64,000 nt of DNA from Bacteroidota bacterium (GCA_013696965.1 JACCXN010000009.1:135754-199753); one strand, 5' to 3'; shown: positions 1 to 64,000, counted from the first letter of the stretch. Notes: a model not told the origin generated them from the letters alone. Made by a program: numbers and translations.

Positions 1-93
1 ACAGGAGCAACTATTGAATCAAGTGCCAAATGCATGGCTTGTTTTCCGGATACAAAAATAAGTGTTGCAGCAATAGCTTATGCTCAAAACTGA
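1..93 (+). CDS. ComF family phosphoribosyltransferase, C-terminal fragment
   Basis: The frame from base 1 runs 30 codons to a TGA at 91-93. It opens with TGATIES and continues to a hydrophobic strand ISVAAIAYAQ. This matches the end of the PRPP-binding loop (DDxxTTGAT) and the last strand of ComF/amidophosphoribosyltransferase-like proteins; the acidic part of the loop lies outside the window. ComF proteins are linked to DNA uptake and natural transformation. Codon use (GCA, ATA, ACA) fits the neighbours. The gene is convergent with ispD and the two 3' ends overlap by 10 bp. Only the tail is visible, so the call rests on a short match. Confidence 0.6.
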   Translation, partial: TGATIESSAKCMACFPDTKISVAAIAYAQN

Positions 94-764
94 GTTTTTG
101 CTTTCAATAATGCCTCAGCAAGCAAAAGATCAAAGGATGTTGTTATTTTAATGTTTTCTATATTCCCCGGGCTAAGTGAAATGGGAGTTCCTGCTGCTTC
201 TACAACCGATGCATCATCGGTAAAAGCTGCACGGTAAGGCAAACTATAAGCAGCCTTTAAAACAGAAGCTTTAAAGCATTGGGGTGTTTGAACAATCCTG
301 TATTCATCCCTATTTACGGCCTCGCTTGAATCTTTTGAAACTTTTCTGAGTGAATCAATTAATTCCACAACTGGAACAGCAGCATCTTTTTTTGCTGCTG
401 CTTCAAAACAATTTTGAATAGTAAGGTGACTTACCAAAGGCCTTACTCCATCGTGTATGGCAACAATTGAATCATTATCTTGAATTAGTTGTAATCCGTT
501 AATAACTGAGTGAAAACGGGTATAGCCACCTGAACATACATTGTGAGGTATTTCAAAGCCATAATGCCTGGTCAAGTTTTCCCACTCACTAATTTGATCA
601 GTTGGAAGTACAACAATAATTTGAAGATTATTGTCCCAATCGAAAAATGTTTCAATTGTGTGGAAAAGCAAGGGCTTTTCTCCAAGTAATATAAATTGCT
701 TTGGAATAGCCGATTGCATTCTGCTACCAATTCCAGCTGCAACTATTATTACTGAATTCTTCAT
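84..764 (-). CDS. ispD: 2-C-methyl-D-erythritol 4-phosphate cytidylyltransferase
   Basis: 226 aa, the usual length for IspD. It transfers CMP from CTP to 2-C-methyl-D-erythritol 4-phosphate, the third step of the non-mevalonate isoprenoid pathway, in the cytosol. The N-terminal nucleotide-binding loop is clear (IIVAAGIGSRM, residues 6-16, then PKQF at about 21-24), with an HDGVRPLV motif near residue 105 and a TDDASVVE motif near 183. It is the last gene of the minus-strand run uppP-truB-queA-ispD, 22 bp after queA. ispG at 54159 belongs to the same pathway but is far away. No anomaly seen. Confidence 0.95.
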   Translation of the reverse strand: MKNSVIIVAAGIGSRMQSAIPKQFILLGEKPLLFHTIETFFDWDNNLQIIVVLPTDQISEWENLTRHYGFEIPHNVCSGGYTRFHSVINGLQLIQDNDSIVAIHDGVRPLVSHLTIQNCFEAAAKKDAAVPVVELIDSLRKVSKDSSEAVNRDEYRIVQTPQCFKASVLKAAYSLPYRAAFTDDASVVEAAGTPISLSPGNIENIKITTSFDLLLAEALLKAKTQF

Positions 765-786
765 AATTAGCCCTTAATTTAGGCCC

Positions 787-1836
787 TTAAATAATTAACA
801 TTGCATCTCCGTAAGAGAAAAACTGATATTTTTCTTTAATTGCCTCATCATATGCTCTTTTGATAAGATCATAACCTCCAAAAGCACAAACCATCATATA
901 AAGAGTTGATTCTGAAGTGTGAAAATTAGTGATCATACAATTGGCAATACTGAAATCATAAGGAGGAAAAACGAATTTATTTGTCCAGCCATCAAAGGGC
1001 TTTAAATGGCCATCTGAAGAAACGGATGATTCGATAGCCCTCATGGAAGTTGTTCCCACTGCACATACCCTGCGCTTGCTATCAATTCCTTTATTCACAA
1101 TATTTGCAGCCAAAGCAGGCACAATTGCTTGCTCGGAATCCATTTTGTGTTTTGTAAGATCTTCAACTTCAACAGATCTGAAAGTACCAAGACCAATATG
1201 AAGGGTAAGTTCGGCAAAGTTAACTCCTTTTAACTCAAGCCTTTTCATTAATTCACGGCTGAAATGCAAGCCAGCAGTAGGAGCTGCAACAGCACCTTCC
1301 TCTTTGGCAAAAACAGTCTGATATCTTTCCTCGTCAGATGCTTCAGCTTCTCTTTTAATATATTTTGGCAAAGGAGTTTGCCCAAGAGAATAAATTGCTT
1401 CTTTAAATTCTTCGTATGGCCCGTCAAACAAAAATCGAAGAGTACGGCCTCTTGAAGTAGTATTGTCAATAACCTCTGCTACCAACAAATCATCATCACC
1501 AAAATACAATTTGTTTCCAATTCTGATTTTTCTGGCAGGATCAACAAGTACATCCCACAACCTACTTTCGCGATTCAACTCACGCAGAAGGAAAACTTCG
1601 ATTTTAGCACCTGTTTTTTCCTTATTTCCATATAACCTCGCAGGAAATACCCTGGTGTTATTTAATATCATAACATCCCCATCATCAAAATATCCTAGGA
1701 CGTCCTTAAATTGTTTATGTTCTATAGTCTGTTTTTTTCTATCAATTACCATTAAACGTGATTCATCCCTGTTCTTAGCAGGATATTCAGCTATTAGCTC
1801 TTTTGGCAAATTAAATTTAAACTGTGATAATTTCAT
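787..1836 (-). CDS. queA: S-adenosylmethionine:tRNA ribosyltransferase-isomerase
   Basis: 349 aa, full length. QueA moves the ribosyl group of S-adenosylmethionine onto 7-aminomethyl-7-deazaguanine at the tRNA wobble position, giving epoxyqueuosine. Family hallmarks are the N-terminal [22 protein letters not shown] segment (described here as residues 8-29), [18 protein letters not shown] near residue 185, [11 protein letters not shown] near 209 and [12 protein letters not shown] near 301. It sits between truB and ispD on the minus strand. A TAnnTTTG box in the 54-bp gap before it suggests it may also have its own promoter. Confidence 0.97.
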
Positions 1837-1871
1837 TGAAAATGATTATAAGTTATTTTTTTACAAGGGGG

Positions 1872-1879
1872 CAAATTTA
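1872..1879 (-). promoter_or_regulatory. Bacteroidota -7 promoter box upstream of queA
   Basis: On the minus strand the sequence reads TAAATTTG, an exact match to the Bacteroidota -7 consensus TAnnTTTG, 36 bp before the queA start codon and just after the truB stop. No clear -33 TTG element lies at the expected distance, so the call is tentative. Confidence 0.4.
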
Positions 1880-1890
1880 AATATAATTTC

Positions 1891-2646
1891 TCAGGAAATT
1901 ATATTTTTGATTCCGCTATTCACAGCATTGCCTTTCTCAAGTTTTATTGCATCATCTATTAACGTTTTAAATTGGTCAATTGTTGTGCTCTGTTCAATTC
2001 TGTATTCACCAATACCTGTACGGCATAGCTGAGAAAGGTAGGCTCCGCTTCCTAAGGCCAGGCCAAAATCAAAAGCAATAGATCGGATATAAGTTCCCTT
2101 GCTGCAAACAATGCGAAATTTAATTTCCGGAAGATTAATTTCTATGATTTCAAAGGCCGAAATTGTTATTTCCCTTGTTTTTACCTGGACATGCTCTCCC
2201 TTTCGGGCTTTAATATAGGCTCTTTTTCCATCTACTTTCTTTGCAGAAAATACAGGAGGCAATTGATTTGAGGTGCAAATAAAATCTGAAGCAGTTCTTT
2301 TTATCTGCTCAAAAGTAATATGTTCGATTGGATAAAAGGTGTCAGGTTCTGTTTCCAGATCATAGGATGGAGTTGTGGCTCCAAGTGTAAAGGTTCCTGT
2401 ATATTCTTTTTCCTTTGCCTGGTGTTGGTCAATCTGTTTTGTCATTTTACCCGTGCAAATTATAAGCAAACCTGTAGCCAAGGGGTCCAAAGTTCCGGCA
2501 TGGCCAACTTTTAAATTATGCAAACCCAATTGTTTTTGCAGCATGTAACGGATCTTATTAACAGCATCAAAGGAAGTCCAAGTTAAAGGTTTATTAATCA
2601 AAAGAAGTTCTCCTTTTACAAAATCGAATTCTGTTCTCTTTTTCAT
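1891..2646 (-). CDS. truB: tRNA pseudouridine(55) synthase
   Basis: 251 aa, slightly short as is common for bacterial TruB without a long C-terminal extension. It isomerises uridine 55 in the T-loop of most tRNAs. The catalytic motif GHAGTLDPLATGLL is at residues 48-61, with the catalytic aspartate at D54; LPPVFSAKKVDGKRAY near residue 130 and the CSKGTYIRS motif near 180 are also typical. It follows uppP by 36 bp and precedes queA by 54 bp on the same strand. The uppP-truB-queA order is familiar in Bacteroidota genomes. Confidence 0.97.
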   Translation of the reverse strand: MKKRTEFDFVKGELLLINKPLTWTSFDAVNKIRYMLQKQLGLHNLKVGHAGTLDPLATGLLIICTGKMTKQIDQHQAKEKEYTGTFTLGATTPSYDLETEPDTFYPIEHITFEQIKRTASDFICTSNQLPPVFSAKKVDGKRAYIKARKGEHVQVKTREITISAFEIIEINLPEIKFRIVCSKGTYIRSIAFDFGLALGSGAYLSQLCRTGIGEYRIEQSTTIDQFKTLIDDAIKLEKGNAVNSGIKNIIS

Positions 2647-2682
2647 TTATCTTTTTACTTAATAAATATTTTCAGTGGTTTT

Positions 2683-3468
2683 TTAAAGTTTTATTCCAGT
2701 ATAAATTGCAAAAACCAGGAAAACAATACCAATTACAATCCTGTAATAGCCAAAATGCTTAAAGCCATATTTTGTAAGTAAGGCAACAAATGCTTTTACG
2801 GCAATAATAGCACACACAAAAGCAACCGCAGCTCCTACAAACATTAAATTCCATTGATGTGAAGTCATTTGAAAACCCGTTTTAAACAAATCATATCCTG
2901 TTGCTGCAAACATGGTTGGTATTGCAAGTAGAAATGAAAATTCTGCAGCCTGTTTACGATTAAAACCAGCAGAAACGCCACCAAAAATTGTTGCAGCAGA
3001 CCTGGAAACACCAGGAATCATAGCAAGGCATTGAAAAAAGCCAATTTGAACTGCACCCTTATAAGAAACTGCATCAGTATCGGTATATAAGGATTCTTCC
3101 TTATCAGACCATTTGTCCAGTAAAACAAGCAAAATCCCCCCCGCAATAAGAGCAATGCTAACAACGATGGAATTAAACAAGTATGCTTTTATGAATTTAT
3201 AAGCCAATAAACCAATGATTGCAGTAGGAATAAAAGCAATAAACAATTTTAAATAAATATCAATGCTAACGAAAAATCGTTTGTAATAAATTACTAATAC
3301 AGACAGGATTGCGCCAATTTGTATGCCTATTTCAAATGTGTTTTCAAAGTCTTTATCCTTTATTTCCATTAATGATCCTGCCAGAATCATGTGACCTGTT
3401 GAGGATACGGGTAAGAATTCAGTTAATCCTTCTATGATGCCAAGAATAATGGCTTGAATTAAATCCAT
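2683..3468 (-). CDS. uppP: Undecaprenyl-diphosphate phosphatase
   Basis: 261 aa integral membrane protein of the BacA/UppP family. It dephosphorylates undecaprenyl diphosphate to recycle the lipid carrier for peptidoglycan and O-antigen synthesis, and often gives bacitracin tolerance. Visible hallmarks are the N-terminal EGLTEFLPVSSTGH motif (residues 13-26) and the PGVSRSAATI motif near residue 153, which together form the active site, plus about seven or eight hydrophobic segments. It heads the minus-strand run uppP-truB-queA-ispD and has a good -7 box close upstream. Confidence 0.96.
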   Translation of the reverse strand: MDLIQAIILGIIEGLTEFLPVSSTGHMILAGSLMEIKDKDFENTFEIGIQIGAILSVLVIYYKRFFVSIDIYLKLFIAFIPTAIIGLLAYKFIKAYLFNSIVVSIALIAGGILLVLLDKWSDKEESLYTDTDAVSYKGAVQIGFFQCLAMIPGVSRSAATIFGGVSAGFNRKQAAEFSFLLAIPTMFAATGYDLFKTGFQMTSHQWNLMFVGAAVAFVCAIIAVKAFVALLTKYGFKHFGYYRIVIGIVFLVFAIYTGIKL

Positions 3469-3485
3469 AATTTATTTATTTGAGG

Positions 3486-3493
3486 CAAAAATA
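3486..3493 (-). promoter_or_regulatory. Bacteroidota -7 promoter box upstream of uppP
   Basis: The minus strand reads TATTTTTG (TAnnTTTG), ending 18 bp before the uppP start codon. This fits a short leader and marks the probable start of the uppP-truB-queA-ispD transcript. The -33 element is not obvious. Confidence 0.5.
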
Positions 3494-3696
3494 GATTTTA
3501 TTTTTTTATATCCTTTGTGAATTCAATTATCAAATGCTATCCTGCACCATTGAAATATTGGAATAAAAGGATTAAAACAAACAATTGCGGTAAAAAACCT
3601 TATAAAAAAACTGCCAAAAACTTTATTTATTACCTCTAATCGGCAGAGAACCCTTAACTAATGGCTTTTCAACTGTTAATTTAACAAAAATAAAAA

Positions 3697-6600
3697 TTAA
3701 CGCATTAGGTACATTTTTCCAAAACCCTTTTGAAAAAACTTGTCAGCCTCCGTGGAATTATGTTCAATGGCTGATCCGTCTATCCTTGTAATAACTCTGT
3801 AAAGGTAAACTCCGTTTGCAAGTAAATCTCCGAACTCATCTCTTCCATTCCAGGCAAATTCAGTAATGTTCCTGCCAATATGAATAGGACCTAATTCATC
3901 CTTATGTATTTCCCTTACAATTTTTCCGGAAACCGTCATAATTTGAATTTTAAAATGAGATGGAATTGTGGAGCCAGTAAGTGTGAAAACGAAACGTGTA
4001 GAGGTAGAAAACGGATTTGGAAAATTCAAAACCTCGGTAATGGTGGATTTATTTATGACTTCAAAACTAATAACATAGTCAAAATCCCCGGATTTATTAT
4101 CTGACCTATCGCTTGCCTTTATCCTTAACTCGTATTTACCATCTTTAGTAAATTGAGGCTGAAGTTCTATTTTGCAACTATTTTTAGGGAGAATAGCTGG
4201 TACAAATCTCATTGGTTCTTGTCCTGGTGCTTCAAAATACAATCTTTTTTGTTCCGATTCAGGATCTGTAAGATAAATGGCAAAGCTTGAGGTATCATTA
4301 AGTGCAAGGAATCTGTTTTCATCCTTTAACTGAACAACAATAAAGGGTTTGGCAGAAACAATATCACCATTAAGAATATGCACTCCATCGAAAGTAACAT
4401 CAAGCATAGGATTGATTTTATCCCTGCCAACAAAAAAGCCTAATTGAGCCTTGTTGTTGAAATGGTATTGCTCTAATTGCCAATTTTCATCTTTAGGATT
4501 TATTTCTACCCAAAGGTTGTTGTAACCGGGAAATCCAATAGTTGAAAGCTCTATTGAGGTTATCAATATGCTGTCTGCAGGAAGATGAGCTAATTTTTTA
4601 TATTCTAAAGGAAGAATATTGCGTGATATATCTTCCACCCAGTAATTCACATTAATGCTGTCCATATCAACATTACTTATATTTTGAATTGCTATTCTGA
4701 ATTTAATCTTATCTCCCTCCTCAATTGTATCGGCATGAAAATAAAAATTTCTGGAAGCATTTAAGGCCGCTTCTGGAATTTCGTCAAAAAGCAATTGCCA
4801 TCGCTTAAACTGGGCAGGTGTACTGGTTACCTCATCCCTTAAATTCGCTTTTAACCTTAAATAGGGATAAGAAGCCGCATCAATATTTAAATTGTAAATG
4901 TCTGTGTTCGTATTGTCAACATTCATCAACAGAGTTTCATTCCCATAAATATCAATCCCGGAAATATCAACACTAACATCATCGTTGGATGGCATTTCAA
5001 GACTTTGCTGTCTCCAATGAAATGAATGCCATTCCTTTGCCGGTCCTGCCACTACGGAACTAAGCCCTCCGGAAGGCAAATTGCGTTCAATATCTGTAGT
5101 AAGATTAATCGAACTGAATTTATTGCTTCCAATAACCGTTTTGGCAGAAGCTATAAGGCCTTTTTGAACAAAAAAGATGAAAGGAAGACTATCTGAATTG
5201 GTTAACAAGGAAGCATCGGCACCTAAATTTTGAAATGCGGAATGAACATTTGCATTCCATTGAGTACACATGGGATTAAAAACTGAATAGGCAAGTATGT
5301 AATGCCCATTAGGAACCGAATTTTCAATCATATCCACCATTGCATCCATTTGACTGGTTACAGAAGGATAAAAGATAAAATATTTACTGTCTCTACAACC
5401 CGGACCCGGATTCACATTATATTGAGGTTTTTCGATTGTTGACCAGGATTCAAGGGTAAGTGGATCAATAACCGCAATATGAATAGCAGGTGCCCAACCG
5501 CAAGAGGCGTAATCTTGGGTTTCAGCATCAATTTTAAACATCACAGAATATGTTTCTTCTATAGTTGAAGCATTGCCCCTGTTTGAACAAATGAGCTGTT
5601 TGAAAAAACTTTGAAACTGGAACTCACGCTGAATTCTGTTATAACCAATAAAATTAAAATCATTGTTTTTAAACTGGAAAAAGTGGGCCTGCCCCCAGCC
5701 TGACTTATCTTTGATATACTGAAAGGAACTTTCTCTCCACCTTAGGTCCAAAGCAGGTTCTATTAATGGACTTGCCCTCCAGAAATAAACCATACTATCT
5801 GGCATGTTTTTCAATAAATTTGGCGACCAGTGCAACACCCCTCCACTGTGTGTTATTTCAGCTTTCTCTTTAATTGGGCTGTTGAACAAATCTGTAGTAT
5901 CAACTTCTAAAATATATTTTTTTGATTGAGCAAAAGCATTTGCTGTATTTGCCTTTAAGGTTATGCCTTGATTGGGAACAATTGAGTAATGATAAGGATA
6001 AACAGGGAGAATATCAGAGGAGGAAATTTGCAGACTCAAGGTTGTTTTATTGTTTATTTCGCTGATTTCATCAATTAATAAGGTATTGTCTGCAAAAACT
6101 GAAAAAATATTTTCCCCGGGTCCCTTTTCATTCTCAACAGGAAGTCGAAAAACCAAAGTGTCCTTATAATTTATTCCATATTTTAAGGCTAATTCTTTCT
6201 TTATAGAGCCATCCGGAAATTTTCTTGCTAATTCAATTGAAAAAAAATTATTAAAAGCACGACCTGTATTTGTTAAAATTACATTTACATCAAAAGAATC
6301 TATTTCTGTTGTAACATTTGATGGTGTAAAAAAAACATTTTGCTTGCTCACCACTACATCCGGTTTTTTGTATGAATTAATTGAAAGGGCAGGGTCTCCA
6401 TGCAATGTCATTTGAAGGCATAAAGTTTTATTCATATAATTGTTTGCAACCTGGATTTCTTTTACTGTTTCTTTCATAACAGTTCCAATACTTTCACCGT
6501 ATTTATAATTCCCAATGTTGTGATAAAACCTGGTGCTGTATGAATGAAGTAAATTAGGAAAACCCAAGCCTACATTTGCTACAAACGCAATTACCCCTTT

Positions 6601-8664
6601 GTCGGCAATAAGTACAAAAGATTCACTTGTGCTAATGGATGTTGTTAAATGAATATTTCCGGCAAAACAAGAATTGGCAAGCAAAATGGGGTACTTTTTA
6701 TGGTTATTATAGGTAGCCGGATCATCTATGTTAATATCAAATCCATTTGCGGAAGCATGTCCAAAAAAAGTCATTAGGGAAACCCCAGATTCCAATTTGT
6801 TTTTAATTACATTGGCAAGTGTATTGTCAATTGGTGCTGAAGAGTTTTTATCAAAGGTTGTAACAATTCCACCAAAGAGGGTATCTTCAATAATATTCTC
6901 ATAGGAGTTCATATATTGGGTAAAAGCTTGGTGTTCACTTGCATTTGCGCCTCCTCTAAAATGCAAAACTGATTTCATCCATTCCTCAGGAATAGAATAT
7001 CCTTCATATTCAAGCATTTTTTTATGGTAAATTTTTACTTCATTGGCATTCTTAGCTGCAAGTCTTCCTGTAGCAATTGCAGGTTCATACATTGCGCCAT
7101 TTAAACCTGCTGTTAACAATGCATCTGATGATGCCATGCCGTATGTTGGAACAAGACATTTTTCATAATAGGATGGACTTTTGCGTGAGTCTCTTGGATT
7201 AATTGATTTTCCAATTAAAAAGAGATGTTTTGGCTTTACGGTCCACTTGTCCAAAGCAAAATCTGCAAAGTTTTTTATTGAAAGTGGGTGTTTGTATATT
7301 CCATGGGCGAACTGATGGTATAGTTCATCAACATCAACAACCAATGGAATATGGCCCGTTCCTGACCGGTAATTTGCGTAATCAACTGTTTCCGATTTCA
7401 ATTTTTTAGAGGTAACAAGGAGGTAATCGGCATTGGAATTGAGAAAATTTACAAATTGATTTGTGGCAGGATTAACAGATTCCAGATTTGAAATAGTAGA
7501 AATATAATTCTCAGGCAACAAATAACATTTTTTATCTGATTTTCCTGCAGCTCCATTTGGAATTATCACCTTATAAAGTCCGCCACTATAATAGGTTTTT
7601 ATTTTTCTGGCATTTGTAATATCATATACATAAACATCTGATAAAGGATTGTAATTCTGAAATTCAAGCAGTGTTTTTCCCTGTGAAAGGTTATCCTGAA
7701 CAATCATTTCAAAAACATTAACATTTAAAAAATTCATTGAATGCGGATAAATTAGGGAGGCCCATGCAATTGTGGTTCGGTTTCCCACAAAAGCGGTATA
7801 TACAAATTCAGTTGTTTCGCTATGAAGAGATCCAGGTAGGATCGTCTTGTTAATTATATTTTTCTCATACCCGTGGTATTGAACATCGGCAAGAGAAGCG
7901 TAAGTTCCAAGAGAATTTTTAAAATCAATTTTGGTATGATGATCGGGAAAGGTGTTTGCATCTCTTGAAGCTCCAATAACAATAGTTTTAAATTCAGCAG
8001 CAGGTCCAGATAAATACGCATTGGGGGTGGGAAAAAATTTAACTCCAGTTCCTCCTTCACCGATAACCGAATTAAACCAGCCCTCTGACTTGGTGTAATC
8101 TGGATCACTGTCTCCAGCAGAGACCGTTTCTCCTAAAAAATATTCAGTCGTGTAGCTTTGAATGTTTTGCTTTAACACATAAGGAAATGGTGTAAAATCA
8201 CTAAAATTAGCAGCATCCTCATACTGAATTCTTTCATTGTTAATGGATTCACTCCAGGTAATGTAATAAATTGCTGTATCGTTAATCAGGCTATAATAGG
8301 GATTGGGTTGGTCGCTTTGGGTACTGTACATAAATTTATCCATGTACCCATCGTTTTTTTGAGCATAAAATTCTATATAATCATTGCCGTCAAGAACGTA
8401 TTGGTCTCCTTCATCTTTAATAAATAATGGAACTTGTTCTCCTCTAGCAAAAAGCTGGATTTTTCGATGATCTATTCCTTGCAAAGCTACTCCTGCATTC
8501 GAAAGGGAGTTAGAGAGCGTTGAAGCGCTAATCCGGTAAATGTTGTTTTGAGTTATTTTGAAAAAAAAATACTTCTGATTATAGTTAATCCATTCGTTGC
8601 CGTATGGTTGTGCGAGGGCAGACGTATATGCAAACAAACAAAATATCAATAGATTTTTTTTCAC
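3697..8664 (-). CDS. porU2: PorU2-like C25 (gingipain-type) peptidase with T9SS-type C-terminal domain
   Basis: 1655 aa with a signal peptide (MKKNLLIFCLFAYTSALAQ). The middle carries a caspase-fold C25 peptidase domain with the catalytic pair visible: FFGHAS with H636 and ANSCFAG with C666, a spacing like that of gingipains. Long Ig-like and beta-rich segments follow. The last ~110 residues form a FlgD-like sorting domain (NPFSTSTRF, then DLLANGVYLYRV). PorU is the sortase that cleaves T9SS signals and attaches cargo to A-LPS, but classical PorU is about 1150 aa. Its size and its partner fit the longer form called PorU2 in Bacteroidota. It overlaps porV2 by 4 bp, so the two are translated together. 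Substrate unknown. Confidence 0.85.
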   Translation of the reverse strand: MKKNLLIFCLFAYTSALAQPYGNEWINYNQKYFFFKITQNNIYRISASTLSNSLSNAGVALQGIDHRKIQLFARGEQVPLFIKDEGDQYVLDGNDYIEFYAQKNDGYMDKFMYSTQSDQPNPYYSLINDTAIYYITWSESINNERIQYEDAANFSDFTPFPYVLKQNIQSYTTEYFLGETVSAGDSDPDYTKSEGWFNSVIGEGGTGVKFFPTPNAYLSGPAAEFKTIVIGASRDANTFPDHHTKIDFKNSLGTYASLADVQYHGYEKNIINKTILPGSLHSETTEFVYTAFVGNRTTIAWASLIYPHSMNFLNVNVFEMIVQDNLSQGKTLLEFQNYNPLSDVYVYDITNARKIKTYYSGGLYKVIIPNGAAGKSDKKCYLLPENYISTISNLESVNPATNQFVNFLNSNADYLLVTSKKLKSETVDYANYRSGTGHIPLVVDVDELYHQFAHGIYKHPLSIKNFADFALDKWTVKPKHLFLIGKSINPRDSRKSPSYYEKCLVPTYGMASSDALLTAGLNGAMYEPAIATGRLAAKNANEVKIYHKKMLEYEGYSIPEEWMKSVLHFRGGANASEHQAFTQYMNSYENIIEDTLFGGIVTTFDKNSSAPIDNTLANVIKNKLESGVSLMTFFGHASANGFDINIDDPATYNNHKKYPILLANSCFAGNIHLTTSISTSESFVLIADKGVIAFVANVGLGFPNLLHSYSTRFYHNIGNYKYGESIGTVMKETVKEIQVANNYMNKTLCLQMTLHGDPALSINSYKKPDVVVSKQNVFFTPSNVTTEIDSFDVNVILTNTGRAFNNFFSIELARKFPDGSIKKELALKYGINYKDTLVFRLPVENEKGPGENIFSVFADNTLLIDEISEINNKTTLSLQISSSDILPVYPYHYSIVPNQGITLKANTANAFAQSKKYILEVDTTDLFNSPIKEKAEITHSGGVLHWSPNLLKNMPDSMVYFWRASPLIEPALDLRWRESSFQYIKDKSGWGQAHFFQFKNNDFNFIGYNRIQREFQFQSFFKQLICSNRGNASTIEETYSVMFKIDAETQDYASCGWAPAIHIAVIDPLTLESWSTIEKPQYNVNPGPGCRDSKYFIFYPSVTSQMDAMVDMIENSVPNGHYILAYSVFNPMCTQWNANVHSAFQNLGADASLLTNSDSLPFIFFVQKGLIASAKTVIGSNKFSSINLTTDIERNLPSGGLSSVVAGPAKEWHSFHWRQQSLEMPSNDDVSVDISGIDIYGNETLLMNVDNTNTDIYNLNIDAASYPYLRLKANLRDEVTSTPAQFKRWQLLFDEIPEAALNASRNFYFHADTIEEGDKIKFRIAIQNISNVDMDSINVNYWVEDISRNILPLEYKKLAHLPADSILITSIELSTIGFPGYNNLWVEINPKDENWQLEQYHFNNKAQLGFFVGRDKINPMLDVTFDGVHILNGDIVSAKPFIVVQLKDENRFLALNDTSSFAIYLTDPESEQKRLYFEAPGQEPMRFVPAILPKNSCKIELQPQFTKDGKYELRIKASDRSDNKSGDFDYVISFEVINKSTITEVLNFPNPFSTSTRFVFTLTGSTIPSHFKIQIMTVSGKIVREIHKDELGPIHIGRNITEFAWNGRDEFGDLLANGVYLYRVITRIDGSAIEHNSTEADKFFQKGFGKMYLMR

Positions 8665-9740
8665 CTGTTCTCTCGGTTAATGTCAAATTTTAAAGAAAAT
8701 ATATTGGAATAAAGGGCAACAGACTGATCACCTATATCAGTTAGTGCATAATCAATGGTAATTCCTTTTATTTTTACACCTATGCCCATGTTTGGCTGCA
8801 TACTAGTTTGTTTGTTTTTATCAAGATCGGTTTGTTGTTGAATATTTCCAATACCAGCCCTTAAAAACACGAATCCTCCATAGCCAATCTCTAATCCCAA
8901 ATGGGGATCAATACTAACGGCATTGCTTTTAATAAGAACATTTCTTTTTCTGTCAAATGTAAAATCAAAATTTGCCTCTGTAAGCAAAGTAAATTTTTCT
9001 TTGATTTTATAGGTTCTTGCTGCTCCTACCAGTAGTTTTGGTAAAGTAACTTCTACTGAATTTTGAGGTATTTCATTTCCTGTTCTATTAAATACATCAA
9101 TTGTTTCCTGGTTCAATGTATAGCTCCAGGCATTGAATGTGGAGGTTACATCTCTTGCCATTGCTCCAAACTTCCAATTGCCTACTTGATACTGGGCACC
9201 GAAGTCTAGTCCAAACCCCCATGCCTTGGCAAAGTCACCCACAATACGATGAATAACCTTTGCATTAGCCCCAAGATGAAGGCCAGGGATTGCTGTTTTT
9301 TTGGCATAAGAGGCAATAAATGCATAATCGGCAGCAGAAAAGGAAGTTATTCTGTCGTAATTAATGTTTCCATTTGCATCAATAAGTTCTGTAGTATTTG
9401 GAATATTATCTACACCGAAACGAATAAAACTAAAACCTAATGCGCTATTCGTATCAAGGGGTGCAGCGAATGCGGCATAATCATATTTAGCAATGCCTGC
9501 AAAATATTCAGCATGCATAAGGGCAACTTGCCTGTTACTCTTAACTCCCAATAAACCTGCAGGATTCCAATATCCAGCGGTTACATCATCAACTGAGGAT
9601 ACATAAGAATTGGACATCCCTAGTGCTCTTGCTCCCACACCTATGGATAAAAATTCGTTACTGTATTTTCTTGCTGTTTGGGCATATACAACAGTAATGC
9701 TTACAAAAAGGATGATTGATAATGCAAGTTTTTTCAACAT
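8661..9740 (-). CDS. porV2: PorV/PorQ-family outer membrane protein (PorV2-like)
   Basis: 359 aa with a signal peptide ending near VYAQ (residues 18-21). The mature start, SNEFLSIGVGARALGMSNSYVSSVDDVTAGYWNPAGL (residues 26-62), is the signature of the PorV/UPF0164 family, with a GARALGMG-like motif and a WNPAGL motif. The rest is a predicted 14-stranded FadL-like barrel of alternating polar and aromatic residues. PorV carries T9SS cargo from the translocon to the PorU sortase. The 4-bp overlap with the PorU-like gene supports a dedicated PorU2-PorV2 pair. No TAnnTTTG box was found directly upstream. Confidence 0.85.
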   Translation of the reverse strand: MLKKLALSIILFVSITVVYAQTARKYSNEFLSIGVGARALGMSNSYVSSVDDVTAGYWNPAGLLGVKSNRQVALMHAEYFAGIAKYDYAAFAAPLDTNSALGFSFIRFGVDNIPNTTELIDANGNINYDRITSFSAADYAFIASYAKKTAIPGLHLGANAKVIHRIVGDFAKAWGFGLDFGAQYQVGNWKFGAMARDVTSTFNAWSYTLNQETIDVFNRTGNEIPQNSVEVTLPKLLVGAARTYKIKEKFTLLTEANFDFTFDRKRNVLIKSNAVSIDPHLGLEIGYGGFVFLRAGIGNIQQQTDLDKNKQTSMQPNMGIGVKIKGITIDYALTDIGDQSVALYSNIFSLKFDINRENR

Positions 9741-9966
9741 ATAATTGAATTATGATTAATCCGGTTTTAGAAAAATTTGCTTGCTTCACCCTTACACCGG
9801 TAGTTTTTTCACAGTAACGCAGATATTTAATAAAAATTTTGTTCTCAATCCCTGGAAATGCATTTGTAAATATAATTTATTTCCTTTATTTGGCAAAATA
9901 AATGGCACAAGCCTTTTGGTGAAAAATAAAAACCTTAGTCTTCTGTTAATTTTATCCCGGCTTTAT

Positions 9967-9996
9967 TTTGAAATTCCAAAACTTAAATTTACTTTG
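9967..9996 (+). promoter_or_regulatory. Bacteroidota promoter of the LysM/SGNH/MBOAT operon
   Basis: A -33 element TTTG (9967-9970) is followed after 19 bp by TACTTTG (9990-9996), close to the -7 consensus (one base shorter spacing inside TAnnTTTG). Transcription would begin near 10002. This argues for a protein start at 10036 (or 10006) rather than at any in-frame ATG farther upstream. Confidence 0.5.
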
Positions 9997-10035
9997 CTTG
10001 CAATTATGACTATTTCCTGTTTGCTAATACCCAAA

Positions 10036-11133
10036 ATGGCGCTAATAAAAAGAATAATCCTTTTTTGTGCGATATTATTTTCAAGTAGTTCTTCAATTGC
10101 ACAGCCTTTAAATAATTTTTTTCAGGTGCTCTTTAAATCAATTGATGGTTCCCCAGCAAAAGAGTGGGTTGAATTTGAAAAAACGGATAAGAAAACCTGT
10201 CAGGAAAAGGTATTTGCACCTACTCCACTTTTAATTGAATTGGAATTACAAGGGCTTGGTTTTACAAACATCCAGGAATGGGACAAGTGGCGGGACTTTT
10301 TTTGCAAAAACAAAAACAGTACTTCTTTACTTATCGCTTTATCTGAGGCTTACTTCCCACATACTGATAGCGTTTTAAAAGCTGCCGGACTTCCTTATGT
10401 TTTTAGATATCTTCCCGTAGTTTTATCTGCTATGAATCCAAATACACAATGGAAATCGGGAGCTGGTTTATGGCATTTATATATTCCCTATATGGTTAAT
10501 TCAGGTTTAATAATAGCTCCTGATTATGACCAAAGACTTGATCCAAAAAAATCTGCTTTAATAGCTTCTAAACGTTTGAAGTTTTTGCATGACAAAGAAA
10601 AAAACATTAAAAAAACTTTGCTTGCCTATACATTTGGTCCTTTTTCACAAACCAGTAAATCCAATTCATACACTGAGGAAGATTTGCTCGAAGCTTTTGC
10701 GGCAATAGTTTATTTATTTGAAAACAAAACGGAATTAAATTTTCCTGTTGCAAATTTAAAACTACCTAAAACCAAACAATTCTTATTGATAGATTCTATT
10801 CAATTGAATATGGATAAATCTCCTTTTAACCTTAATTCAATTGCTTTATTAAACCCTGCAAATGTTACCGGATATTACAGAGCCGGGGGAATTATTACTG
10901 TTTTACAACAAGACGAAGAGGCCTTTGAAAAATGGCTAAACAACCCTGTTGTTGAACAAGAGCAACAAAAAGCAATTGCTGTTGAAAAAAAATTTTACAA
11001 AGTTAAATCAGGTGATACATTATCTGAAATTGCCACCAAATATAATGTGACAACACAGGATCTAATGCAATGGAACAGCCTTAACTCATCCAGAATTAAT
11101 ATTGGCCAGGAATTAATTATATATGTAAAGTAG
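10036..11133 (+). CDS. LysM protein with degenerate MltD-like transglycosylase domain
   Basis: 365 aa from the ATG at 10036, chosen because it opens a signal peptide (MALIKRIILF ... SSIAQ) downstream of the promoter; the frame stays open farther upstream to 9781. Residues ~115-205 align with the SLT domain of MltD: LPVVLSAMNP matches LPIVESAFDP, and SGAGLWHLY matches the family GIWQ segment. The catalytic glutamate is replaced by L130, and the later AAYNSGEG motif is replaced by LAYTFGPF. A LysM domain occupies residues ~317-365 (FYKVKSGDTLSEIATKYNV). It should bind peptidoglycan but probably does not cleave it. It leads the operon with two SGNH proteins and an MBOAT protein. Confidence 0.85.
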   Translation: MALIKRIILFCAILFSSSSSIAQPLNNFFQVLFKSIDGSPAKEWVEFEKTDKKTCQEKVFAPTPLLIELELQGLGFTNIQEWDKWRDFFCKNKNSTSLLIALSEAYFPHTDSVLKAAGLPYVFRYLPVVLSAMNPNTQWKSGAGLWHLYIPYMVNSGLIIAPDYDQRLDPKKSALIASKRLKFLHDKEKNIKKTLLAYTFGPFSQTSKSNSYTEEDLLEAFAAIVYLFENKTELNFPVANLKLPKTKQFLLIDSIQLNMDKSPFNLNSIALLNPANVTGYYRAGGIITVLQQDEEAFEKWLNNPVVEQEQQKAIAVEKKFYKVKSGDTLSEIATKYNVTTQDLMQWNSLNSSRINIGQELIIYVK

Positions 11134-11140
11134 GTAAATA

Positions 11141-12619
11141 ATGAAGCCGACAAAAATAGTCTATTTTATTTGTTTTGTTTTCCTCTTGCTTTTTCTTGTA
11201 ATGGCTATTATGCCATCGGGGGGATATACTATTTACGGTGATTTTAAACTTAAATTTCCTACACTTGCTGGTTTTTTTATTCCAGAGCATACTGAGAAAA
11301 AAGATATTTCCTTTATTATTGAGGACATTCCTACTGAATCTCTTTATTTGAATGTAAGCCTTGATAGTCATTCCGATTCTCTCCAAATGGCAGTGAATGA
11401 TTCTCTTCGTCAAACTTTATCAAAAATTCAATATCCGGGAGGCGACAGAAGTATTTTATACAGTTTTTTTGAAAAATTAAATTTGGCGTCAACTTCAAAA
11501 AGCCGCGTAAGAATTATGCATTACGGAGATTCTCAATTAGAGGGTGACAGAATAACAGGAATAATCCGACAAAAACTACAAGGTGATTTTAGTGGAGATG
11601 GACCAGGAATGTTTCCTATTATCCCTGTTTCAACTAAAGACTGGTCGAACAACAAATATTCTGACAACTGGAAACGATACACAGGATTTGGAAACATTGA
11701 TACCAGTGTAAACCATAAAAACTATGGTGCTTTGCTTACCTTTTCAAGGTTCACTGATTTTAATGCTGATTCACTACGTGCAGATACCGCCTTTCATTAT
11801 GCCTGGTTTGAAATAACTCCTTCATCAAGACCTGGTTCAAAGAGTTCGATATTTAGAGAAATAACTATGTTTTATGATAATTGCACAATGCCGGTATTTA
11901 TCCAGGTTTTTAAAGACAATGAACTTGTAAGGGAAGATTTATTGCCGGTTTCAAATGTGCTCTCCCAATACAAAATTGTTTTTGATTCACCTGCATCTAC
12001 AATCAAATTTACATTTAAAACAAAAATAAGCCCAGACATCCTGGGATTTTCAATTTCATCTCCCACTGGAATAATTGCCGACAATATTCCTATAAGAGGT
12101 GGTTCAGGAACAGAATTTTCAAAAATAAACAGGGAACATTTATCCAGAATGCTAAACATGCTGCAACCAGATTTGTTCATCATGCAATTTGGAGGGAATG
12201 TTTTGCCCTATATTGATTCAGAAAAAGAATGTAAGGATTATGGTGAGTGGTTGGAGGCGCATTTAAGATTGATAAAAAAAATGATTCCAAAAGCAGATGT
12301 AATTTTAATCGGCCCGGCTGATATGTCAATAAAAGAAGGGGATGAATATATTACACATCCTTTTCTGGAACAAGTTCGGGATGCATTAAAAAATGCAGCA
12401 TTTAATACTGGATCGGCCTATTGGGATATGTATGAGGCAATGGGTGGAAAAAACTCAATGCCTTTATGGGTGGATGCAGAACCTGCTCTTGCTGCAAAGG
12501 ATTACATTCATTTTTCAACAAAGGGAGCCTCAAAAATTGCCGGAATGTTTTATGAAACCTTTTCAAATGATTATAAAAAATGGAAACAAAAACACAAGAA
12601 TGAAAAAACAATCCCTTAG
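11141..12619 (+). CDS. SGNH/GDSL hydrolase-like protein, membrane-anchored
   Basis: 492 aa with one N-terminal membrane anchor (residues 5-25) and a periplasmic remainder. SGNH blocks are visible: block I MHYGDSQLEG with nucleophile S131, block III QFGGN, and block V DYIHFS with D454 and H457. Such proteins next to MBOAT acyltransferases pass on or remove O-acetyl groups on glycans (PatB, AlgJ/AlgX type). It starts 7 bp after the LysM gene, and its 3' end overlaps the next SGNH gene by 20 bp. Whether it is a transferase or an esterase cannot be told from the sequence. Confidence 0.82.
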   Translation: MKPTKIVYFICFVFLLLFLVMAIMPSGGYTIYGDFKLKFPTLAGFFIPEHTEKKDISFIIEDIPTESLYLNVSLDSHSDSLQMAVNDSLRQTLSKIQYPGGDRSILYSFFEKLNLASTSKSRVRIMHYGDSQLEGDRITGIIRQKLQGDFSGDGPGMFPIIPVSTKDWSNNKYSDNWKRYTGFGNIDTSVNHKNYGALLTFSRFTDFNADSLRADTAFHYAWFEITPSSRPGSKSSIFREITMFYDNCTMPVFIQVFKDNELVREDLLPVSNVLSQYKIVFDSPASTIKFTFKTKISPDILGFSISSPTGIIADNIPIRGGSGTEFSKINREHLSRMLNMLQPDLFIMQFGGNVLPYIDSEKECKDYGEWLEAHLRLIKKMIPKADVILIGPADMSIKEGDEYITHPFLEQVRDALKNAAFNTGSAYWDMYEAMGGKNSMPLWVDAEPALAAKDYIHFSTKGASKIAGMFYETFSNDYKKWKQKHKNEKTIP

Positions 12620-13841
12620 TATATTTATATTCTTTTTATCTGTTCTTTTTAAAAACCTGCTCTTTGCCCAGGCATCTCCTTTTACAATGGAGAACTATCC
12701 ATTTGTAAACAAGCAATACAACAAAATAAATATTTATGGCTCAGACAAAAAGTACAAAAACTTATATTCGAAAATGGAAAAAATGCTGCTTACAGGGCAG
12801 GGAAATATAAAAATTGTTCATTTTGGTGGCTCGCATATACAAGCAGACATGTGGTCAGGTCAGACAAGAAACCTTCTTCAGGAACTAATGCCGGGATCAT
12901 CGGGTGAAAGAGGCTTTTTGTTTCCTTTTACAATGGCCAAAACAAACAGTCCATATCACTATCAAATTGATTATACAGGAAGTTGGACAGCATGCAGAAA
13001 TGCAGAAAAAAGCAAAGATTGTTTGTTGGGTTTATCAGGTATATCAGTAACAACTTATGATTCAATTTCTACAGTAAAAATATATTTTAGGGAAGGCCAG
13101 CCGGCCTCTTATTATCATCAAAGAATAAAAATATTTCATCATTTAACCGATTCCTCTTTTGCAATTTTTCCTTTAAATTCAGGCAAATTCAAGGAAATTA
13201 ATGATCCTAAAAATGGATTTACGGAGTTTGTTTTTGATCAAAAAAAAGACACTTTAGAATTTGAAATAAGAAAAACAGCTCAACAACAAAACTATTTTAC
13301 TCTTTTCGGAATTAGTTTAGAAAATGATGAGCCAGGGTTTACTTATACCTCCATTGGGGTAAACGGTGCAAGTGTACCCTCTTATAACCGTTGCAGCTTA
13401 TTAGCAACTCATTTAAAAGTACTCAAACCTGATTTGATTTTGTTTTCAATAGGAATAAATGATGTGCATGAGGGAGACTTTACAGAAGAAAAATACATGC
13501 AAAATTACGACACCCTTATTTTAAATATCCGGGCATTAATGCCTGATGTAGCAATTTTATTCACTACCAATACAGATAGTTATTACAAGAAGAAGTTTCC
13601 AAATAAAAAATCAGTAGAAGCAAGCCAGGCAATGGTGAAATTAGCTGAAAAACACGGAGCAGGAGTCTGGGATTTACTGAATGTAATGGGTGGTGTTGGT
13701 TCAATAAAAGAATGGGAAAAACAAGGAATGGCAAAAAGGGATCTTATCCATCTTACTCCAAACGGTTACAAAATAATTGGAAATTTAATGTATAATGCAC
13801 TATTAAAATCATATATACAATACAGTATTGGAAACCCTTGA
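12600..13841 (+). CDS. SGNH/GDSL hydrolase-like protein, secreted
   Basis: 413 aa from the ATG at 12600, which opens a signal peptide (MKKQSLSIFIFFLSVLF ... LFAQA); the frame is open upstream but runs through the previous gene. Block I is VHFGGSHIQ with nucleophile S78, block III contains SIGINDVH, and block V is DLIHLTPNGY with D381 and H384, so the triad looks complete. It overlaps the preceding SGNH gene by 20 bp and the MBOAT gene by 14 bp, a sign of translational coupling. It is only distantly similar to the upstream SGNH protein, so the two are likely to have different jobs. Confidence 0.83.
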   Translation: MKKQSLSIFIFFLSVLFKNLLFAQASPFTMENYPFVNKQYNKINIYGSDKKYKNLYSKMEKMLLTGQGNIKIVHFGGSHIQADMWSGQTRNLLQELMPGSSGERGFLFPFTMAKTNSPYHYQIDYTGSWTACRNAEKSKDCLLGLSGISVTTYDSISTVKIYFREGQPASYYHQRIKIFHHLTDSSFAIFPLNSGKFKEINDPKNGFTEFVFDQKKDTLEFEIRKTAQQQNYFTLFGISLENDEPGFTYTSIGVNGASVPSYNRCSLLATHLKVLKPDLILFSIGINDVHEGDFTEEKYMQNYDTLILNIRALMPDVAILFTTNTDSYYKKKFPNKKSVEASQAMVKLAEKHGAGVWDLLNVMGGVGSIKEWEKQGMAKRDLIHLTPNGYKIIGNLMYNALLKSYIQYSIGNP

Positions 13842-15522
13842 ACAGTTTTTAATTCTTTTTTTCAGTAAGGAAAACTTTGCTCGGATTTTTCTTTTTTCGG
13901 AAGAAACGCCCTTGCTTTTCACGCGCTTTTTTTTCTGGGCGTTTTTCGCTCTTGTAATGGTTTTTTTATCCCTATTTCACAAGAGAATATGGCTGAGAAA
14001 TGCTTTCCTGTTTTTTGTGAGTCTCTTTTTTTATTATAAAACCAGCGGTCTTTTCATTTCCATCCTTCTTTTTTCCACACTATGCGATTACACACTCGGA
14101 TTAAGCATCTATAAAATGCAAAAAAAATCCTGGAAAATGTTGCTCACAGCTTTAAGTATTGTCATTAATTTATTTGTGCTTGCTTATTTTAAATATGCAT
14201 ACTTTTTTACAGATTCTTACAACGCATTATTTTCCACCAAAATTGAAATTTTCAACCATTTTGCTCATTGGTCCAATATTGCCTCAGGAAGTCAATATCA
14301 GGTAAATTCTATTTTATTACCCGTTGGTATTTCTTTTTTTACATTTCAAACCATTAGTTATTCCATTGATGTTTACAGAGAAAGAATTAATCCTGTGCGG
14401 AACATAATGGATTTTGGTTTTTATGTGAGCTTCTTTCCCCAATTGGTGGCAGGGCCCATTGTTCGTGCAAATGAATTCATACCTCAATTATATAAACCTT
14501 ATGATCTGGATAAAAAAGCATTCGGATTGGCCGTTTTTATGATTTTAAATGGAATGGTCAAGAAATTAGTTCTTGGAGATTATATAGCAGTAAATTTTAT
14601 TGATCGTGTGTTTGATAATCCTTTGTTTTTTACTGGTTTTGAAAATTTACTCGCATTATTTGGGTATAGTTTACAAGTATATGCAGATTTTTCAGGATAT
14701 ACGGATATGGCAATAGGTATTGCTCTACTTATGGGCTTTCGATTGCCCAAGAACTTCAATTCTCCTTATAAGGCAAAAAACCTGGGTGAATTTTGGCAAC
14801 GCTGGCATATATCCTTGTCAACCTGGCTAAAAGATTATTTATATATTCCTTTAGGAGGAAATCGCAAAGCCTCTGCATTTACCTGGATTTGTTGCATTTC
14901 TATTTTATCTATAGTTTTATTATTATCTGATGATATCTGGTTGAGAATATCCATTGCCAGCTTTGCTGGTGTTTTCGGATTAATGATGTTGTTGGTTTTG
15001 TCTTTCAGAAAATGGATGGTAACCAACATAAATTTAATGCTGACTATGCTCTTGGGTGGATTATGGCATGGAGCCAGTTTTCAATTCATTATTTGGGGGG
15101 CCTTAAATGGAATTGGCCTTGTTGTTTATAAAAACTGGAAAAAAATAAGCCCTTGGGAAAACAGTACAAGGTGGTTTGCAAACGCTTGGAAAATAGGTCT
15201 TACTTTTATTTTCATCACTTTTACAAGGATTTGGTTTAGGAGTGAAACAATGAATACTTCATTTGACATATTAAACCAGATTTGGAATAATTTCAGACCA
15301 GACCTTATTCTTGAAATATTAGGCTCTTACAAAACTGTTTTTGTAATTATGCTCTCTGGATTTGTTATTCATTGGTTACCTGGTAATTTTAAAGAGGGTT
15401 ATAAAAACTTTTTTTCCAGTATTCCATGGTATGCGCAGGCGGGCATTTCAACTTTAATAATTTTCCTTGTTTATCAATCCCTTTCAGCAAAGCTGCAGCC
15501 CTTTATTTATTTCCAGTTTTAA
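13828..15522 (+). CDS. MBOAT family O-acyltransferase (AlgI/PatA-like)
   Basis: 564 aa polytopic membrane protein. It carries the MBOAT signature FWQRWHISLSTWLKDYLYIP (residues ~330-349) and GGLWHGASF with the presumed catalytic histidine H414. AlgI, PatA and DltB relatives move acetyl or acyl groups across the inner membrane to periplasmic acceptors. The best start is a TTG at 13828, overlapping the upstream gene by 14 bp; there is no good ATG before the first membrane segments. It is the last gene of the operon. With two SGNH partners and a LysM protein, a cell-wall or exopolysaccharide acceptor is likely. Confidence 0.9.
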   Translation: METLEQFLILFFSKENFARIFLFSEETPLLFTRFFFWAFFALVMVFLSLFHKRIWLRNAFLFFVSLFFYYKTSGLFISILLFSTLCDYTLGLSIYKMQKKSWKMLLTALSIVINLFVLAYFKYAYFFTDSYNALFSTKIEIFNHFAHWSNIASGSQYQVNSILLPVGISFFTFQTISYSIDVYRERINPVRNIMDFGFYVSFFPQLVAGPIVRANEFIPQLYKPYDLDKKAFGLAVFMILNGMVKKLVLGDYIAVNFIDRVFDNPLFFTGFENLLALFGYSLQVYADFSGYTDMAIGIALLMGFRLPKNFNSPYKAKNLGEFWQRWHISLSTWLKDYLYIPLGGNRKASAFTWICCISILSIVLLLSDDIWLRISIASFAGVFGLMMLLVLSFRKWMVTNINLMLTMLLGGLWHGASFQFIIWGALNGIGLVVYKNWKKISPWENSTRWFANAWKIGLTFIFITFTRIWFRSETMNTSFDILNQIWNNFRPDLILEILGSYKTVFVIMLSGFVIHWLPGNFKEGYKNFFSSIPWYAQAGISTLIIFLVYQSLSAKLQPFIYFQF

Positions 15523-15636
15523 AAATGAGACCTATTTCTTAACTTAAATTCCAAAAAAAATCTTTAAAGGAAGCTATAAAAACAAAGAATAAAGTTGGAA
15601 TTAAACAATTAACATCAAAAAACGAAATTAAAAATA

Positions 15637-15644
15637 TATTTTTG
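15637..15644 (+). promoter_or_regulatory. Bacteroidota -7 promoter box upstream of pssA
   Basis: TATTTTTG matches TAnnTTTG and ends 24 bp before the pssA ATG. The -33 element is not clear. It separates pssA-purS from the O-acetylation operon that ends at 15522. Confidence 0.45.
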
Positions 15645-15668
15645 TAAAAGGAAAAACAGCCAATCATA

Positions 15669-16514
15669 ATGATCAAAAAAAACATACCAAATTTCATAAC
15701 CTGTCTTAATCTATTAAGTGGTTGTTTAGCTGTTGTGGCTGCTTTTCATGAGCAAATAATCTGGAGCTGTTATTTAATAGGCTTGGCAGCAGTTTTTGAT
15801 TTTTTTGATGGCTTAGTTGCTCGTTTATTCAAAGCTTATTCTCCAATTGGAAAAGATTTGGATTCACTTGCAGACATTGTAAGTTTTGGCGTAGCCCCTG
15901 GGGTAATACTTTTTCAAATGATTACCATTAGTTTTGAGGCCTATTCAATTCCCTTGTTCGAACGATCATTGCAGGTGCTTGCATTTGCATCAACAGGATT
16001 CCTGGTTACAATTTTCGGGGCAATTAGGTTGGCAAAATTCAATATAGATGAAAGACAGGCAACTTCTTTTCTTGGATTACCAATACCAGCGGGAGCTATA
16101 TTTATTGCTTCATTAATCCCTGTATTGGTATGGGAGCATAGTTTGAACCTTTATCATCCTCCATCTAATGAAACACTAAATCAATTAAGAGAGCATTTTT
16201 ATTTCAATGATTTTGATATTGCCTCTACTGAACTACTTTTCAACCCCTGGTTTTATATCATAGTAAGTATTGTAATTTCATTGTTAATGATTTCTGAAAT
16301 ACCTTTGTTTGCAATGAAGTTTAAAAACATTAAATCAAAGGAAAATATTATTCGTTTTTTGTTTATTCTTCTATCTTTGTGGCTCGTTTATGAGTACAGA
16401 TTAATAGGAATTCCATTTATTGTTATTCTTTATGTTTTGTTATCTCTAATTGATATTGTAATAAAGAAAATTTTAAACCATTTTAACCCTCCCACAAATG
16501 AAATTCAGAGCTGA
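15669..16514 (+). CDS. pssA: CDP-diacylglycerol--serine O-phosphatidyltransferase
   Basis: 281 aa membrane enzyme that makes phosphatidylserine, the precursor of phosphatidylethanolamine. The CDP-alcohol phosphotransferase motif is complete: FDGLVARLFKAYSPIGKDLD (residues ~47-66) continues with SLAD, giving the D-x2-DG-x2-AR-x8-G-x3-D-x3-D pattern. About seven or eight hydrophobic segments follow. It resembles the PssA form of Gram-positives and Bacteroidota rather than the soluble enterobacterial enzyme. The last 17 bp overlap the purS start. Confidence 0.93.
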   Translation: MIKKNIPNFITCLNLLSGCLAVVAAFHEQIIWSCYLIGLAAVFDFFDGLVARLFKAYSPIGKDLDSLADIVSFGVAPGVILFQMITISFEAYSIPLFERSLQVLAFASTGFLVTIFGAIRLAKFNIDERQATSFLGLPIPAGAIFIASLIPVLVWEHSLNLYHPPSNETLNQLREHFYFNDFDIASTELLFNPWFYIIVSIVISLLMISEIPLFAMKFKNIKSKENIIRFLFILLSLWLVYEYRLIGIPFIVILYVLLSLIDIVIKKILNHFNPPTNEIQS

Positions 16515-16752
16515 AATTGACATTATGCCTTTAAAAGCATTACTTGATCCTCAAGGCAAGGCTGTAACATCAGGAATGAAAAACCTTGGCATGTCAGAAA
16601 TCAGTAATGTAAGGGTTGGCAAACATATTACGCTTGAAATTGATGCTGAGAGCAAAGAAATTGCACAAGCTAAAACAGAAGAAGCATGTAAGAAGTTACT
16701 TGCCAATCAGATTATGGAAAGCTATGATTTTAAAATTGAAGTTGCTGAATAA
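16498..16752 (+). CDS. purS: Phosphoribosylformylglycinamidine synthase subunit PurS
   Basis: 84 aa, the normal PurS size. PurS bridges PurL and PurQ and shields the ammonia channel in the fourth step of purine synthesis. The pattern is typical: FRAEIDIMPLKALLDPQGKA at residues 3-22, the central VRVGKHITLEI strand and the C-terminal YDFKIEV strand. It is translated from within the end of pssA (17-bp overlap), an odd pairing of lipid and purine genes that probably reflects compaction. purL and purQ are not in the window. Confidence 0.9.
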   Translation: MKFRAEIDIMPLKALLDPQGKAVTSGMKNLGMSEISNVRVGKHITLEIDAESKEIAQAKTEEACKKLLANQIMESYDFKIEVAE

Positions 16753-16790
16753 TTCATTTAGCAATCATTCAATGAAATAAATTTTTGAGG

Positions 16791-16832
16791 AAAAAACGGG
16801 CGCATTTGCTTTAATTTGCCTGTAGGTTTTTT
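16791..16832. terminator. Possible bidirectional terminator between purS and lptB
   Basis: An A-run with CGGGC (16791-16801) faces GCCTGTAGG followed by a T-run (16818-16832). GGC/GCC and AAAAAAC/GTTTTTT can pair with interior mismatches. It lies between convergent genes, which fits, but the stem is imperfect. Confidence 0.35.
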
Positions 16833-16838
16833 AAATAA

Positions 16839-17564
16839 TTACTTCCTTAATTCAAAATTCTTACCCAAATAAACTTTTCTAACCTGTTCGTCAGCGGCAA
16901 GTTCTTCGGCTGTTCCTGCTTTTAGTATTTTACCTTCAAATAAAAGATAAGCCCTATCCGTAATGGTAAGGGTTTCATGAACATTGTGATCTGTAATTAA
17001 GATTCCTATGTTTTTGGCTTTTAATTTATGAATAATTCCCTGGATGTCTTCAACAGCAATTGGGTCTACTCCTGCAAAAGGCTCATCAAGAAGGATGAAA
17101 TTTGGAGAAACTGCAAGTGCACGTGCAATTTCAGTTCTTCTTCTTTCACCTCCAGACAATAAATCACCTCTGTTTTTACGAATATGTTGAAGCCCGAATT
17201 CATTAAGCAAGGATTCTAACTTTTCCCTTTGCTCCTCCTTGCTAATGTTTACCATTTCTAGCACAGATTTTATGTTATCCTCAACACTTAATTTTCTAAA
17301 AACAGAGGCTTCCTGTGCTAAATAACCTATTCCTTTTTGCGCCCGCTTATACATGGGTTCATTTGTGATATCATCATTATCCAGGTGTATTTTTCCTGAA
17401 TATGGTTTTATCATTCCCACTATCATGTAAAAAGTTGTTGTTTTTCCAGCCCCATTAGGTCCAAGCAGACCAACAATTTCACCCTGTTTTACTTCAACAG
17501 AAACTCCTTTTACAACCGTTCTGCTCTTGTACTTTTTAATCAGGTTAGTGGCGGTTAAAATCAT
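16839..17564 (-). CDS. lptB: LPS export ABC transporter ATP-binding protein
   Basis: 241 aa ABC ATPase. Walker [11 protein letters not shown] is at residues ~35-44, the signature [16 protein letters not shown] near 135-150 and Walker [14 protein letters not shown] near 155-168. The SGGERRR form and the closing [11 protein letters not shown] are characteristic of LptB, which with LptFG drives lipopolysaccharide to the outer membrane. It is the last gene of the minus-strand run tatC, AhpD-like, DUF5686, lptB, 13 bp after the DUF5686 gene. Confidence 0.95.
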
Positions 17565-17577
17565 AATTATGAAAATC

Positions 17578-20019
17578 TTAAAAAGTAAATTGTATTGTTC
17601 CTCTTATACCCCATTTCTGAATGTCAGGATTGTCAAGGTATGAGAGCCTCCAAAGCGCATCAATCCTTAATACTTTAAAAATATTCTCAACCCCAAAACC
17701 TGTTTCAACATAGGGTTTGCTGAGCGATTGCATATTACTAGGCAAAGACATTTGTTGCCTGTTTTCGTCTCTCAATGAACCAATAACACCTTTTGCCAAA
17801 GCTACTTCTCGCCATTTTAATTTACGCATAAAAGGTATTTTATCCAGGAAAAAACCCCCAAAATGCTGTTCCAATGAAAGGCTTAAATATTCATCACTTA
17901 CAAACTCAAAATAATTCATCATGTTAAATGAATACTTGTCATAAGAATATGTTTCATTACCCGGATGAAGCTCTAACAGAGCATAAGGGAGATTTCCCCA
18001 AACTTTACCTGCTTCAAACATATAATCCAAATAGCCAAAGGGCGCTGTTCGTATAAAATTATGCACATTAAAGGTTGCTCTCTGGTATTCATACTGCCCT
18101 CCGAAAAGGCCTTTAATTCCAAGGGCATAATTTAATTGAAATATTGGATAATTTGTTCCCAGGCTTATTCTTTCAAATTCACCAGAAACAAACTTTTCAC
18201 GGTAAGCAAACCGAGTATAAACATTAATTTCGGAAGTAGTGATTTTAGGCACTATAACAGTAGCATCAGGGCTATTTTGTTCGAAAGAAATTGAATCAGT
18301 TGGATGTAAAGTACGGTTATTAAAGGTAAGCCGGTTAGAAAAACCGCTAAACCATTCTCTTTCATAAAACGCCTGGTATTGATCAACCAGAATAAGCTTG
18401 TAAAAAGGGTTGCGTCTGAAAGCTGAGGCTAAAATATTATCCTGTCGTAAGGCATTTGGACTTTGGCCTAATTGTTCCATGTCATATTTAATTGAACCAC
18501 CAACAGCCTGTCGGGGTGTTTTACTCAGGAAATACTTGAAACCTGCTCCATATTTAAATGCTTCATCTAAAAAACCATAGGCACCATAACCCTCCAATTG
18601 AAGCCTTGTACTAAATGAGTTACTGGTTCTTCCCCCTAACCGTATGCGGTTTCCTTCAATTTGATTAAAACTGTAAGTAGTAAAATAAGGGCCTAATTCA
18701 AATTTACCTATTACATGATAACCCGAAATAATCAGAGCCAATACATCAACATAGGTTTTAAAAGCAGGTACTGATTTTATTGAATCTACAAGCTGATAAA
18801 TTGCTTTTTCCTTTTCTTGTAAGGAATCATGCCTGCAATCCATCCAGTACTCATTTGCCTTATCTGATGCATCTGCATCAACAATTACATCATCAGTTCC
18901 TGAATAGTATGAATCGGGACGGGGTTTATTGATTACAAAGTTTTTATAGGACGATATTTTCCTTCCATAAATACCCATTGAATTGTCAGCCATATTAAAA
19001 TCGACTGTCAGTTTATCCTTGGTCATCATCCATACTCCATCAAATAGGTTGAACTCCTGGTATGCGGAAAAACCGTTAACAAAATTGATGTTTGCATCAG
19101 AAGCTATTGAAACTTCAATCCTACTTATTGCGAAAGTAGTGTCATGAACCCAAAAATCGCCGGCAAAGGTTGGTTCCTGCCTTCTTCGTGGCATAAATGA
19201 AACATGGTAACTCCAACGGTCATCAATATGTGTGCTGTCAATTAGATAATATTTGTAGTATAAAAGGCCGAAATCAGCAATGGGACTTATAAAACTTTTC
19301 CCGAAAACAAGAATATAATTATCATAGATATTTACATTTTGGTAAATATCTCCCATAAACTGATTGATGCTTTCATTTTTAACTCCGGATATCTTTACTG
19401 CTTTTATTTGCTCCTTAAGGGCACGTGGTTTTTTTCGATAAACCATTTCAGACAAAGTTTCGGTAATAAACATAGGTAAGGCAGGTTTCTCTCCTGTGGA
19501 ATCTATATTGTCGAAAATAAATTTAAAGTTTTTGAAAATCTTCTTGTCTTTATAGGAGTCAGGAATGTTGTTTAAATCAAACTGGACTTTATTATACACC
19601 TCATACTCAAAGGATTCTAAATTCTCCCTGTTGTTTTGCTGTTTGTTTTCAATTACTTTTTTCAATAATACATGAGCAGGGTTTTCACCAGGCTTAATTA
19701 TCACTTCTTTTAATTGAACACTTCCGGGTTTAAGTTCAAAATTAATGGTTTGGGTTCTGTTTCGAATAAGGGGTTTGGTTAATGGATCGTATCCAACGGA
19801 AGAAACCATAATAGAATCAGTCCACTGATTGGTCTCCATTAAGAATTTACCATCAAAATCTGTAGTAGTTCCAATCCTGGTTCCTTTAAAAACCAAGTTT
19901 ACAAAAGGCAGTGCCTCTTTTGTTTCAGCATCTATTACTTTTCCCATAACTTTTGTGTTTTGAGAAACAACAACAAGAGAGGAGAAACCAAAAATAAGGG
20001 AAAATATAATTTTTCTCAT
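17578..20019 (-). CDS. DUF5686 outer membrane protein with carboxypeptidase-regulatory-like domain
   Basis: 813 aa with a signal peptide ([20 protein letters not shown]). Residues ~24-105 form a CarboxypepD_reg-like beta-sandwich ([21 protein letters not shown], positions 27-47, then TDFDGKF), as found at the N-terminus of SusC/TonB-type Bacteroidota proteins. The rest matches the DUF5686 family, with beta-rich C-terminal segments likely to form a barrel ending in [11 protein letters not shown]. The family's function is not known. The place before lptB and after tatC suggests an envelope role. Confidence 0.85.
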
Positions 20020-20052
20020 TTGCTTTTTAAACAGCAGTTTTTACTAAATATT

Positions 20053-20409
20053 TTAATTGTCCGCCTTAATATTACAAAGTTCTTCCCAAAACTCCAACGC
20101 TTTTCTTGTATGTGGAATTACAATGGTGCCTCCAACCAAATTGGCTATAGAAAAAACTTCGAAAAGTTCATCCTTACTCAATCCTGCCTCAAAGCATTTC
20201 TCAAGATGGTATTTGACACAATCGTCACAACGCAAAACCATGGATGAAATAAGGCCAAGCATTTCTTTTGTTTTCAGAGACAATGCCCCATCTTTATAAG
20301 CATTGGCATCAATATTAAAAATTCTTTTTAAGGTTAGATTATCGGCAGCAAGCAATTTATCATTCATTTTACTGCGATACGCATTAAATTCATTTACCTT
20401 CTTACTCAT
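20053..20409 (-). CDS. Carboxymuconolactone decarboxylase (AhpD-like) family protein
   Basis: 118 aa alpha-helical protein of the CMD/AhpD fold. The redox motif CDDCVKYHLEKC (residues ~60-71) gives the CxxCxxxH pattern of AhpD-like disulfide reductases, with a third cysteine four residues after the histidine. It is therefore more likely a peroxidase-reductase type protein than a decarboxylase. Substrate unknown. It lies 3 bp after tatC and 33 bp before the DUF5686 gene. Confidence 0.85.
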   Translation of the reverse strand: MSKKVNEFNAYRSKMNDKLLAADNLTLKRIFNIDANAYKDGALSLKTKEMLGLISSMVLRCDDCVKYHLEKCFEAGLSKDELFEVFSIANLVGGTIVIPHTRKALEFWEELCNIKADN

Positions 20410-20412
20410 AAA

Positions 20413-21231
20413 TTAATTTTTTATTTGTTTTCTAAGGGTAATAGCTGAAATAAAAATGCTTATTTCATATAAAACAAGAATTGGTATGGATACCAAAATC
20501 TGACTTGAAATGTCCGGAGGAGTTATAATGGCAGACAGAATTAATATTACTACAATGGAATGTTTTCGATAGATACGCATAAAAGCAGGAGTAACCAGAC
20601 CTATTTTAGTTAGGAAATAAACTAGAACAGGCAATTCAAAAACAAGCCCTGATGCAAGAGTTATAGTGCTGATAGTTGAAATATAGGATAAAAGGCTGAT
20701 TTGATTTGCAACGGCAGCACTAACCTGGTATGAGCCCAGAAAATTAACAGACAATGGGGCTACAAAATAATACCCAAAAAGAATACCCATTAAAAAAAGA
20801 ATAGATACAGAAAAAATAAATACTCCACTGTACTTTTTCTCATGAGCATGTAAAGCCGGCATTACAAATCGCCAAAGCTCCCAAACTATGTATGGGAAAG
20901 ATAAAACTATTCCTGCAATCACGGAAACCAGAATATGAGTAGAAAACTGGCCGGACATATCGATGTTAATGAGCGTGAAAGGAATTTCGGTAATACACAA
21001 GGCTCCTTCAAGATAAGCGGCTTTTGATACCTGACATAAAAATCCATAAGTCCAGAAATCAACATTTTTTGGAGCAAGGATTACAAAATCAAATATAAAA
21101 GACTTATTTAAAAAAGCAGCTAAAGTAACTACACCAACTGCAATTGCAATTCGCATCAAATGCCAGCGCAAAGCCTCAAGGTGTTCTAAAAAGGACATTT
21201 CTGCCTTGTAATGTTCCGGACTATTTGACAT
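20413..21231 (-). CDS. tatC: Sec-independent protein translocase TatC
   Basis: 272 aa with six predicted membrane segments. TatC recognises the twin-arginine signal of folded exported proteins. The N-terminal MSFLEHLEALRWHLMRI (residues 12-28) and the GLVFELPVLVYFLTKIGLV segment near residue 195 are family signatures. It is the first gene of a minus-strand run. No tatA lies beside it. A TATATTTA sequence just upstream resembles a weak -7 box. Confidence 0.94.
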   Translation of the reverse strand: MSNSPEHYKAEMSFLEHLEALRWHLMRIAIAVGVVTLAAFLNKSFIFDFVILAPKNVDFWTYGFLCQVSKAAYLEGALCITEIPFTLINIDMSGQFSTHILVSVIAGIVLSFPYIVWELWRFVMPALHAHEKKYSGVFIFSVSILFLMGILFGYYFVAPLSVNFLGSYQVSAAVANQISLLSYISTISTITLASGLVFELPVLVYFLTKIGLVTPAFMRIYRKHSIVVILILSAIITPPDISSQILVSIPILVLYEISIFISAITLRKQIKN

Positions 21232-21392
21232 AAATTTTGTAATAGGAGGTAAATATAGGAATTTTAACGCCTTTTTTACAGCTTGATTTTAATTAAAAAA
21301 CATCGCAACAATATCCGTAATATACTTCATGACGCTTCGTTTAAAGTTATATTTTGTTTTCATGAAAAAATATTATTTGGTTCCAAACTGCT

Positions 21393-23504
21393 TTGAATGA
21401 TAATTTTAATAATTTTAAACCGCATTTTAAAGCCATGAATAACACACCTAAAGGTATTTTTAAAGATTTGAAATTTTATCTGATCTTCTCTTTAATTGCA
21501 ATTTCTGCTTTAATTACTTACAGCAATCATTTTGAAAATGATTTTCATTTTGATGATGCACATACTATATCAGGAAATGCTTTTATAAGGGATATAAAAA
21601 ACATTCCTCTTTTTTTTAAAGATGGCACAACATTCAGTACCCTTCCAAGCAATCAATCCTACCGGCCTGTTGTTTCAACCACACTGGCAATTGATTACTG
21701 GGTTGGCAATAACCTATCTCCTTTTTACTTTCACCTGGACAATTTCATTTTTTTCCTTTTACAGGGATTGCTCATGTTCTTCTTTTTTCTGAAAATATTT
21801 GATTTAACGTTAACAGGAAAAGCGAATTTTTTTCTTGCAATGTTTGGTGTTGCTTGGTATTTACTTCATCCTGCCAATGCTGAAACAATCAATTATATTA
21901 TTTCACGGTCTGATTCCTTATCAACTTTTTTCCTTTTGCTTGGATTCATCTTGTTTTTATTCTCTCCTTTATCACGAAAATGGCATTTATACCTAATTCC
22001 TGTTGCAATAGGAGCATTGGCAAAGCCTACTGCTGTTATGTTTGCTCCTCTTTTAATGGTTTATGTTTTTCTTTTTGAAACAGAAATAAAACCAATGGAA
22101 ATTTTCAAGGCAAAAAATTTCCAAGCACTAAAAAAAGTAATAATCATCAGCCTACCCTCCTTTATCGTCTCTGGACTGGTATATATTTTCATTCAAAAAA
22201 TGGAACCTGAAACGTGGGTGGCAGGTGGAAATTCCGTATTTAATTATCTAATTACACAACCTTATATCATTCTGCATTATTTTTTAACCTTTTTTGCTCC
22301 TGTTAATTTGAGTGCGGATACTGATTGGAGGACGCTTAGCTCAGTGGCTGATCCACGATTTATTATTGGCATTTCCTTTTTAATGTATCTTTTATATGTC
22401 GCTTTTATTTGTTCTTCAAAAAAAGAGCTTAAACCAATTGCTTTTGGAATCCTTTGGTTTTTAATATCTCTTGTGCCATCCTCAAGTGTTATTCCATTGG
22501 CAGAGGTTATGAACGATCATCGAATTTATTTTCCATTTGTAGGTTTAATGATTAGTGTTTGCTGGACAATTTATTTAGTAATGAACAAATATATTTTGGT
22601 GAAAATTGAAACATCAAAATTTAGTGTTTCAATGCTGGCTGTTTTGCTCCTTTCGGTATATGCTTTTGGGACACATCAAAGAAATGAGGTTTGGAAAACA
22701 GGAGAATCCTTATGGTTGGATGTAACCCTTAAAAGCCCTGAAAATGGACGAGGACTAATGAACTATGGACTTACTCAAATGTCAAAAGGGAATTATACTG
22801 TTGCTGAACACTATTTTTTAAAAGCGCTTAACTACACTCCAAACTATTCTTATTTGCATATTAATTTAGGTATTTTAAAAAACGCTTTAGGGCAGAAAAA
22901 GGAAGCTGAAAATTATTTTCTCAATGGTGTTAAATATGGACCAGATAATCCAAATACGCATTTTCATTTTGCTGATTTTCTTAAAAAAAATAAGCGATTA
23001 AAAGAGGCGGAGGAATCCTTGCTTTCATGCATTGAAATTAGTTCTGGCCATTTAAATGGAAGGCATTTATTAATGCAGTTGTATTTCGATAACCGTGAAT
23101 GGGAAAAATTAACAAGCCTGGCAAATCAAACCCTTCACTATTTCCCTCAGGATAAAACAACACTTCTTCATCTTGAAAATTCTAAAACAAGAAAAGGGAA
23201 AATAGAGTTACTAGTTGAACAAATGCAAACAAAACCAACTCCAGAAGGTTACCTAGAATTAAGCCTTTATTATTATGAAAAAGCAGACTATGAGAAATGC
23301 ATAGAATCAGCTAAAAAAGCATTGGAACTAAAACCGGAATTTGCTGAAGCATATAATAATATTGCAGCTGCATATGGAGCAATGGCAATGTGGGAACAGG
23401 AAATAGTTGCATGTGAGCAAGCTCTAAAAATAAATCCAAATTTACTTATTGCAAAAAACAACCTTAATTTAGCAAAAAGCAAATTGACCAATAAGAATCA
23501 ATAA
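21393..23504 (+). CDS. Polytopic membrane protein with C-terminal TPR repeats (TMTC-like)
   Basis: 703 aa. The N-terminal half has roughly ten membrane segments with YSNHFENDFHFDDAHTI (residues ~43-59) in the first extracytoplasmic loop, where GT-C enzymes hold acidic catalytic residues. The C-terminal ~270 residues contain tetratricopeptide repeats (for example LEL KPEFAEAYNNIAAAYGAMA near 645). This layout resembles TMTC/GT-C-like mannosyltransferases of protein O-glycosylation. The start could be 21393 or the ATG at 21435. It is followed by another GT-C/GT87-like protein. Sugar and target are unknown. Confidence 0.7.
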   Translation: MNDNFNNFKPHFKAMNNTPKGIFKDLKFYLIFSLIAISALITYSNHFENDFHFDDAHTISGNAFIRDIKNIPLFFKDGTTFSTLPSNQSYRPVVSTTLAIDYWVGNNLSPFYFHLDNFIFFLLQGLLMFFFFLKIFDLTLTGKANFFLAMFGVAWYLLHPANAETINYIISRSDSLSTFFLLLGFILFLFSPLSRKWHLYLIPVAIGALAKPTAVMFAPLLMVYVFLFETEIKPMEIFKAKNFQALKKVIIISLPSFIVSGLVYIFIQKMEPETWVAGGNSVFNYLITQPYIILHYFLTFFAPVNLSADTDWRTLSSVADPRFIIGISFLMYLLYVAFICSSKKELKPIAFGILWFLISLVPSSSVIPLAEVMNDHRIYFPFVGLMISVCWTIYLVMNKYILVKIETSKFSVSMLAVLLLSVYAFGTHQRNEVWKTGESLWLDVTLKSPENGRGLMNYGLTQMSKGNYTVAEHYFLKALNYTPNYSYLHINLGILKNALGQKKEAENYFLNGVKYGPDNPNTHFHFADFLKKNKRLKEAEESLLSCIEISSGHLNGRHLLMQLYFDNREWEKLTSLANQTLHYFPQDKTTLLHLENSKTRKGKIELLVEQMQTKPTPEGYLELSLYYYEKADYEKCIESAKKALELKPEFAEAYNNIAAAYGAMAMWEQEIVACEQALKINPNLLIAKNNLNLAKSKLTNKNQ

Positions 23505-23739
23505 AAGTTTGAATTAAATAAAAAAAGCAAATATGAATTAATTCTTAATAAAAAAGTTCTTTATTTATCAGAACATTTATTTTGAAGCAATACCCGATTA
23601 TTCCAAAATAAATTCGTGTATTGTAGGTGAATTTTGCATTGCTAAAAAAGTGCTCAAAAGCCAGAATAAGTTAAAGGTTGGAACTTGTAAGTGAATAAAA
23701 AAACCTTACTTAAAGAATAAATAAAAAGTTTTAAAAAGT

Positions 23740-25125
23740 ATGCTTCAACCCATTTACAAATATATTCCCTGGATAATTTCTGCATGGATAATCGTTATGC
23801 TGGCCTCATTAAAATTTGGTTGGCTTGATCCCTTTTTTTGGGCTGCACAAAATGCAAAGGTGCAAGGAATCGATTATTTTGCCTTACCCAAGTCATACCT
23901 CAATCTGTTAGAAGGCAGAAGCGCATTTAATACCTGGGCAGGGAAAAGTTATGGACCTTATGCAACCTGGTATATAGGCCACCCTGCTTTTAGCGTTTTT
24001 ATAATGTCTTGGTTTTCTTTTCTTTCACCCTGGAACAGTTATGCAGCATTCGTTGTTTTTTCCCTTATGGTAATGCTTTATTGCGGATACCTCTTTTCTA
24101 AACATGCTATAAAAATTGAGCAGAAAAGCATTTACTACATGCTTTTATTGGTTTCGTTTCCTGTTTATTGGATGCTTTATGTTGGAAATATGCACGCCCC
24201 ATTGGTGCTTGCTACAACACTTTTATTATTGGCTGTATATGAAATAACCTATGCTAAAAACATGATTGAGGAAAAAGCCGCGGGAATAAAATTATTGGCG
24301 GGCTTACTTATCTCTTTTTTTTCAAAACCCATTGTCATTTTGTTGATGCCAGCACTATTGGTGGTTAAAGAAACACGAAAGAATGCTTTTATCGCATTAA
24401 TCCTATACATTATTGTTTCATTAGTTTTTATTCTAGTACCAATGTTAAATCCTGAAGGTGTTGGATTAAACCGTCTTTTAAATGTGGTTTTTGATTTTAA
24501 TTACATTAAAGAAACCATGAATATTTACAAAAACAAATTTGTTTTAACAGAGTATATGAAAGACAATGGAATTCATTGGATGAATCTTATTGCCCAATCA
24601 GAACATAGATTAAATCATATTGAAGTTTTTTCACTTCCTGTTTTTATCGATACTTTATTAGACAAACAATTATCCTCCTCCTTTTATAAAATTCCTTTGT
24701 ATACATCTTTGTTATTTTCACTGGCATTGGCTTTTATACAAGAAAGAAAAACGCGTTTAAATGTTCTATTATTGATTGTAATGGGAGTTTCCTTGAGTTT
24801 TTTTTTGAGTTACAATACAGTTTGGGAATATCAGTTTGCAACGGTGTTGCCTGTTATTGCAATGTTATATTTGCTTAAGGAGAAGCAATTGTTTTCTAAA
24901 GAATTAATAAAAATAATGCTGGCAACAGGAGTGTTTTTTTACCTGCCAAGTTTTTATTTTTTGATCGATAAATCAACTATTGATTCTTCTTCATTATCTC
25001 TAATCCGTGTAAGCCGGGTTTTACCCGCTTTAATTCTTTTTATGCTTATTTTTTATAAAACTGCCCAGCTTATTTTCACATCTGTGTATTCAAAAGTGTT
25101 AAATCAGAAAAGCCAAGCAGATTAG
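23740..25125 (+). CDS. Polytopic membrane protein, possible GT87/GT-C glycosyltransferase
   Basis: 461 aa with about ten to twelve hydrophobic segments. The first loop has the polar stretch GIDYFALPKSYLNLLEGRSA (residues ~44-63), as in DUF2029/GT87 polyprenyl-phosphate-mannose transferases. A conserved basic ...LLISFFSKPIVIL... segment lies mid-protein. No catalytic proof is visible. It follows the TMTC-like gene after 235 bp with no recognisable promoter, and its end is only 3 bp from the convergent TPR gene. Confidence 0.55.
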   Translation: MLQPIYKYIPWIISAWIIVMLASLKFGWLDPFFWAAQNAKVQGIDYFALPKSYLNLLEGRSAFNTWAGKSYGPYATWYIGHPAFSVFIMSWFSFLSPWNSYAAFVVFSLMVMLYCGYLFSKHAIKIEQKSIYYMLLLVSFPVYWMLYVGNMHAPLVLATTLLLLAVYEITYAKNMIEEKAAGIKLLAGLLISFFSKPIVILLMPALLVVKETRKNAFIALILYIIVSLVFILVPMLNPEGVGLNRLLNVVFDFNYIKETMNIYKNKFVLTEYMKDNGIHWMNLIAQSEHRLNHIEVFSLPVFIDTLLDKQLSSSFYKIPLYTSLLFSLALAFIQERKTRLNVLLLIVMGVSLSFFLSYNTVWEYQFATVLPVIAMLYLLKEKQLFSKELIKIMLATGVFFYLPSFYFLIDKSTIDSSSLSLIRVSRVLPALILFMLIFYKTAQLIFTSVYSKVLNQKSQAD

Positions 25126-25128
25126 CCA

Positions 25129-25587
25129 TTATTTTCCTATGGTTGATTCCAACTTCTTTTTTTCGTCTTTTGCCCAAGCCAGGTTGTTCTTGCCAAGTTG
25201 AAAATCAGGAGAGAGTTCAATAGCCTTAGTTCCCGCTTCAATACCTTTATCATATTGCTTAAGTAGTGTATAAGCTACGCAAAGATTGTTATATGCAATA
25301 TGGCTCTTTGGATCCATTTCAATAACCTTCTGAAGATGCATGATACTTTTTTCAGGCATGTTATTGTTAATATAGGCCACCGACAAGTCAATAAGGTTGC
25401 CCGATGTTGGATTGGAACTGGCAATTGTTTCCATTTCTTCAAGAGTAGGAGCCTTTTTTTGTATTGTTTGCTTTTCAACAACCTCCACTGGTTTTGGAGC
25501 CTTGCCTGATTCATAAACAATATACAATAATGGAAATATTATTAGGCCTCCTATTACTAAATACATGGAAATGTTGGTTGTTTTCAT
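25129..25587 (-). CDS. Membrane-anchored tetratricopeptide repeat protein
   Basis: 152 aa with a single N-terminal membrane segment (residues ~9-25) and a Lys/Glu-rich linker. Two to three TPR units follow (SGNLIDLSVAYINNNMPEKS; HIAYNNLCVAYTLLKQYDKG; and a partial KNNLAWAKDEK). Such proteins serve as scaffolds; the partner is unknown. It lies on the same strand as the DUF2304-GT2-kdsD group but 157 bp after it. Confidence 0.75.
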   Translation of the reverse strand: MKTTNISMYLVIGGLIIFPLLYIVYESGKAPKPVEVVEKQTIQKKAPTLEEMETIASSNPTSGNLIDLSVAYINNNMPEKSIMHLQKVIEMDPKSHIAYNNLCVAYTLLKQYDKGIEAGTKAIELSPDFQLGKNNLAWAKDEKKKLESTIGK

Positions 25588-25744
25588 CTTAATTTAATTT
25601 TAAACTTTTTTTATGCAATATTAAATATTTCCTGCACTCAATCAAAAACCATGTCTCTCATTTGATTTTACATTTCAGGTAGAATAAAACAAATTTTAAT
25701 TTCAACAAATTGTAAAAAAAGAGCATTTAGAAAAAAAAATATGC

Positions 25745-26107
25745 TTAATCTATCTGATGGTTTTCTTTGTAATTACTTTTTAATTCTTCCTTGATCAAGG
25801 CTATTTCCTGGGCCAAAGTTTTGTTTTGTTGTTGCAACTTAGAACCAACTACAGACAAATGAAGCAGGTAAATAAGTATGGCAAAAATGGCTCCTGTAAA
25901 TACCAGGTTTGGAGGAGCATATATGCCGAACATTTCCGCTACCACATCAAGGCCTGATCTCCAAAAAGAAAATACAACAAGAATGATTGTACTAATTATC
26001 CATACAATGGCATATTCCTCTCTTAGTTTACCTTTTACAATAAGTCTTCCTATATATAAAAGAAAAGCAATGCTTACAACAATAGCAATAATCTGAATTT
26101 TTTCCAT
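25745..26107 (-). CDS. DUF2304 domain-containing membrane protein
   Basis: 120 aa with three hydrophobic segments and a charged, coiled C-terminus. The GKLREEYAIVWI motif (residues ~26-37) is the DUF2304 hallmark. These proteins regularly follow a family 2 glycosyltransferase, as here (8 bp after the GT2 gene), and are presumed to help at the membrane in polyprenyl-phosphate-linked sugar transfer. That role is inferred from context. Confidence 0.85.
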   Translation of the reverse strand: MEKIQIIAIVVSIAFLLYIGRLIVKGKLREEYAIVWIISTIILVVFSFWRSGLDVVAEMFGIYAPPNLVFTGAIFAILIYLLHLSVVGSKLQQQNKTLAQEIALIKEELKSNYKENHQID

Positions 26108-26115
26108 AACTATAA

Positions 26116-26850
26116 TTACCTTTTAAAACGGATATAAGTAAAAAGAATAGCCAAACTGACTTTAAACATGTAATAAATAGAAGACACTGCATTTATTGAA
26201 GAAACTCCACCCTGCCGCGCTTTCATTACTACTGCAACCTCATGAATTTTTAATTTATGAATGGAATACAAAATTATAGCTTCAGGTTCTGGATATTCAT
26301 CTGGATAATATTCAACTGCAACTTGCATTGCTTTTTTATTTATCAACCTGAATCCTGAAGTGCTGTCACTTATTGATTTTCCTACAATAATTTTATTTAT
26401 GTACTTAAAATAATTAATTCCTATCCTTCTGGCAAAACTCGATTGAAATCCTTTTTTATCAATAAATCTGGAACCAATTACAACATCAGCACTATCATTT
26501 TGTAAAGCAGAGATAAGTTTAGGAATTTCCTGAGCTGGGTGTTGCCCATCTCCGTCCACTTGCATTACATAATCAAAACCATTTTGCCAGGCCCATTTTA
26601 TTCCTGTTTGTACAGCTCCGCCAATTCCCAGGTTAACCGGCAAATTCAACGCTATGCAATTGCAATTGTTAATTATTTCTTTTGTTTTGTCTATTGAACA
26701 ATCATTCACCACCACTATTACTGCATGCAATGCAACTTGGCCTAGAGCTAAATGAATATCATTAATAACTGCTGCTATTGATTTTTCCTCATTAAAAGCA
26801 GGTATAACAATTGCTAGTTTTTCCAAAGGTGATGTTTCCACATTAATCAA
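26116..26850 (-). CDS. Family 2 glycosyltransferase (dolichyl-phosphate-sugar synthase-like)
   Basis: 244 aa GT-A enzyme. The nucleotide-sugar site is clear: IVIPAFNEEKSIAAVI (residues ~14-29), VVNDCSIDKT, NLGIGGAVQTGIKWA and the DxD-type motif QVDGDGQHPAQEIP near residue 97-110. It resembles polyprenyl-phosphate mannose/glucose synthases. Its start overlaps the kdsD stop by 4 bp and the DUF2304 gene follows after 8 bp, so the three form one envelope-glycan operon. Confidence 0.88.
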   Translation of the reverse strand: MINVETSPLEKLAIVIPAFNEEKSIAAVINDIHLALGQVALHAVIVVVNDCSIDKTKEIINNCNCIALNLPVNLGIGGAVQTGIKWAWQNGFDYVMQVDGDGQHPAQEIPKLISALQNDSADVVIGSRFIDKKGFQSSFARRIGINYFKYINKIIVGKSISDSTSGFRLINKKAMQVAVEYYPDEYPEPEAIILYSIHKLKIHEVAVVMKARQGGVSSINAVSSIYYMFKVSLAILFTYIRFKR

Positions 26851-27812
26851 ATTATGCCTTCCCTTAGTAAATCATGAAAATGAATAAAACCACAATATTT
26901 ACCCTTATCGGTAACTATTAATTGTGTAATATTTTGGCTTTGGAATAAAGCAAGTGCATGTACAGCCAATTCTTCTGCCTCAATTGATTTAGGCCCTACC
27001 GACATAATATCCCTGGCTTTAAGCACAGAAATATCAGTATCTTTCTGTAGCATCCTTCTTAAGTCTCCATCTGTAATTATTCCTTTCAACAATTCATTTT
27101 CAACTACCGCTGTGGCACCTAATCTTTTTGAAGATATCTCTAGTATAACATCTTTCAATGAGGAGTCCATTTTAACCAGAGGCTTCTCATTTCCTTTGCA
27201 TAAATCATATACTGTCATATATAGACGCTTTCCCAAAGACCCGCCTGGATGGTATTTTGCAAAATCAGCAGAACTGAACCCTTTCAAATCCAATAAACAA
27301 ACAGCAAGGGCATCGCCAAGGGCAAGTTGTGCAGTTGTACTGGATGTAGGAGCGAGGTTATTGGGGCATGCTTCTTTATCAACTGTTGCATTTAACACAA
27401 AGTCGGCCTCATTTGCCAGATAGGAAGAAATATTACCTACCAATGCTACCAATTTATTTCCGTTTTTTTTAACCAAAGGCACAAGCACCTTAATTTCTGG
27501 TGTACTCCCACTTTTAGAAAGACAAAGAACGATGTCATCAGTTTGCACAATACCAAGATCACCGTGAATTGCATCAGCAGCATGCATAAAGATAGAAGGA
27601 GTGCCGGTGGAATTTAAGGTGGCCACTATTTTACTGGCAATAATAGCGCTTTTTCCAACTCCTGTTACAATTAATCTTCCTTTTGAATTATGTATAAATT
27701 TAACGCATTCAGCGAAATCAACATTTACGAAATCTGCAATTTTTCTTACTGCCTCGGCTTCTGTTTTTAAGGTTGTTGCAGCGATTTTAATTATTTCATC
27801 GTTTGTTTTCAA
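26847..27812 (-). CDS. kdsD: D-arabinose 5-phosphate isomerase (KpsF/GutQ family)
   Basis: 321 aa, full length. It converts ribulose 5-phosphate to arabinose 5-phosphate, the first step to Kdo of lipopolysaccharide. An SIS domain spans residues ~35-170 (TGVGKSAIIASKIVATLNSTGTP near 51-73; LSKSGSTPEI near 104), and two CBS domains fill the C-terminal half, including ATAVVENELLKGIITDGDLRR. It heads the operon with GT2 and DUF2304 and faces recQ divergently. Confidence 0.93.
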   Translation of the reverse strand: MKTNDEIIKIAATTLKTEAEAVRKIADFVNVDFAECVKFIHNSKGRLIVTGVGKSAIIASKIVATLNSTGTPSIFMHAADAIHGDLGIVQTDDIVLCLSKSGSTPEIKVLVPLVKKNGNKLVALVGNISSYLANEADFVLNATVDKEACPNNLAPTSSTTAQLALGDALAVCLLDLKGFSSADFAKYHPGGSLGKRLYMTVYDLCKGNEKPLVKMDSSLKDVILEISSKRLGATAVVENELLKGIITDGDLRRMLQKDTDISVLKARDIMSVGPKSIEAEELAVHALALFQSQNITQLIVTDKGKYCGFIHFHDLLREGII

Positions 27813-27936
27813 ATCTTCATATAATTTTTTATAAAAACTATTTAAAATAAATGATATTATATCACTAAATATTTTATATTTACGTTACAAACTTAAACTA
27901 AAAAGATTAATCAGTTAATTAATAATAAATATTAAA

Positions 27937-30135
27937 ATGTTGTCAGTTGAAATTTCATTGCCAGGAGCTTTAAAAAAGTTTTTTGGATTTACTAAATTTA
28001 AAGGCCATCAGGAAGCAATCATTCAAAATGTGCTGAATGGAAAACATACCTTTGTAATAATGCCAACTGGAGGCGGTAAATCCTTGTGCTATCAATTACC
28101 TGCTCTTATAAGTGATGGAACGGCAATTATTATTTCTCCACTAATTGCGCTGATGAAAAACCAGGTGGATTCCATTCGGAGTTTTGGCACTGATGATGGA
28201 ATTGCACATTTCATGAATTCATCTTTAAATAAAACAGAAATTACACAGGTAAAACAAGATGTGATTTCTGGTAAAACAAAATTACTTTATGTTGCCCCTG
28301 AATCTCTGACTAAACAAGAAAACATTGATTTTTTAACTGACATTAAAATTTCATTTTTTGCCATTGATGAGGCCCACTGTATTTCTGAATGGGGTCATGA
28401 CTTTCGTCCTGAGTACAGAAGATTGAAGACAATTATTGAAGCCATAGGCAAGGTTCCCATTATAGCCCTTACTGCAACCGCCACACCCAAGGTTCAGCAA
28501 GACATACAAAAAAATCTGGGAATGAGCGATGCTACTGCTTTTCACTCCTCTTTTAACAGGCCAAATTTAAATTATGAAATAAGATCCAAGAATGATGTAA
28601 ATCGTGATATTATAAAGTATATACGCCAGCATCAAGGAAAATCGGGTATTATTTATTGCCTTAGCAGGAAGAAAGTTGAAGAACTGGCCCAAACACTTAT
28701 AGTGAATGGAATTAAGGCTTTGCCTTATCATGCAGGTCTTGAAGCGGGCGTAAGAGCAAAAACACAGGATAAGTTCCTTATGGAAGATATTGATGTGATT
28801 GTAGCTACAATTGCATTCGGAATGGGTATTGATAAACCCGATGTTAGATTTGTAATACATCATGACATGCCAAAGAGCCTTGAAGGATATTACCAGGAAA
28901 CAGGCAGGGCAGGAAGAGATGGTGGCGAGGGAAACTGTATAGCTTTTTACAGTTATAAGGATATTGAGAAGCTTGAAAAGTTTTTACAGGGAAAACCCGT
29001 TGCCGAGCAAGAAATAGGAAGGCAACTTATTCAGGAAACTATTTCTTATGCCGAAACATCAATGTGCAGGAGAAAATCATTGCTTCATTACTTCGGGGAG
29101 GAGTATGATGAGAATAATTGTGATAATAAATGTGATAATTGTGCAAATCCAAAACCAAAATTTGATGCACAACAAGAAATTTCATTATTATTGCAAACAA
29201 TTTTAGCAGTAAAAGAGAAGTTTAAAGGTAATCATATAATTTCTGTGTTATTAGGAATTGACAATGCAACGGTTAAATCATACAAACATGACAAGTTGGA
29301 TGTTTTTGGTGAGGGTGATGAGAATGATGAAAAAATTTGGAATGCAGTAATAAGACAAGCCCTTGTTATTGATTTAATTTCAAAGGATATTGAAAATTAT
29401 GGCTTATTAAAAGTTAGTAAAAAAGGACACGAATTTATAAAAAATCCATATCAGGTAATGGTAACCAAAGATCACAATTACGAAAATTCAAACGAAGAAG
29501 AAGGTCCAAGCCCTTCTAGTCAAGGAGGCGGTTCTGGAACGGCAGACGAAACATTGTTCTCGCTGTTAAAAGATTTAAGAAAAAAAATAGCCAAACAACA
29601 AAATCTTCCACCATTTGTTATTTTTCAGGACACATCTCTTGAAGATATGGCCACCCATTATCCAATAACAATGGATGAGCTTAAACAAATAACCGGGGTA
29701 GGTGCAGGAAAAGCCCTTAAATTCGGAAAGCCTATTATTGATCTCATTTCTAAACATGTTGAAGAAAATGACATTGAAAGGCCTCAGGATATGGTTGTTA
29801 AATCTGTTGTAAACAAATCAGGTTTAAAAGTATACATTATTCAAAGTATTGACAGGAAAGTTCCTCTTGATTCAATTGCTGAAGCAAAAGGACTTGAGTT
29901 TACAGATCTTTTAAATGAAATTGAAAGTATTGTTGCATCAGGCACAAAAGTTAACATCCATTATTTTATAAATGATGTGATTGATGAAGAAAAACAAGAT
30001 GAAATTTTTGAATATTTCCGGTCTGCAACCTCAGATTCTATAGAGAAGGCCCTTGTTGAATTAGGAGAAAACGATTTCTCAGAAGAGGAAATACGTTTGA
30101 TGAGAGTAAAGTTCATGTCTGAAATGGGGAATTAA
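27937..30135 (+). CDS. recQ: ATP-dependent DNA helicase RecQ
   Basis: 732 aa. A 3'-5' helicase for recombination and fork repair. Motifs in order: MPTGGGKSLCYQLPAL (Walker A, residues ~47-62), IDEAHCISEWGHDFRPEY (~147-164), ALTATATP, GIIYCLSRKKVE, and QETGRAGRDG. A zinc-binding RQC region follows with C388 region CRRKSLLHYFGE and CDNKCDNC, then a winged helix. A variable Ser/Gly-rich linker near residue 525 leads to an HRDC-like domain and a C-terminal helical tail. A strong terminator follows the stop. Confidence 0.95.
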   Translation: MLSVEISLPGALKKFFGFTKFKGHQEAIIQNVLNGKHTFVIMPTGGGKSLCYQLPALISDGTAIIISPLIALMKNQVDSIRSFGTDDGIAHFMNSSLNKTEITQVKQDVISGKTKLLYVAPESLTKQENIDFLTDIKISFFAIDEAHCISEWGHDFRPEYRRLKTIIEAIGKVPIIALTATATPKVQQDIQKNLGMSDATAFHSSFNRPNLNYEIRSKNDVNRDIIKYIRQHQGKSGIIYCLSRKKVEELAQTLIVNGIKALPYHAGLEAGVRAKTQDKFLMEDIDVIVATIAFGMGIDKPDVRFVIHHDMPKSLEGYYQETGRAGRDGGEGNCIAFYSYKDIEKLEKFLQGKPVAEQEIGRQLIQETISYAETSMCRRKSLLHYFGEEYDENNCDNKCDNCANPKPKFDAQQEISLLLQTILAVKEKFKGNHIISVLLGIDNATVKSYKHDKLDVFGEGDENDEKIWNAVIRQALVIDLISKDIENYGLLKVSKKGHEFIKNPYQVMVTKDHNYENSNEEEGPSPSSQGGGSGTADETLFSLLKDLRKKIAKQQNLPPFVIFQDTSLEDMATHYPITMDELKQITGVGAGKALKFGKPIIDLISKHVEENDIERPQDMVVKSVVNKSGLKVYIIQSIDRKVPLDSIAEAKGLEFTDLLNEIESIVASGTKVNIHYFINDVIDEEKQDEIFEYFRSATSDSIEKALVELGENDFSEEEIRLMRVKFMSEMGN

Positions 30136-30159
30136 AAAATTTGTTACTAAATAATAATA

Positions 30160-30190
30160 AAAGGCCGGACCAGAATTGCCGGTCTTTTTT
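30160..30190 (+). terminator. Rho-independent terminator of recQ
   Basis: AAAGGCCGG (30160-30168) pairs with CCGGTCTTT (30179-30187) over 9 bp with one G-T pair and a 10-nt loop, then runs into T residues. It starts 24 bp after the recQ stop. Confidence 0.85.
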
Positions 30191-30432
30191 TATTTGATTT
30201 AATTGAAAATTTTCACCCAAGGAGCAAAAAAAAATACGAAGGCTAAAGCTTAGGGTTTTGATTTTTCAAATCAAAGTGCGCAAAGAACCAAACAGCAAAG
30301 TCTATAGAAATAAGGAGGTTTTTGATTTATTAATCAAACAGGAAAATCACTATTTAAAAGCACTATTTTTAAAATGATAAGGAATAGTATGATTTTTAAA
30401 TTCTATTAAAAAAGAAAGCGCTTAAAGGGCAA
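30191..30432. other. Intergenic stretch between recQ and abgT-like gene, nothing found
   Basis: About 240 bp of A/T-rich sequence between the recQ terminator and the 3' end of the convergent transporter gene. I see no reading frame, repeat or RNA-like structure in it. Confidence 0.5.
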
Positions 30433-31974
30433 TCAAGGATAGCTGTATGTAGACTGTAATCCTAATGGAATACCAAGTTTCCAAAAGATAAGTAAAAAAG
30501 CGGTCCAGGAAAGCAGAAAAACAATTGAATAAGGAATCATCATTGCCACCAGGGTTCCAATGCCTGTTTTTTTAACATAGCGCTGGCAAAAGATAACAAC
30601 AAGGGGGAAGTAAGGCATAAGAGGTGTAACAATGTTGGAGGCCGAATCACCAACTCTGTAGGCCGCTTGAGTAAGGTCTGGGGAAATATTAAGCTGCATG
30701 AGCATAGGAACCATTACAGGGCTTATAAGAGCCCATTTTGCAGAAGCAGAACCAACCAGAAGATTAACTGCCGCTGTTAAAAACACTATTCCTACAATAG
30801 TTACTTCAGCAGGAAAAGCCATAGATTGTAGAAATGAGGCTCCCTTGAGTGCAAGTAAAGCTCCAATATTAGATTTACTAAAGGCGTCAATAAATAAGGC
30901 ACAGAAAAAAGCCATAACTATGTAATAACTCATTCCACTCATTGCTTTACTCATACTCTGAATAACATCTCCTGATTTTTTATAGATACCAGCCAGAAAA
31001 CCATAAATAACACCTGGAAGCAAAAAAACAATAAAAATAATTGGCACAATGGATCTCATCAAAGGAGCAGCAAAGGATGCAACCTGCCCATCAGGAGAGC
31101 GCATAGCAGAATCATTTGGCCACACCCAAAAGAAAAGAATCAGTAATCCTATAAGCATTGTCCAAGTAGCAACCCAAAAGGCTTTTTTTTCTTTTGAAGA
31201 TAATTCATTCATTTGTGGTTCATCATCAATGGAATCGTCAACGGGAGAATTTTTTAATAATCTTGGTTCTACAACCTTATCGGTTAAATACCATCCTAAT
31301 CCAACTATGAGAATACAGGATAAGCCAGTGAAAAACCAGTTGTTAAGTGGGTTTAATTCTATAACAGGATCAATAATTCTTGCGGCTGATTGAGTAAAAC
31401 CTTGAAGTAAAGGATCAATACCAGAGGGGATAAAATTTGCACTAAAACCACCGGAAACACCAGCAAAAGCAGCTGCTATTCCAGCAAGAGGATGACGACC
31501 TGCAGCATAAAAAATAACACCTCCAAGGGGTATAACCAATACATAGCCTGCATCAGTTGCAGTGTGGCTGATTATAGCAACCAAAATAAGCATAGGGGTT
31601 AATAATTTTTTTGGTGTAACTCCTAACATTGATTTTAAACCAGCGTTAATAAAACCCGAATGTTCAGCAACTCCCACTCCAAGCATTGCAACAAGAACAA
31701 TACCCAGAGGTGCAAAACCTGTAAAAGTACCAACCATATTAGCAAGGAAATTTGCAAGTGAGGGACCAGTAAGAAGATTGATTATGCGTACTGACACTCC
31801 CGTTCTTGGATCTATCTCACTAAAGGCAATTGGAGCCATAATAGCCGAAAGAAACCAAACCAAAAGCATTAGGATTAAAAACAGAATTGCCGGGTCTGGA
31901 AGCTTGTTTCCCGCTTTTTCAATAATATCTAGAAAACGGGCTATTGCCCCTTTTGATTTGGTAGCTGTATTCAT
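30433..31974 (-). CDS. AbgT family transporter (p-aminobenzoyl-glutamate type)
   Basis: 513 aa polytopic membrane protein (about 11 to 13 segments). The N-terminus KGAIARFLDIIEKAGNKLPDPAILF (residues ~8-32) and the pattern VGVAEHSGFINAGLKSML near 102, SHTATDAGYVLVIPLGG near 138 and LVGSASAKWALISPVMVPM near 410 are AbgT hallmarks. Members import p-aminobenzoyl-glutamate, a folate breakdown product, or export sulfonamides. An M20 amidohydrolase gene, the family of AbgA/AbgB, lies 267 bp upstream on the same strand, which favours the salvage role. Confidence 0.9.
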   Translation of the reverse strand: MNTATKSKGAIARFLDIIEKAGNKLPDPAILFLILMLLVWFLSAIMAPIAFSEIDPRTGVSVRIINLLTGPSLANFLANMVGTFTGFAPLGIVLVAMLGVGVAEHSGFINAGLKSMLGVTPKKLLTPMLILVAIISHTATDAGYVLVIPLGGVIFYAAGRHPLAGIAAAFAGVSGGFSANFIPSGIDPLLQGFTQSAARIIDPVIELNPLNNWFFTGLSCILIVGLGWYLTDKVVEPRLLKNSPVDDSIDDEPQMNELSSKEKKAFWVATWTMLIGLLILFFWVWPNDSAMRSPDGQVASFAAPLMRSIVPIIFIVFLLPGVIYGFLAGIYKKSGDVIQSMSKAMSGMSYYIVMAFFCALFIDAFSKSNIGALLALKGASFLQSMAFPAEVTIVGIVFLTAAVNLLVGSASAKWALISPVMVPMLMQLNISPDLTQAAYRVGDSASNIVTPLMPYFPLVVIFCQRYVKKTGIGTLVAMMIPYSIVFLLSWTAFLLIFWKLGIPLGLQSTYSYP

Positions 31975-32241
31975 CTTTTATTGAAATTATAAAAACGAAT
32001 TTATAAAAAGATTATGAATTTGATTTAAAAAAACCCGGAAAATGCAGCAACTAAAACTTATTGCATTTTGAAACGCAAATTTTAAACCGCCAAAACTAAA
32101 ATTGAAACATTCAATGGTTTTCGTGCTCTATTAAAAACAACCTTAAAACCAGTATTGTTTTATTTTCACCAGAAGGATCTGTATATTTTATCTCTTCAAA
32201 ATAAACAACTAAACCATTTTAAAGCATTCAAATGCTTTTTA

Positions 32242-33459
32242 TTATTTCTGCTTTTGTAAACTCTTAAGTTCATTAACCGCTAAAAAAGCAAGTAAGCCCA
32301 TTCCTGTTTCCAAGGCTTTTTCATCTATATCAAAGGTTGATGTATGTACTCCTGAGGTAATCCCTTTTTTGCTGTTTGCAGTGCCCAAACGGTAGAAACA
32401 GCCGGGTATATGCTGAGTATAAAATGAAAAATCTTCAGCTGTCATTCTTAAGGAGAGTTCTACAATATTTTCTTTTCCAAGATATTCTTCAGCTGCATTT
32501 CGGGCTTTCTCAGTGGTTTGAGGACTATTTTCTAAATAAGGATATCCAATTCGTATTTCAAATTCACATGTCCCACCCTTTTCAATAGCAATTTTTTCGG
32601 CCAGTTCTTTCATCTTTTTATGTGCTTGCGTTCTCCACTGCTCATCCATTGTACGGAAAGTACCTTCAACTTTAACCTCATCAGGAATCACATTTGTGGC
32701 ACCATTTGCCATGAATTTTCCAAAAGCCAATACAGTGGGTATATCCGGAATATTTTTATTATCAGGATGCATAAATTCCTGTTGAAGAGCAAGTAAAATT
32801 TCAGCTGCAATATAGATTGGATTATTGTAATGCTCGGGCATGGCAGCATGACCTCCTTTTCCTTTTATTGTCAAATAAATTTCATCTGTGGAAGCCATAT
32901 ACATCCCGCTTTTAAAACCAACTTTTCCAGTTTCAAGTGAAGGAAAAACATGCTGTGCAAAAATAGATTGCGGCTTTGGATTCTCCAATACTCCCTGCTT
33001 TATCATTAAGGATGCCCCGCCTGGCAACTTCTCTTCTCCTGGCTGGAAAATCAATTTAATTGTCCCTTCAAAATCATCTTTCAACGCAGTCAATATTTTT
33101 GCTGCTCCAATTAAAGATGCTGAATGAACATCATGACCACAGGCATGCATTATACCACTATTTTTAGACTTATAATCCACATCATTTGATTCATTAATGG
33201 GCAATGCATCCATATCGGCTCTTAATGCTATTATAGCTGAGGCAGGGTTTCTTCCCTCAATGATTGCTACTATTCCAGTTTCAACAATTCCTTTTTGATG
33301 AGGGATATTTAATGCTTTTAGTTGGTCTGAAATATAATCGGCAGTTTTAAATTCTTTAAATGATAATTCCGGGTACATATGTAAATGCCTGCGTACTGCT
33401 GTAATTTCCCCAAGAAAGGAAGAGGCAAGTTGTTTGATTTTTTGAATTGATTTTTCCAA
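32242..33459 (-). CDS. M20 family amidohydrolase (aminobenzoyl-glutamate/hippurate hydrolase-like)
   Basis: 405 aa zinc peptidase of the M20D type, cytosolic. Visible motifs are RRHLHMYPELSFKE (residues ~23-36), ALRADMDALPI (~79-89), MHACGHDVHSAS (~108-119) with the metal-binding Cys-Gly-His, FQPGEE (~144-149) and the C-terminal MTAEDFSFYTQHIPGCFYRLG. Relatives cleave N-acyl amino acids, hippurate, auxin conjugates or p-aminobenzoyl-glutamate. Next to an AbgT transporter the last is the most attractive substrate, but that is inference. It follows the half-length TauE gene by 8 bp. Confidence 0.9.
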   Translation of the reverse strand: MEKSIQKIKQLASSFLGEITAVRRHLHMYPELSFKEFKTADYISDQLKALNIPHQKGIVETGIVAIIEGRNPASAIIALRADMDALPINESNDVDYKSKNSGIMHACGHDVHSASLIGAAKILTALKDDFEGTIKLIFQPGEEKLPGGASLMIKQGVLENPKPQSIFAQHVFPSLETGKVGFKSGMYMASTDEIYLTIKGKGGHAAMPEHYNNPIYIAAEILLALQQEFMHPDNKNIPDIPTVLAFGKFMANGATNVIPDEVKVEGTFRTMDEQWRTQAHKKMKELAEKIAIEKGGTCEFEIRIGYPYLENSPQTTEKARNAAEEYLGKENIVELSLRMTAEDFSFYTQHIPGCFYRLGTANSKKGITSGVHTSTFDIDEKALETGMGLLAFLAVNELKSLQKQK

Positions 33460-33467
33460 AGAGAAAT

Positions 33468-33854
33468 TTACTTACTAAAAAAAAACATTTTAATGGCAAT
33501 TACAAAAAGGATAATACCAAAAACTTTTTGTAAAGTAACTTTATCAATGTTTATGGAAATTCGGGAACCTATATAACCACCAATAAGAAAAGCTGCTGAA
33601 AGTATAAGTGCAAAGACAATGTATTTAAAATCTTGCTGCATGTGTGAGCTTTTGTAATAGTTAATTGCAGCAAGCACACCAATAGGAGGCAACATCATTA
33701 ATAAACTGGTACCTTGGCTTTGATGTTGGGTAAGTCCTAAAAAATAAACAAGAGCAGGTACAATTACAATGCCTCCTCCAATACCAATCATACCACTCAA
33801 CACCCCTGCAACTAAGCCAATAAAAAGTAAGCCAATAATTAAAGAAAAATTCAT
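33468..33854 (-). CDS. TauE/SafE family membrane protein, half length
   Basis: 128 aa with four hydrophobic segments. The N-terminal GLVAGVLSGMIGIGGGIVIVP (described as residues 13-33) is the TauE/SafE/TSUP motif. Usual members are about 250 aa and contain the module twice; this gene has one copy and ends cleanly at a stop 8 bp before the M20 gene, with no second half in any frame nearby. It may act as a homodimer. It starts 1 bp after the large upstream gene. Transported anion unknown. Confidence 0.85.
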   Translation of the reverse strand: MNFSLIIGLLFIGLVAGVLSGMIGIGGGIVIVPALVYFLGLTQHQSQGTSLLMMLPPIGVLAAINYYKSSHMQQDFKYIVFALILSAAFLIGGYIGSRISINIDKVTLQKVFGIILFVIAIKMFFFSK

Positions 33855-33855
33855 T

Positions 33856-36800
33856 TTAAAAATCTAAACTTAAGGAAAGGTAAAATATTCTTGGCTTCAC
33901 CACTCCGTCTTCAACTCCCCAAGCCCAATCAGCTCTTATAAAATAACCCCATAAACGGCTTCTTAAACCAAAACCATATCCTGCAATTATTGGTTCTTTT
34001 TGGTTTTTCAAAGTAATAACAAAAGGATTAGCATATATAATTTCTGTATTTAAAGTATTATCTTCAGAATAAGGAGACAATCCATTCCATGCTGTTCCAA
34101 TATCTGTAAATCCAATTATTTGGAAATTATTAATGAAATCAGATTTAATGGGTTGATTAACCAAATATCTGAAAATGGGCATCCTTAATTCACTATTAAT
34201 AACTGCAAATGAATTTCCATTTCTTGCATTCTGGTGGAAACCCCTCATGTTTGTTGCCAAGGTCTGAAACACATAATTTTGTGAATAATCAATTCGGGTT
34301 TCCTGGTCGAATCTTGGTAATAACCAATTGTCTACTCCACCCATGAAATAAATAAGTTTATGGGAACCCAGAGAAGTACTTGCAGCAAACCTGTTGGCCC
34401 AAATAAAATCACGGTGGATCTTAATATAGTGCCTGAAGTCCAATCCTAAAACATAAATATTTACACCTTCAATCTGAAGATGTCTGTAATACTCTGCAAA
34501 TATTTTAGATCTTGTTCCCCTGTTCAAATTCACCCCAAGTGGGAGAACATTATCGAAAACATATTCCAATTTAGCTCCTGCCCAATAATCAAATAATGTT
34601 GGATAATTCCTTAATCGGTCATAATCTGTGGCAAGGGTAACCTTTCTATCCTGTCTTAAACTTGCAGTACCTCTAACACTTGCGACCTCACTAAAGGGCC
34701 AACTTAAAACATGCCTTATCTCATGGGTATGTATCTTTTTTAAGGTTATGCCATCTGAAAGCATCATTCCTCTGCGATTGAAAATGTATTGCCTGTTAAG
34801 CCTTCTGGTATAATCTTCATAACTCAACAAATATTCGTTGGTTTGAAGATTTGGAGAAAGCCTTACACCACCCATAATCCTGCGATTATCAAATAAATCG
34901 CTAATCCCGATTTTAAATAACCCATTCATTCCCGGGTTAAAAAATCCTCCCCCACCCATAAAAGGCTGATAGGATAAGTTTGTTAAATTGTTATCTATTT
35001 GAGATACAACATAATTAGTATAATAAGTAATGTTATAATTTCGAAGATTGGGTAAAATGAATTCCTCAGGTTCATCAGTATTATCCTCCTTTTTTATAAT
35101 CGATTGAAAAGCTGTATCTTTTTGAGTGGACACCGGATTTTGTCTTTTCTCAGCTTCTGCTTTTTTATCAAATTTATAATTATTTATATCCACCATTGTA
35201 GAATCTGTGGATGTTTCATCAAATACTTTTACACTTTGAAATCTTGATTTACTTACCGTAGTATCTTTTGCTTGTTGTTGTGGTTCTGCTTGTTTTGATG
35301 CAGAATTGTTTTTGTTTTTGGTAGTAGCGCTTGAGGTTTTACTTTTTTCAGGAATTTTACTTTTGTTTAAAGGGAACGGAGTCTGCTCGAAATTTTGAAA
35401 ATTTTGTTCAGGATTTTCACCCAGTTCCTGCAAAAAAAGTTTGTACTTTCCATTATGAAATACTATTTCAGATAATTTTCCTGCTTTAGTTTCAGTTTCA
35501 TGTTCAAGAATATGACGAGGATAATTAGTAATGGGTGCGGCAGTTATGGTTTGCCGGTAATGTGCCGCAGTATCAATATGACTTATTACACTATCAAATT
35601 CAGCAACAAAACGATTGTAAACTCTGTTTTGATTGCTTAAATAAGTTACATCATTGTCATTCCATTGCTGAGGCTGCAATTCATCAACATGATGAGTATT
35701 GGTTACTCTTTTTAAAACATTTGATTTACTGGCAAGATCATAAATAAATACATCCCTGTTACTGTTGTAGGATTTAATATCTACCCCTTTTGTTCTAATG
35801 GTATCATCAGTGCGATTAGAACTAAAGATTACCTGCTTTCCTTTATTTATAAAACGAGGATTTAAATCATCAAAAATATCTTTCGTTATTTGATTTTGTG
35901 TGTTTGCACCAATATTATAAATATAAATATCAGATTGCCCATTTAATACCGCAGAAAAAACCATTTCCCTGCCATCAGGAGAATATGAAAAGTCAAGTAT
36001 TTTATCTAAAATAAAAATAGGCCTGCTTTCTGTTTTTTTATCCTCTAAAGAATATAGTAAAAGATGTGGCTTTGCTTGATCCTCCACCATAATAGCCAAC
36101 ATTTGGCCAGCAGGATGCCAGGAAAGAATAGGATAAGAAAAATCATTAATGCGCAAGAGCCGATGTCCTTCTTTTAATATGCGCTTCATTCTTTTTTTCT
36201 CCTTGTCGTAAATGAAAACTTTATACTGGCCAAGTTCATTAGAAACAAAAGCAACATACCTTCCATCCGGACTGGATTTTAATTGACTGTATACCCGGTT
36301 TTTCCTGTTCTTTACTGGTATAAGATTAGTTTCTGCAAGAATTCTGGTATCATCTAAAGTTTCATACTTTGTTTTATAGTAATTCATCCATTCCATGGTA
36401 AGTGTTTTCAGAGATGCTCCCAAAACAAAAAGGAATCCGCTTTCAATGTTACGACTCACATGAGTCATGTAAAGAATATTCGAAACTGTATTTGGCCCAT
36501 ACGTTTCAGCTATAAAATGCCACATTGAATGACCGGCATTTACTGCATTATCACCAGCTAATCGATTAAACTTATCATACTTTCCGGAAAGAACACCATC
36601 CTTTACTTTGTTTTCAACATAAACATTCCAGGGATCAGCAGCATATGAAATTAACCCTTGCAAATACCAATCAGGGAGAACCAACAGAGCTGAATTTTTC
36701 ATTATTTCCCTCCAATCTCCCCCGTAAAGCATTTCGTTAACCAGTACCTCTGCCACTCCTGCTCTTATTTGTGCATCTAGTTTTGCATGATCACCCTCGA

Positions 36801-37221
36801 AATAAATGAAAACTTTAGAACCAACAATATTTGTTACTCCACCAATATTGTATGTATTGTCAGTACTTGCCCCTAAATTACTTTGCCTGAAATGACTTTG
36901 CTTGTTATAAATTATGAATTGAATATTGTTTTCAATTTCATAATCAAAAATGGCCTCAAGATCGGAAATATGATCAGTTGCGGTTTTGGCAGTATAAATA
37001 GCCAATTCTTTCCCACCCGGATAAAAGTAGGTCTCGATTTTTTCAAAGCGATAATAACTCCACAGAAATTCATCGTATTGAACCCTGTTCTTGCCAAATT
37101 CCATTTGGGAACCATTGTAAAACTGGGCACGAATTAAGGAAGAATGAAGAATTCCGGCAAAAGCAATAACAACAGCCAAAATAGCTGTGTTTACTTTACA
37201 TATTTTTATTAGCTTGCTCAA
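33856..37221 (-). CDS. Large envelope protein: degenerate peptidase, beta-propeller and C-terminal barrel
   Basis: 1121 aa with an N-terminal signal segment (to about residue 33, SLIRAQ). Residues ~45-290 look like a gluzincin MA-type peptidase: LPDWYLQGLISYAA matches the usual 'lP.W..EGla.y' segment, but the HExxH helix is replaced by EVLVNEM, so zinc catalysis is unlikely. Residues ~305-570 hold TolB/WD40-like blades (SSPDGRYVAFVSNE, SYSPDGREMVFSA). A Lys/Ser/Thr/Gln-rich linker (~640-720) leads to a BamA/TamA-like barrel at ~780-1121 that ends in YLSLSLDF. Function unknown. It begins an operon with the half TauE and M20 genes. Confidence 0.75.
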   Translation of the reverse strand: MSKLIKICKVNTAILAVVIAFAGILHSSLIRAQFYNGSQMEFGKNRVQYDEFLWSYYRFEKIETYFYPGGKELAIYTAKTATDHISDLEAIFDYEIENNIQFIIYNKQSHFRQSNLGASTDNTYNIGGVTNIVGSKVFIYFEGDHAKLDAQIRAGVAEVLVNEMLYGGDWREIMKNSALLVLPDWYLQGLISYAADPWNVYVENKVKDGVLSGKYDKFNRLAGDNAVNAGHSMWHFIAETYGPNTVSNILYMTHVSRNIESGFLFVLGASLKTLTMEWMNYYKTKYETLDDTRILAETNLIPVKNRKNRVYSQLKSSPDGRYVAFVSNELGQYKVFIYDKEKKRMKRILKEGHRLLRINDFSYPILSWHPAGQMLAIMVEDQAKPHLLLYSLEDKKTESRPIFILDKILDFSYSPDGREMVFSAVLNGQSDIYIYNIGANTQNQITKDIFDDLNPRFINKGKQVIFSSNRTDDTIRTKGVDIKSYNSNRDVFIYDLASKSNVLKRVTNTHHVDELQPQQWNDNDVTYLSNQNRVYNRFVAEFDSVISHIDTAAHYRQTITAAPITNYPRHILEHETETKAGKLSEIVFHNGKYKLFLQELGENPEQNFQNFEQTPFPLNKSKIPEKSKTSSATTKNKNNSASKQAEPQQQAKDTTVSKSRFQSVKVFDETSTDSTMVDINNYKFDKKAEAEKRQNPVSTQKDTAFQSIIKKEDNTDEPEEFILPNLRNYNITYYTNYVVSQIDNNLTNLSYQPFMGGGGFFNPGMNGLFKIGISDLFDNRRIMGGVRLSPNLQTNEYLLSYEDYTRRLNRQYIFNRRGMMLSDGITLKKIHTHEIRHVLSWPFSEVASVRGTASLRQDRKVTLATDYDRLRNYPTLFDYWAGAKLEYVFDNVLPLGVNLNRGTRSKIFAEYYRHLQIEGVNIYVLGLDFRHYIKIHRDFIWANRFAASTSLGSHKLIYFMGGVDNWLLPRFDQETRIDYSQNYVFQTLATNMRGFHQNARNGNSFAVINSELRMPIFRYLVNQPIKSDFINNFQIIGFTDIGTAWNGLSPYSEDNTLNTEIIYANPFVITLKNQKEPIIAGYGFGLRSRLWGYFIRADWAWGVEDGVVKPRIFYLSLSLDF

Positions 37222-37279
37222 TTGAATATAACAAAAAGATACATTTATGTAAAGTTAAAACTTTAATTTTAATTATCGC

Positions 37280-37287
37280 TAAATTTG
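37280..37287 (+). promoter_or_regulatory. Bacteroidota -7 promoter box upstream of the MBL-fold gene
   Basis: TAAATTTG matches TAnnTTTG exactly, 27 bp before the ATG at 37315, in the gap between divergent genes. No clear -33 element. Confidence 0.5.
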
Positions 37288-37314
37288 CAAACGCACAATT
37301 TATCTTTTTATTAA

Positions 37315-37953
37315 ATGATTCAAATAGATTTTTTCACTTTCAATCCTTTTCAGGAGAACACTTACATACTTTATGATGAAACAAAAGAGTGTATTATAGT
37401 AGATCCTGGCTGTTATAGTCCTTCGGAAAAAAGGGAATTAGCGGATTTTATTAAATTAAAAGAACTAAAACCAGTAATGCTAGTACTTACCCACGCACAT
37501 ATTGACCATGTTCTTGGGAACGATTTTATCCATAAAACATATGGTTTAACCCCAATAATGAATGCAATTGAAATTCCAGGTCTTCGCGGGGTTTCTCAAT
37601 ATGGGCATCTTTATGGAATTCACGCAGATCCATCGCCAGAACCAGAATCTTTTATTGATGAGGGAGACAACATTAAATTTGGTAACAGTAGTTTAAAAGT
37701 ATTATTTACCCCAGGACATTCTGCTGGAAGTGTTTCTCTTTATAATGACGAACAAAAATTCATAATTGCAGGTGATGTGCTTTTTCAAGGAAGTATCGGA
37801 AGAACCGATCTTCCAGGAGGTGATTTTGATACTTTAATTGCAAGCATAAAAAATAAATTATTCCCACTTGGAGATGACTTTAAAGTATATTCCGGTCATG
37901 GCCCAGCAACAAACATTGGAATTGAAAAGAAAAACAATCCCTTTCTAAAATAA
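37315..37953 (+). CDS. MBL-fold metallo-hydrolase (glyoxalase II-like)
   Basis: 212 aa, one metallo-beta-lactamase domain. The metal motif THAHIDH is at residues 59-65 (H60, H62, D64, H65). The third histidine is in TPGHSAGSVSLY near residue 138, the bridging aspartate in IIAGDVLF near 156 and the last histidine in YSGHGPATNIG near 197. This is the YcbL/GloB-like subgroup common in Bacteroidota. A thioester of glutathione or another thiol is the expected substrate type; the exact one is unknown. Confidence 0.9.
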   Translation: MIQIDFFTFNPFQENTYILYDETKECIIVDPGCYSPSEKRELADFIKLKELKPVMLVLTHAHIDHVLGNDFIHKTYGLTPIMNAIEIPGLRGVSQYGHLYGIHADPSPEPESFIDEGDNIKFGNSSLKVLFTPGHSAGSVSLYNDEQKFIIAGDVLFQGSIGRTDLPGGDFDTLIASIKNKLFPLGDDFKVYSGHGPATNIGIEKKNNPFLK

Positions 37954-38023
37954 TAATTTAATCCCTTTGCATTTTAGCCAGAAAATACTACTCCCTTTCA
38001 CGAGTCTGAATTACCGGAACAAA

Positions 38024-39361
38024 TTAAAAATATTTTAAAATTTCCATCTCTACTTCTTCACTATCCCAAATTTGTTCAATGTTTTTTATTGACAATATTT
38101 TTTTCATAATGTTATCCTGGAAACTTCCTTCCTTTAATGCAGCGGAATAAGGCATGTCACTAAAAGTAACCATTGAATACAATGGTACCCATTTATCAGG
38201 GTATTTTTGATGGAAACGAGACTCGATTTTTTTTCTCAAAACAAACATTGGATCGGCAACCAAATCCCTCATTTCAATGTAGTTATTTAGAGCCAATTGG
38301 CAAATAGCATCAGTGTCAGGTTTTCGAATTGCAGAAAACGAATTGAAAACCTTCTCCCAATCTTCTCCATGCTTTTCGAAAAGCTCTGCCAAAACTGTAC
38401 AGTCTTCGAATCCACTGTTCATACCTTGACCGAAAAAAGGAACTATCCCATGAGAAGCGTCTCCAATTAAAAGAAGTTTGTCTTTGTAATTCCAGGGATT
38501 ACATTTTATCATTACAAGAGACGATGTTGGGTTGTTTTCAAAATCCTCAACATAGGTTGGCATTAAGGATACCGCATCTGGAAACACCTTTTCAAAAAAA
38601 GCAGATACATCCTTTGCCGTTTTTAAAGTTCCGAAGGAATTTTCTCCTTCAAAAGGAAAAAACAAGGTACAAGTAAAACTACCATCCAAATTGGGTAATG
38701 CAATAAGCATATATTCCCCTCTTGGCCAAATATGAAGTGCATTTTTTTCAATTTTCCACGTTCCATCAGTGTTGGCAGGAATTGTCAACTCTTTATATCC
38801 ATGTTCAAGATATTCCTGAGAATAATTAAATCTATCAGTCATTTGAAGCGCCAATCTTGCTGTAGAAAAAGCTCCGTCTGCACCGATAATCTTGTTCCCA
38901 TAAACAGAAACCTTGTTTTTACTTGCCTGGTTTTCAAAAATTATTTCTGAACTATCTAAATTAACATCTATGCATTTTTCATTAAAATAGAGACTTAAAT
39001 TAGGGTGACTTTCTGCTAAATTCATTAACGTGGAATTCAGTCCGCCCCGGGAGACTGAGTAAATCGATTGACTATCTTTTCCATAAGGATAAAAGCTGAG
39101 CTCGCCTTTAACATCATGTACCATTCTTCCATGCATAGGGATGGCTACTTTTTTTACTTCCTCAGCAACTCCAATTAACTCCAGGGCTTTCCATCCTCTA
39201 TCAGAAAGCGCAAGATTAATGGATTTGCCAGCTGAAATTTTTTCTTTGCGCATATCAGTCCTTCTTTCAAAAAGATCTACATGATAACCTTTACGGGCAA
39301 GGTAAATTGAAAATAAAGATCCTACTAACCCTGCTCCTATTATTGTTACTTTTTCAGCCAT
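38024..39361 (-). CDS. kmo: Kynurenine 3-monooxygenase (FAD-dependent)
   Basis: 445 aa flavoprotein of the kynurenine pathway. It hydroxylates L-kynurenine to 3-hydroxykynurenine with NADPH and oxygen. The FAD dinucleotide motif GAGLVGS is at residues 9-15, SAGKSINLALSDRG near 43-56 is typical of KMO, and the second FAD motif LLIGDASHGIVPFFGQGMN lies near residue 295. It follows kynU on the same strand after about 100 bp, so the pair makes 3-hydroxyanthranilate for NAD synthesis from tryptophan. Tryptophan dioxygenase and HAO are not in the window. Confidence 0.93.
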   Translation of the reverse strand: MAEKVTIIGAGLVGSLFSIYLARKGYHVDLFERRTDMRKEKISAGKSINLALSDRGWKALELIGVAEEVKKVAIPMHGRMVHDVKGELSFYPYGKDSQSIYSVSRGGLNSTLMNLAESHPNLSLYFNEKCIDVNLDSSEIIFENQASKNKVSVYGNKIIGADGAFSTARLALQMTDRFNYSQEYLEHGYKELTIPANTDGTWKIEKNALHIWPRGEYMLIALPNLDGSFTCTLFFPFEGENSFGTLKTAKDVSAFFEKVFPDAVSLMPTYVEDFENNPTSSLVMIKCNPWNYKDKLLLIGDASHGIVPFFGQGMNSGFEDCTVLAELFEKHGEDWEKVFNSFSAIRKPDTDAICQLALNNYIEMRDLVADPMFVLRKKIESRFHQKYPDKWVPLYSMVTFSDMPYSAALKEGSFQDNIMKKILSIKNIEQIWDSEEVEMEILKYF

Positions 39362-39464
39362 TTTTTTACTTTTTAAAACACGTGCAATTTAAAAACAGAG
39401 AATTATTATTAATTGTATCAAAAATGCTTGTTCAACAATTTTATTTTAAAAGAACTTTTTTGGG

Positions 39465-40739
39465 TTAAAGGCATGATGAAATTATCTGACCAAACTTCCA
39501 TAAATCCTCAAATGAATTATATAAAGGAACAGGAGCAATTCGGATTACGTTAGGTTCCCTCCAATCAGCAATTATTCCATTTTCAGAAATAACATTAAAT
39601 AATTCCTTCCCCCTATTATGTGCTACAATTGAAATTTGACATCCCCTTGCCTTTTCATCTTTGGGTGTTATTATTTCCAATTTACCTCCATTAGTGATCT
39701 TTCGGTTAATATCCTCAATGATAAATTCAAGATATGCCGTCATTTTTTTGCTCTTTTGTATCAAATTATCCATCCCCGCTTCTTCAAAAATAGAAATTGA
39801 AGCTTTATGAGCAGCCATGGAAAGCACTGGAGCATTGCTTAGTTGCCATCCTTCAGCAGATTCAATGGGTACAAAATTTTTCCCCATTAAAAATCTTGTT
39901 TTTTTGTCATGACCCCACCATCCGGCAAACCTTGTTAAATTTTTGTTTCTGGCATGCTTCTCATAAATATATACTCCGGAAACACCTCCTGGACCTGAAT
40001 TTAAATATTTATAACTGCACCAACAGGCAAAATCGACTTTCCAGGCATGCAGGTTTAATTTGATGTTGCCTGTAGCATGAGCCAGGTCGAACCCAGCATA
40101 AGCTCCAACTTTATGAGCAGATTCAGTAATTTGTTCCATGTCAAAAACCTGGCCGGTATAATAATTTACACCACCAATCATAACCAAAGCAAGGGAATCG
40201 CCTGCTTTTTCAATACTTGAAATAATATCTTCGTTTCTTATCAGGTACTCGCCATCTCTTGGTTTTACCTCTATTATGGCATCTTCGGGATTAAAACCAT
40301 GAAACCTTACCTGTGATTCCAATGCATATTGATCGGAGGGAAAGGCTTTGGCTTCACAAATAATTTTATATCTTTCTTTTGATGGCCGATAAAAAGATGC
40401 CATCAATAAATGAAGATTTACAGTAAGTTGATTCATTACTACTATTTCATTTGGCAAGGCTCCTACAATTCTTGCAACAGGTTCAGAAAACTGTTCATGG
40501 TATGAAAGCCAGGGGCTTCTTGCTTTCATATGGCCCTCAACTCCTAATTTAGCCCAGTCATCCAGTTCCTGCAATACTGCATCTTTCACGGTTACAGGTT
40601 GCAATCCTAATGAATTACCACATAAATAAACTGCTTTTTTACCGCCAATTTCTGGAAAAAGAAACTTACTCTGAAATTTTCTTAGTTTATCCTGATCATC
40701 TTCCTGTAGAGCAAACTCAATTGAATTAACAAAATTCAT
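39465..40739 (-). CDS. kynU: Kynureninase
   Basis: 424 aa from the ATG at 40739; a longer frame begins at 40781, but the promoter box at 40765-40772 lies inside that extension, so the shorter start is better. PLP enzyme that splits kynurenine or 3-hydroxykynurenine to (hydroxy)anthranilate and alanine. Hallmarks are YLCGNSLGLQP near residue 38-48, GFDLAHATGNIKL, and CSYKYLNSGPGG with the PLP lysine. It is transcribed away from hemL and lies just before kmo. Confidence 0.94.
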   Translation of the reverse strand: MNFVNSIEFALQEDDQDKLRKFQSKFLFPEIGGKKAVYLCGNSLGLQPVTVKDAVLQELDDWAKLGVEGHMKARSPWLSYHEQFSEPVARIVGALPNEIVVMNQLTVNLHLLMASFYRPSKERYKIICEAKAFPSDQYALESQVRFHGFNPEDAIIEVKPRDGEYLIRNEDIISSIEKAGDSLALVMIGGVNYYTGQVFDMEQITESAHKVGAYAGFDLAHATGNIKLNLHAWKVDFACWCSYKYLNSGPGGVSGVYIYEKHARNKNLTRFAGWWGHDKKTRFLMGKNFVPIESAEGWQLSNAPVLSMAAHKASISIFEEAGMDNLIQKSKKMTAYLEFIIEDINRKITNGGKLEIITPKDEKARGCQISIVAHNRGKELFNVISENGIIADWREPNVIRIAPVPLYNSFEDLWKFGQIISSCL

Positions 40740-40764
40740 ATTTTCTTCATTTTTTTTAAAGGCC

Positions 40765-40772
40765 CAAAGATA
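40765..40772 (-). promoter_or_regulatory. Bacteroidota -7 promoter box of kynU
   Basis: The minus strand reads TATCTTTG (TAnnTTTG), 25 bp before the chosen kynU start. It is 10 bp from the oppositely directed hemL box, so the two promoters overlap. Confidence 0.5.
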
Positions 40773-40782
40773 CAAATTCAAC

Positions 40783-40790
40783 TATATTTG
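40783..40790 (+). promoter_or_regulatory. Bacteroidota -7 promoter box of hemL
   Basis: TATATTTG matches TAnnTTTG and ends 18 bp before the hemL ATG at 40809. Its TTG could itself be read as a start, but the promoter reading and family alignment favour 40809. Confidence 0.55.
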
Positions 40791-40808
40791 CGCAGAAAAT
40801 TAAAACTT

Positions 40809-42104
40809 ATGGAATTTGTAGAATCAACACGATTATTTGAAAAGGCAAAAACTCTGTTTCCAGGAGGTGTAAATTCACCAGTAAGAGCCTTTCGTTCAGT
40901 GGGTGGAAATCCTGTTTTTATTGAAAGGGGTGATGGGTGCAATGTCTGGGATGCAGACGGCAATAAATACATTGACTTTTGTTGTTCCTGGGGCCCATTA
41001 ATCCTTGGACATAACAATGAAAAAGTAAGAACAAAAGTAGTTCAAACCATTGCAAATGGTACATCTTTTGGCGCACCCACCCGTCTTGAAAATGAACTGG
41101 CTGAGTTGATTCTTTCAAACCATAGATTTATAGAAAAATTACGTTTTGTAAGTTCCGGAACTGAAGCTGTTATGTCTGCAATTCGTTTGGCAAGGGGCTT
41201 TACAGGAAGGAAAAAAATATTGAAATTTGAAGGTTGTTACCATGGACATGCGGATTCGTTGCTGGTAAAAGCAGGTTCAGGGCTTGTAACATTTGGAACA
41301 TCATCCTCAGCAGGAGTTCCGGAGGCATTTACAAACGAGACTCTTGTTGTGCCCTTAAATAACAGACAGGCTGTTGAAAAAGCTTTTGCTGAGTTTAAAG
41401 ATCAAATTGCTTGTATTATCATTGAACCTGTACCTGCTAATAATGGTTTACTTATCCAGGAAAAAGAATTCCTTACATTTTTAAGGGAAATATGCTCGGC
41501 CAATGGTACATTATTGTTTTTTGATGAAGTGATATCAGGTTTCCGTTTGGGATTTGAAGGTGCAGCAGGATTTTATAATATCAAACCCGATATTATTACA
41601 TTTGGGAAAATAATCGGAGGTGGATTGCCTGTTGGTGCATATGGCGCAAGCGCATTGATAATGTCTCACATCTCTCCTGAAGGAAATGTATACCAGGCTG
41701 GTACTCTTTCAGGAAATCCTGTTGCCATGTCTGCAGGAATAGCCCAACTCACAGAATGCCTTAAAAAAGAATTTTATTCAACGCTTGAAGCAAAAACAAA
41801 TTTATTTATCGGTATTATTAATAATCATAGTGTTAATAAAGGTTATGAATTCAAAATTTTCAGCATTGGATCCGTTTTCTGGTTTGCATTTACATTAAAA
41901 AAAGCAATTCGTTCTGCCGAAGAAATCGACTCTCGTAGTATGGATAAATTCAAAATATTTTATTGGGAACTTTTAAACAGGGGTGTATATATAGGTCCAT
42001 CCGGTTATGAAGTTGGTTTTATTTCAGAGGCTCATAATGAAAAGGACCTTAATGAAGCAGCTTTCAGGGTTTGTGAAGCGCTTGACTTAACTTTTTCCAC
42101 ATAA
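40809..42104 (+). CDS. hemL: Glutamate-1-semialdehyde 2,1-aminomutase
   Basis: 431 aa, normal length. PLP enzyme that makes 5-aminolevulinate for haem from glutamate 1-semialdehyde (C5 pathway). Motifs: LFPGGVNSPVRAF (residues ~14-26), SSGTEAVMSAIRLARG near 114, GCYHGHADSLL near 139, LLFFDEVISGFR near 237 and TFGKIIGGGLPVGAYG with the PLP lysine near 262. The start at 40809 gives MEFVESTRLFEKA, aligned with the family. Divergent from kynU. Confidence 0.96.
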   Translation: MEFVESTRLFEKAKTLFPGGVNSPVRAFRSVGGNPVFIERGDGCNVWDADGNKYIDFCCSWGPLILGHNNEKVRTKVVQTIANGTSFGAPTRLENELAELILSNHRFIEKLRFVSSGTEAVMSAIRLARGFTGRKKILKFEGCYHGHADSLLVKAGSGLVTFGTSSSAGVPEAFTNETLVVPLNNRQAVEKAFAEFKDQIACIIIEPVPANNGLLIQEKEFLTFLREICSANGTLLFFDEVISGFRLGFEGAAGFYNIKPDIITFGKIIGGGLPVGAYGASALIMSHISPEGNVYQAGTLSGNPVAMSAGIAQLTECLKKEFYSTLEAKTNLFIGIINNHSVNKGYEFKIFSIGSVFWFAFTLKKAIRSAEEIDSRSMDKFKIFYWELLNRGVYIGPSGYEVGFISEAHNEKDLNEAAFRVCEALDLTFST

Positions 42105-42287
42105 AAATCAATAGAAATAATTCTTTTTTATTCTGAAAATAAAATACTAAAGCTTTAAAACAAAGTGAAAAATAAGTTTTAATGCACTTTAGAGGTTTTA
42201 TGGCAACTATCATTTATTCTGATTTTATTTCTTAAATTTATACGAAAGCGATCTTTCTATTTAAAGATTTGAATTATCAGATAAATT
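42105..42287. other. Intergenic stretch after hemL, nothing found
   Basis: 183 bp, A/T-rich. No terminator hairpin, promoter match or short coding frame was recognised. Confidence 0.4.
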
Positions 42288-42779
42288 ATGGAGACACGAT
42301 ATATTATCCCCTCCCAAACCAGAATAGGTCATATTCATTTAAAAGTTTCTGACTTGGAACGGGCATTGAATTTTTATTGTGAACTTCTTGGCTTTTCTCT
42401 TATAACTAAAATGGGAAATGATGCTGCATTTATTTCAGCAGGTGGATACCATCACCACATTGGATTAAATACCTGGTATAGCAAAAACAGTTCTCCTTCT
42501 GCATTAAGAAGTACCGGATTATTTCATTTTGCAATTTTATATCCTACTAGAAAAGACCTTGCCACTGCTTATAAAAGACTTTTAGATTTTCATTATCCTA
42601 TTACTGGTTCAGCTGATCATGGTGTGTCAGAAGCAATTTATTTTAATGATCCTGACAGGAATGGTGTGGAATTATATTGGGATAGGCCCATGGAACAATG
42701 GCCAAAAAAAGCAGACGGAACAATTAATATTTATACCGCTGAACTTGATTTAAGTAGTTTGTTAAATGAACTTGTCTAG
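42288..42779 (+). CDS. VOC family protein (glyoxalase/extradiol dioxygenase fold)
   Basis: 163 aa, one full VOC module of the CatE type. The likely metal ligands are visible: H17 in IGHIHLKV, H80 in GLFHFAILYP and E128 in GVELYWD. The first strand HIHLKVSDLERALNFYCELLGF (described as residues 15-36) and NDPDRNGVELYWDRP (120-134) are typical of catechol 2,3-dioxygenase-like proteins. Substrate unknown. A DoxX-like gene follows 64 bp later and is often paired with VOC proteins. Confidence 0.87.
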   Translation: METRYIIPSQTRIGHIHLKVSDLERALNFYCELLGFSLITKMGNDAAFISAGGYHHHIGLNTWYSKNSSPSALRSTGLFHFAILYPTRKDLATAYKRLLDFHYPITGSADHGVSEAIYFNDPDRNGVELYWDRPMEQWPKKADGTINIYTAELDLSSLLNELV

Positions 42780-42843
42780 CTACAATTTTGATTGAAAAAA
42801 CAAAAATTGTATTTCAATATTATTTAAGTAATTATTCTAAATA

Positions 42844-43200
42844 ATGATAAAACAAATAGTGTCATTAATTTTCACCACTGCTTTTAGTATTAAAGCAATC
42901 CATTTGTGGATATTGTTCTTCAGGATAAGTATTTCTACATTTATGTTAACCCATGGTTTGCCTAAATTATCGAAATTAATGTCTGGAGACTACGAATTTG
43001 CAGATCCTCTTGGTATTGGCATGATAACTTCACTAGTATTAGCAAGCTTTTCTGAAGCAATATGTTCTATCTTTATTTTATTTGGTGCTTTTACTAAAAT
43101 TGCAACTATACCCCCAATTATTACTATGGCGGTTGCAGCATTTATCGTTCATCAGTTTGATCCTTTTAGTAAAAAGGATTATCCTTACTTTATCTTTTGA
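42844..43200 (+). CDS. DoxX family membrane protein
   Basis: 118 aa with four hydrophobic segments. FRISISTFMLTHGLPKLSKL (residues ~27-46), the LASFSEAICSIFILFGAFTK segment near 70-89 and the final HQFDPFSKKDYPYF are typical of the DoxX/YphA group, which are quinone-related or stress-linked membrane proteins of unclear function. It stands alone on the plus strand after the VOC gene. Confidence 0.85.
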   Translation: MIKQIVSLIFTTAFSIKAIHLWILFFRISISTFMLTHGLPKLSKLMSGDYEFADPLGIGMITSLVLASFSEAICSIFILFGAFTKIATIPPIITMAVAAFIVHQFDPFSKKDYPYFIF

Positions 43201-43587
43201 CTTTCCTAACTATTTTCATAGTAGGTAGTGGAAAATACAGCTTTGACGAATTGATTCAAAAAAAAATAACAAAAAAACAGAAGGAATTTAATTAATTGGG
43301 GCTTGTTTTCTTACCTGAATTAAACCACTTGCCAAAATTTAATCCTTAAAAAATTTGAGCCCCTTTTTTCAACCTCTATAATTTAATGTAAGAGAATTAA
43401 TCATTCCAAACACCCTTATTTACCTGAAAATAAACACAAAGATCATTATAAGCAGAAAAATTCATTGAAAACAGGGGGAAATAGTTTTTTTTTATACATC
43501 GCATTGAAAATCAGGCAAAAAAAAATATTGAATCAGTTGAAAACATGATAATTCTTATGCTACATTTGCGGCAAACAATCTCACAAA
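43201..43587 (+). promoter_or_regulatory. 387-bp gap with a Bacteroidota promoter for the small lipoprotein gene
   Basis: The gap has no convincing coding frame. At its end, TTGA (43537-43540), 20 bp of spacer and TACATTTG (43561-43568) form the best -33/-7 pair of the window, 19 bp before the ATG at 43588. A short GGGGCT/AGCCCC inverted repeat (43298-43303 and 43358-43363) followed by T residues may end the doxX transcript, but its loop is long. Confidence 0.55.
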
Positions 43588-43809
43588 ATGAAAACAATTA
43601 TTAACACCGCTTTAGGTGCAGTTTTATTAGGCTTAGTTGCCTGTGGCCCAAGTGCCGAACAAGTTGAACAACAAACTCAGGATTCTATTAGAATTGCTGA
43701 TTCAATTCAAGCTTCAATTATTGCTGCTGAAGTTGAAGCAATGAGAATCCAGGATTCTATTGCTATTGCTGAAGCTGCACCAGTTGATACAACAGTTGTT
43801 GTTCAATAA
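43588..43809 (+). CDS. Small putative lipoprotein
   Basis: 73 aa. A lipoprotein signal peptide ends in the lipobox LVAC (residues ~16-19), followed by GPSAEQVEQQ. The mature part is short, Ala/Ile/Glu-rich and semi-repetitive (QDSIRIADSIQ ... RIQDSIAIAEA), likely a single helix or coiled coil. It has its own good promoter and a strong terminator, so it is a monocistronic and probably well-expressed gene. Function unknown. Confidence 0.75.
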   Translation: MKTIINTALGAVLLGLVACGPSAEQVEQQTQDSIRIADSIQASIIAAEVEAMRIQDSIAIAEAAPVDTTVVVQ

Positions 43810-43849
43810 CTTTTAATTCTGAAACTAAGAAAGTAAAACTTCTTACAGA

Positions 43850-43887
43850 AACAAAAAAGGCTGTCCATATGGATAGCCTTTTTTGTT
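43850..43887. terminator. Strong bidirectional terminator
   Basis: AACAAAAAAGGCTGTCC (43850-43866) pairs with GGATAGCCTTTTTTGTT (43871-43887) around an ATAT loop, with one G-T pair. A- and T-runs on both sides serve the lipoprotein gene (+) and the convergent UbiA-like gene (-). Confidence 0.9.
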
Positions 43888-43904
43888 TAATTTAAATTCT
43901 TATT

Positions 43905-44795
43905 TTAAAAATTGGAATCAAAAACAAGCAAAAGCAAAAATTGAATTAACATAGTTGATTCAATCCAAAAAGAATAATAATATTCATTGTTTTCTTTTTT
44001 TACAAAAGAAATTACAAAACCTGTAATAATAGCAGATAAAATAAGTGCAGTAATTATTCCTGGATCAGTAGCAAACCAAGTTTTTTCTAAAAGTGTATTG
44101 AATGAGAAAACAATTAATAAAAAAAAGGATAAATATTTGGTTTTTTCTACACCCAAAATCATAGGAATTGTTTTAACATTTAGAATTTCATCCTGTTTCA
44201 TATCCCTTATGTCGAAGGGAAGGGTAATGGCAAAAAGAAAGAGCATTCGTTCTAAAGAAATAACAAAAATGTAAGTATTAGAAAAATCACTTCCATATTC
44301 AATTATTGGAAGCCATACTGTAACTGCAGTCCAAGTTAGAGCTATAAGCACTATTTTAAAATAAGGAACACCCCTTAATTTTTTAAATCTTCCTTTTAAA
44401 AAAGGTAAAATCTGGTGCATATCCATAGCATACCATACCGACAGAAAGCCAAAAGGCAGGAGCAGTACTATGCTTTCTATTTTATTTTTAAACCAGAAAA
44501 CAAAAACAAGGGATGCTGCAATGAAAGCTATTATGGTTATATAAGCAAGCATTTTTCTATGGTTGGCAATCCATTTGTGACGGACAGACAAAAGAGCATG
44601 CTCACTTATTTGAGAAGGAATAATTCGCTGGAAGTTATAGACAGCAAGGGATGAAAAAAAAACAAAAACTTCCAGGTAAAATCCTTCATTTACTTGAAAG
44701 ATTATTTTTGTGCAAAAAGCAAGGCAAGCGGCACAAAGGGAAACAAAAACATTGCTGAAAATCAATAAATCTACTGCTCTTTTTAAGGTATGCAA
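43905..44795 (-). CDS. UbiA-like prenyltransferase-fold membrane protein, first Asp motif missing
   Basis: 296 aa with eight or nine hydrophobic segments. The second aspartate motif of UbiA enzymes is recognisable (LPFDIRDMKQDEILNVKTIP, residues ~193-212), followed by the usual LGVEKTK. At the first position, where active enzymes have NDxxDxxxD, the sequence is AVYNFQRIIPS (~51-61), so the Mg-diphosphate site is incomplete. It may have lost catalysis or act on another substrate. The hypothetical gene at 44801 ends 5 bp upstream on the same strand. Confidence 0.65.
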   Translation of the reverse strand: MHTLKRAVDLLIFSNVFVSLCAACLAFCTKIIFQVNEGFYLEVFVFFSSLAVYNFQRIIPSQISEHALLSVRHKWIANHRKMLAYITIIAFIAASLVFVFWFKNKIESIVLLLPFGFLSVWYAMDMHQILPFLKGRFKKLRGVPYFKIVLIALTWTAVTVWLPIIEYGSDFSNTYIFVISLERMLFLFAITLPFDIRDMKQDEILNVKTIPMILGVEKTKYLSFFLLIVFSFNTLLEKTWFATDPGIITALILSAIITGFVISFVKKENNEYYYSFWIESTMLIQFLLLLVFDSNF

Positions 44796-44800
44796 TTCTA

Positions 44801-45436
44801 TTAATCTCCTATCAGATTATTATTATTAAGGATATGGAAAGTTGCAACTCCCGCTAAAACACCAATTAAACTTCCTTTTATTGCATTTTGTATTCGTTTA
44901 TTCTTTGCCACTCGTTTATACCCTTGTATGTATGTTATTTCTTTTAGGTATTCAACATTTGAAACTCTCTTTTTTCTAATTTTAATCCCCGGAATTGTAT
45001 GAACACCTGAAGATACAAATGGCACAAGAAGTAAAAGAAAATCTCCGGCTAGAAAAAATCCTCCGGTGGCAGCTAATGTAAAACCTATTAAAGTAGCACC
45101 TGGAGCTCGATGGTAATTATACGCATCCTGTTCTCCCATTACAAAATAATGCATTTCAGATGCTGAAAAATAATCACCTCTTATGGTATCCTGGGTATAA
45201 AGAATCTGAGTATGTCCATCACCATAGGAAATGGAAAAAATTCTGTATGTCTCTAATTCCTTTATAATTGTTTTATTTTTTTTCTTGCTTTCATAAATTA
45301 CTTGAGATTCGTTAATAGTTACAACCTTACCATCCATTGTCCGTCCATTCATTAGCCATATTACATCCTGACCTTTTGAAAAAGGCATTAATAGGAGTAC
45401 AAATGAAATAAACAACAGAATTTTTCTTTTTAACAT
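44801..45436 (-). CDS. Conserved-type hypothetical envelope protein
   Basis: 211 aa with a signal peptide ([19 protein letters not shown] ... GQ). A beta-rich N-terminal segment ([18 protein letters not shown], residues ~24-41, then [11 protein letters not shown]) resembles the small 'nucleic-acid-like' repeats seen in many Bacteroidota membrane proteins. Two hydrophobic stretches follow near residues 120-145 and 190-203. It is co-directional with and 5 bp from the UbiA-like gene and divergent from gcvP. I do not recognise a function. Confidence 0.65.
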
Positions 45437-45541
45437 TAAAAGGGCAAATTAAAAACAACTATCAAAGGTATGGAATAAAAATGCCGTTGCAAATGTTAAA
45501 AAATAAACCCCCTGCAACCTTCATTCAAGCAAACTTTATAT

Positions 45542-45549
45542 TAATTTTG
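45542..45549 (+). promoter_or_regulatory. Bacteroidota -7 promoter box of gcvP
   Basis: TAATTTTG matches TAnnTTTG and lies inside the upstream extension of the gcvP frame, 36 bp before the ATG at 45586. It therefore supports that ATG as the true start. Confidence 0.5.
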
Positions 45550-45585
45550 CCCCTTTCCATATTAACTGAATCAATCCTAAAATTT

Positions 45586-48495
45586 ATGACCACTGATAAT
45601 TTTGTTTCCAGACATAATGGTCCACGTGAAAAAGAAATTTCTTTCATGCTTGATCGTATTGGCGTTTCAAGTCTTGATGAATTAATTGAACAGACCATTC
45701 CTGGTTCTATTAGGCTAAAAAAGCCATTAAACCTTCCTAATGCATTATCTGAATTTCAATACAGCAAACATATTAAACAAATTGCTGCAAAAAATAAACT
45801 CTACAAAACTTTTATAGGTTTAGGTTATAATGGTTGCATTACTCCACCGGTAATTCAAAGAAACATTTTGGAAAATCCAGGCTGGTATACTGCATACACG
45901 CCCTATCAGGCTGAAATCTCTCAAGGAAGATTAGAAGCTCTTCTTAATTTCCAAACCATGGTTACAGACCTTACTGGTATGGAAATGGCTAACGCTTCTT
46001 TATTGGATGAAGCTACAGCTGCGGCAGAGGCAATGACAATGTTCTACAATACCCGTTCCCGAGAGGCTTTAAAAAACGATGCACACGTTTTTTTTGTTTC
46101 CGATTCCTGTTTTCCACAAACCATTGATGTTCTAAAAACAAGAGCCCTGCCACTTGGTATAGAGTTAATCATTGGCAACCATACTGATTTAGATTTTGAG
46201 AACCTGCCACTGGAAAGAAAGAACAAAATATTTGGAGCACTTCTTCAGTATCCTGATGCTGAGGGAAAGATAAACGATTATAAAAAATTTACAGATTCTG
46301 CTCATCAAAATGGTGCATTGGTTGCTGTTGCCACAGATTTATTAAGCCTTGCTTTATTGACCCCTCCTGGTGAATGGGGAGCTGATGCAGTGACTGGTAA
46401 TTCACAGCGTTTTGGAGTTCCACTTGGTTATGGTGGTCCACATGCTGCTTTCTTTGCTACAAGAGAGGATTTTAAAAGACATCTTCCCGGAAGAATTATA
46501 GGTGTTTCTGTTGATATGCAGGGGAATACCGCCCTTAGAATGGCCTTACAGACAAGGGAACAACATATAAAAAGAGATAAGGCTACCTCAAATATTTGTA
46601 CGGCACAAGCCCTTTTAGCCATTATGGCCTCTATGTTTGCTGTTTATCATGGACCTGAAGGAATAAAAAAAATTGCGGAAAAAGCACACGCAGCTGCAGT
46701 CTTGCTTTCCACCAAATTAGAAGAGCTTGGATTTATTGTTGAAAACAAACAGTTCTTTGACACCATTAAAGTTGGTCTTCCTGATACTGTAAATGCTAAC
46801 ACGATTGAAGAAATAGCATTGAAAAACGAAATCAATTTTAACTATATTGATACCTCAAACATTGGAATAAGCCTTGATCAAACAACAGATATTGAGGAAA
46901 TTAATCTAATTTTAGAAGTATTTTCATCCGCATTAAATACAGAATTCATTCCAGTAACAACTGAGGATTTGGTTTTGGTAAAAACAACACTGGATAAATC
47001 TTTTTGCAGAACTTCAAAATACCTTTCACATCCAGTATTCAGCAGTTTTCATTCTGAAACAGAAATGATGCGGTATATTAAAAGGCTTGAAAACAAAGAT
47101 CTTTCTCTTACCCATTCAATGATTCCCTTAGGTTCATGTACAATGAAACTAAATGCAGCGGCTGAACTTTACCCCATTACAATCCCTGAATTTGCAGGTT
47201 TGCACCCTTTTGTACCTGTTGATCAGGCACGCGGCTATGCACAGGTGTTAGAAGATCTTGAAATAGCACTTTGTGAGATTACAGGTTTTGCTGCTATGTC
47301 CTTTCAACCTAATTCCGGAGCACAGGGTGAATATGCAGGGCTTATGGTTATAAGGGAATATCACAAAAGCCGTGGTGATACTCATCGCGATGTCTCACTT
47401 ATTCCATCTTCTGCCCATGGCACTAATCCTGCAAGTGCTATAATGGCCGGAATGAAGGTAGTGGTTGTAAAATGTGATGAATATGGAAATATTGACATTA
47501 ACGATCTTCGACAAAAAGCAGAACAATATAAAGATACTTTATCTTGCCTGATGGTTACCTATCCTTCAACACATGGTGTATACGAGGAGGGGATTATTGC
47601 AATTACAAACATTATACATGAAAACGGTGGACAGGTTTATATGGATGGTGCAAATATGAATGCTCAAGTGGGTCTTACAAGCCCGGGGAACATTGGTGCA
47701 GATGTTTGCCATTTGAACTTGCATAAAACCTTTGCAATACCCCATGGAGGCGGAGGCCCAGGAATGGGACCTATAGGTGTTGCCACTCACCTTGTACCCT
47801 TTTTACCTGCACACAAAATTATTAAGACTGGAGGAAAAAGTGGCATTACGGCTGTTTCCGCTGCCCCTTTTGGCAGCAGCCTTATTCTTTTGATTTCATA
47901 TGGATATATTAAAATGCTGGGCGGACAAGGTGCAACAGAGGCAACCAAAGTGGCCATTTTAAACGCAAATTATATAAAAGAGCGATTAAAGGATGATTAC
48001 AGTATTTTGTATGTTGGAAAATCAGGAAGAGTTGCGCATGAAATGATACTTGATTGCAAGGAGTATAAAAAAAATGCCGGGGTTGAGGTTTCAGATATTG
48101 CCAAAAGATTAATGGACTATGGCTTTCATGCCCCAACTGTTGCTTTTCCAGTAGTGGATACACTTATGGTAGAGCCAACAGAAAGCGAATCTCTTTCAGA
48201 ACTTGATCGTTTTTGCGACACAATGATTTCTATAAAAGGAGAAATTCAAGAAATAGCAAGTGGAAAAGCTGATATGAAAGACAATGTGCTTAAAAATGCA
48301 CCCCATACATCTACAGTTGTAATAAATGACAACTGGAATCATTCCTATTCAAGAGAAAAGGCTGTTTATCCACTTCACTGGTTAAGAAACAGTAAGTTTT
48401 GGCCCTCCGTAAGCAGGATTGACAATGCATTTGGCGATAGAAATCTTATTTGCAGTTGTCCTGCAATTGAAACTTATGCCGAACCTGTGATTTAA
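45586..48495 (+). CDS. gcvP: Glycine dehydrogenase (decarboxylating), P protein
   Basis: 969 aa from the ATG at 45586, the usual length; the frame is open back to 45481 but a promoter box lies in that extension. P protein of the glycine cleavage system, PLP-dependent, releasing CO2 and passing aminomethyl to the H protein. The start [17 protein letters not shown] is typical, both homologous halves are fused in one chain, and the PLP lysine is K714 in [16 protein letters not shown]. gcvH and gcvT are not in the window, and I saw no glycine riboswitch upstream. Confidence 0.97.
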
Positions 48496-48571
48496 ACATT
48501 TATTGATTTTTGTGGTTTTGAAGTTTAGGGAATAATTCTATTTCTTCTTCATTTCCTTTATGAAAAAAATT

Positions 48572-49855
48572 ATGAGCAAGAATTTTATTGAAGAGTTGCA
48601 ATGGAGAGGAATGATTCATGATGTAACCCCCGGAACTAGTGAATTATTAAAAAAGGAGTTAAGTTCTGCCTATGTAGGAATTGATCCCACAGCAGATTCC
48701 TTACACATTGGCCATCTTGTTTCTATCATGATGCTCAAACATTTTCAGATAGCAGGACACAAGCCAATTGTTTTGCTTGGAGGTGCAACTGGAATGATCG
48801 GTGACCCTTCGGGAAAGTCTGAAGAAAGAAACCTGCTTTCGGAGGATATTCTCAGATTTAATGAAAAATGCCTTACTCAACAATTAGGGAAATTTTTAAA
48901 TTATAACTCCGGGAAAAATTCAGCGGAAATAGTCAATAATTATGACTGGTTTAAAGAAATGAATTTTCTTGCTTTTTTACGTGAAGTAGGTAAACATATT
49001 TCTGTAAACTATATGATGGCAAAGGATTCTGTACAGAAAAGACTTGAAACAGGTATTTCTTATACCGAATTCACCTACCAGCTTGTTCAAGGATATGATT
49101 TTTATTATTTATTTAAGGAAAAAGGCTGTAAATTACAGATGGGTGGCTCAGATCAATGGGGTAATATTTTAACAGGAACAGAACTTATTCGAAGAAAGTG
49201 CGCTGGAGAAGCCTTTGCAATTACTTGTCCATTAATAACTAAAGCAGACGGTGGAAAATTTGGAAAAACAGAAAGCGGAAACATATGGCTTGATCCTAAA
49301 AAAACTTCCCCTTACAGGTTTTACCAATTTTGGCTTAATACTTCAGATTTAGATGCTAGTAAATATATACGAATTTTCACCCTGCTAAACAAGGAAGAAA
49401 TTGAAGCTTTAGAATTAGAACATGCCACTGCCCCACATCTTAGGGTTTTACAAAAAGCTTTGGCAAATGAAATAACCATTCTTGTTCATTCCCAAAAGGA
49501 TTTACAAAGAGCCATTGAAGCATCAGAAATACTGTTTGGTAAAGGAACGGCAGAATCACTTAAAGAATTACCAGAAACTGATTTGTTAGATGTTTTTATA
49601 GGAGTTCCTCAAATGGAAACCAATAGAAATGAATTACAAAAAGGTATTAACATTGTTGAATTTTTATCTGACAAAACCTCCATTTTTTCTTCAAAGGGAG
49701 AAGCCAGGAAAATGATACTAGGGGGCGGAATTGCTATAAATAAAATCAAAATTGAAAATCCTGATGATTTAGTTACTTCAGCAAACCTTTTAAATGATAA
49801 ATATATTCTGGTGCAAAAAGGAAAGAAAAATTATTTCTTGGTTCGTGCCGTTTAA
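48572..49855 (+). CDS. tyrS: Tyrosine--tRNA ligase
   Basis: 427 aa from the ATG at 48572 ([13 protein letters not shown]); an in-frame ATG at 48560 would add four residues. Class I aminoacyl-tRNA synthetase. The HIGH motif is [10 protein letters not shown] near residue 46, the tyrosine pocket contains [12 protein letters not shown] and GGSDQWGNI near 190-206, and the KMSKS loop reads KFGKTESGN near 231. A C-terminal S4-like RNA-binding segment ([20 protein letters not shown]) closes the protein. No T-box leader seen, as expected for this phylum. Confidence 0.96.
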
Positions 49856-49930
49856 TATTTAATACTGATCACTACTCACCGCAATTTATACTTCTGAATA
49901 AGCTTTAATAAAGCATAGATTCTTTAGTTT

Positions 49931-51709
49931 CTAATCTATCCAATAATATGTTATTGCGAATGAAGAAAGAATCCACAAAAAGAGGTTAAACAAAGCTCCT
50001 GAGCGAAAAAAATCAGTGTACTTATATTTACCGGGTCCATAAATCATTGTATTTGTCTGGTAGCCTATAGGGGTTAGAAAACTCGTTGATGCAGCAAACA
50101 AAATGGTAAAAAGCATAGCTTTGGGATTAATATCCATGAATTTAGCCATGCTCAACGCAATGGGGCCAAGAAGCACAGCAGCGGCATTGTTGGATAAAAT
50201 TTCCGTTACTAAAGTAGTAGTTAAATAAAGCAGAGCCACCATAAAGAAAGGTCCTGAACTACCAGTAATACCTAATATTCCTTGGGCCAAATAAGTTGCA
50301 GCGCCTGATTTTTCAAGGGCAAGACCAAGAGGGATAATTCCTGCCAGAAGGAAAAATATCTGCCAATCCATTTCTTTATAGGCTTTTCTAATACTAATGC
50401 ATTTTGTTAAAAACATAACTACAACTCCGGCAAGAGCCCCTATCATTATATTTAAAACATCAAAGGTTGCAAGAGCAACTACAGCTACAATAATGCCAAC
50501 GCTAATAATCATTTTATTCTTTGGAAATTTTTTCTCCTCAAGCTCACTGATAATAATAAAATCTCTTGTGGATTGCAAAGCATCTAACCTGTCTTTTGAA
50601 CATTCAATAAGGAGAGAATCACCAAAACGCAGGGTAATATCCCGCAACTTTTTTTGTAGGGTTTCGCCATCACGTCTTACAGCTAAAGTATTTGCATTAT
50701 ACCTGCTTCTGAAACGCGCGTTCCTAATTGTTTTGCCATTTAAAAATGAATCAGGTGAAATAATGGCTTCGATTAATACCAAATCTTCATTTTTGAGCCA
50801 ATCGTCATATATATTCTGGCTGGCTTTTATTGAAATGCCAACAGCACCACTAACCTCAAGGAGTTTATATACATCTCCCTTTACCAGCAAAATATCACCT
50901 TCATTTAGGGTTTTTCTTTTTAATGGCAAATACCAAGGTACGCCTTCCCTTAAAACTTCCAGTACCTCAATATTGTATTTTTCGTCTAGCTGTATTTGTG
51001 ATAAAGTTTGACCAATAAAAGGAGAATCTGGTAAAATAATCATCTCGGTTAAGTATTCCTTTAATTCATAATCCTTACTAACAGGTTCTGGTTTTCTTCT
51101 TGCTGGAATTAAAAATCTTCCTATAAATGCCATGTATAAAATCCCTGAAAATAAAAAAACAATACCCAATTGAGAAAATTCGAACATAGAGAATGATCCA
51201 TAACCAGAATTTTTGGAAATTTCACTTATCAAAAGATTGGTTGAAGTTCCAATTAATGTGCAGGTTCCCCCGAGCATTGCTGCAAATGATAGGGGTATAA
51301 GTAATTTAGAAACACTTATATTCCTTGCATGAGCAACTTTTAAGGCTATTGGGATAAACACAGCAATTGCAGCTGTATTGTTGATAAATGCAGAAATTAT
51401 TCCCGTGCTTATCATCATTACAACAATGATTTGAACTTCACTCTTGCCAACAATTTTTAAAAGGTTATTACCCAGTAGGCTTACAACACCAGTATTCTGT
51501 AATCCTGCACTTAAAATTAACAGTGCTAAAACAGTTATAGTGGCGGAATTGCTGAACCCTGAAACGCCTTCCTCAGGCGTTAGTACACCTGATACCATGA
51601 GCAGAACCATAATAATCATAGAGGTTACATCTACACGAACAAGCTCGGTAACAAATAAAACCAAACCTATAACTATTATAGCCAGAACAGCTATAATTTC
51701 ATAACTCAT
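49931..51709 (-). CDS. SLC13/DASS family anion permease with two TrkA-C domains
   Basis: 592 aa. N- and C-terminal membrane halves flank a cytosolic insert (residues ~205-390) with two RCK_C/TrkA-C domains (DSPFIGQTLSQIQLDEKYNI; DSFLNGKTIRNARFRSRYNA). The membrane parts show SLC13 signatures: FINNTAAIAVFIPIA near 108, LLGGTCTLIGTSTNLL near 150 and EILSNNAAAVLLGPIA near 513. These carriers move dicarboxylates, sulfate or similar anions with sodium. Substrate not inferable. It converges with tyrS. Confidence 0.88.
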   Translation of the reverse strand: MSYEIIAVLAIIVIGLVLFVTELVRVDVTSMIIMVLLMVSGVLTPEEGVSGFSNSATITVLALLILSAGLQNTGVVSLLGNNLLKIVGKSEVQIIVVMMISTGIISAFINNTAAIAVFIPIALKVAHARNISVSKLLIPLSFAAMLGGTCTLIGTSTNLLISEISKNSGYGSFSMFEFSQLGIVFLFSGILYMAFIGRFLIPARRKPEPVSKDYELKEYLTEMIILPDSPFIGQTLSQIQLDEKYNIEVLEVLREGVPWYLPLKRKTLNEGDILLVKGDVYKLLEVSGAVGISIKASQNIYDDWLKNEDLVLIEAIISPDSFLNGKTIRNARFRSRYNANTLAVRRDGETLQKKLRDITLRFGDSLLIECSKDRLDALQSTRDFIIISELEEKKFPKNKMIISVGIIVAVVALATFDVLNIMIGALAGVVVMFLTKCISIRKAYKEMDWQIFFLLAGIIPLGLALEKSGAATYLAQGILGITGSSGPFFMVALLYLTTTLVTEILSNNAAAVLLGPIALSMAKFMDINPKAMLFTILFAASTSFLTPIGYQTNTMIYGPGKYKYTDFFRSGALFNLFLWILSSFAITYYWID

Positions 51710-51793
51710 AGAAGGAAGTTTTGCAATAAAAATTAATCAATATTCTAAAATTAACTATTTTTTCCATACAAGAATACTGTTTAAAACAAACTA

Positions 51794-52783
51794 CTATATC
51801 AAAAGATTGCATCCTCTAATATCGCTATGATCAAACCTTCCTAATACTTCAAATGTTCCGTCATCAAATGTTTTTCCTAAATCCTGGGTTGAGATAAACG
51901 AACAGGAATTAATATTTGCAAAGTCAATTACATTTATGCCCCCGGTTTTATAATTACTCAAAAATTCGAAAGGATCTTGAGTGTTTCGAATTAATATTTT
52001 CATCCAGGGAGGGCATCTAAAAACGCCATTACTCAAAGAATAAGCTTGTGAAAGAAGCTCTGTCATTCCATATTCAGAATGAATACCATGCACATTAAAA
52101 GCTTCGGATAAAATGCTATGAACCTCCTCACGAATCATTTCCTTTTTTCTTCCTTTCATTCCTCCAGTTTCTATAATAATGGTGGTTTTTAAACCATATT
52201 TAAACTCCTGGGCAAAATCAATCAACGCGAATGTAACTCCAAAAAGCAGCGTTTTTTGTCCCTTTGATTCTTGAATTTTTAGTTTTTCAATTAAATCACC
52301 TGTGTTATTGAGATAAAAACCACTATCAGGATTATTTGATCTTTCAATTAAATCCTTCACCATATATATTAGTGAAGAACCATCTCGTTCCAAATAGGAG
52401 GGAAGAAGAGCAAGAATGCAATAATCCGAAGGATCTCCATAGAATAATTTAAAGCAGTGAATGTAACTTTGTTTGTAAACAGAGAGATCTGAGATGTAAT
52501 GAGAACTTTGAATTGTGCTTGTTGTAGCGCTGCTTTTAAAAATAATTTCTTCATTCCTGGTTCCACTTACAATCTTTAATCTTTTAAAAAAATCTATTGG
52601 TAAAAAAGGAATTGCTAAAACATCTTTTACATTTTGGGGCGATTTACCCAATAAGGCACAAAATTTGTTGTATTCCAAATTGTTTAGATATTGATACTGA
52701 AATATTTTCAGGGCTGTTTCGTTAAAAGAATCAATATCATGTGGAAAAAAAATTTCCCTCGTATTTATTGTATTATCAGGCAA
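51794..52783 (-). CDS. LuxE/acyl-protein synthetase-like ANL-fold protein
   Basis: 329 aa. It resembles LuxE-type acyl-protein synthetases: LAIPFLPIDFFKRLKIVSG (residues ~55-73), SSATTSTIQSSHYI near 83-96 in place of the phosphate loop, LPSYLERDGSSLIYM, ETGGMKGRKKEM near 208 and the HSEYGMTELLSQAYS adenylation motif near 237-251. In Photobacterium LuxE activates fatty acids for the reductase; relatives in Bacteroidota occur in other contexts, including surface glycan modification. No lux genes are nearby, so the acyl substrate is open. Confidence 0.8.
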   Translation of the reverse strand: MPDNTINTREIFFPHDIDSFNETALKIFQYQYLNNLEYNKFCALLGKSPQNVKDVLAIPFLPIDFFKRLKIVSGTRNEEIIFKSSATTSTIQSSHYISDLSVYKQSYIHCFKLFYGDPSDYCILALLPSYLERDGSSLIYMVKDLIERSNNPDSGFYLNNTGDLIEKLKIQESKGQKTLLFGVTFALIDFAQEFKYGLKTTIIIETGGMKGRKKEMIREEVHSILSEAFNVHGIHSEYGMTELLSQAYSLSNGVFRCPPWMKILIRNTQDPFEFLSNYKTGGINVIDFANINSCSFISTQDLGKTFDDGTFEVLGRFDHSDIRGCNLLI

Positions 52784-52845
52784 AGTATTTAAGTTTTGAT
52801 AAATCCTTTAAAAATTTTAATTTTACTTCAATAAAAAACAATTGA

Positions 52846-53346
52846 ATGAATTTTTTCTCAAAAATACACTTTCTTCCCTTATTACTGCTAGTTATATCCT
52901 TAACTGGCTGTATGAAAAAAGTTGATTATCCCAATGAACCAATTGTCAAATTCAAGGAATTTGTTAGGTTTAATAACGATTCTGCATGGTTTGTATTTTC
53001 TTTCACTGATGGAGATGGAGACATTGGATTGAAAAGTAGTGACATTGATAAACCTTTTCATATAGAAGGTGAGCATTATTATAACTTTTATATGGATTAT
53101 TATGAAAAACAAAACGGGGAATTTGTAAAAATCACTTTAGCCATTCCATTTTCATACCGCATTCCCTATATCACTCCTGAAGGGAAAAACAAATCATTGC
53201 AAGGAGAGATTTTAGTACGAATTCCTTTTGAATATATGGACTCCTCATCCCCTTATGATACAATTAAATACGCTGCATTTATTTATGATAGAACCTTAAA
53301 TAAAAGCAACACAATTGAAACTCCCGAGATTGTTGTTCAAAAATAA
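52846..53346 (+). CDS. Putative lipoprotein of unknown function
   Basis: 166 aa. Lipoprotein signal peptide with lipobox LTGC (residues ~19-22), then a beta-rich mature part. The segment FSFTDGDGDIGL (~51-62) is an Asp/Gly-rich motif seen in a family of Bacteroidota surface lipoproteins; it could bind calcium. Divergent from the LuxE-like gene by 62 bp. I do not recognise a function. Confidence 0.7.
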   Translation: MNFFSKIHFLPLLLLVISLTGCMKKVDYPNEPIVKFKEFVRFNNDSAWFVFSFTDGDGDIGLKSSDIDKPFHIEGEHYYNFYMDYYEKQNGEFVKITLAIPFSYRIPYITPEGKNKSLQGEILVRIPFEYMDSSSPYDTIKYAAFIYDRTLNKSNTIETPEIVVQK

Positions 53347-53493
53347 TTACCAGCCCTTTATTAAACAGAAAAATTACCGGATTTTTTTGAAAACTTAGCC
53401 ATTTCCCTGCAATTATTGGCATTTTGAAATCAGTCTCATTTTAGTTATATTTAAGTATAATTTAATCAAATTATTAATCTTAAATATATTAAA

Positions 53494-53973
53494 ATGGAAA
53501 ACACGGCATACATTGGTTTAGAAGTAGAATCCCTTAAGGGTCTGTCCTACAAATTGAACGACTTACTTTGCAATTATCAATTGTTCTACATGAACCTTAG
53601 AGGTTTTCATTGGAATATAAAAGGGGACAAATTCTTTGAACTTCATGCTAAATTTGAAGAACTGTACAACGATTCATTAGAGAAAATCGATGTGATTGCT
53701 GAAAGAATCAAAACCCTTGGTTTTACCCCAACCCATGCATTTTCTGATTATATAGAAATTTCTAAAGTAAAAGAAGTGAAAAACCTTGGTGATGGAAAAG
53801 CTGCTGTTGAATCGATTTTAGATTCTCTTAAAATTATAATTTCTATTGAAAGAGAAGTGCTTGAATTTTCAGTTGAGGCAAATGACGAAGGCACTAATGC
53901 CTTAATGAGTGATTATTTAAGGGGTCTGGAAAAACATGTATGGATGTTTAATGCTTATTTGGGAGAAAAATAA
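53494..53973 (+). CDS. dps: Dps family DNA-binding ferritin-like protein
   Basis: 159 aa, usual length. Dps dodecamers store iron and consume hydrogen peroxide, protecting DNA. The intersubunit ferroxidase ligands are visible in the segment from RGFHWNIKG (histidine) through FFELHAKFEELYND (histidine, aspartate/glutamate) at about residues 31-57. The C-terminal helix ends EKHVWMFNAYLGEK. No lysine-rich N-terminal tail, so direct DNA binding is doubtful. It stands alone on the plus strand. Confidence 0.93.
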   Translation: MENTAYIGLEVESLKGLSYKLNDLLCNYQLFYMNLRGFHWNIKGDKFFELHAKFEELYNDSLEKIDVIAERIKTLGFTPTHAFSDYIEISKVKEVKNLGDGKAAVESILDSLKIIISIEREVLEFSVEANDEGTNALMSDYLRGLEKHVWMFNAYLGEK

Positions 53974-54158
53974 TTTTTAACGAATTTGTATTTCATTTGA
54001 TTACCCCCTGAATTAGCATTGGTATACTGTTAAGTATTGATGTAAATTATCACGAAAAGACTTTTTTTGAGTATCCCATTTTATTGTTTCATATTAATTT
54101 GACAAAAAAAATGGAACACTCCCACTTTTCTGGATGTTTAACCTCAATACTTAACTGA

Positions 54159-56117
54159 TTATACAGGCTTTTCAACCCAATCTCCATGAATCTTTATTAA
54201 ATCAACCAGGGCATCCACAGCCTCTACCGAAGCAATATTCTTTTTAACAACTTCCCTTCCTTTGTAAAGGGTTATTTTACCAACACCCGTTCCTACATAA
54301 CCATAATCTGCATCAGCCATTTCTCCTGGCCCATTTACTATGCATCCCATGATTCCTATTTTTATCCCTTTAAGATGGTCTGTTACCTGCCGAATACGTG
54401 CAGTGGTTTCTTGTAAATCAAACAAAGTTCTTCCACAAGAAGGACAGGAAATATACTCGGTTTTAGAAATCCTTGTTCTCGTTGCTTGAAGAATATTAAA
54501 TGCTGTATTATTTACATTTTTAAGGCTGCCGCAATCAATTGTCTGAATCCATATTCCATCTCCGAATCCATCAATAAACAAAGAGCCTATATCAGTTCCT
54601 GAATAAAGTTGTAGATTTTCCTCGGTTAGCTGCTTATAATTTCTCCTTATTATTACGGGTTGTGAATTTTCCAATTCATTCAAAAGGAAAAAGAATGCTC
54701 TTTGCTCAGCCATACCATGTTTGGAAAAAGTATCGGCAATCAGAACTGCGGTGTTATCATTCTTAATTTGATTTAAAAACTCACTGCTAATGGTATGAAC
54801 ATCTATAAGAATAAAATTTAATACAGTTGAATGACGCTCAGAAGAAAAATAGTCATTCCAGGAAAAAACAGGATACGCTCCTGGTTTATTAGCAAAAGAT
54901 TTTTTCCAGGTTCCGGCATTATATATTATTCCAAGAGTTCCTGGAGTTTCAAAATCTATTTTATTCTCACCGGCATAAATAAAATCGCAGGCAGAATCTG
55001 CAATATTCCATTTATCAAGAGCAACAGAATAATTATAACCTACAGCAAATAAAGATGCCGCAGTAATTTTCTCTTTATGGCTAAAATCCGCAATTACTCT
55101 TGGAACATTTGATCCGCCAATATTTAATATTTCCCTTGTTTTTCTTTTGCGATATTCAAAAGGATTGTGAATTTCTAATGCCTTTTTATGTACTACTAAT
55201 TCCTTAATTGAGCCACTTCTAGGTTTAATATATCTTTCTATGAGAGCCTTGGCAATAGGAATTTCAAATTCTGGTTCTTCAGTTAAAGAAACCCTAACTG
55301 TGTCCCCTATTCCATCCTCAAGAAGGGCTCCAATTCCAACTGCAGATTTAATCCTTCCGTCTTCTCCCTCCCCTGCTTCAGTTACTCCTAAATGCAAAGG
55401 ATAGTTCATCCCAAACTCCATCATTTTATTAACCAAAAGCCGGTAAGCTTGAACCATAACCTGGGTATTGCTGGCTTTCATGGACAATACAATGTCATAA
55501 TAATTATGATCTTCACAAATCCTCAAAAATTCCAATGCTGATTCCACCATTCCAAGGGGAGTATCTCCATAACGGTTTAAAATCCTATCCGAAAGTGAAC
55601 CATGATTGGTTCCTATTCGCATGGCAGTACCATATTCCTTACAGATTTTAACAAGGGGAACAAACCGTTGGCGAATCCTCTCTAATTCTGCATTGTAAGC
55701 ACTATTGGTGTATTCTATTACCTGAAATTTTTTCTTGTCAACATAATTACCTGGATTTACTCTTACTTTTTCTACAATACGTGCTGCAAGTTCAGCAGCA
55801 TTAGGGGTAAAATGAATATCAGCAACAAGGGGGGTATTATATCCTCTTTTGATTAATTCCTTTTTTATGTTTTCCAGATTCCTGGCCTCGTTCATGCTCG
55901 GTGCTGTAATCCTTACCAGTTCACAGCCGGCCTCTATCATTCGAATTGATTGTTCAACAGTTGCAAAAGTATCCATGGTATCAGTGGTAGTCATGGATTG
56001 AATACGAATTGGATTATCTCCACCTATAGCCAAATTTCCTACCTTGACTACACGTGTCTTAAAACGTGAATATGCATTTAAATCATTACAGTACTGGTTG
56101 GAGGGAATGGTTTTCAT
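54159..56117 (-). CDS. ispG: 4-hydroxy-3-methylbut-2-en-1-yl diphosphate synthase (long form)
   Basis: 652 aa, the long IspG form of Bacteroidota, chlamydiae and plants, with an extra domain (residues ~270-540) between the N-terminal TIM barrel and the C-terminal 4Fe-4S domain. It makes HMBPP, the penultimate step of the non-mevalonate pathway; ispD at the start of the window is in the same route. Visible parts: RIQSMTTTDTMDT near 38, the ADIHFTPN motif near 98, and the cluster cysteines in SCPSCGRTLFDL and GIMGCIVNGPGEM near the end. A good -7 box precedes it. Confidence 0.96.
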   Translation of the reverse strand: MKTIPSNQYCNDLNAYSRFKTRVVKVGNLAIGGDNPIRIQSMTTTDTMDTFATVEQSIRMIEAGCELVRITAPSMNEARNLENIKKELIKRGYNTPLVADIHFTPNAAELAARIVEKVRVNPGNYVDKKKFQVIEYTNSAYNAELERIRQRFVPLVKICKEYGTAMRIGTNHGSLSDRILNRYGDTPLGMVESALEFLRICEDHNYYDIVLSMKASNTQVMVQAYRLLVNKMMEFGMNYPLHLGVTEAGEGEDGRIKSAVGIGALLEDGIGDTVRVSLTEEPEFEIPIAKALIERYIKPRSGSIKELVVHKKALEIHNPFEYRKRKTREILNIGGSNVPRVIADFSHKEKITAASLFAVGYNYSVALDKWNIADSACDFIYAGENKIDFETPGTLGIIYNAGTWKKSFANKPGAYPVFSWNDYFSSERHSTVLNFILIDVHTISSEFLNQIKNDNTAVLIADTFSKHGMAEQRAFFFLLNELENSQPVIIRRNYKQLTEENLQLYSGTDIGSLFIDGFGDGIWIQTIDCGSLKNVNNTAFNILQATRTRISKTEYISCPSCGRTLFDLQETTARIRQVTDHLKGIKIGIMGCIVNGPGEMADADYGYVGTGVGKITLYKGREVVKKNIASVEAVDALVDLIKIHGDWVEKPV

Positions 56118-56134
56118 TTTCTTGCTTTAACATA

Positions 56135-56142
56135 CAAAGGTA
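56135..56142 (-). promoter_or_regulatory. Bacteroidota -7 promoter box of ispG
   Basis: The minus strand reads TACCTTTG (TAnnTTTG), 17 bp before the ispG start codon. The -33 element is not clear. Confidence 0.5.
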
Positions 56143-56288
56143 TTAAAAGAAGCTTTTATAGAAAACGATATTTTGAGCAATTGTTGTCAATTAAAATTTG
56201 ACAACTAAATAAATGGATTAAAATGGGTTAACAAATTTCAGGCTTTTTGATTTTAATTTCAATCCAATTTTTATGATTGTAAATTGGT

Positions 56289-56645
56289 TTAACTTCTTCT
56301 TATTTCTTCCATTCTTTCCTGTCTTATTAGTTTTCCCGATGAATCATAATACAAAGCAAAACGATCAAGCCTTCTTTTTACCACTAAAATATAAGCAGAA
56401 TCCCCCTTATCACCCACTTCGCAATTAACTCTGTAAACTTCTTCAATTTCCCATTTTCTAAACTCTCCATTTGACACTACTCTTTGAACGCCTTCAGGCA
56501 ATTCATCCGCATTTATCCTTATAACGGCCTTTCTATCATCAAAAGTTTTTTCTTTTTGCTCAAAATCAATACTTTCATTGCTGTTTTGTGCCTTTAAAAA
56601 AGGAAATGAAAAGACAAACACAAGTAAAAACAACATCTGTTTCAT
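56289..56645 (-). CDS. Small secreted PepSY-like protein (paralogue A)
   Basis: 118 aa with a signal peptide (MKQMLFLLVFVFSFPFLKA). The mature part matches the PepSY-like/BLIP fold: ADELPEGVQRVV, then FRKWEIEEVYRV and SGKLIRQERMEEI. It is a paralogue of the gene 78 bp upstream (56724) with the same order of motifs, so the two arose by tandem duplication. Function unknown; such proteins are found in the periplasm, some near two-component systems. Confidence 0.75.
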   Translation of the reverse strand: MKQMLFLLVFVFSFPFLKAQNSNESIDFEQKEKTFDDRKAVIRINADELPEGVQRVVSNGEFRKWEIEEVYRVNCEVGDKGDSAYILVVKRRLDRFALYYDSSGKLIRQERMEEIRRS

Positions 56646-56674
56646 GCTCTATTTTTTTAGTTAATTGCTATTTG

Positions 56675-56714
56675 AAAATAAAAACAACAGGTACGGAATA
56701 ATCCGCACCTGTTG
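56675..56714 (-). terminator. Rho-independent terminator between the two PepSY-like genes
   Basis: On the minus strand CAACAGGTGCGG and CCGTACCTGTTG form a 12-bp stem with one G-T pair and a 6-nt loop (56685-56714), followed by a T-rich run to 56675. It should end most transcripts from 56724, leaving reduced read-through to 56289. Confidence 0.88.
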
Positions 56715-56723
56715 AATATTGAA

Positions 56724-57050
56724 TTACTTATTACCAGGTTTCATTCCACCCTCAACATCTTCTTGTCTTACAAGTTTTCCGTCTTCTGAAAAATGTAAAA
56801 TTTTAGTCTCTTCCCCTCTTTTTACTCTTACGGCATAATCACCTACCCCTTCTTCTATTTCATAAGCCTGTTCAATTTCCCATTCCCTGAATTCCTCTGT
56901 TTGCAAAGTAGTTTGCACCTCATTAGGAAGATCTTCCCTATCAATGGTTGTCATTTCCTGCTGCTGTTGCTGCATGTTCTGATCTTGTTGGGCATAACTA
57001 AAGCCTATTGTGGCTACTGCCATACTTATTATCATTACTATCTTTTTCAT
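56724..57050 (-). CDS. Small secreted PepSY-like protein (paralogue B)
   Basis: 108 aa with a signal peptide (MKKIVMIISMAVATIGFSYAQ). A Gln/Met-rich stretch (residues ~22-34) precedes the PepSY-like part: REDLPNEVQTTL, FREWEIEQAYEI, GDYAVRVKRG, DGKLVRQEDVEGG. It is clearly related to the gene at 56289. It ends with a strong terminator, so it can be expressed alone. Function unknown. Confidence 0.78.
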   Translation of the reverse strand: MKKIVMIISMAVATIGFSYAQQDQNMQQQQQEMTTIDREDLPNEVQTTLQTEEFREWEIEQAYEIEEGVGDYAVRVKRGEETKILHFSEDGKLVRQEDVEGGMKPGNK

Positions 57051-57420
57051 TTTTCTTTTTTTTAAATGGATAAATAATTATTATGCTAAATACCATTTGA
57101 AAAATTATGCCATTTAAACAAACTTGGCCACAGTGGACTTTAGGCCTTAAACAACATTCCATTTGAGTCCAAAAAGAGAACATAATTCCAAAAAAGGGAA
57201 AGCACGGTTTGTATTCAATATGATTTGAAAAAAAACAAGATCCACTATATTAAGCCTTCATTAGGATTTGTAAATCCAAACTGATTAAAAACTTTTGTTT
57301 GGTGTGAAAAACAGCATGGCAAGCGTTTAAGAAGCTGACAAAGAAAAACTCAGAATAAATTCAAAATCCAAACAGGTTTTTACTTTCTTTACGTTTACAT
57401 TAAACATTAAATTCAATTTT
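57051..57420. other. Divergent intergenic region, weak promoter-like sequence only
   Basis: 370 bp between the PepSY-like gene (-) and the DUF4837 gene (+). TACGTTTA at about 57390-57397 is a near match to the -7 box before the DUF4837 gene. No reading frame or RNA-like structure was recognised. Confidence 0.35.
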
Positions 57421-58416
57421 ATGCTACGTATTTTATTCTTTTTATTGATTCTGATTTCATTTATTTCCTGCGGTGACAAAACCTATTTACCACAATCAAC
57501 AGGCAAAACAGGTGAATTGTTGGTAGTAATAAATGACAAGAATCTTGAAACAGAGGCTGGAAAGAGTATAAAAAACATTTTTGGTCAATACCAAAATGGA
57601 CTTCCTCAGGAAGAAACTGTATTTACTGTAATCCCATTTCCGGAAAATGCTTTTAGTAAAATTTTACAAAGGCATCAGAATATTTTTATTGCCGATATTT
57701 CCAGCAAAAACACCCTATCCAGCTTTTCTGTAAAAAAAAATGTATGGGCCGAAAATCAATTGTATTTAAAAGTTTCCGCTCCTGATGATTCAGCTTTTGC
57801 TGACATCCTTTTTAAAAACAGGGAGCTTCTTTTGGGTTATTTTCTGGAAATTGAATTAGAGCGTCTTGGGAACACAATTAAAAAAGCACAAAACAAGCCT
57901 GTTCAGAAACAGCTTATGGACAATCATCAAATAGACTTGCTAATACCAAAAGGATACAATATTGTAATGGATACCTTAAATTTTGTTTGGCTAAAATATG
58001 ATACCGAAAAATCATCCGGTGGGAATATGCATCAGGTTAATAGAAACTTACTTTTATACTACCAGGACTATACCAGCGAAAGCATGTTTAACCTTGATTT
58101 CCTTTTGAATTTCCAGGATTCAATTACAAAAAAATATGTACAGGGCCCCACAATAGGTTCTTATATGAAAACAGTTGAGCAATATCCTGTCCACAAAAAA
58201 CCTTTTAATCTAAATGGAAATTATGCTGTTGAACTAAGAGGGCTTTGGCACCTACAAGGCGATTTTATGGGAGGGCCATTTTTGAACTACTCAACTGTGG
58301 ATACAACAAATAATAAACTTATATCCATGGTTTCATTTATTTATGCCCCAAATTTCGATAAAAGGGAATATTTAAGGGAGTTGGAAGCTATAATGCGAAC
58401 AGTTCATATTAAATAA
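57421..58416 (+). CDS. DUF4837 family lipoprotein
   Basis: 331 aa. Lipoprotein signal with lipobox ISFISC (cysteine near residue 17) followed by GDKTYLPQSTGKTGELLVVI, the conserved DUF4837 start. Other family marks are IPFPENAFSKILQRHQNIFI near residue 77 and GNYAVELRGLWHLQGDFMGGPFLNY near 271, where many members are best conserved. The family is confined mostly to Bacteroidota and has no known function. It is the last core-type gene before the insertion sequence. Confidence 0.88.
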   Translation: MLRILFFLLILISFISCGDKTYLPQSTGKTGELLVVINDKNLETEAGKSIKNIFGQYQNGLPQEETVFTVIPFPENAFSKILQRHQNIFIADISSKNTLSSFSVKKNVWAENQLYLKVSAPDDSAFADILFKNRELLLGYFLEIELERLGNTIKKAQNKPVQKQLMDNHQIDLLIPKGYNIVMDTLNFVWLKYDTEKSSGGNMHQVNRNLLLYYQDYTSESMFNLDFLLNFQDSITKKYVQGPTIGSYMKTVEQYPVHKKPFNLNGNYAVELRGLWHLQGDFMGGPFLNYSTVDTTNNKLISMVSFIYAPNFDKREYLRELEAIMRTVHIK

Positions 58417-58662
58417 AACAGATTGAATTACTGCGATTTTAACTTTTAATTATTGATAAAACAGGAAATTGCTAAAATGTCACTGCCAATTAAATGCAAA
58501 CATGGAAAGTAAACTCTATTTCAGTATTAGAAGAATATGGGTGTTGAATAAGTAGTAAAAACATTTATTTATCTCTATTGATTAGTTACAGAAATTAATA
58601 GGCTTTTCTTTTAATTGTTCTTGATCCAATTAAAATCCAAAAAAAAAGCGCCTCGAAATTTT
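58417..58662. other. Intergenic stretch left of the insertion sequence, nothing found
   Basis: 246 bp, A/T-rich. The last bases CCTCGAAATTTT together with the GAGG of the element form a small palindrome at the left junction. No other structure seen. Confidence 0.4.
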
Positions 58663-58678
58663 GAGGCCACTGAAAAAG
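58663..58678 (+). repeat. Left terminal inverted repeat of the IS1182-family element
   Basis: GAGGCCACTGAAAAAG, identical to the reverse complement of 60392-60407. Beyond these 16 bases the two ends diverge. Confidence 0.92.
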
Positions 58679-58702
58679 TCTTTTTAAGAATTAAATGTTA
58701 AT

Positions 58703-58743
58703 AAAAGGGAGTAGAAACGCAAGTTTATCTACTCCCTTTTTTG
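58703..58743 (+). terminator. Terminator inside the left end of the IS, before the transposase
   Basis: AAAAGGGAGTAGA (58703-58715) pairs perfectly with TCTACTCCCTTTT (58728-58740), 13 bp with a 12-nt loop and a T-run. Lying between the inverted repeat and the transposase start at 58776, it would stop transcription entering from outside. It also overlaps the upstream part of the frame that precedes the chosen start. Confidence 0.85.
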
Positions 58744-58775
58744 TATTTTGTATCAGATTCAAAAGCCTAATATAC

Positions 58776-60227
58776 ATGCTGGTACAACAAAAAGAATTTC
58801 AATTTAGTGAGTATAGTTCTCTTTATGATTTGATTGTACCAAAGCAGAATTTTCTCAGAAAGATTAATGACCTGATTGATTTTTCCTTTGTTTACGATGA
58901 ATTGGTAAATAAATATTGTCACAATAATGGCCGTACAGCTGAAAGTCCAATTCGTATGTTTAAGTATTTATTGCTTAAGACAATTTATAATATATCTGAT
59001 GTTGATGTTGTTGAGCGTTCACGATTTGATATGTCGTTCAAGTATTTTTTAGATATGTCACCTGAAGATGATGTAATCAATCCAAGTTCGCTCACAAAAT
59101 TTAGAAAACTACGGTTGAAAGATACCGACTTGTTGAACCTCCTGATAAGTAAAACAGTCACCATTGCTATTGAAAAAGGAGTAATCCGTTCTAAATCAAT
59201 CATTGTTGATGCTACCCATACGTTATCCAGATCAAATCCATTCTCAGCAATCGAAGTGTTAAGAGAACGCTCAAAACAACTTCGGAAAACTATTTATATG
59301 TATGATGAAGACTGGAAGGAACGTATGCCAAGAAAGAATGTTGACAATGATTTAGAAAAAGAGTTAGCTTATTGTAAAGAGCTAGAACGAATTGTTGAAA
59401 AAGAGCAATCCATCAGTTCAATTCCTGCGGTACAAGAAAAATTAAATATCTTAAAAGAAACTGTTGAAGACATTCAAGAAAACATCACATTATCAAAAGA
59501 TGAGGATGCCAAAATAGGTCATAAATCCGCAGAGAGTTCATTCTTTGGGTATAAGACGCACTTAGCAATGACCGAAGAGCGCATAATAACGGCAGCCGTG
59601 GTAACATCAGGTGAAAAAGGAGATGGGCCAGAACTACCAAATCTTTTAGAAATTAGTCAGGAAAATGGCATTGAAGTTGACACAATTATAGGCGATGCAG
59701 CCTACTCAGGAAAAGAAAACATTAAATTAACTAGTGAGCAAAATATTAAAATAGTAGCTAAACTCAATCCATCAATTACGCAAGGTTTTAGAAAAAACGA
59801 AGACAAATTTGATTACAATAAGGATGCAGACATGTTTGTATGTCCTGCAGGCCACATCGCTATACGAAAGGCCAGACAAGGGAAAAAGAACAGAGGAAAA
59901 AACCAAGCAGATACATACTATTTTGATGTTGAAAAGTGTAAAACATGCCCGTTAAGAAAGGGTTGTTATAAAGAAGGAGCAAAGACAAAAACTTACGCTG
60001 TAACCATAAAATCAGATATTCACAAAGAACAAATTGCTTTTCAAGAAACAGAATACTTCAAAGAAAAAGCGAAACATCGCTACAAAATAGAAGCAAAAAA
60101 TGGGGAGTTGAAAAATGTACATGGTTATGGAAGGGCAATATCATATGGAATAAATAACATGCAAATGCAAAGTGCCATGGCAATTTTTACGGTAAATCTC
60201 AAAAGAATTATAAAGCTAACTTCGTAA
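58776..60227 (+). CDS. IS1182 family transposase
   Basis: 483 aa from the ATG at 58776, chosen because the upstream extension runs through a terminator hairpin. The N-terminal DUF772 region (residues ~10-140) ends in SIIVDATHTL with D145, the first catalytic acidic residue. A helical insert (~160-245) precedes the second, D307 in IIGDAAYSG; the third is in KIEAKNGELK (E439 or E444). A zinc-like Cys group lies at C356, C388, C391 and C397. No frameshift or stop interrupts it, so it is likely functional. Confidence 0.94.
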   Translation: MLVQQKEFQFSEYSSLYDLIVPKQNFLRKINDLIDFSFVYDELVNKYCHNNGRTAESPIRMFKYLLLKTIYNISDVDVVERSRFDMSFKYFLDMSPEDDVINPSSLTKFRKLRLKDTDLLNLLISKTVTIAIEKGVIRSKSIIVDATHTLSRSNPFSAIEVLRERSKQLRKTIYMYDEDWKERMPRKNVDNDLEKELAYCKELERIVEKEQSISSIPAVQEKLNILKETVEDIQENITLSKDEDAKIGHKSAESSFFGYKTHLAMTEERIITAAVVTSGEKGDGPELPNLLEISQENGIEVDTIIGDAAYSGKENIKLTSEQNIKIVAKLNPSITQGFRKNEDKFDYNKDADMFVCPAGHIAIRKARQGKKNRGKNQADTYYFDVEKCKTCPLRKGCYKEGAKTKTYAVTIKSDIHKEQIAFQETEYFKEKAKHRYKIEAKNGELKNVHGYGRAISYGINNMQMQSAMAIFTVNLKRIIKLTS

Positions 60228-60320
60228 AACATAAAACGAGGTTAAATCACCTAAAAAAGTGCGTTTGAAACCATTTAAACGACTTCCATAAAAAAAACAA
60301 GCAACTAAAAGTCAGTCATA

Positions 60321-60368
60321 AAAAAAGCGATTAAGCTAAAGATTTCTTTAAACTTAATCGCTTTTTAA
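60321..60368 (+). terminator. Terminator inside the right end of the IS, after the transposase
   Basis: AAAAAGCGATTAAG (60322-60335) pairs with CTTAATCGCTTTTT (60353-60366) over 14 bp without mismatch, with a 17-nt loop and T-run. It ends the transposase transcript before the right inverted repeat. Confidence 0.88.
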
Positions 60369-60391
60369 AAAATTACTGAAAAAACGAGATG

Positions 60392-60407
60392 CTTTTTCAG
60401 TGGCCTC
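60392..60407 (-). repeat. Right terminal inverted repeat of the IS1182-family element
   Basis: CTTTTTCAGTGGCCTC, the exact reverse complement of the left repeat at 58663-58678. Confidence 0.92.
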
Positions 60408-60516
60408 TAAAAACTAACCTGACGTTTTGATGGCTCTTGCGGACAGTCAGGAAGATTTTTCTAAAGTGAACGACTGTTTTTATTGGCCCAATGACATAAC
60501 TAAAACTTAATTAATC

Positions 60517-60524
60517 TATCTTTG
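60517..60524 (+). promoter_or_regulatory. Bacteroidota -7 promoter box, 4 bp before a GTG start
   Basis: TATCTTTG matches TAnnTTTG and ends only 4 bp before the GTG at 60529. Transcription would start at or next to the first codon, giving a leaderless or near-leaderless message. Confidence 0.5.
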
Positions 60525-60528
60525 CACT

Positions 60529-60900
60529 GTGAAAAGCAGCATCAGAATTTTAAGCGTATTTTTTTTAACAGCAATTTATTTCTTCGCAATTAGCGTTGTT
60601 ACTAAGTCGCTTGGTCATTCTGATTTCCATAACGAGCAACAATCATCGCAAGAAAAATATTTTTCAGATTTCTCAACGAAACTTTTCTGCCATAATTCAC
60701 AGTCTGAAAGTTTAGTTAACAGTTTCAATAATCTACCTCTCCCAAGTTTTAAAAATCCATTTAACGGACTTTGGGCAATAACCAAAGCAACTGAACAATT
60801 ATTTGGAACAGCATTTTCTCAATACACCAATATTTCGAGAAATTTTCTGATACAACATCGGAAAGCAGAAATCATTTTTCCCTTCCATTACTTTTGGTAA
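60529..60900 (+). CDS. Small membrane-anchored or secreted protein of unknown function
   Basis: 123 aa from a GTG start. One hydrophobic segment (residues ~5-25, IRILSVFFLTAIYFFAI) is followed by a polar, His/Ser/Gln-rich part and the ending IIFPFHYFW. The pattern NSFNNLPLPSFKNPF (~64-78) and the FPFHYFW end remind me of small proteins found beside metal-efflux genes in Bacteroidota, but I cannot confirm this. First gene right of the insertion sequence. No terminator seen after it. Confidence 0.6.
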   Translation: MKSSIRILSVFFLTAIYFFAISVVTKSLGHSDFHNEQQSSQEKYFSDFSTKLFCHNSQSESLVNSFNNLPLPSFKNPFNGLWAITKATEQLFGTAFSQYTNISRNFLIQHRKAEIIFPFHYFW

Positions 60901-61014
60901 TCCGTTTTTTTTAGTTGTCAGCAATGCAAAAAATTGGCATCTGACTTAATTTTTGAAGGTTTTGCAATAATGCAAGGCTCAATTTACAATTTATGAATTT
61001 AAAAAAACTAAAAA

Positions 61015-61434
61015 ATGGATTTAGGAAGCGCCATCATTGGAGCTATTTTGATAGCTATCTGCATTGTGCCATTTATATTAATGAGCCGAGGCAGAAAAAA
61101 AAGAGAAAAACAAATATTACAATCTCTAACAGACATTGCAGTGCAACATAACTGCCAAATAAGTCAACACGAATTTTGTGGTGACTTTGTAATTGGAATT
61201 GACGAAGCCAAAAACTTTGTGTTCTTTCATAAGCAAAGGAAAGACAGGGTAATTGAACAATTCATTGACCTAGCCAAAATTCAAAACTGCAAGGTTATTA
61301 ACTCAAACCAGACAATTACCAACAAAGATGGAAACTACAAAGTAATTGACAAACTTGAATTGAGTTTTATTCCAATTGCCAAGGAAAAGACAGAGATAAC
61401 ATTGGAGTTTTTCAATAGTGATGTTTCCTTATAG
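61015..61434 (+). CDS. Small membrane protein, cut short by an in-frame amber codon
   Basis: 139 aa. One N-terminal membrane segment (residues ~5-24) followed by a basic RGRKKREK stretch, then a cytosolic alpha/beta part (FVIGIDEAKNFVFFHKQRKD near 58-77; KLELSFIPI near 118). It stops at TAG (61432-61434), but the same frame continues for 23 sensible codons (LYGEFQSIEKWSKLIDD...) to a TAA at 61504-61506, directly before a terminator. The original protein was thus about 163 aa and a Gln-type codon (CAG) has probably become TAG. Function unknown. Confidence 0.7.
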   Translation: MDLGSAIIGAILIAICIVPFILMSRGRKKREKQILQSLTDIAVQHNCQISQHEFCGDFVIGIDEAKNFVFFHKQRKDRVIEQFIDLAKIQNCKVINSNQTITNKDGNYKVIDKLELSFIPIAKEKTEITLEFFNSDVSL

Positions 61435-61506
61435 CTTTATGGAGAGTTCCAATCAATTGAAAAATGGTCGAAACTTATTGACGACCGACTTAAAAACAAA
61501 AAGTAA
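61435..61506 (+). pseudogene. Detached C-terminal tail of the 61015 gene
   Basis: In the same frame after the amber codon, 23 codons read LYGEFQSIEKWSKLIDDRLK and then NKK before TAA. Amphipathic helix character and codon use match the upstream gene. Under suppression or read-through it would restore the full protein. Confidence 0.55.
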
Positions 61507-61515
61507 TTAAGATTA

Positions 61516-61547
61516 AGCCCTGTGGGCAGACCATAGGGCTTTTTTTA
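61516..61547 (+). terminator. Rho-independent terminator
   Basis: AGCCCTGTGG (61516-61525) pairs with CCATAGGGCT (61531-61540), 10 bp with one G-T pair and a 5-nt loop, followed by seven or more T. It comes 9 bp after the restored end (61506) of the interrupted gene, not after the amber codon, which supports 61506 as the ancestral stop. Confidence 0.85.
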
Positions 61548-61791
61548 CTAAAGGACGGACTGCCGATAGACAAGCCAGGCTCAACAAAAAGCTCATTGCC
61601 ATGCTTGCGTATCACAAGACACATCTCACAAAGACCGCCACACTTTAAAAAACAAAAGAGGTATTTCTCCATCCAAATTTCTGCAATATTTTTATAAATA
61701 GCCTGTTTTTTAGTGAAGTCGGCAGCTTAAACAATAAATTTTAATAAAATAGAGAAAAAGCCGTAAATTTGAGAAGGTTTAATTTTATAAG
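61548..61791. other. Intergenic stretch without recognised features
   Basis: 244 bp after the terminator. The base composition is more G/C-rich at first (a stretch near 61553-61640), possibly a relic of another gene, but I could not match it to anything. Confidence 0.35.
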
Positions 61792-61849
61792 ATATGAAAT
61801 AGCCATGCACGAACCGTTCACAAACGCTAATGAATATAAAATGGCTATA
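61792..61849 (+). repeat. 58-bp hairpin repeat, copy 1, with 19-codon ORF
   Basis: Differs at one base from copy 2 (61882-61939), 90 bp downstream. ATAGCCAT (61799-61806) pairs with ATGGCTAT (61841-61848), placing the AUG of a short ORF (61805-61864, MHEPFTNANEYKMAIPYYD) at the stem foot. The two copies share the first 15 residues of this peptide and then diverge. Confidence 0.8.
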
Positions 61850-61881
61850 CCATATTACGATTAAAAAAACAAATTATATAC

Positions 61882-61939
61882 ATATGAAATAGCCATGCAC
61901 GAACCGTTCACAAACGCTAATGAATATAAGATGGCTATA
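61882..61939 (+). repeat. 58-bp hairpin repeat, copy 2
   Basis: Same unit as copy 1 with A to G at 61930, a synonymous AAA/AAG change in the short ORF. ATAGCCAT (61889-61896) pairs with ATGGCTAT (61931-61938). The short ORF that begins in it runs to the start of the next gene. Confidence 0.8.
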
Positions 61940-61960
61940 TGTAAGTTTAAATTTTGGTAA
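61895..61960 (+). CDS. Possible 21-aa leader peptide abutting the next gene
   Basis: ATG at 61895 to TAA at 61958-61960, encoding MHEPFTNANEYKMAICKFKFW. The stop is immediately followed by the ATG of the next gene (TAAATG), the tightest possible spacing for translational coupling. Its start codon lies in the stem of the hairpin repeat. No known leader peptide has this sequence as far as I recognise; it may be a regulatory uORF or a decayed gene start. Confidence 0.4.
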   Translation: MHEPFTNANEYKMAICKFKFW

Positions 61961-62347
61961 ATGAAAAGCCGAATTAGAAATAGTATTTTAATTAAAGTCA
62001 TTTGGGGACTTTTGGGACTTCATTTCCTAAACATCAGTGTGGACAGTGCTGACCCTTACCCTGATTGTATTCCCGAAAACTTAACAATAAATGACCAAGA
62101 AAGTATCATTGAAATTGTTATTGAGAAAATTTTAGGTTTTGAAAACGCCATTAAAGAATATGACGACAACGACCGCGAAGACCATACTAATAAGGGTAAT
62201 GTTAAAATAGAATTGCTTTTTCTTTCCACAGATGAGCCAATTAATTCTCAACCTAATCATGACAAAAGAACTCAGCGACACCTTGACTTTGAAGCCTATT
62301 TGACCAAAGGTTTTTATCAACTTGACACCCCACCACCCAAGATTTGA
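61961..62347 (+). CDS. Small envelope protein of unknown function
   Basis: 128 aa with one N-terminal hydrophobic segment (residues ~9-26, LIKVIWGLLGLHFLNISV). The mature part is acidic: NDQESIIEIVIEKILGFENA (~43-62), EYDDNDREDHTNKGN, and the end QLDTPPPKI. I have a faint memory of similar small proteins in mobile metal-resistance clusters of Bacteroidota, not verifiable here. It starts directly after the stop of a 21-codon ORF that carries the repeat unit. Confidence 0.6.
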   Translation: MKSRIRNSILIKVIWGLLGLHFLNISVDSADPYPDCIPENLTINDQESIIEIVIEKILGFENAIKEYDDNDREDHTNKGNVKIELLFLSTDEPINSQPNHDKRTQRHLDFEAYLTKGFYQLDTPPPKI

Positions 62348-62425
62348 TTTGTTTTTAACAATCCCAATACTGACTTCTATAATTAGTTGTCAGGAAATTT
62401 ATTTATGCGGAAAAAACAAATCAAA

Positions 62426-63277
62426 ATGAACATTAAAAACATATTGGTGTTAATAATTTTAATAGCACCATCAACATACTCAATGGCTCAAATTACTGAT
62501 GCGGAAAAAGATAGTATTTATATTAAACATGTTGAAGACCATAGTGAGCCTGGTAAGGTCTTACACGCTGAACCGCTTTACATTGACCTGATACGAGACC
62601 TTGGGGCAAGAAAAGGAGAAAAGGAATGGAACATTGGCTTGGGTCTGACAGACAACTTAAATTTTGACTCTTATGAAGCCCTTATTGAGTATGAATGGGC
62701 ACCGATTGACCGTTTAGGTTTAGAAGTGGAACTTCCATTTACCTTTTATTCACCTTTAAACGGTACAGAAAAAGATGCTACCCCTTTCAATCAATTGAAT
62801 AGCATAAAAGTAGCTGCCCAATGGTCGTTTTTCGTGAATGAACCTATGGCCACATCAATGGCCCTTGGCTATATTAATGAGTTTGAACTTTCGGATTTTC
62901 GTCATTTTGGCAAACCTTTTATTAAGGGAAATGTTTACAACCCATTCTTAGTTGTTGCTAAACGTTGGGGAAACAATTTTCACTCATTGATTTATACAGG
63001 ATCAATGATAGAGCAGAACTTTCTATCCAAGAAATTTCATACAACCTACAACATCAACACAAGTTTTCATTATATGATTACAGGAACAAGAAATTTCATT
63101 GGAGTTGAATTCAATAAAACATTGGACAATAGTGATTTTGATATGACTATACGGCCCCAAATGAGACTTGGGATAGCAGATAATTTATTGATTGGAATTG
63201 TAGCAGGAATACCAGTTAGCCGAGAAAATGAAAGATTTAGCTCTTTTGTAAGGTTAATATGGGAACCAGGACATTGA
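62426..63277 (+). CDS. Putative outer membrane or secreted beta-rich protein
   Basis: 283 aa from the ATG at 62426, which opens a signal peptide (MNIKNILVLIILIAPSTYSMAQ). The frame is open a little farther upstream. The mature part has HVEDHSEPGKVLHAEPLYID (residues ~35-54), with several histidines and acids suggestive of metal binding, then alternating beta-strands rich in aromatic residues to the end (SSFVRLIWEPGH), fitting a small barrel or a transport-linked OMP. It follows the 61961 gene by 78 bp and is probably co-transcribed. Function unknown. Confidence 0.65.
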   Translation: MNIKNILVLIILIAPSTYSMAQITDAEKDSIYIKHVEDHSEPGKVLHAEPLYIDLIRDLGARKGEKEWNIGLGLTDNLNFDSYEALIEYEWAPIDRLGLEVELPFTFYSPLNGTEKDATPFNQLNSIKVAAQWSFFVNEPMATSMALGYINEFELSDFRHFGKPFIKGNVYNPFLVVAKRWGNNFHSLIYTGSMIEQNFLSKKFHTTYNINTSFHYMITGTRNFIGVEFNKTLDNSDFDMTIRPQMRLGIADNLLIGIVAGIPVSRENERFSSFVRLIWEPGH

Positions 63278-63298
63278 AATTTAATACAACGTTCTTGA

Positions 63299-63505
63299 AC
63301 AGAAATAAAAACGAAAGAAAACAACTCTAATGTAGAGGATTTCATTAATAGTGTAACAAATGAACAAATGCGTAATGACAGTTTGATCATTCTCAAATTG
63401 ATGCAAATGGTGACCAACCAAGAGCCGAAAACGTGGGGCAGTTCGATGATTAGATTTGGATATGTCGAAAGCGGGCAGTTACGTTTGTGTACGTTAAGAG
63501 TGTAA
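63299..63505 (+). pseudogene. Decayed DUF1801 (YdhG-like) gene
   Basis: A frame without a start codon, preceded by a stop at 63296-63298, reads KENNSNVEDFINSV, then RNDSLIILKLMQMVT and EPKTWGSSMIRFGYVESG before it ends at TAA (63503-63505). This matches the N-terminal half of DUF1801 proteins, where 'EPK.WG.SI.GFG.Y.YESG' is the most conserved stretch. The start codon and the C-terminal half are missing, so it is a relic. Confidence 0.7.
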
Positions 63506-63704
63506 AGGAAACCTGATTACTGTTTACACGGCATCCGGGATTAAGTTGGCAGGAAGGAAATACAGGGTTTTGTATGGAACAAGAGGTTTATGTTTCACAA
63601 TTGACAACAGCAGCAATGCGATGATTGATTATTATGAAATAAAATCACAGCCAATTACCAGAGTAATGGAATTATTTTCATACTGGAAATTGGTACATCC
63701 ATAA
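63498..63704 (+). pseudogene. Orphan open frame of 68 codons, no start codon, unassigned
   Basis: A stop-free frame between the stop at 63495-63497 and TAA at 63702-63704. It reads like real protein: TVYTASGIKLAGRKYRVLYG, then LCFTIDNSSNAMIDYYEIKS and ITRVMELFSYWKLVHP. It has no ATG near its start and lies between the DUF1801 relic and the intron fragment. It might be a piece of a gene interrupted by these insertions. I do not recognise the family. Confidence 0.3.
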
Positions 63705-63740
63705 TGTAATTGTATTATTACATTTGTGATTAAACAAGAA

Positions 63741-63858
63741 GAGCCGTGTGAAGGGAGACTTCCAAGCACGGCTCTGTGAGAACGCAAGGGTGAATTGAAA
63801 ATCACGAATACCAATGAGAAAAAATATAAAATGAGTAGATTCCCTTGCGTGACTCGAT
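63741..63858 (+). ncRNA. 3' end of a group II intron (domains V and VI only)
   Basis: 63741-63774 folds as a canonical 34-nt domain V: GAGCCGTG pairs with CACGGCTC, with an inner GAAG/CTTC stem closed by GGAGA and the usual bulge. Domain VI follows: ACGCAAGGG (63782-63790) pairs with CCCTTGCGT (63842-63850), then GACTCGAT, which gives a branch adenosine at 63852 and an AY end at 63858. Domains I to IV and the reverse transcriptase gene are absent upstream, so it is a 5'-truncated copy that cannot splice. The domain VI loop is unusually long. Confidence 0.82.
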
Positions 63859-63904
63859 TAGCTGCAAGCACTGCGATAGATTTGGAACTTAATTTGTAGA
63901 AAAA

Positions 63905-64000
63905 ATGAAGCAAGAAAATTTGTTAAAAATAGCAATGGCGCAAATTGCACCTGTATGGTTATGCAAAAACAAAACGATTGACAAAATAAAATCTTTAATA
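63905..64000 (+). CDS. Nitrilase/carbon-nitrogen hydrolase family protein, N-terminal fragment
   Basis: ATG at 63905 opens 32 codons to the window end: MKQENLLKIAMAQIAPVWLC, then KNKTIDKIKSLI. The strand IAMAQIAPVWL followed by a Thr-Ile-x-Lys-Ile helix is the standard start of nitrilase-superfamily enzymes (aliphatic nitrilase or aliphatic amidase type). The catalytic Glu-Lys-Cys lie beyond the window. The start is 46 bp after the group II intron end. Confidence 0.7.
   Translation, partial: MKQENLLKIAMAQIAPVWLCKNKTIDKIKSLI

Follow-up and report, generated by a model that had tools for sequence, protein, structure and literature searches.

A degenerate MltD paralog at the head of a probable peptidoglycan O-acetylation operon in Bacteroidota

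Results and discussion

Four adjoining genes in a Bacteroidota genome

The window analyzed here is a stretch of 64,000 nucleotides from a Bacteroidota bacterium (GCA_013696965.1, JACCXN010000009.1:135754-199753), and all positions are counted from its first letter. Within it, four genes lie on the same strand with spacings of +7, -20 and -14 bases (Table 1), which suggests one transcription unit. Pfam detects SLT (E 6e-7), LysM, GDSL-type SGNH and MBOAT domains in their products, in agreement with the initial annotation, which had described touching or overlapping genes for a LysM-SLT protein, two SGNH proteins and an MBOAT acyltransferase. A mechanical open reading frame would start SGNH2 at position 12393; this start was dropped, the ATG at 12600 being the likely one. 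Scans for promoter and terminator consensus sequences at the locus scored at chance level and located no promoter, and an Rfam search of the region found no RNA elements. Divergent genes resembling PorU and PorV, so named from sequence only, lie upstream of the operon, and a CDP-alcohol phosphatidyltransferase gene lies downstream.

Table 1. Coordinates of the operon genes and of selected features within them
Feature	Position	Strand	Description and basis
Pseudo-MltD gene	10036..11133	+	ATG start, 365 aa; signal peptide, degenerate SLT (residues 120-211), one C-terminal LysM (321-362)
Codon of L130, the catalytic Glu position of MltD	10423..10425	+	Alignment to MltD 8rhe
LysM domain of pseudo-MltD	10996..11121	+	Pfam PF01476, E 7e-17
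SGNH1	11141..12619	+	492 aa, Ape1-family; N-terminal membrane anchor, inserted beta domain; Pfam, Ape1 4k3u match, model
SGNH2	12600..13841	+	Second Ape1-related SGNH protein, signal peptide, 413 aa; Pfam, 4k3u sequence match
MBOAT O-acyltransferase (PatA-like)	13828..15522	+	564 aa, TTG start; Pfam
FIYFQF (FxYxxF), C-terminal acyl-shuttle hexapeptide of MBOAT	15502..15519	+	Sequence; motif defined in PMC12148441

An MltD fold without its catalytic residue

Alignment of the first protein by phmmer to the solved Pseudomonas aeruginosa MltD (8rhe) places LPVVLSAMNP opposite LPVIESAYNP, and a family profile alignment (match to 8rhe, E 5e-49) gives the identical register, so that L130 stands where MltD has its catalytic Glu, as had been proposed; no acidic residue occupies the position. 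The Asn of the AYN motif is likewise replaced (T199), leaving the protein without the residues of an active lytic transglycosylase (LT). Its SLT and LysM domains and its fold mark it as a member of the MltD family by descent: the top VIA-align matches of the predicted structure (pLDDT 80) are MltD entries 8rhe, 8rhf and 8rhi, with Z 17 (17.1). By alignment and model, then, this protein, here called pseudo-MltD, retains the MltD fold and has lost the catalytic residue.

The loss is common to the whole operon-linked clade described below. In an alignment of 27 dead proteins, all from that clade, and 42 intact ones, Glu at position 130 is found in 42/42 intact and 0/27 dead proteins, Asn at position 199 falls from 100% to 0%, and the Gly right after P202 falls from 98% to 0%. 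The Glu substitute in dead operon LTs is mostly Leu, with Cys, Ile, Val, Thr, Phe, Gln, Ser, Met and Arg also seen. G144, W146, R167, A197 and N273 are present in 100% of the 27 dead proteins and D165 in 96%, and the LysM residues W346, N347 and G357 are each more than 90% conserved in the clade. Other residues of the glycan groove (E122, Q147, Y198 and N199) are partly or wholly lost, and with them the SLT groove may have lost its ability to bind glycan.

Two Ape1-family SGNH proteins and a PatA-type MBOAT

Sequence comparison assigns both SGNH proteins to the Ape1 family, with matches to Ape1 4k3u at E 1e-33 for the SGNH1 profile and E 1e-13 for SGNH2. The SGNH1 model agrees, superposing on 4k3u with Z 38.6 (rmsd 2.3, 342 residues) versus a Z of about 15-16 for PatB; the Ape1-type fold with its inserted beta domain is thus recognized in SGNH1 from sequence and model, and in SGNH2 from sequence. 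Both have the S-G-N-H order of Ape1, the block I Ser preceding the block V Asp/His, and the intact triads originally noted are invariant (S131/D454/H457 in 18 SGNH1 sequences, S78/D381/H384 in 14 SGNH2 sequences).

Two other identities were rejected. The initial annotation had named PatA/PatB, AlgI/AlgJ/AlgX and DltB as known pairings of MBOAT with SGNH; kinship with AlgJ or AlgX does not survive, since the order is S-G-N-H and not the circularly permuted H-S-G-N. Nor is SGNH1 a PatB (DUF459) protein, as it scores 13.4 bits against that model with a Pfam cut-off of 27.2. No match to DUF459/PatB was found in the window's whole genome, and the operon's MBOAT was the only one found there. If the peptidoglycan is acetylated via an MBOAT, one of the Ape1-like proteins would have to be the transferase, and one of the two SGNH proteins may thus be a transferase, not an esterase.

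The MBOAT ends in FIYFQF and has the conserved-His stretch GLWHG, as expected of a PatA-type shuttle MBOAT. FxYxxF is an acyl-shuttle motif, the Tyr of which is acetylated in PatA (PMC12148441). It stands at the C-terminal end in 77 of 82 complete relatives, and two relatives in which SGNH2 is fused to the MBOAT N-terminus still carry it at the free C-terminus.

Conservation of the gene order

Public genomes, many of them metagenome-assembled, were scanned with SGNH1, and the best 80 of 545 matches were analyzed, a sample biased to close relatives. Among these best 80, SGNH2 comes next in 75/78 loci, MBOAT follows in 63/67 loci with room for it, and an LT lies directly upstream in 40/72 named Bacteroidota loci, mostly overlapping or no more than 40 bases away. 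The LT stop overlaps the SGNH1 start by 4 bases in 15 of 42 loci. SGNH1 is present in 72 of 149 genomes of the window's class; among 39 further informative loci in this class sample, an LT is upstream in ten, seven dead at the Glu position and three intact. With the order kept in dozens of genomes, the arrangement is neither a product of chance nor peculiar to one genome.

A single clade of pseudo-MltDs

Two kinds of LT occupy the slot upstream of SGNH1: intact MltD, with Glu and AYN present, and pseudo-MltD, with both gone in every member. A dead transglycosylase leading the operon, as first described, is therefore a property of the pseudo-MltD lineages; some lineages have intact MltD there, and many have no LT (44 of 91 loci in the co-inheritance set). 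A third kind, LysM-less and with Glu present, is found in one family of the window's class (loci L070, L201 and L202), and a tree places that of L070 among ordinary MltDs.

Pseudo-MltDs form a single clade in both trees that were built. The second omitted the catalytic columns and ten rows, mostly those with the longest branches, and the clade remained with support of 100/99, so that long-branch attraction and catalytic-column bias were rejected as its cause. Some long branches remain, that of the window protein included, leaving its exact place inside the clade unsure. In a later quick tree the intact MltDs linked to the operon do not stand apart, since canonical Prolixibacteraceae MltDs fall among them; the intact gene in the same slot is thus simply that lineage's MltD.

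An intact MltD is encoded elsewhere in all eight sampled genomes with pseudo-MltD and in the window's own genome (locus L161, contig C91), and in Prolixibacteraceae with a dead operon gene this other MltD groups with the operon MltDs of Bacteroidales. Pseudo-MltD was not found in eight sampled genomes whose operon LT is intact. Between two Maribellus species, the one pair measured, pseudo-MltD has a dN/dS of 0.096, indicating purifying selection, and over 91 loci it is co-inherited with SGNH1 (11 changes versus 26.6 in shuffles). The intact copy elsewhere, the purifying selection and the co-inheritance together argue for a duplication rather than simple decay. Pseudo-MltD evolves faster than the neighboring genes, and its absence from many lineages with the same SGNH1-SGNH2-MBOAT triad means that the core reaction does not depend on it. 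Cultured environmental hosts exist, among them Maribellus luteus, Draconibacterium aestuarii and Phaeocystidibacter luteus.

Substrate and possible role

In other lineages the place immediately upstream of SGNH1, where it does not hold an LT, is in some cases taken by a gene for a GH73 glucosaminidase (L077, L233), an L,D-transpeptidase (L122) or RodA (L072); the neighbors at other loci are unrelated housekeeping genes. These peptidoglycan-enzyme genes, together with the Ape1 identity of the SGNH proteins, make a strong case for peptidoglycan as the substrate. The O-acetylation cluster postulated from the outset has gained from the comparison: its order, its Ape1-family proteins and its FxYxxF MBOAT make it most likely a cluster for peptidoglycan O-acetylation and de-O-acetylation.

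To such a cluster a dead MltD paralog would have been added. The MBOAT would transfer acetyl from acetyl-CoA to its own C-terminal Tyr, from which one Ape1-like SGNH protein would pass it to the O-6 of MurNAc, the other probably removing it, a division of labor that we infer. The exported pseudo-MltD would bind glycan via its LysM domain, and perhaps via the SLT groove too. The scaffold or sensor function suggested in the initial annotation has a precedent in Neisseria, where Ape1 is bound by LtgA in a complex and stimulated by it, even when the substrate is one that LtgA itself does not use (PMC7083599). By this analogy, pseudo-MltD may act as scaffold or sensor, docking SGNH1 and SGNH2 to the sacculus while modulating them; the operon would then look like one whose LT partner has kept docking and wall binding and lost cutting. 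We consider it reasonably probable that pseudo-MltD, itself without catalytic activity, binds glycan and serves peptidoglycan O-acetylation and de-O-acetylation as an adaptor or regulator, in the way that LtgA serves Ape1.

In the main alternative, the target of pseudo-MltD is the intact MltD or another LT, which it would regulate as a decoy, a glycan competitor or a partner, and it sits in this operon only because cutting and acetylation need balance. An intact MltD elsewhere in pseudo-MltD genomes and the retained LysM domain would suit such a function, but the constant linkage is with SGNH1 and not with intact MltD, the co-inheritance is with SGNH1 as well, and we regard this alternative as unlikely. 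Alginate, cellulose and teichoic acid are further acylation targets of MBOAT-SGNH pairs (PMC12148441, PMC9487903), and the cluster could conceivably act on another envelope glycan (capsule, LPS or S-layer glycan), with the LysM/SLT protein merely a wall anchor. This is improbable given SGNH proteins of the Ape1 family, the MltD, glucosaminidase, L,D-transpeptidase and RodA genes upstream in other genomes, and a Bacteroides cluster of the same kind that accompanies O-acetylated peptidoglycan (PMC1199599). We find it very hard to see the gene as what is left of an operon MltD that is decaying and no longer serves any function: its lost catalytic residues, its fast evolution and its loss in many lineages would fit, but since a single ancient loss the reading frame has stayed open in many lineages, with the fold and the LysM domain kept, and both the low dN/dS in Maribellus and the 4-base overlaps with SGNH1 weigh against decay. 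That pseudo-MltD is still a transglycosylase through another acidic residue is scarcely credible. The fold and G144, W146, D165 and R167 do remain, but the clade has no conserved acidic residue in the neighborhood of position 130, and all of its members have lost N199 and the Gly that follows P202. D165 is kept just as well in intact MltDs and so is no substitute catalytic residue.

A dead transglycosylase tied genetically to the acetylation enzymes throughout a phylum would be a natural candidate for picking the O-acetylation sites on peptidoglycan. Returning to the adaptor or regulator, we raise more tentatively, as a proposal that might well fail, that these pseudo-LTs, arisen once by MltD duplication, are dedicated glycan-reading subunits of the O-acetylation machinery and set the sites at which acetylation shields the wall from cutting.

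Comparison with known systems

The closest known arrangement is the O-acetylpeptidoglycan (OAP) cluster described in 2005, with the order ape1b-ape1c-pat in Bacteroides thetaiotaomicron, B. fragilis and Porphyromonas gingivalis; peptidoglycan O-acetylation was measured at 69% in B. fragilis and 27% in B. thetaiotaomicron (PMC1199599). As in our operon, two Ape1-family SGNH genes are followed by an MBOAT gene, in the same order and the same phylum (PMC1199599), a match that rests on gene order and families (NP_811593-811595 in B. thetaiotaomicron). Unlike our operon, no LT is reported at the head of the cluster, and Bacteroides has a cation-efflux gene upstream (PMC1199599). The four-part arrangement, originally taken as undescribed, is thus already known in its SGNH-SGNH-MBOAT core; the LT at the operon head is the part that we did not find described. 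Our literature search, whose coverage excluded most subscription journals, found nothing on MltD with MBOAT or on inactive lytic transglycosylases.

Pseudo-MltD shares with MltD (8rhe/8rhf) the SLT and LysM architecture, the fold and the GLW and DxRR motifs, but differs in lacking the catalytic Glu and the AYN Asn and in forming a clade apart from intact MltDs. The alginate system AlgI/AlgJ/AlgX also combines one MBOAT with two SGNH-type proteins; AlgJ and AlgX, however, are circularly permuted (PMC9487903), in contrast to the operon proteins and the Ape1-like SGNH1 model.

The Neisseria patA-patB-ape1 genes together with LtgA provide an MBOAT with a C-terminal FxYxxF, an SGNH esterase and an LT as physical partner of the esterase (PMC12148441, PMC7083599). 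There, however, the gene order is different, PatB is a DUF459 protein, and the LT, in place of a dead MltD inside the operon, is LtgA, an active enzyme of the Slt type that lies outside the pat genes. The degenerate LytM factors EnvC and NlpD are comparable by analogy only: they too have peptidoglycan hydrolase domains that are dead, and with these they regulate the wall enzymes that are their partners (PMC5533458, PMC8416486), but their M23 fold is unrelated and the partners are amidases. If our reading of pseudo-MltD is true, the LtgA-Ape1 partnership would be generalized, and regulation by dead hydrolases, as by EnvC and NlpD for amidases, would extend to lytic transglycosylases.

Variants of the operon in other genomes

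At two loci from other genomes, L069 and L070, SGNH2 is joined to the MBOAT N-terminus in a single protein of about 950 amino acids, whose C-terminal end is still QPFIYFQF. These fusions suggest that SGNH2 acts beside MBOAT. Among loci L106, L077, L079 and L080, FVYFSY and PIYLQF replace the FxYxxF acyl-shuttle motif at MBOAT C-termini.

Upstream of SGNH1, one family (L070, L201 and L202) carries a short lytic transglycosylase (LT) lacking LysM, with the catalytic Glu kept and the Asn of the AYN motif substituted. Since the L070 copy falls among ordinary MltDs, this looks like an independent recruitment to that slot. L077 and L233 have no LT there; a GH73 glucosaminidase gene adjoins SGNH1 on that side.

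Variant genes at triad loci
Feature	Locus	Coordinates	Strand	Position
SGNH2-MBOAT fusion	L069	4294-7200	-	
SGNH2-MBOAT fusion	L070	6654-9500	-	
Short LT, LysM-less	L070	10924-11844	-	Upstream of SGNH1
GH73 glucosaminidase	L077	9573-10070	-	Directly upstream of SGNH1
GH73 glucosaminidase	L233	1373-1846	-	Directly upstream of SGNH1

Other genes in the window

PorU- and PorV-like type IX secretion genes (3697-9740, minus strand) lie divergent from the operon; a PorU relative is likewise close to the triad in L064. The 652-amino-acid GcpE (IspG; 54159-56117, minus strand) has a Pfam match split into two stretches, resembling inserted-domain IspG.
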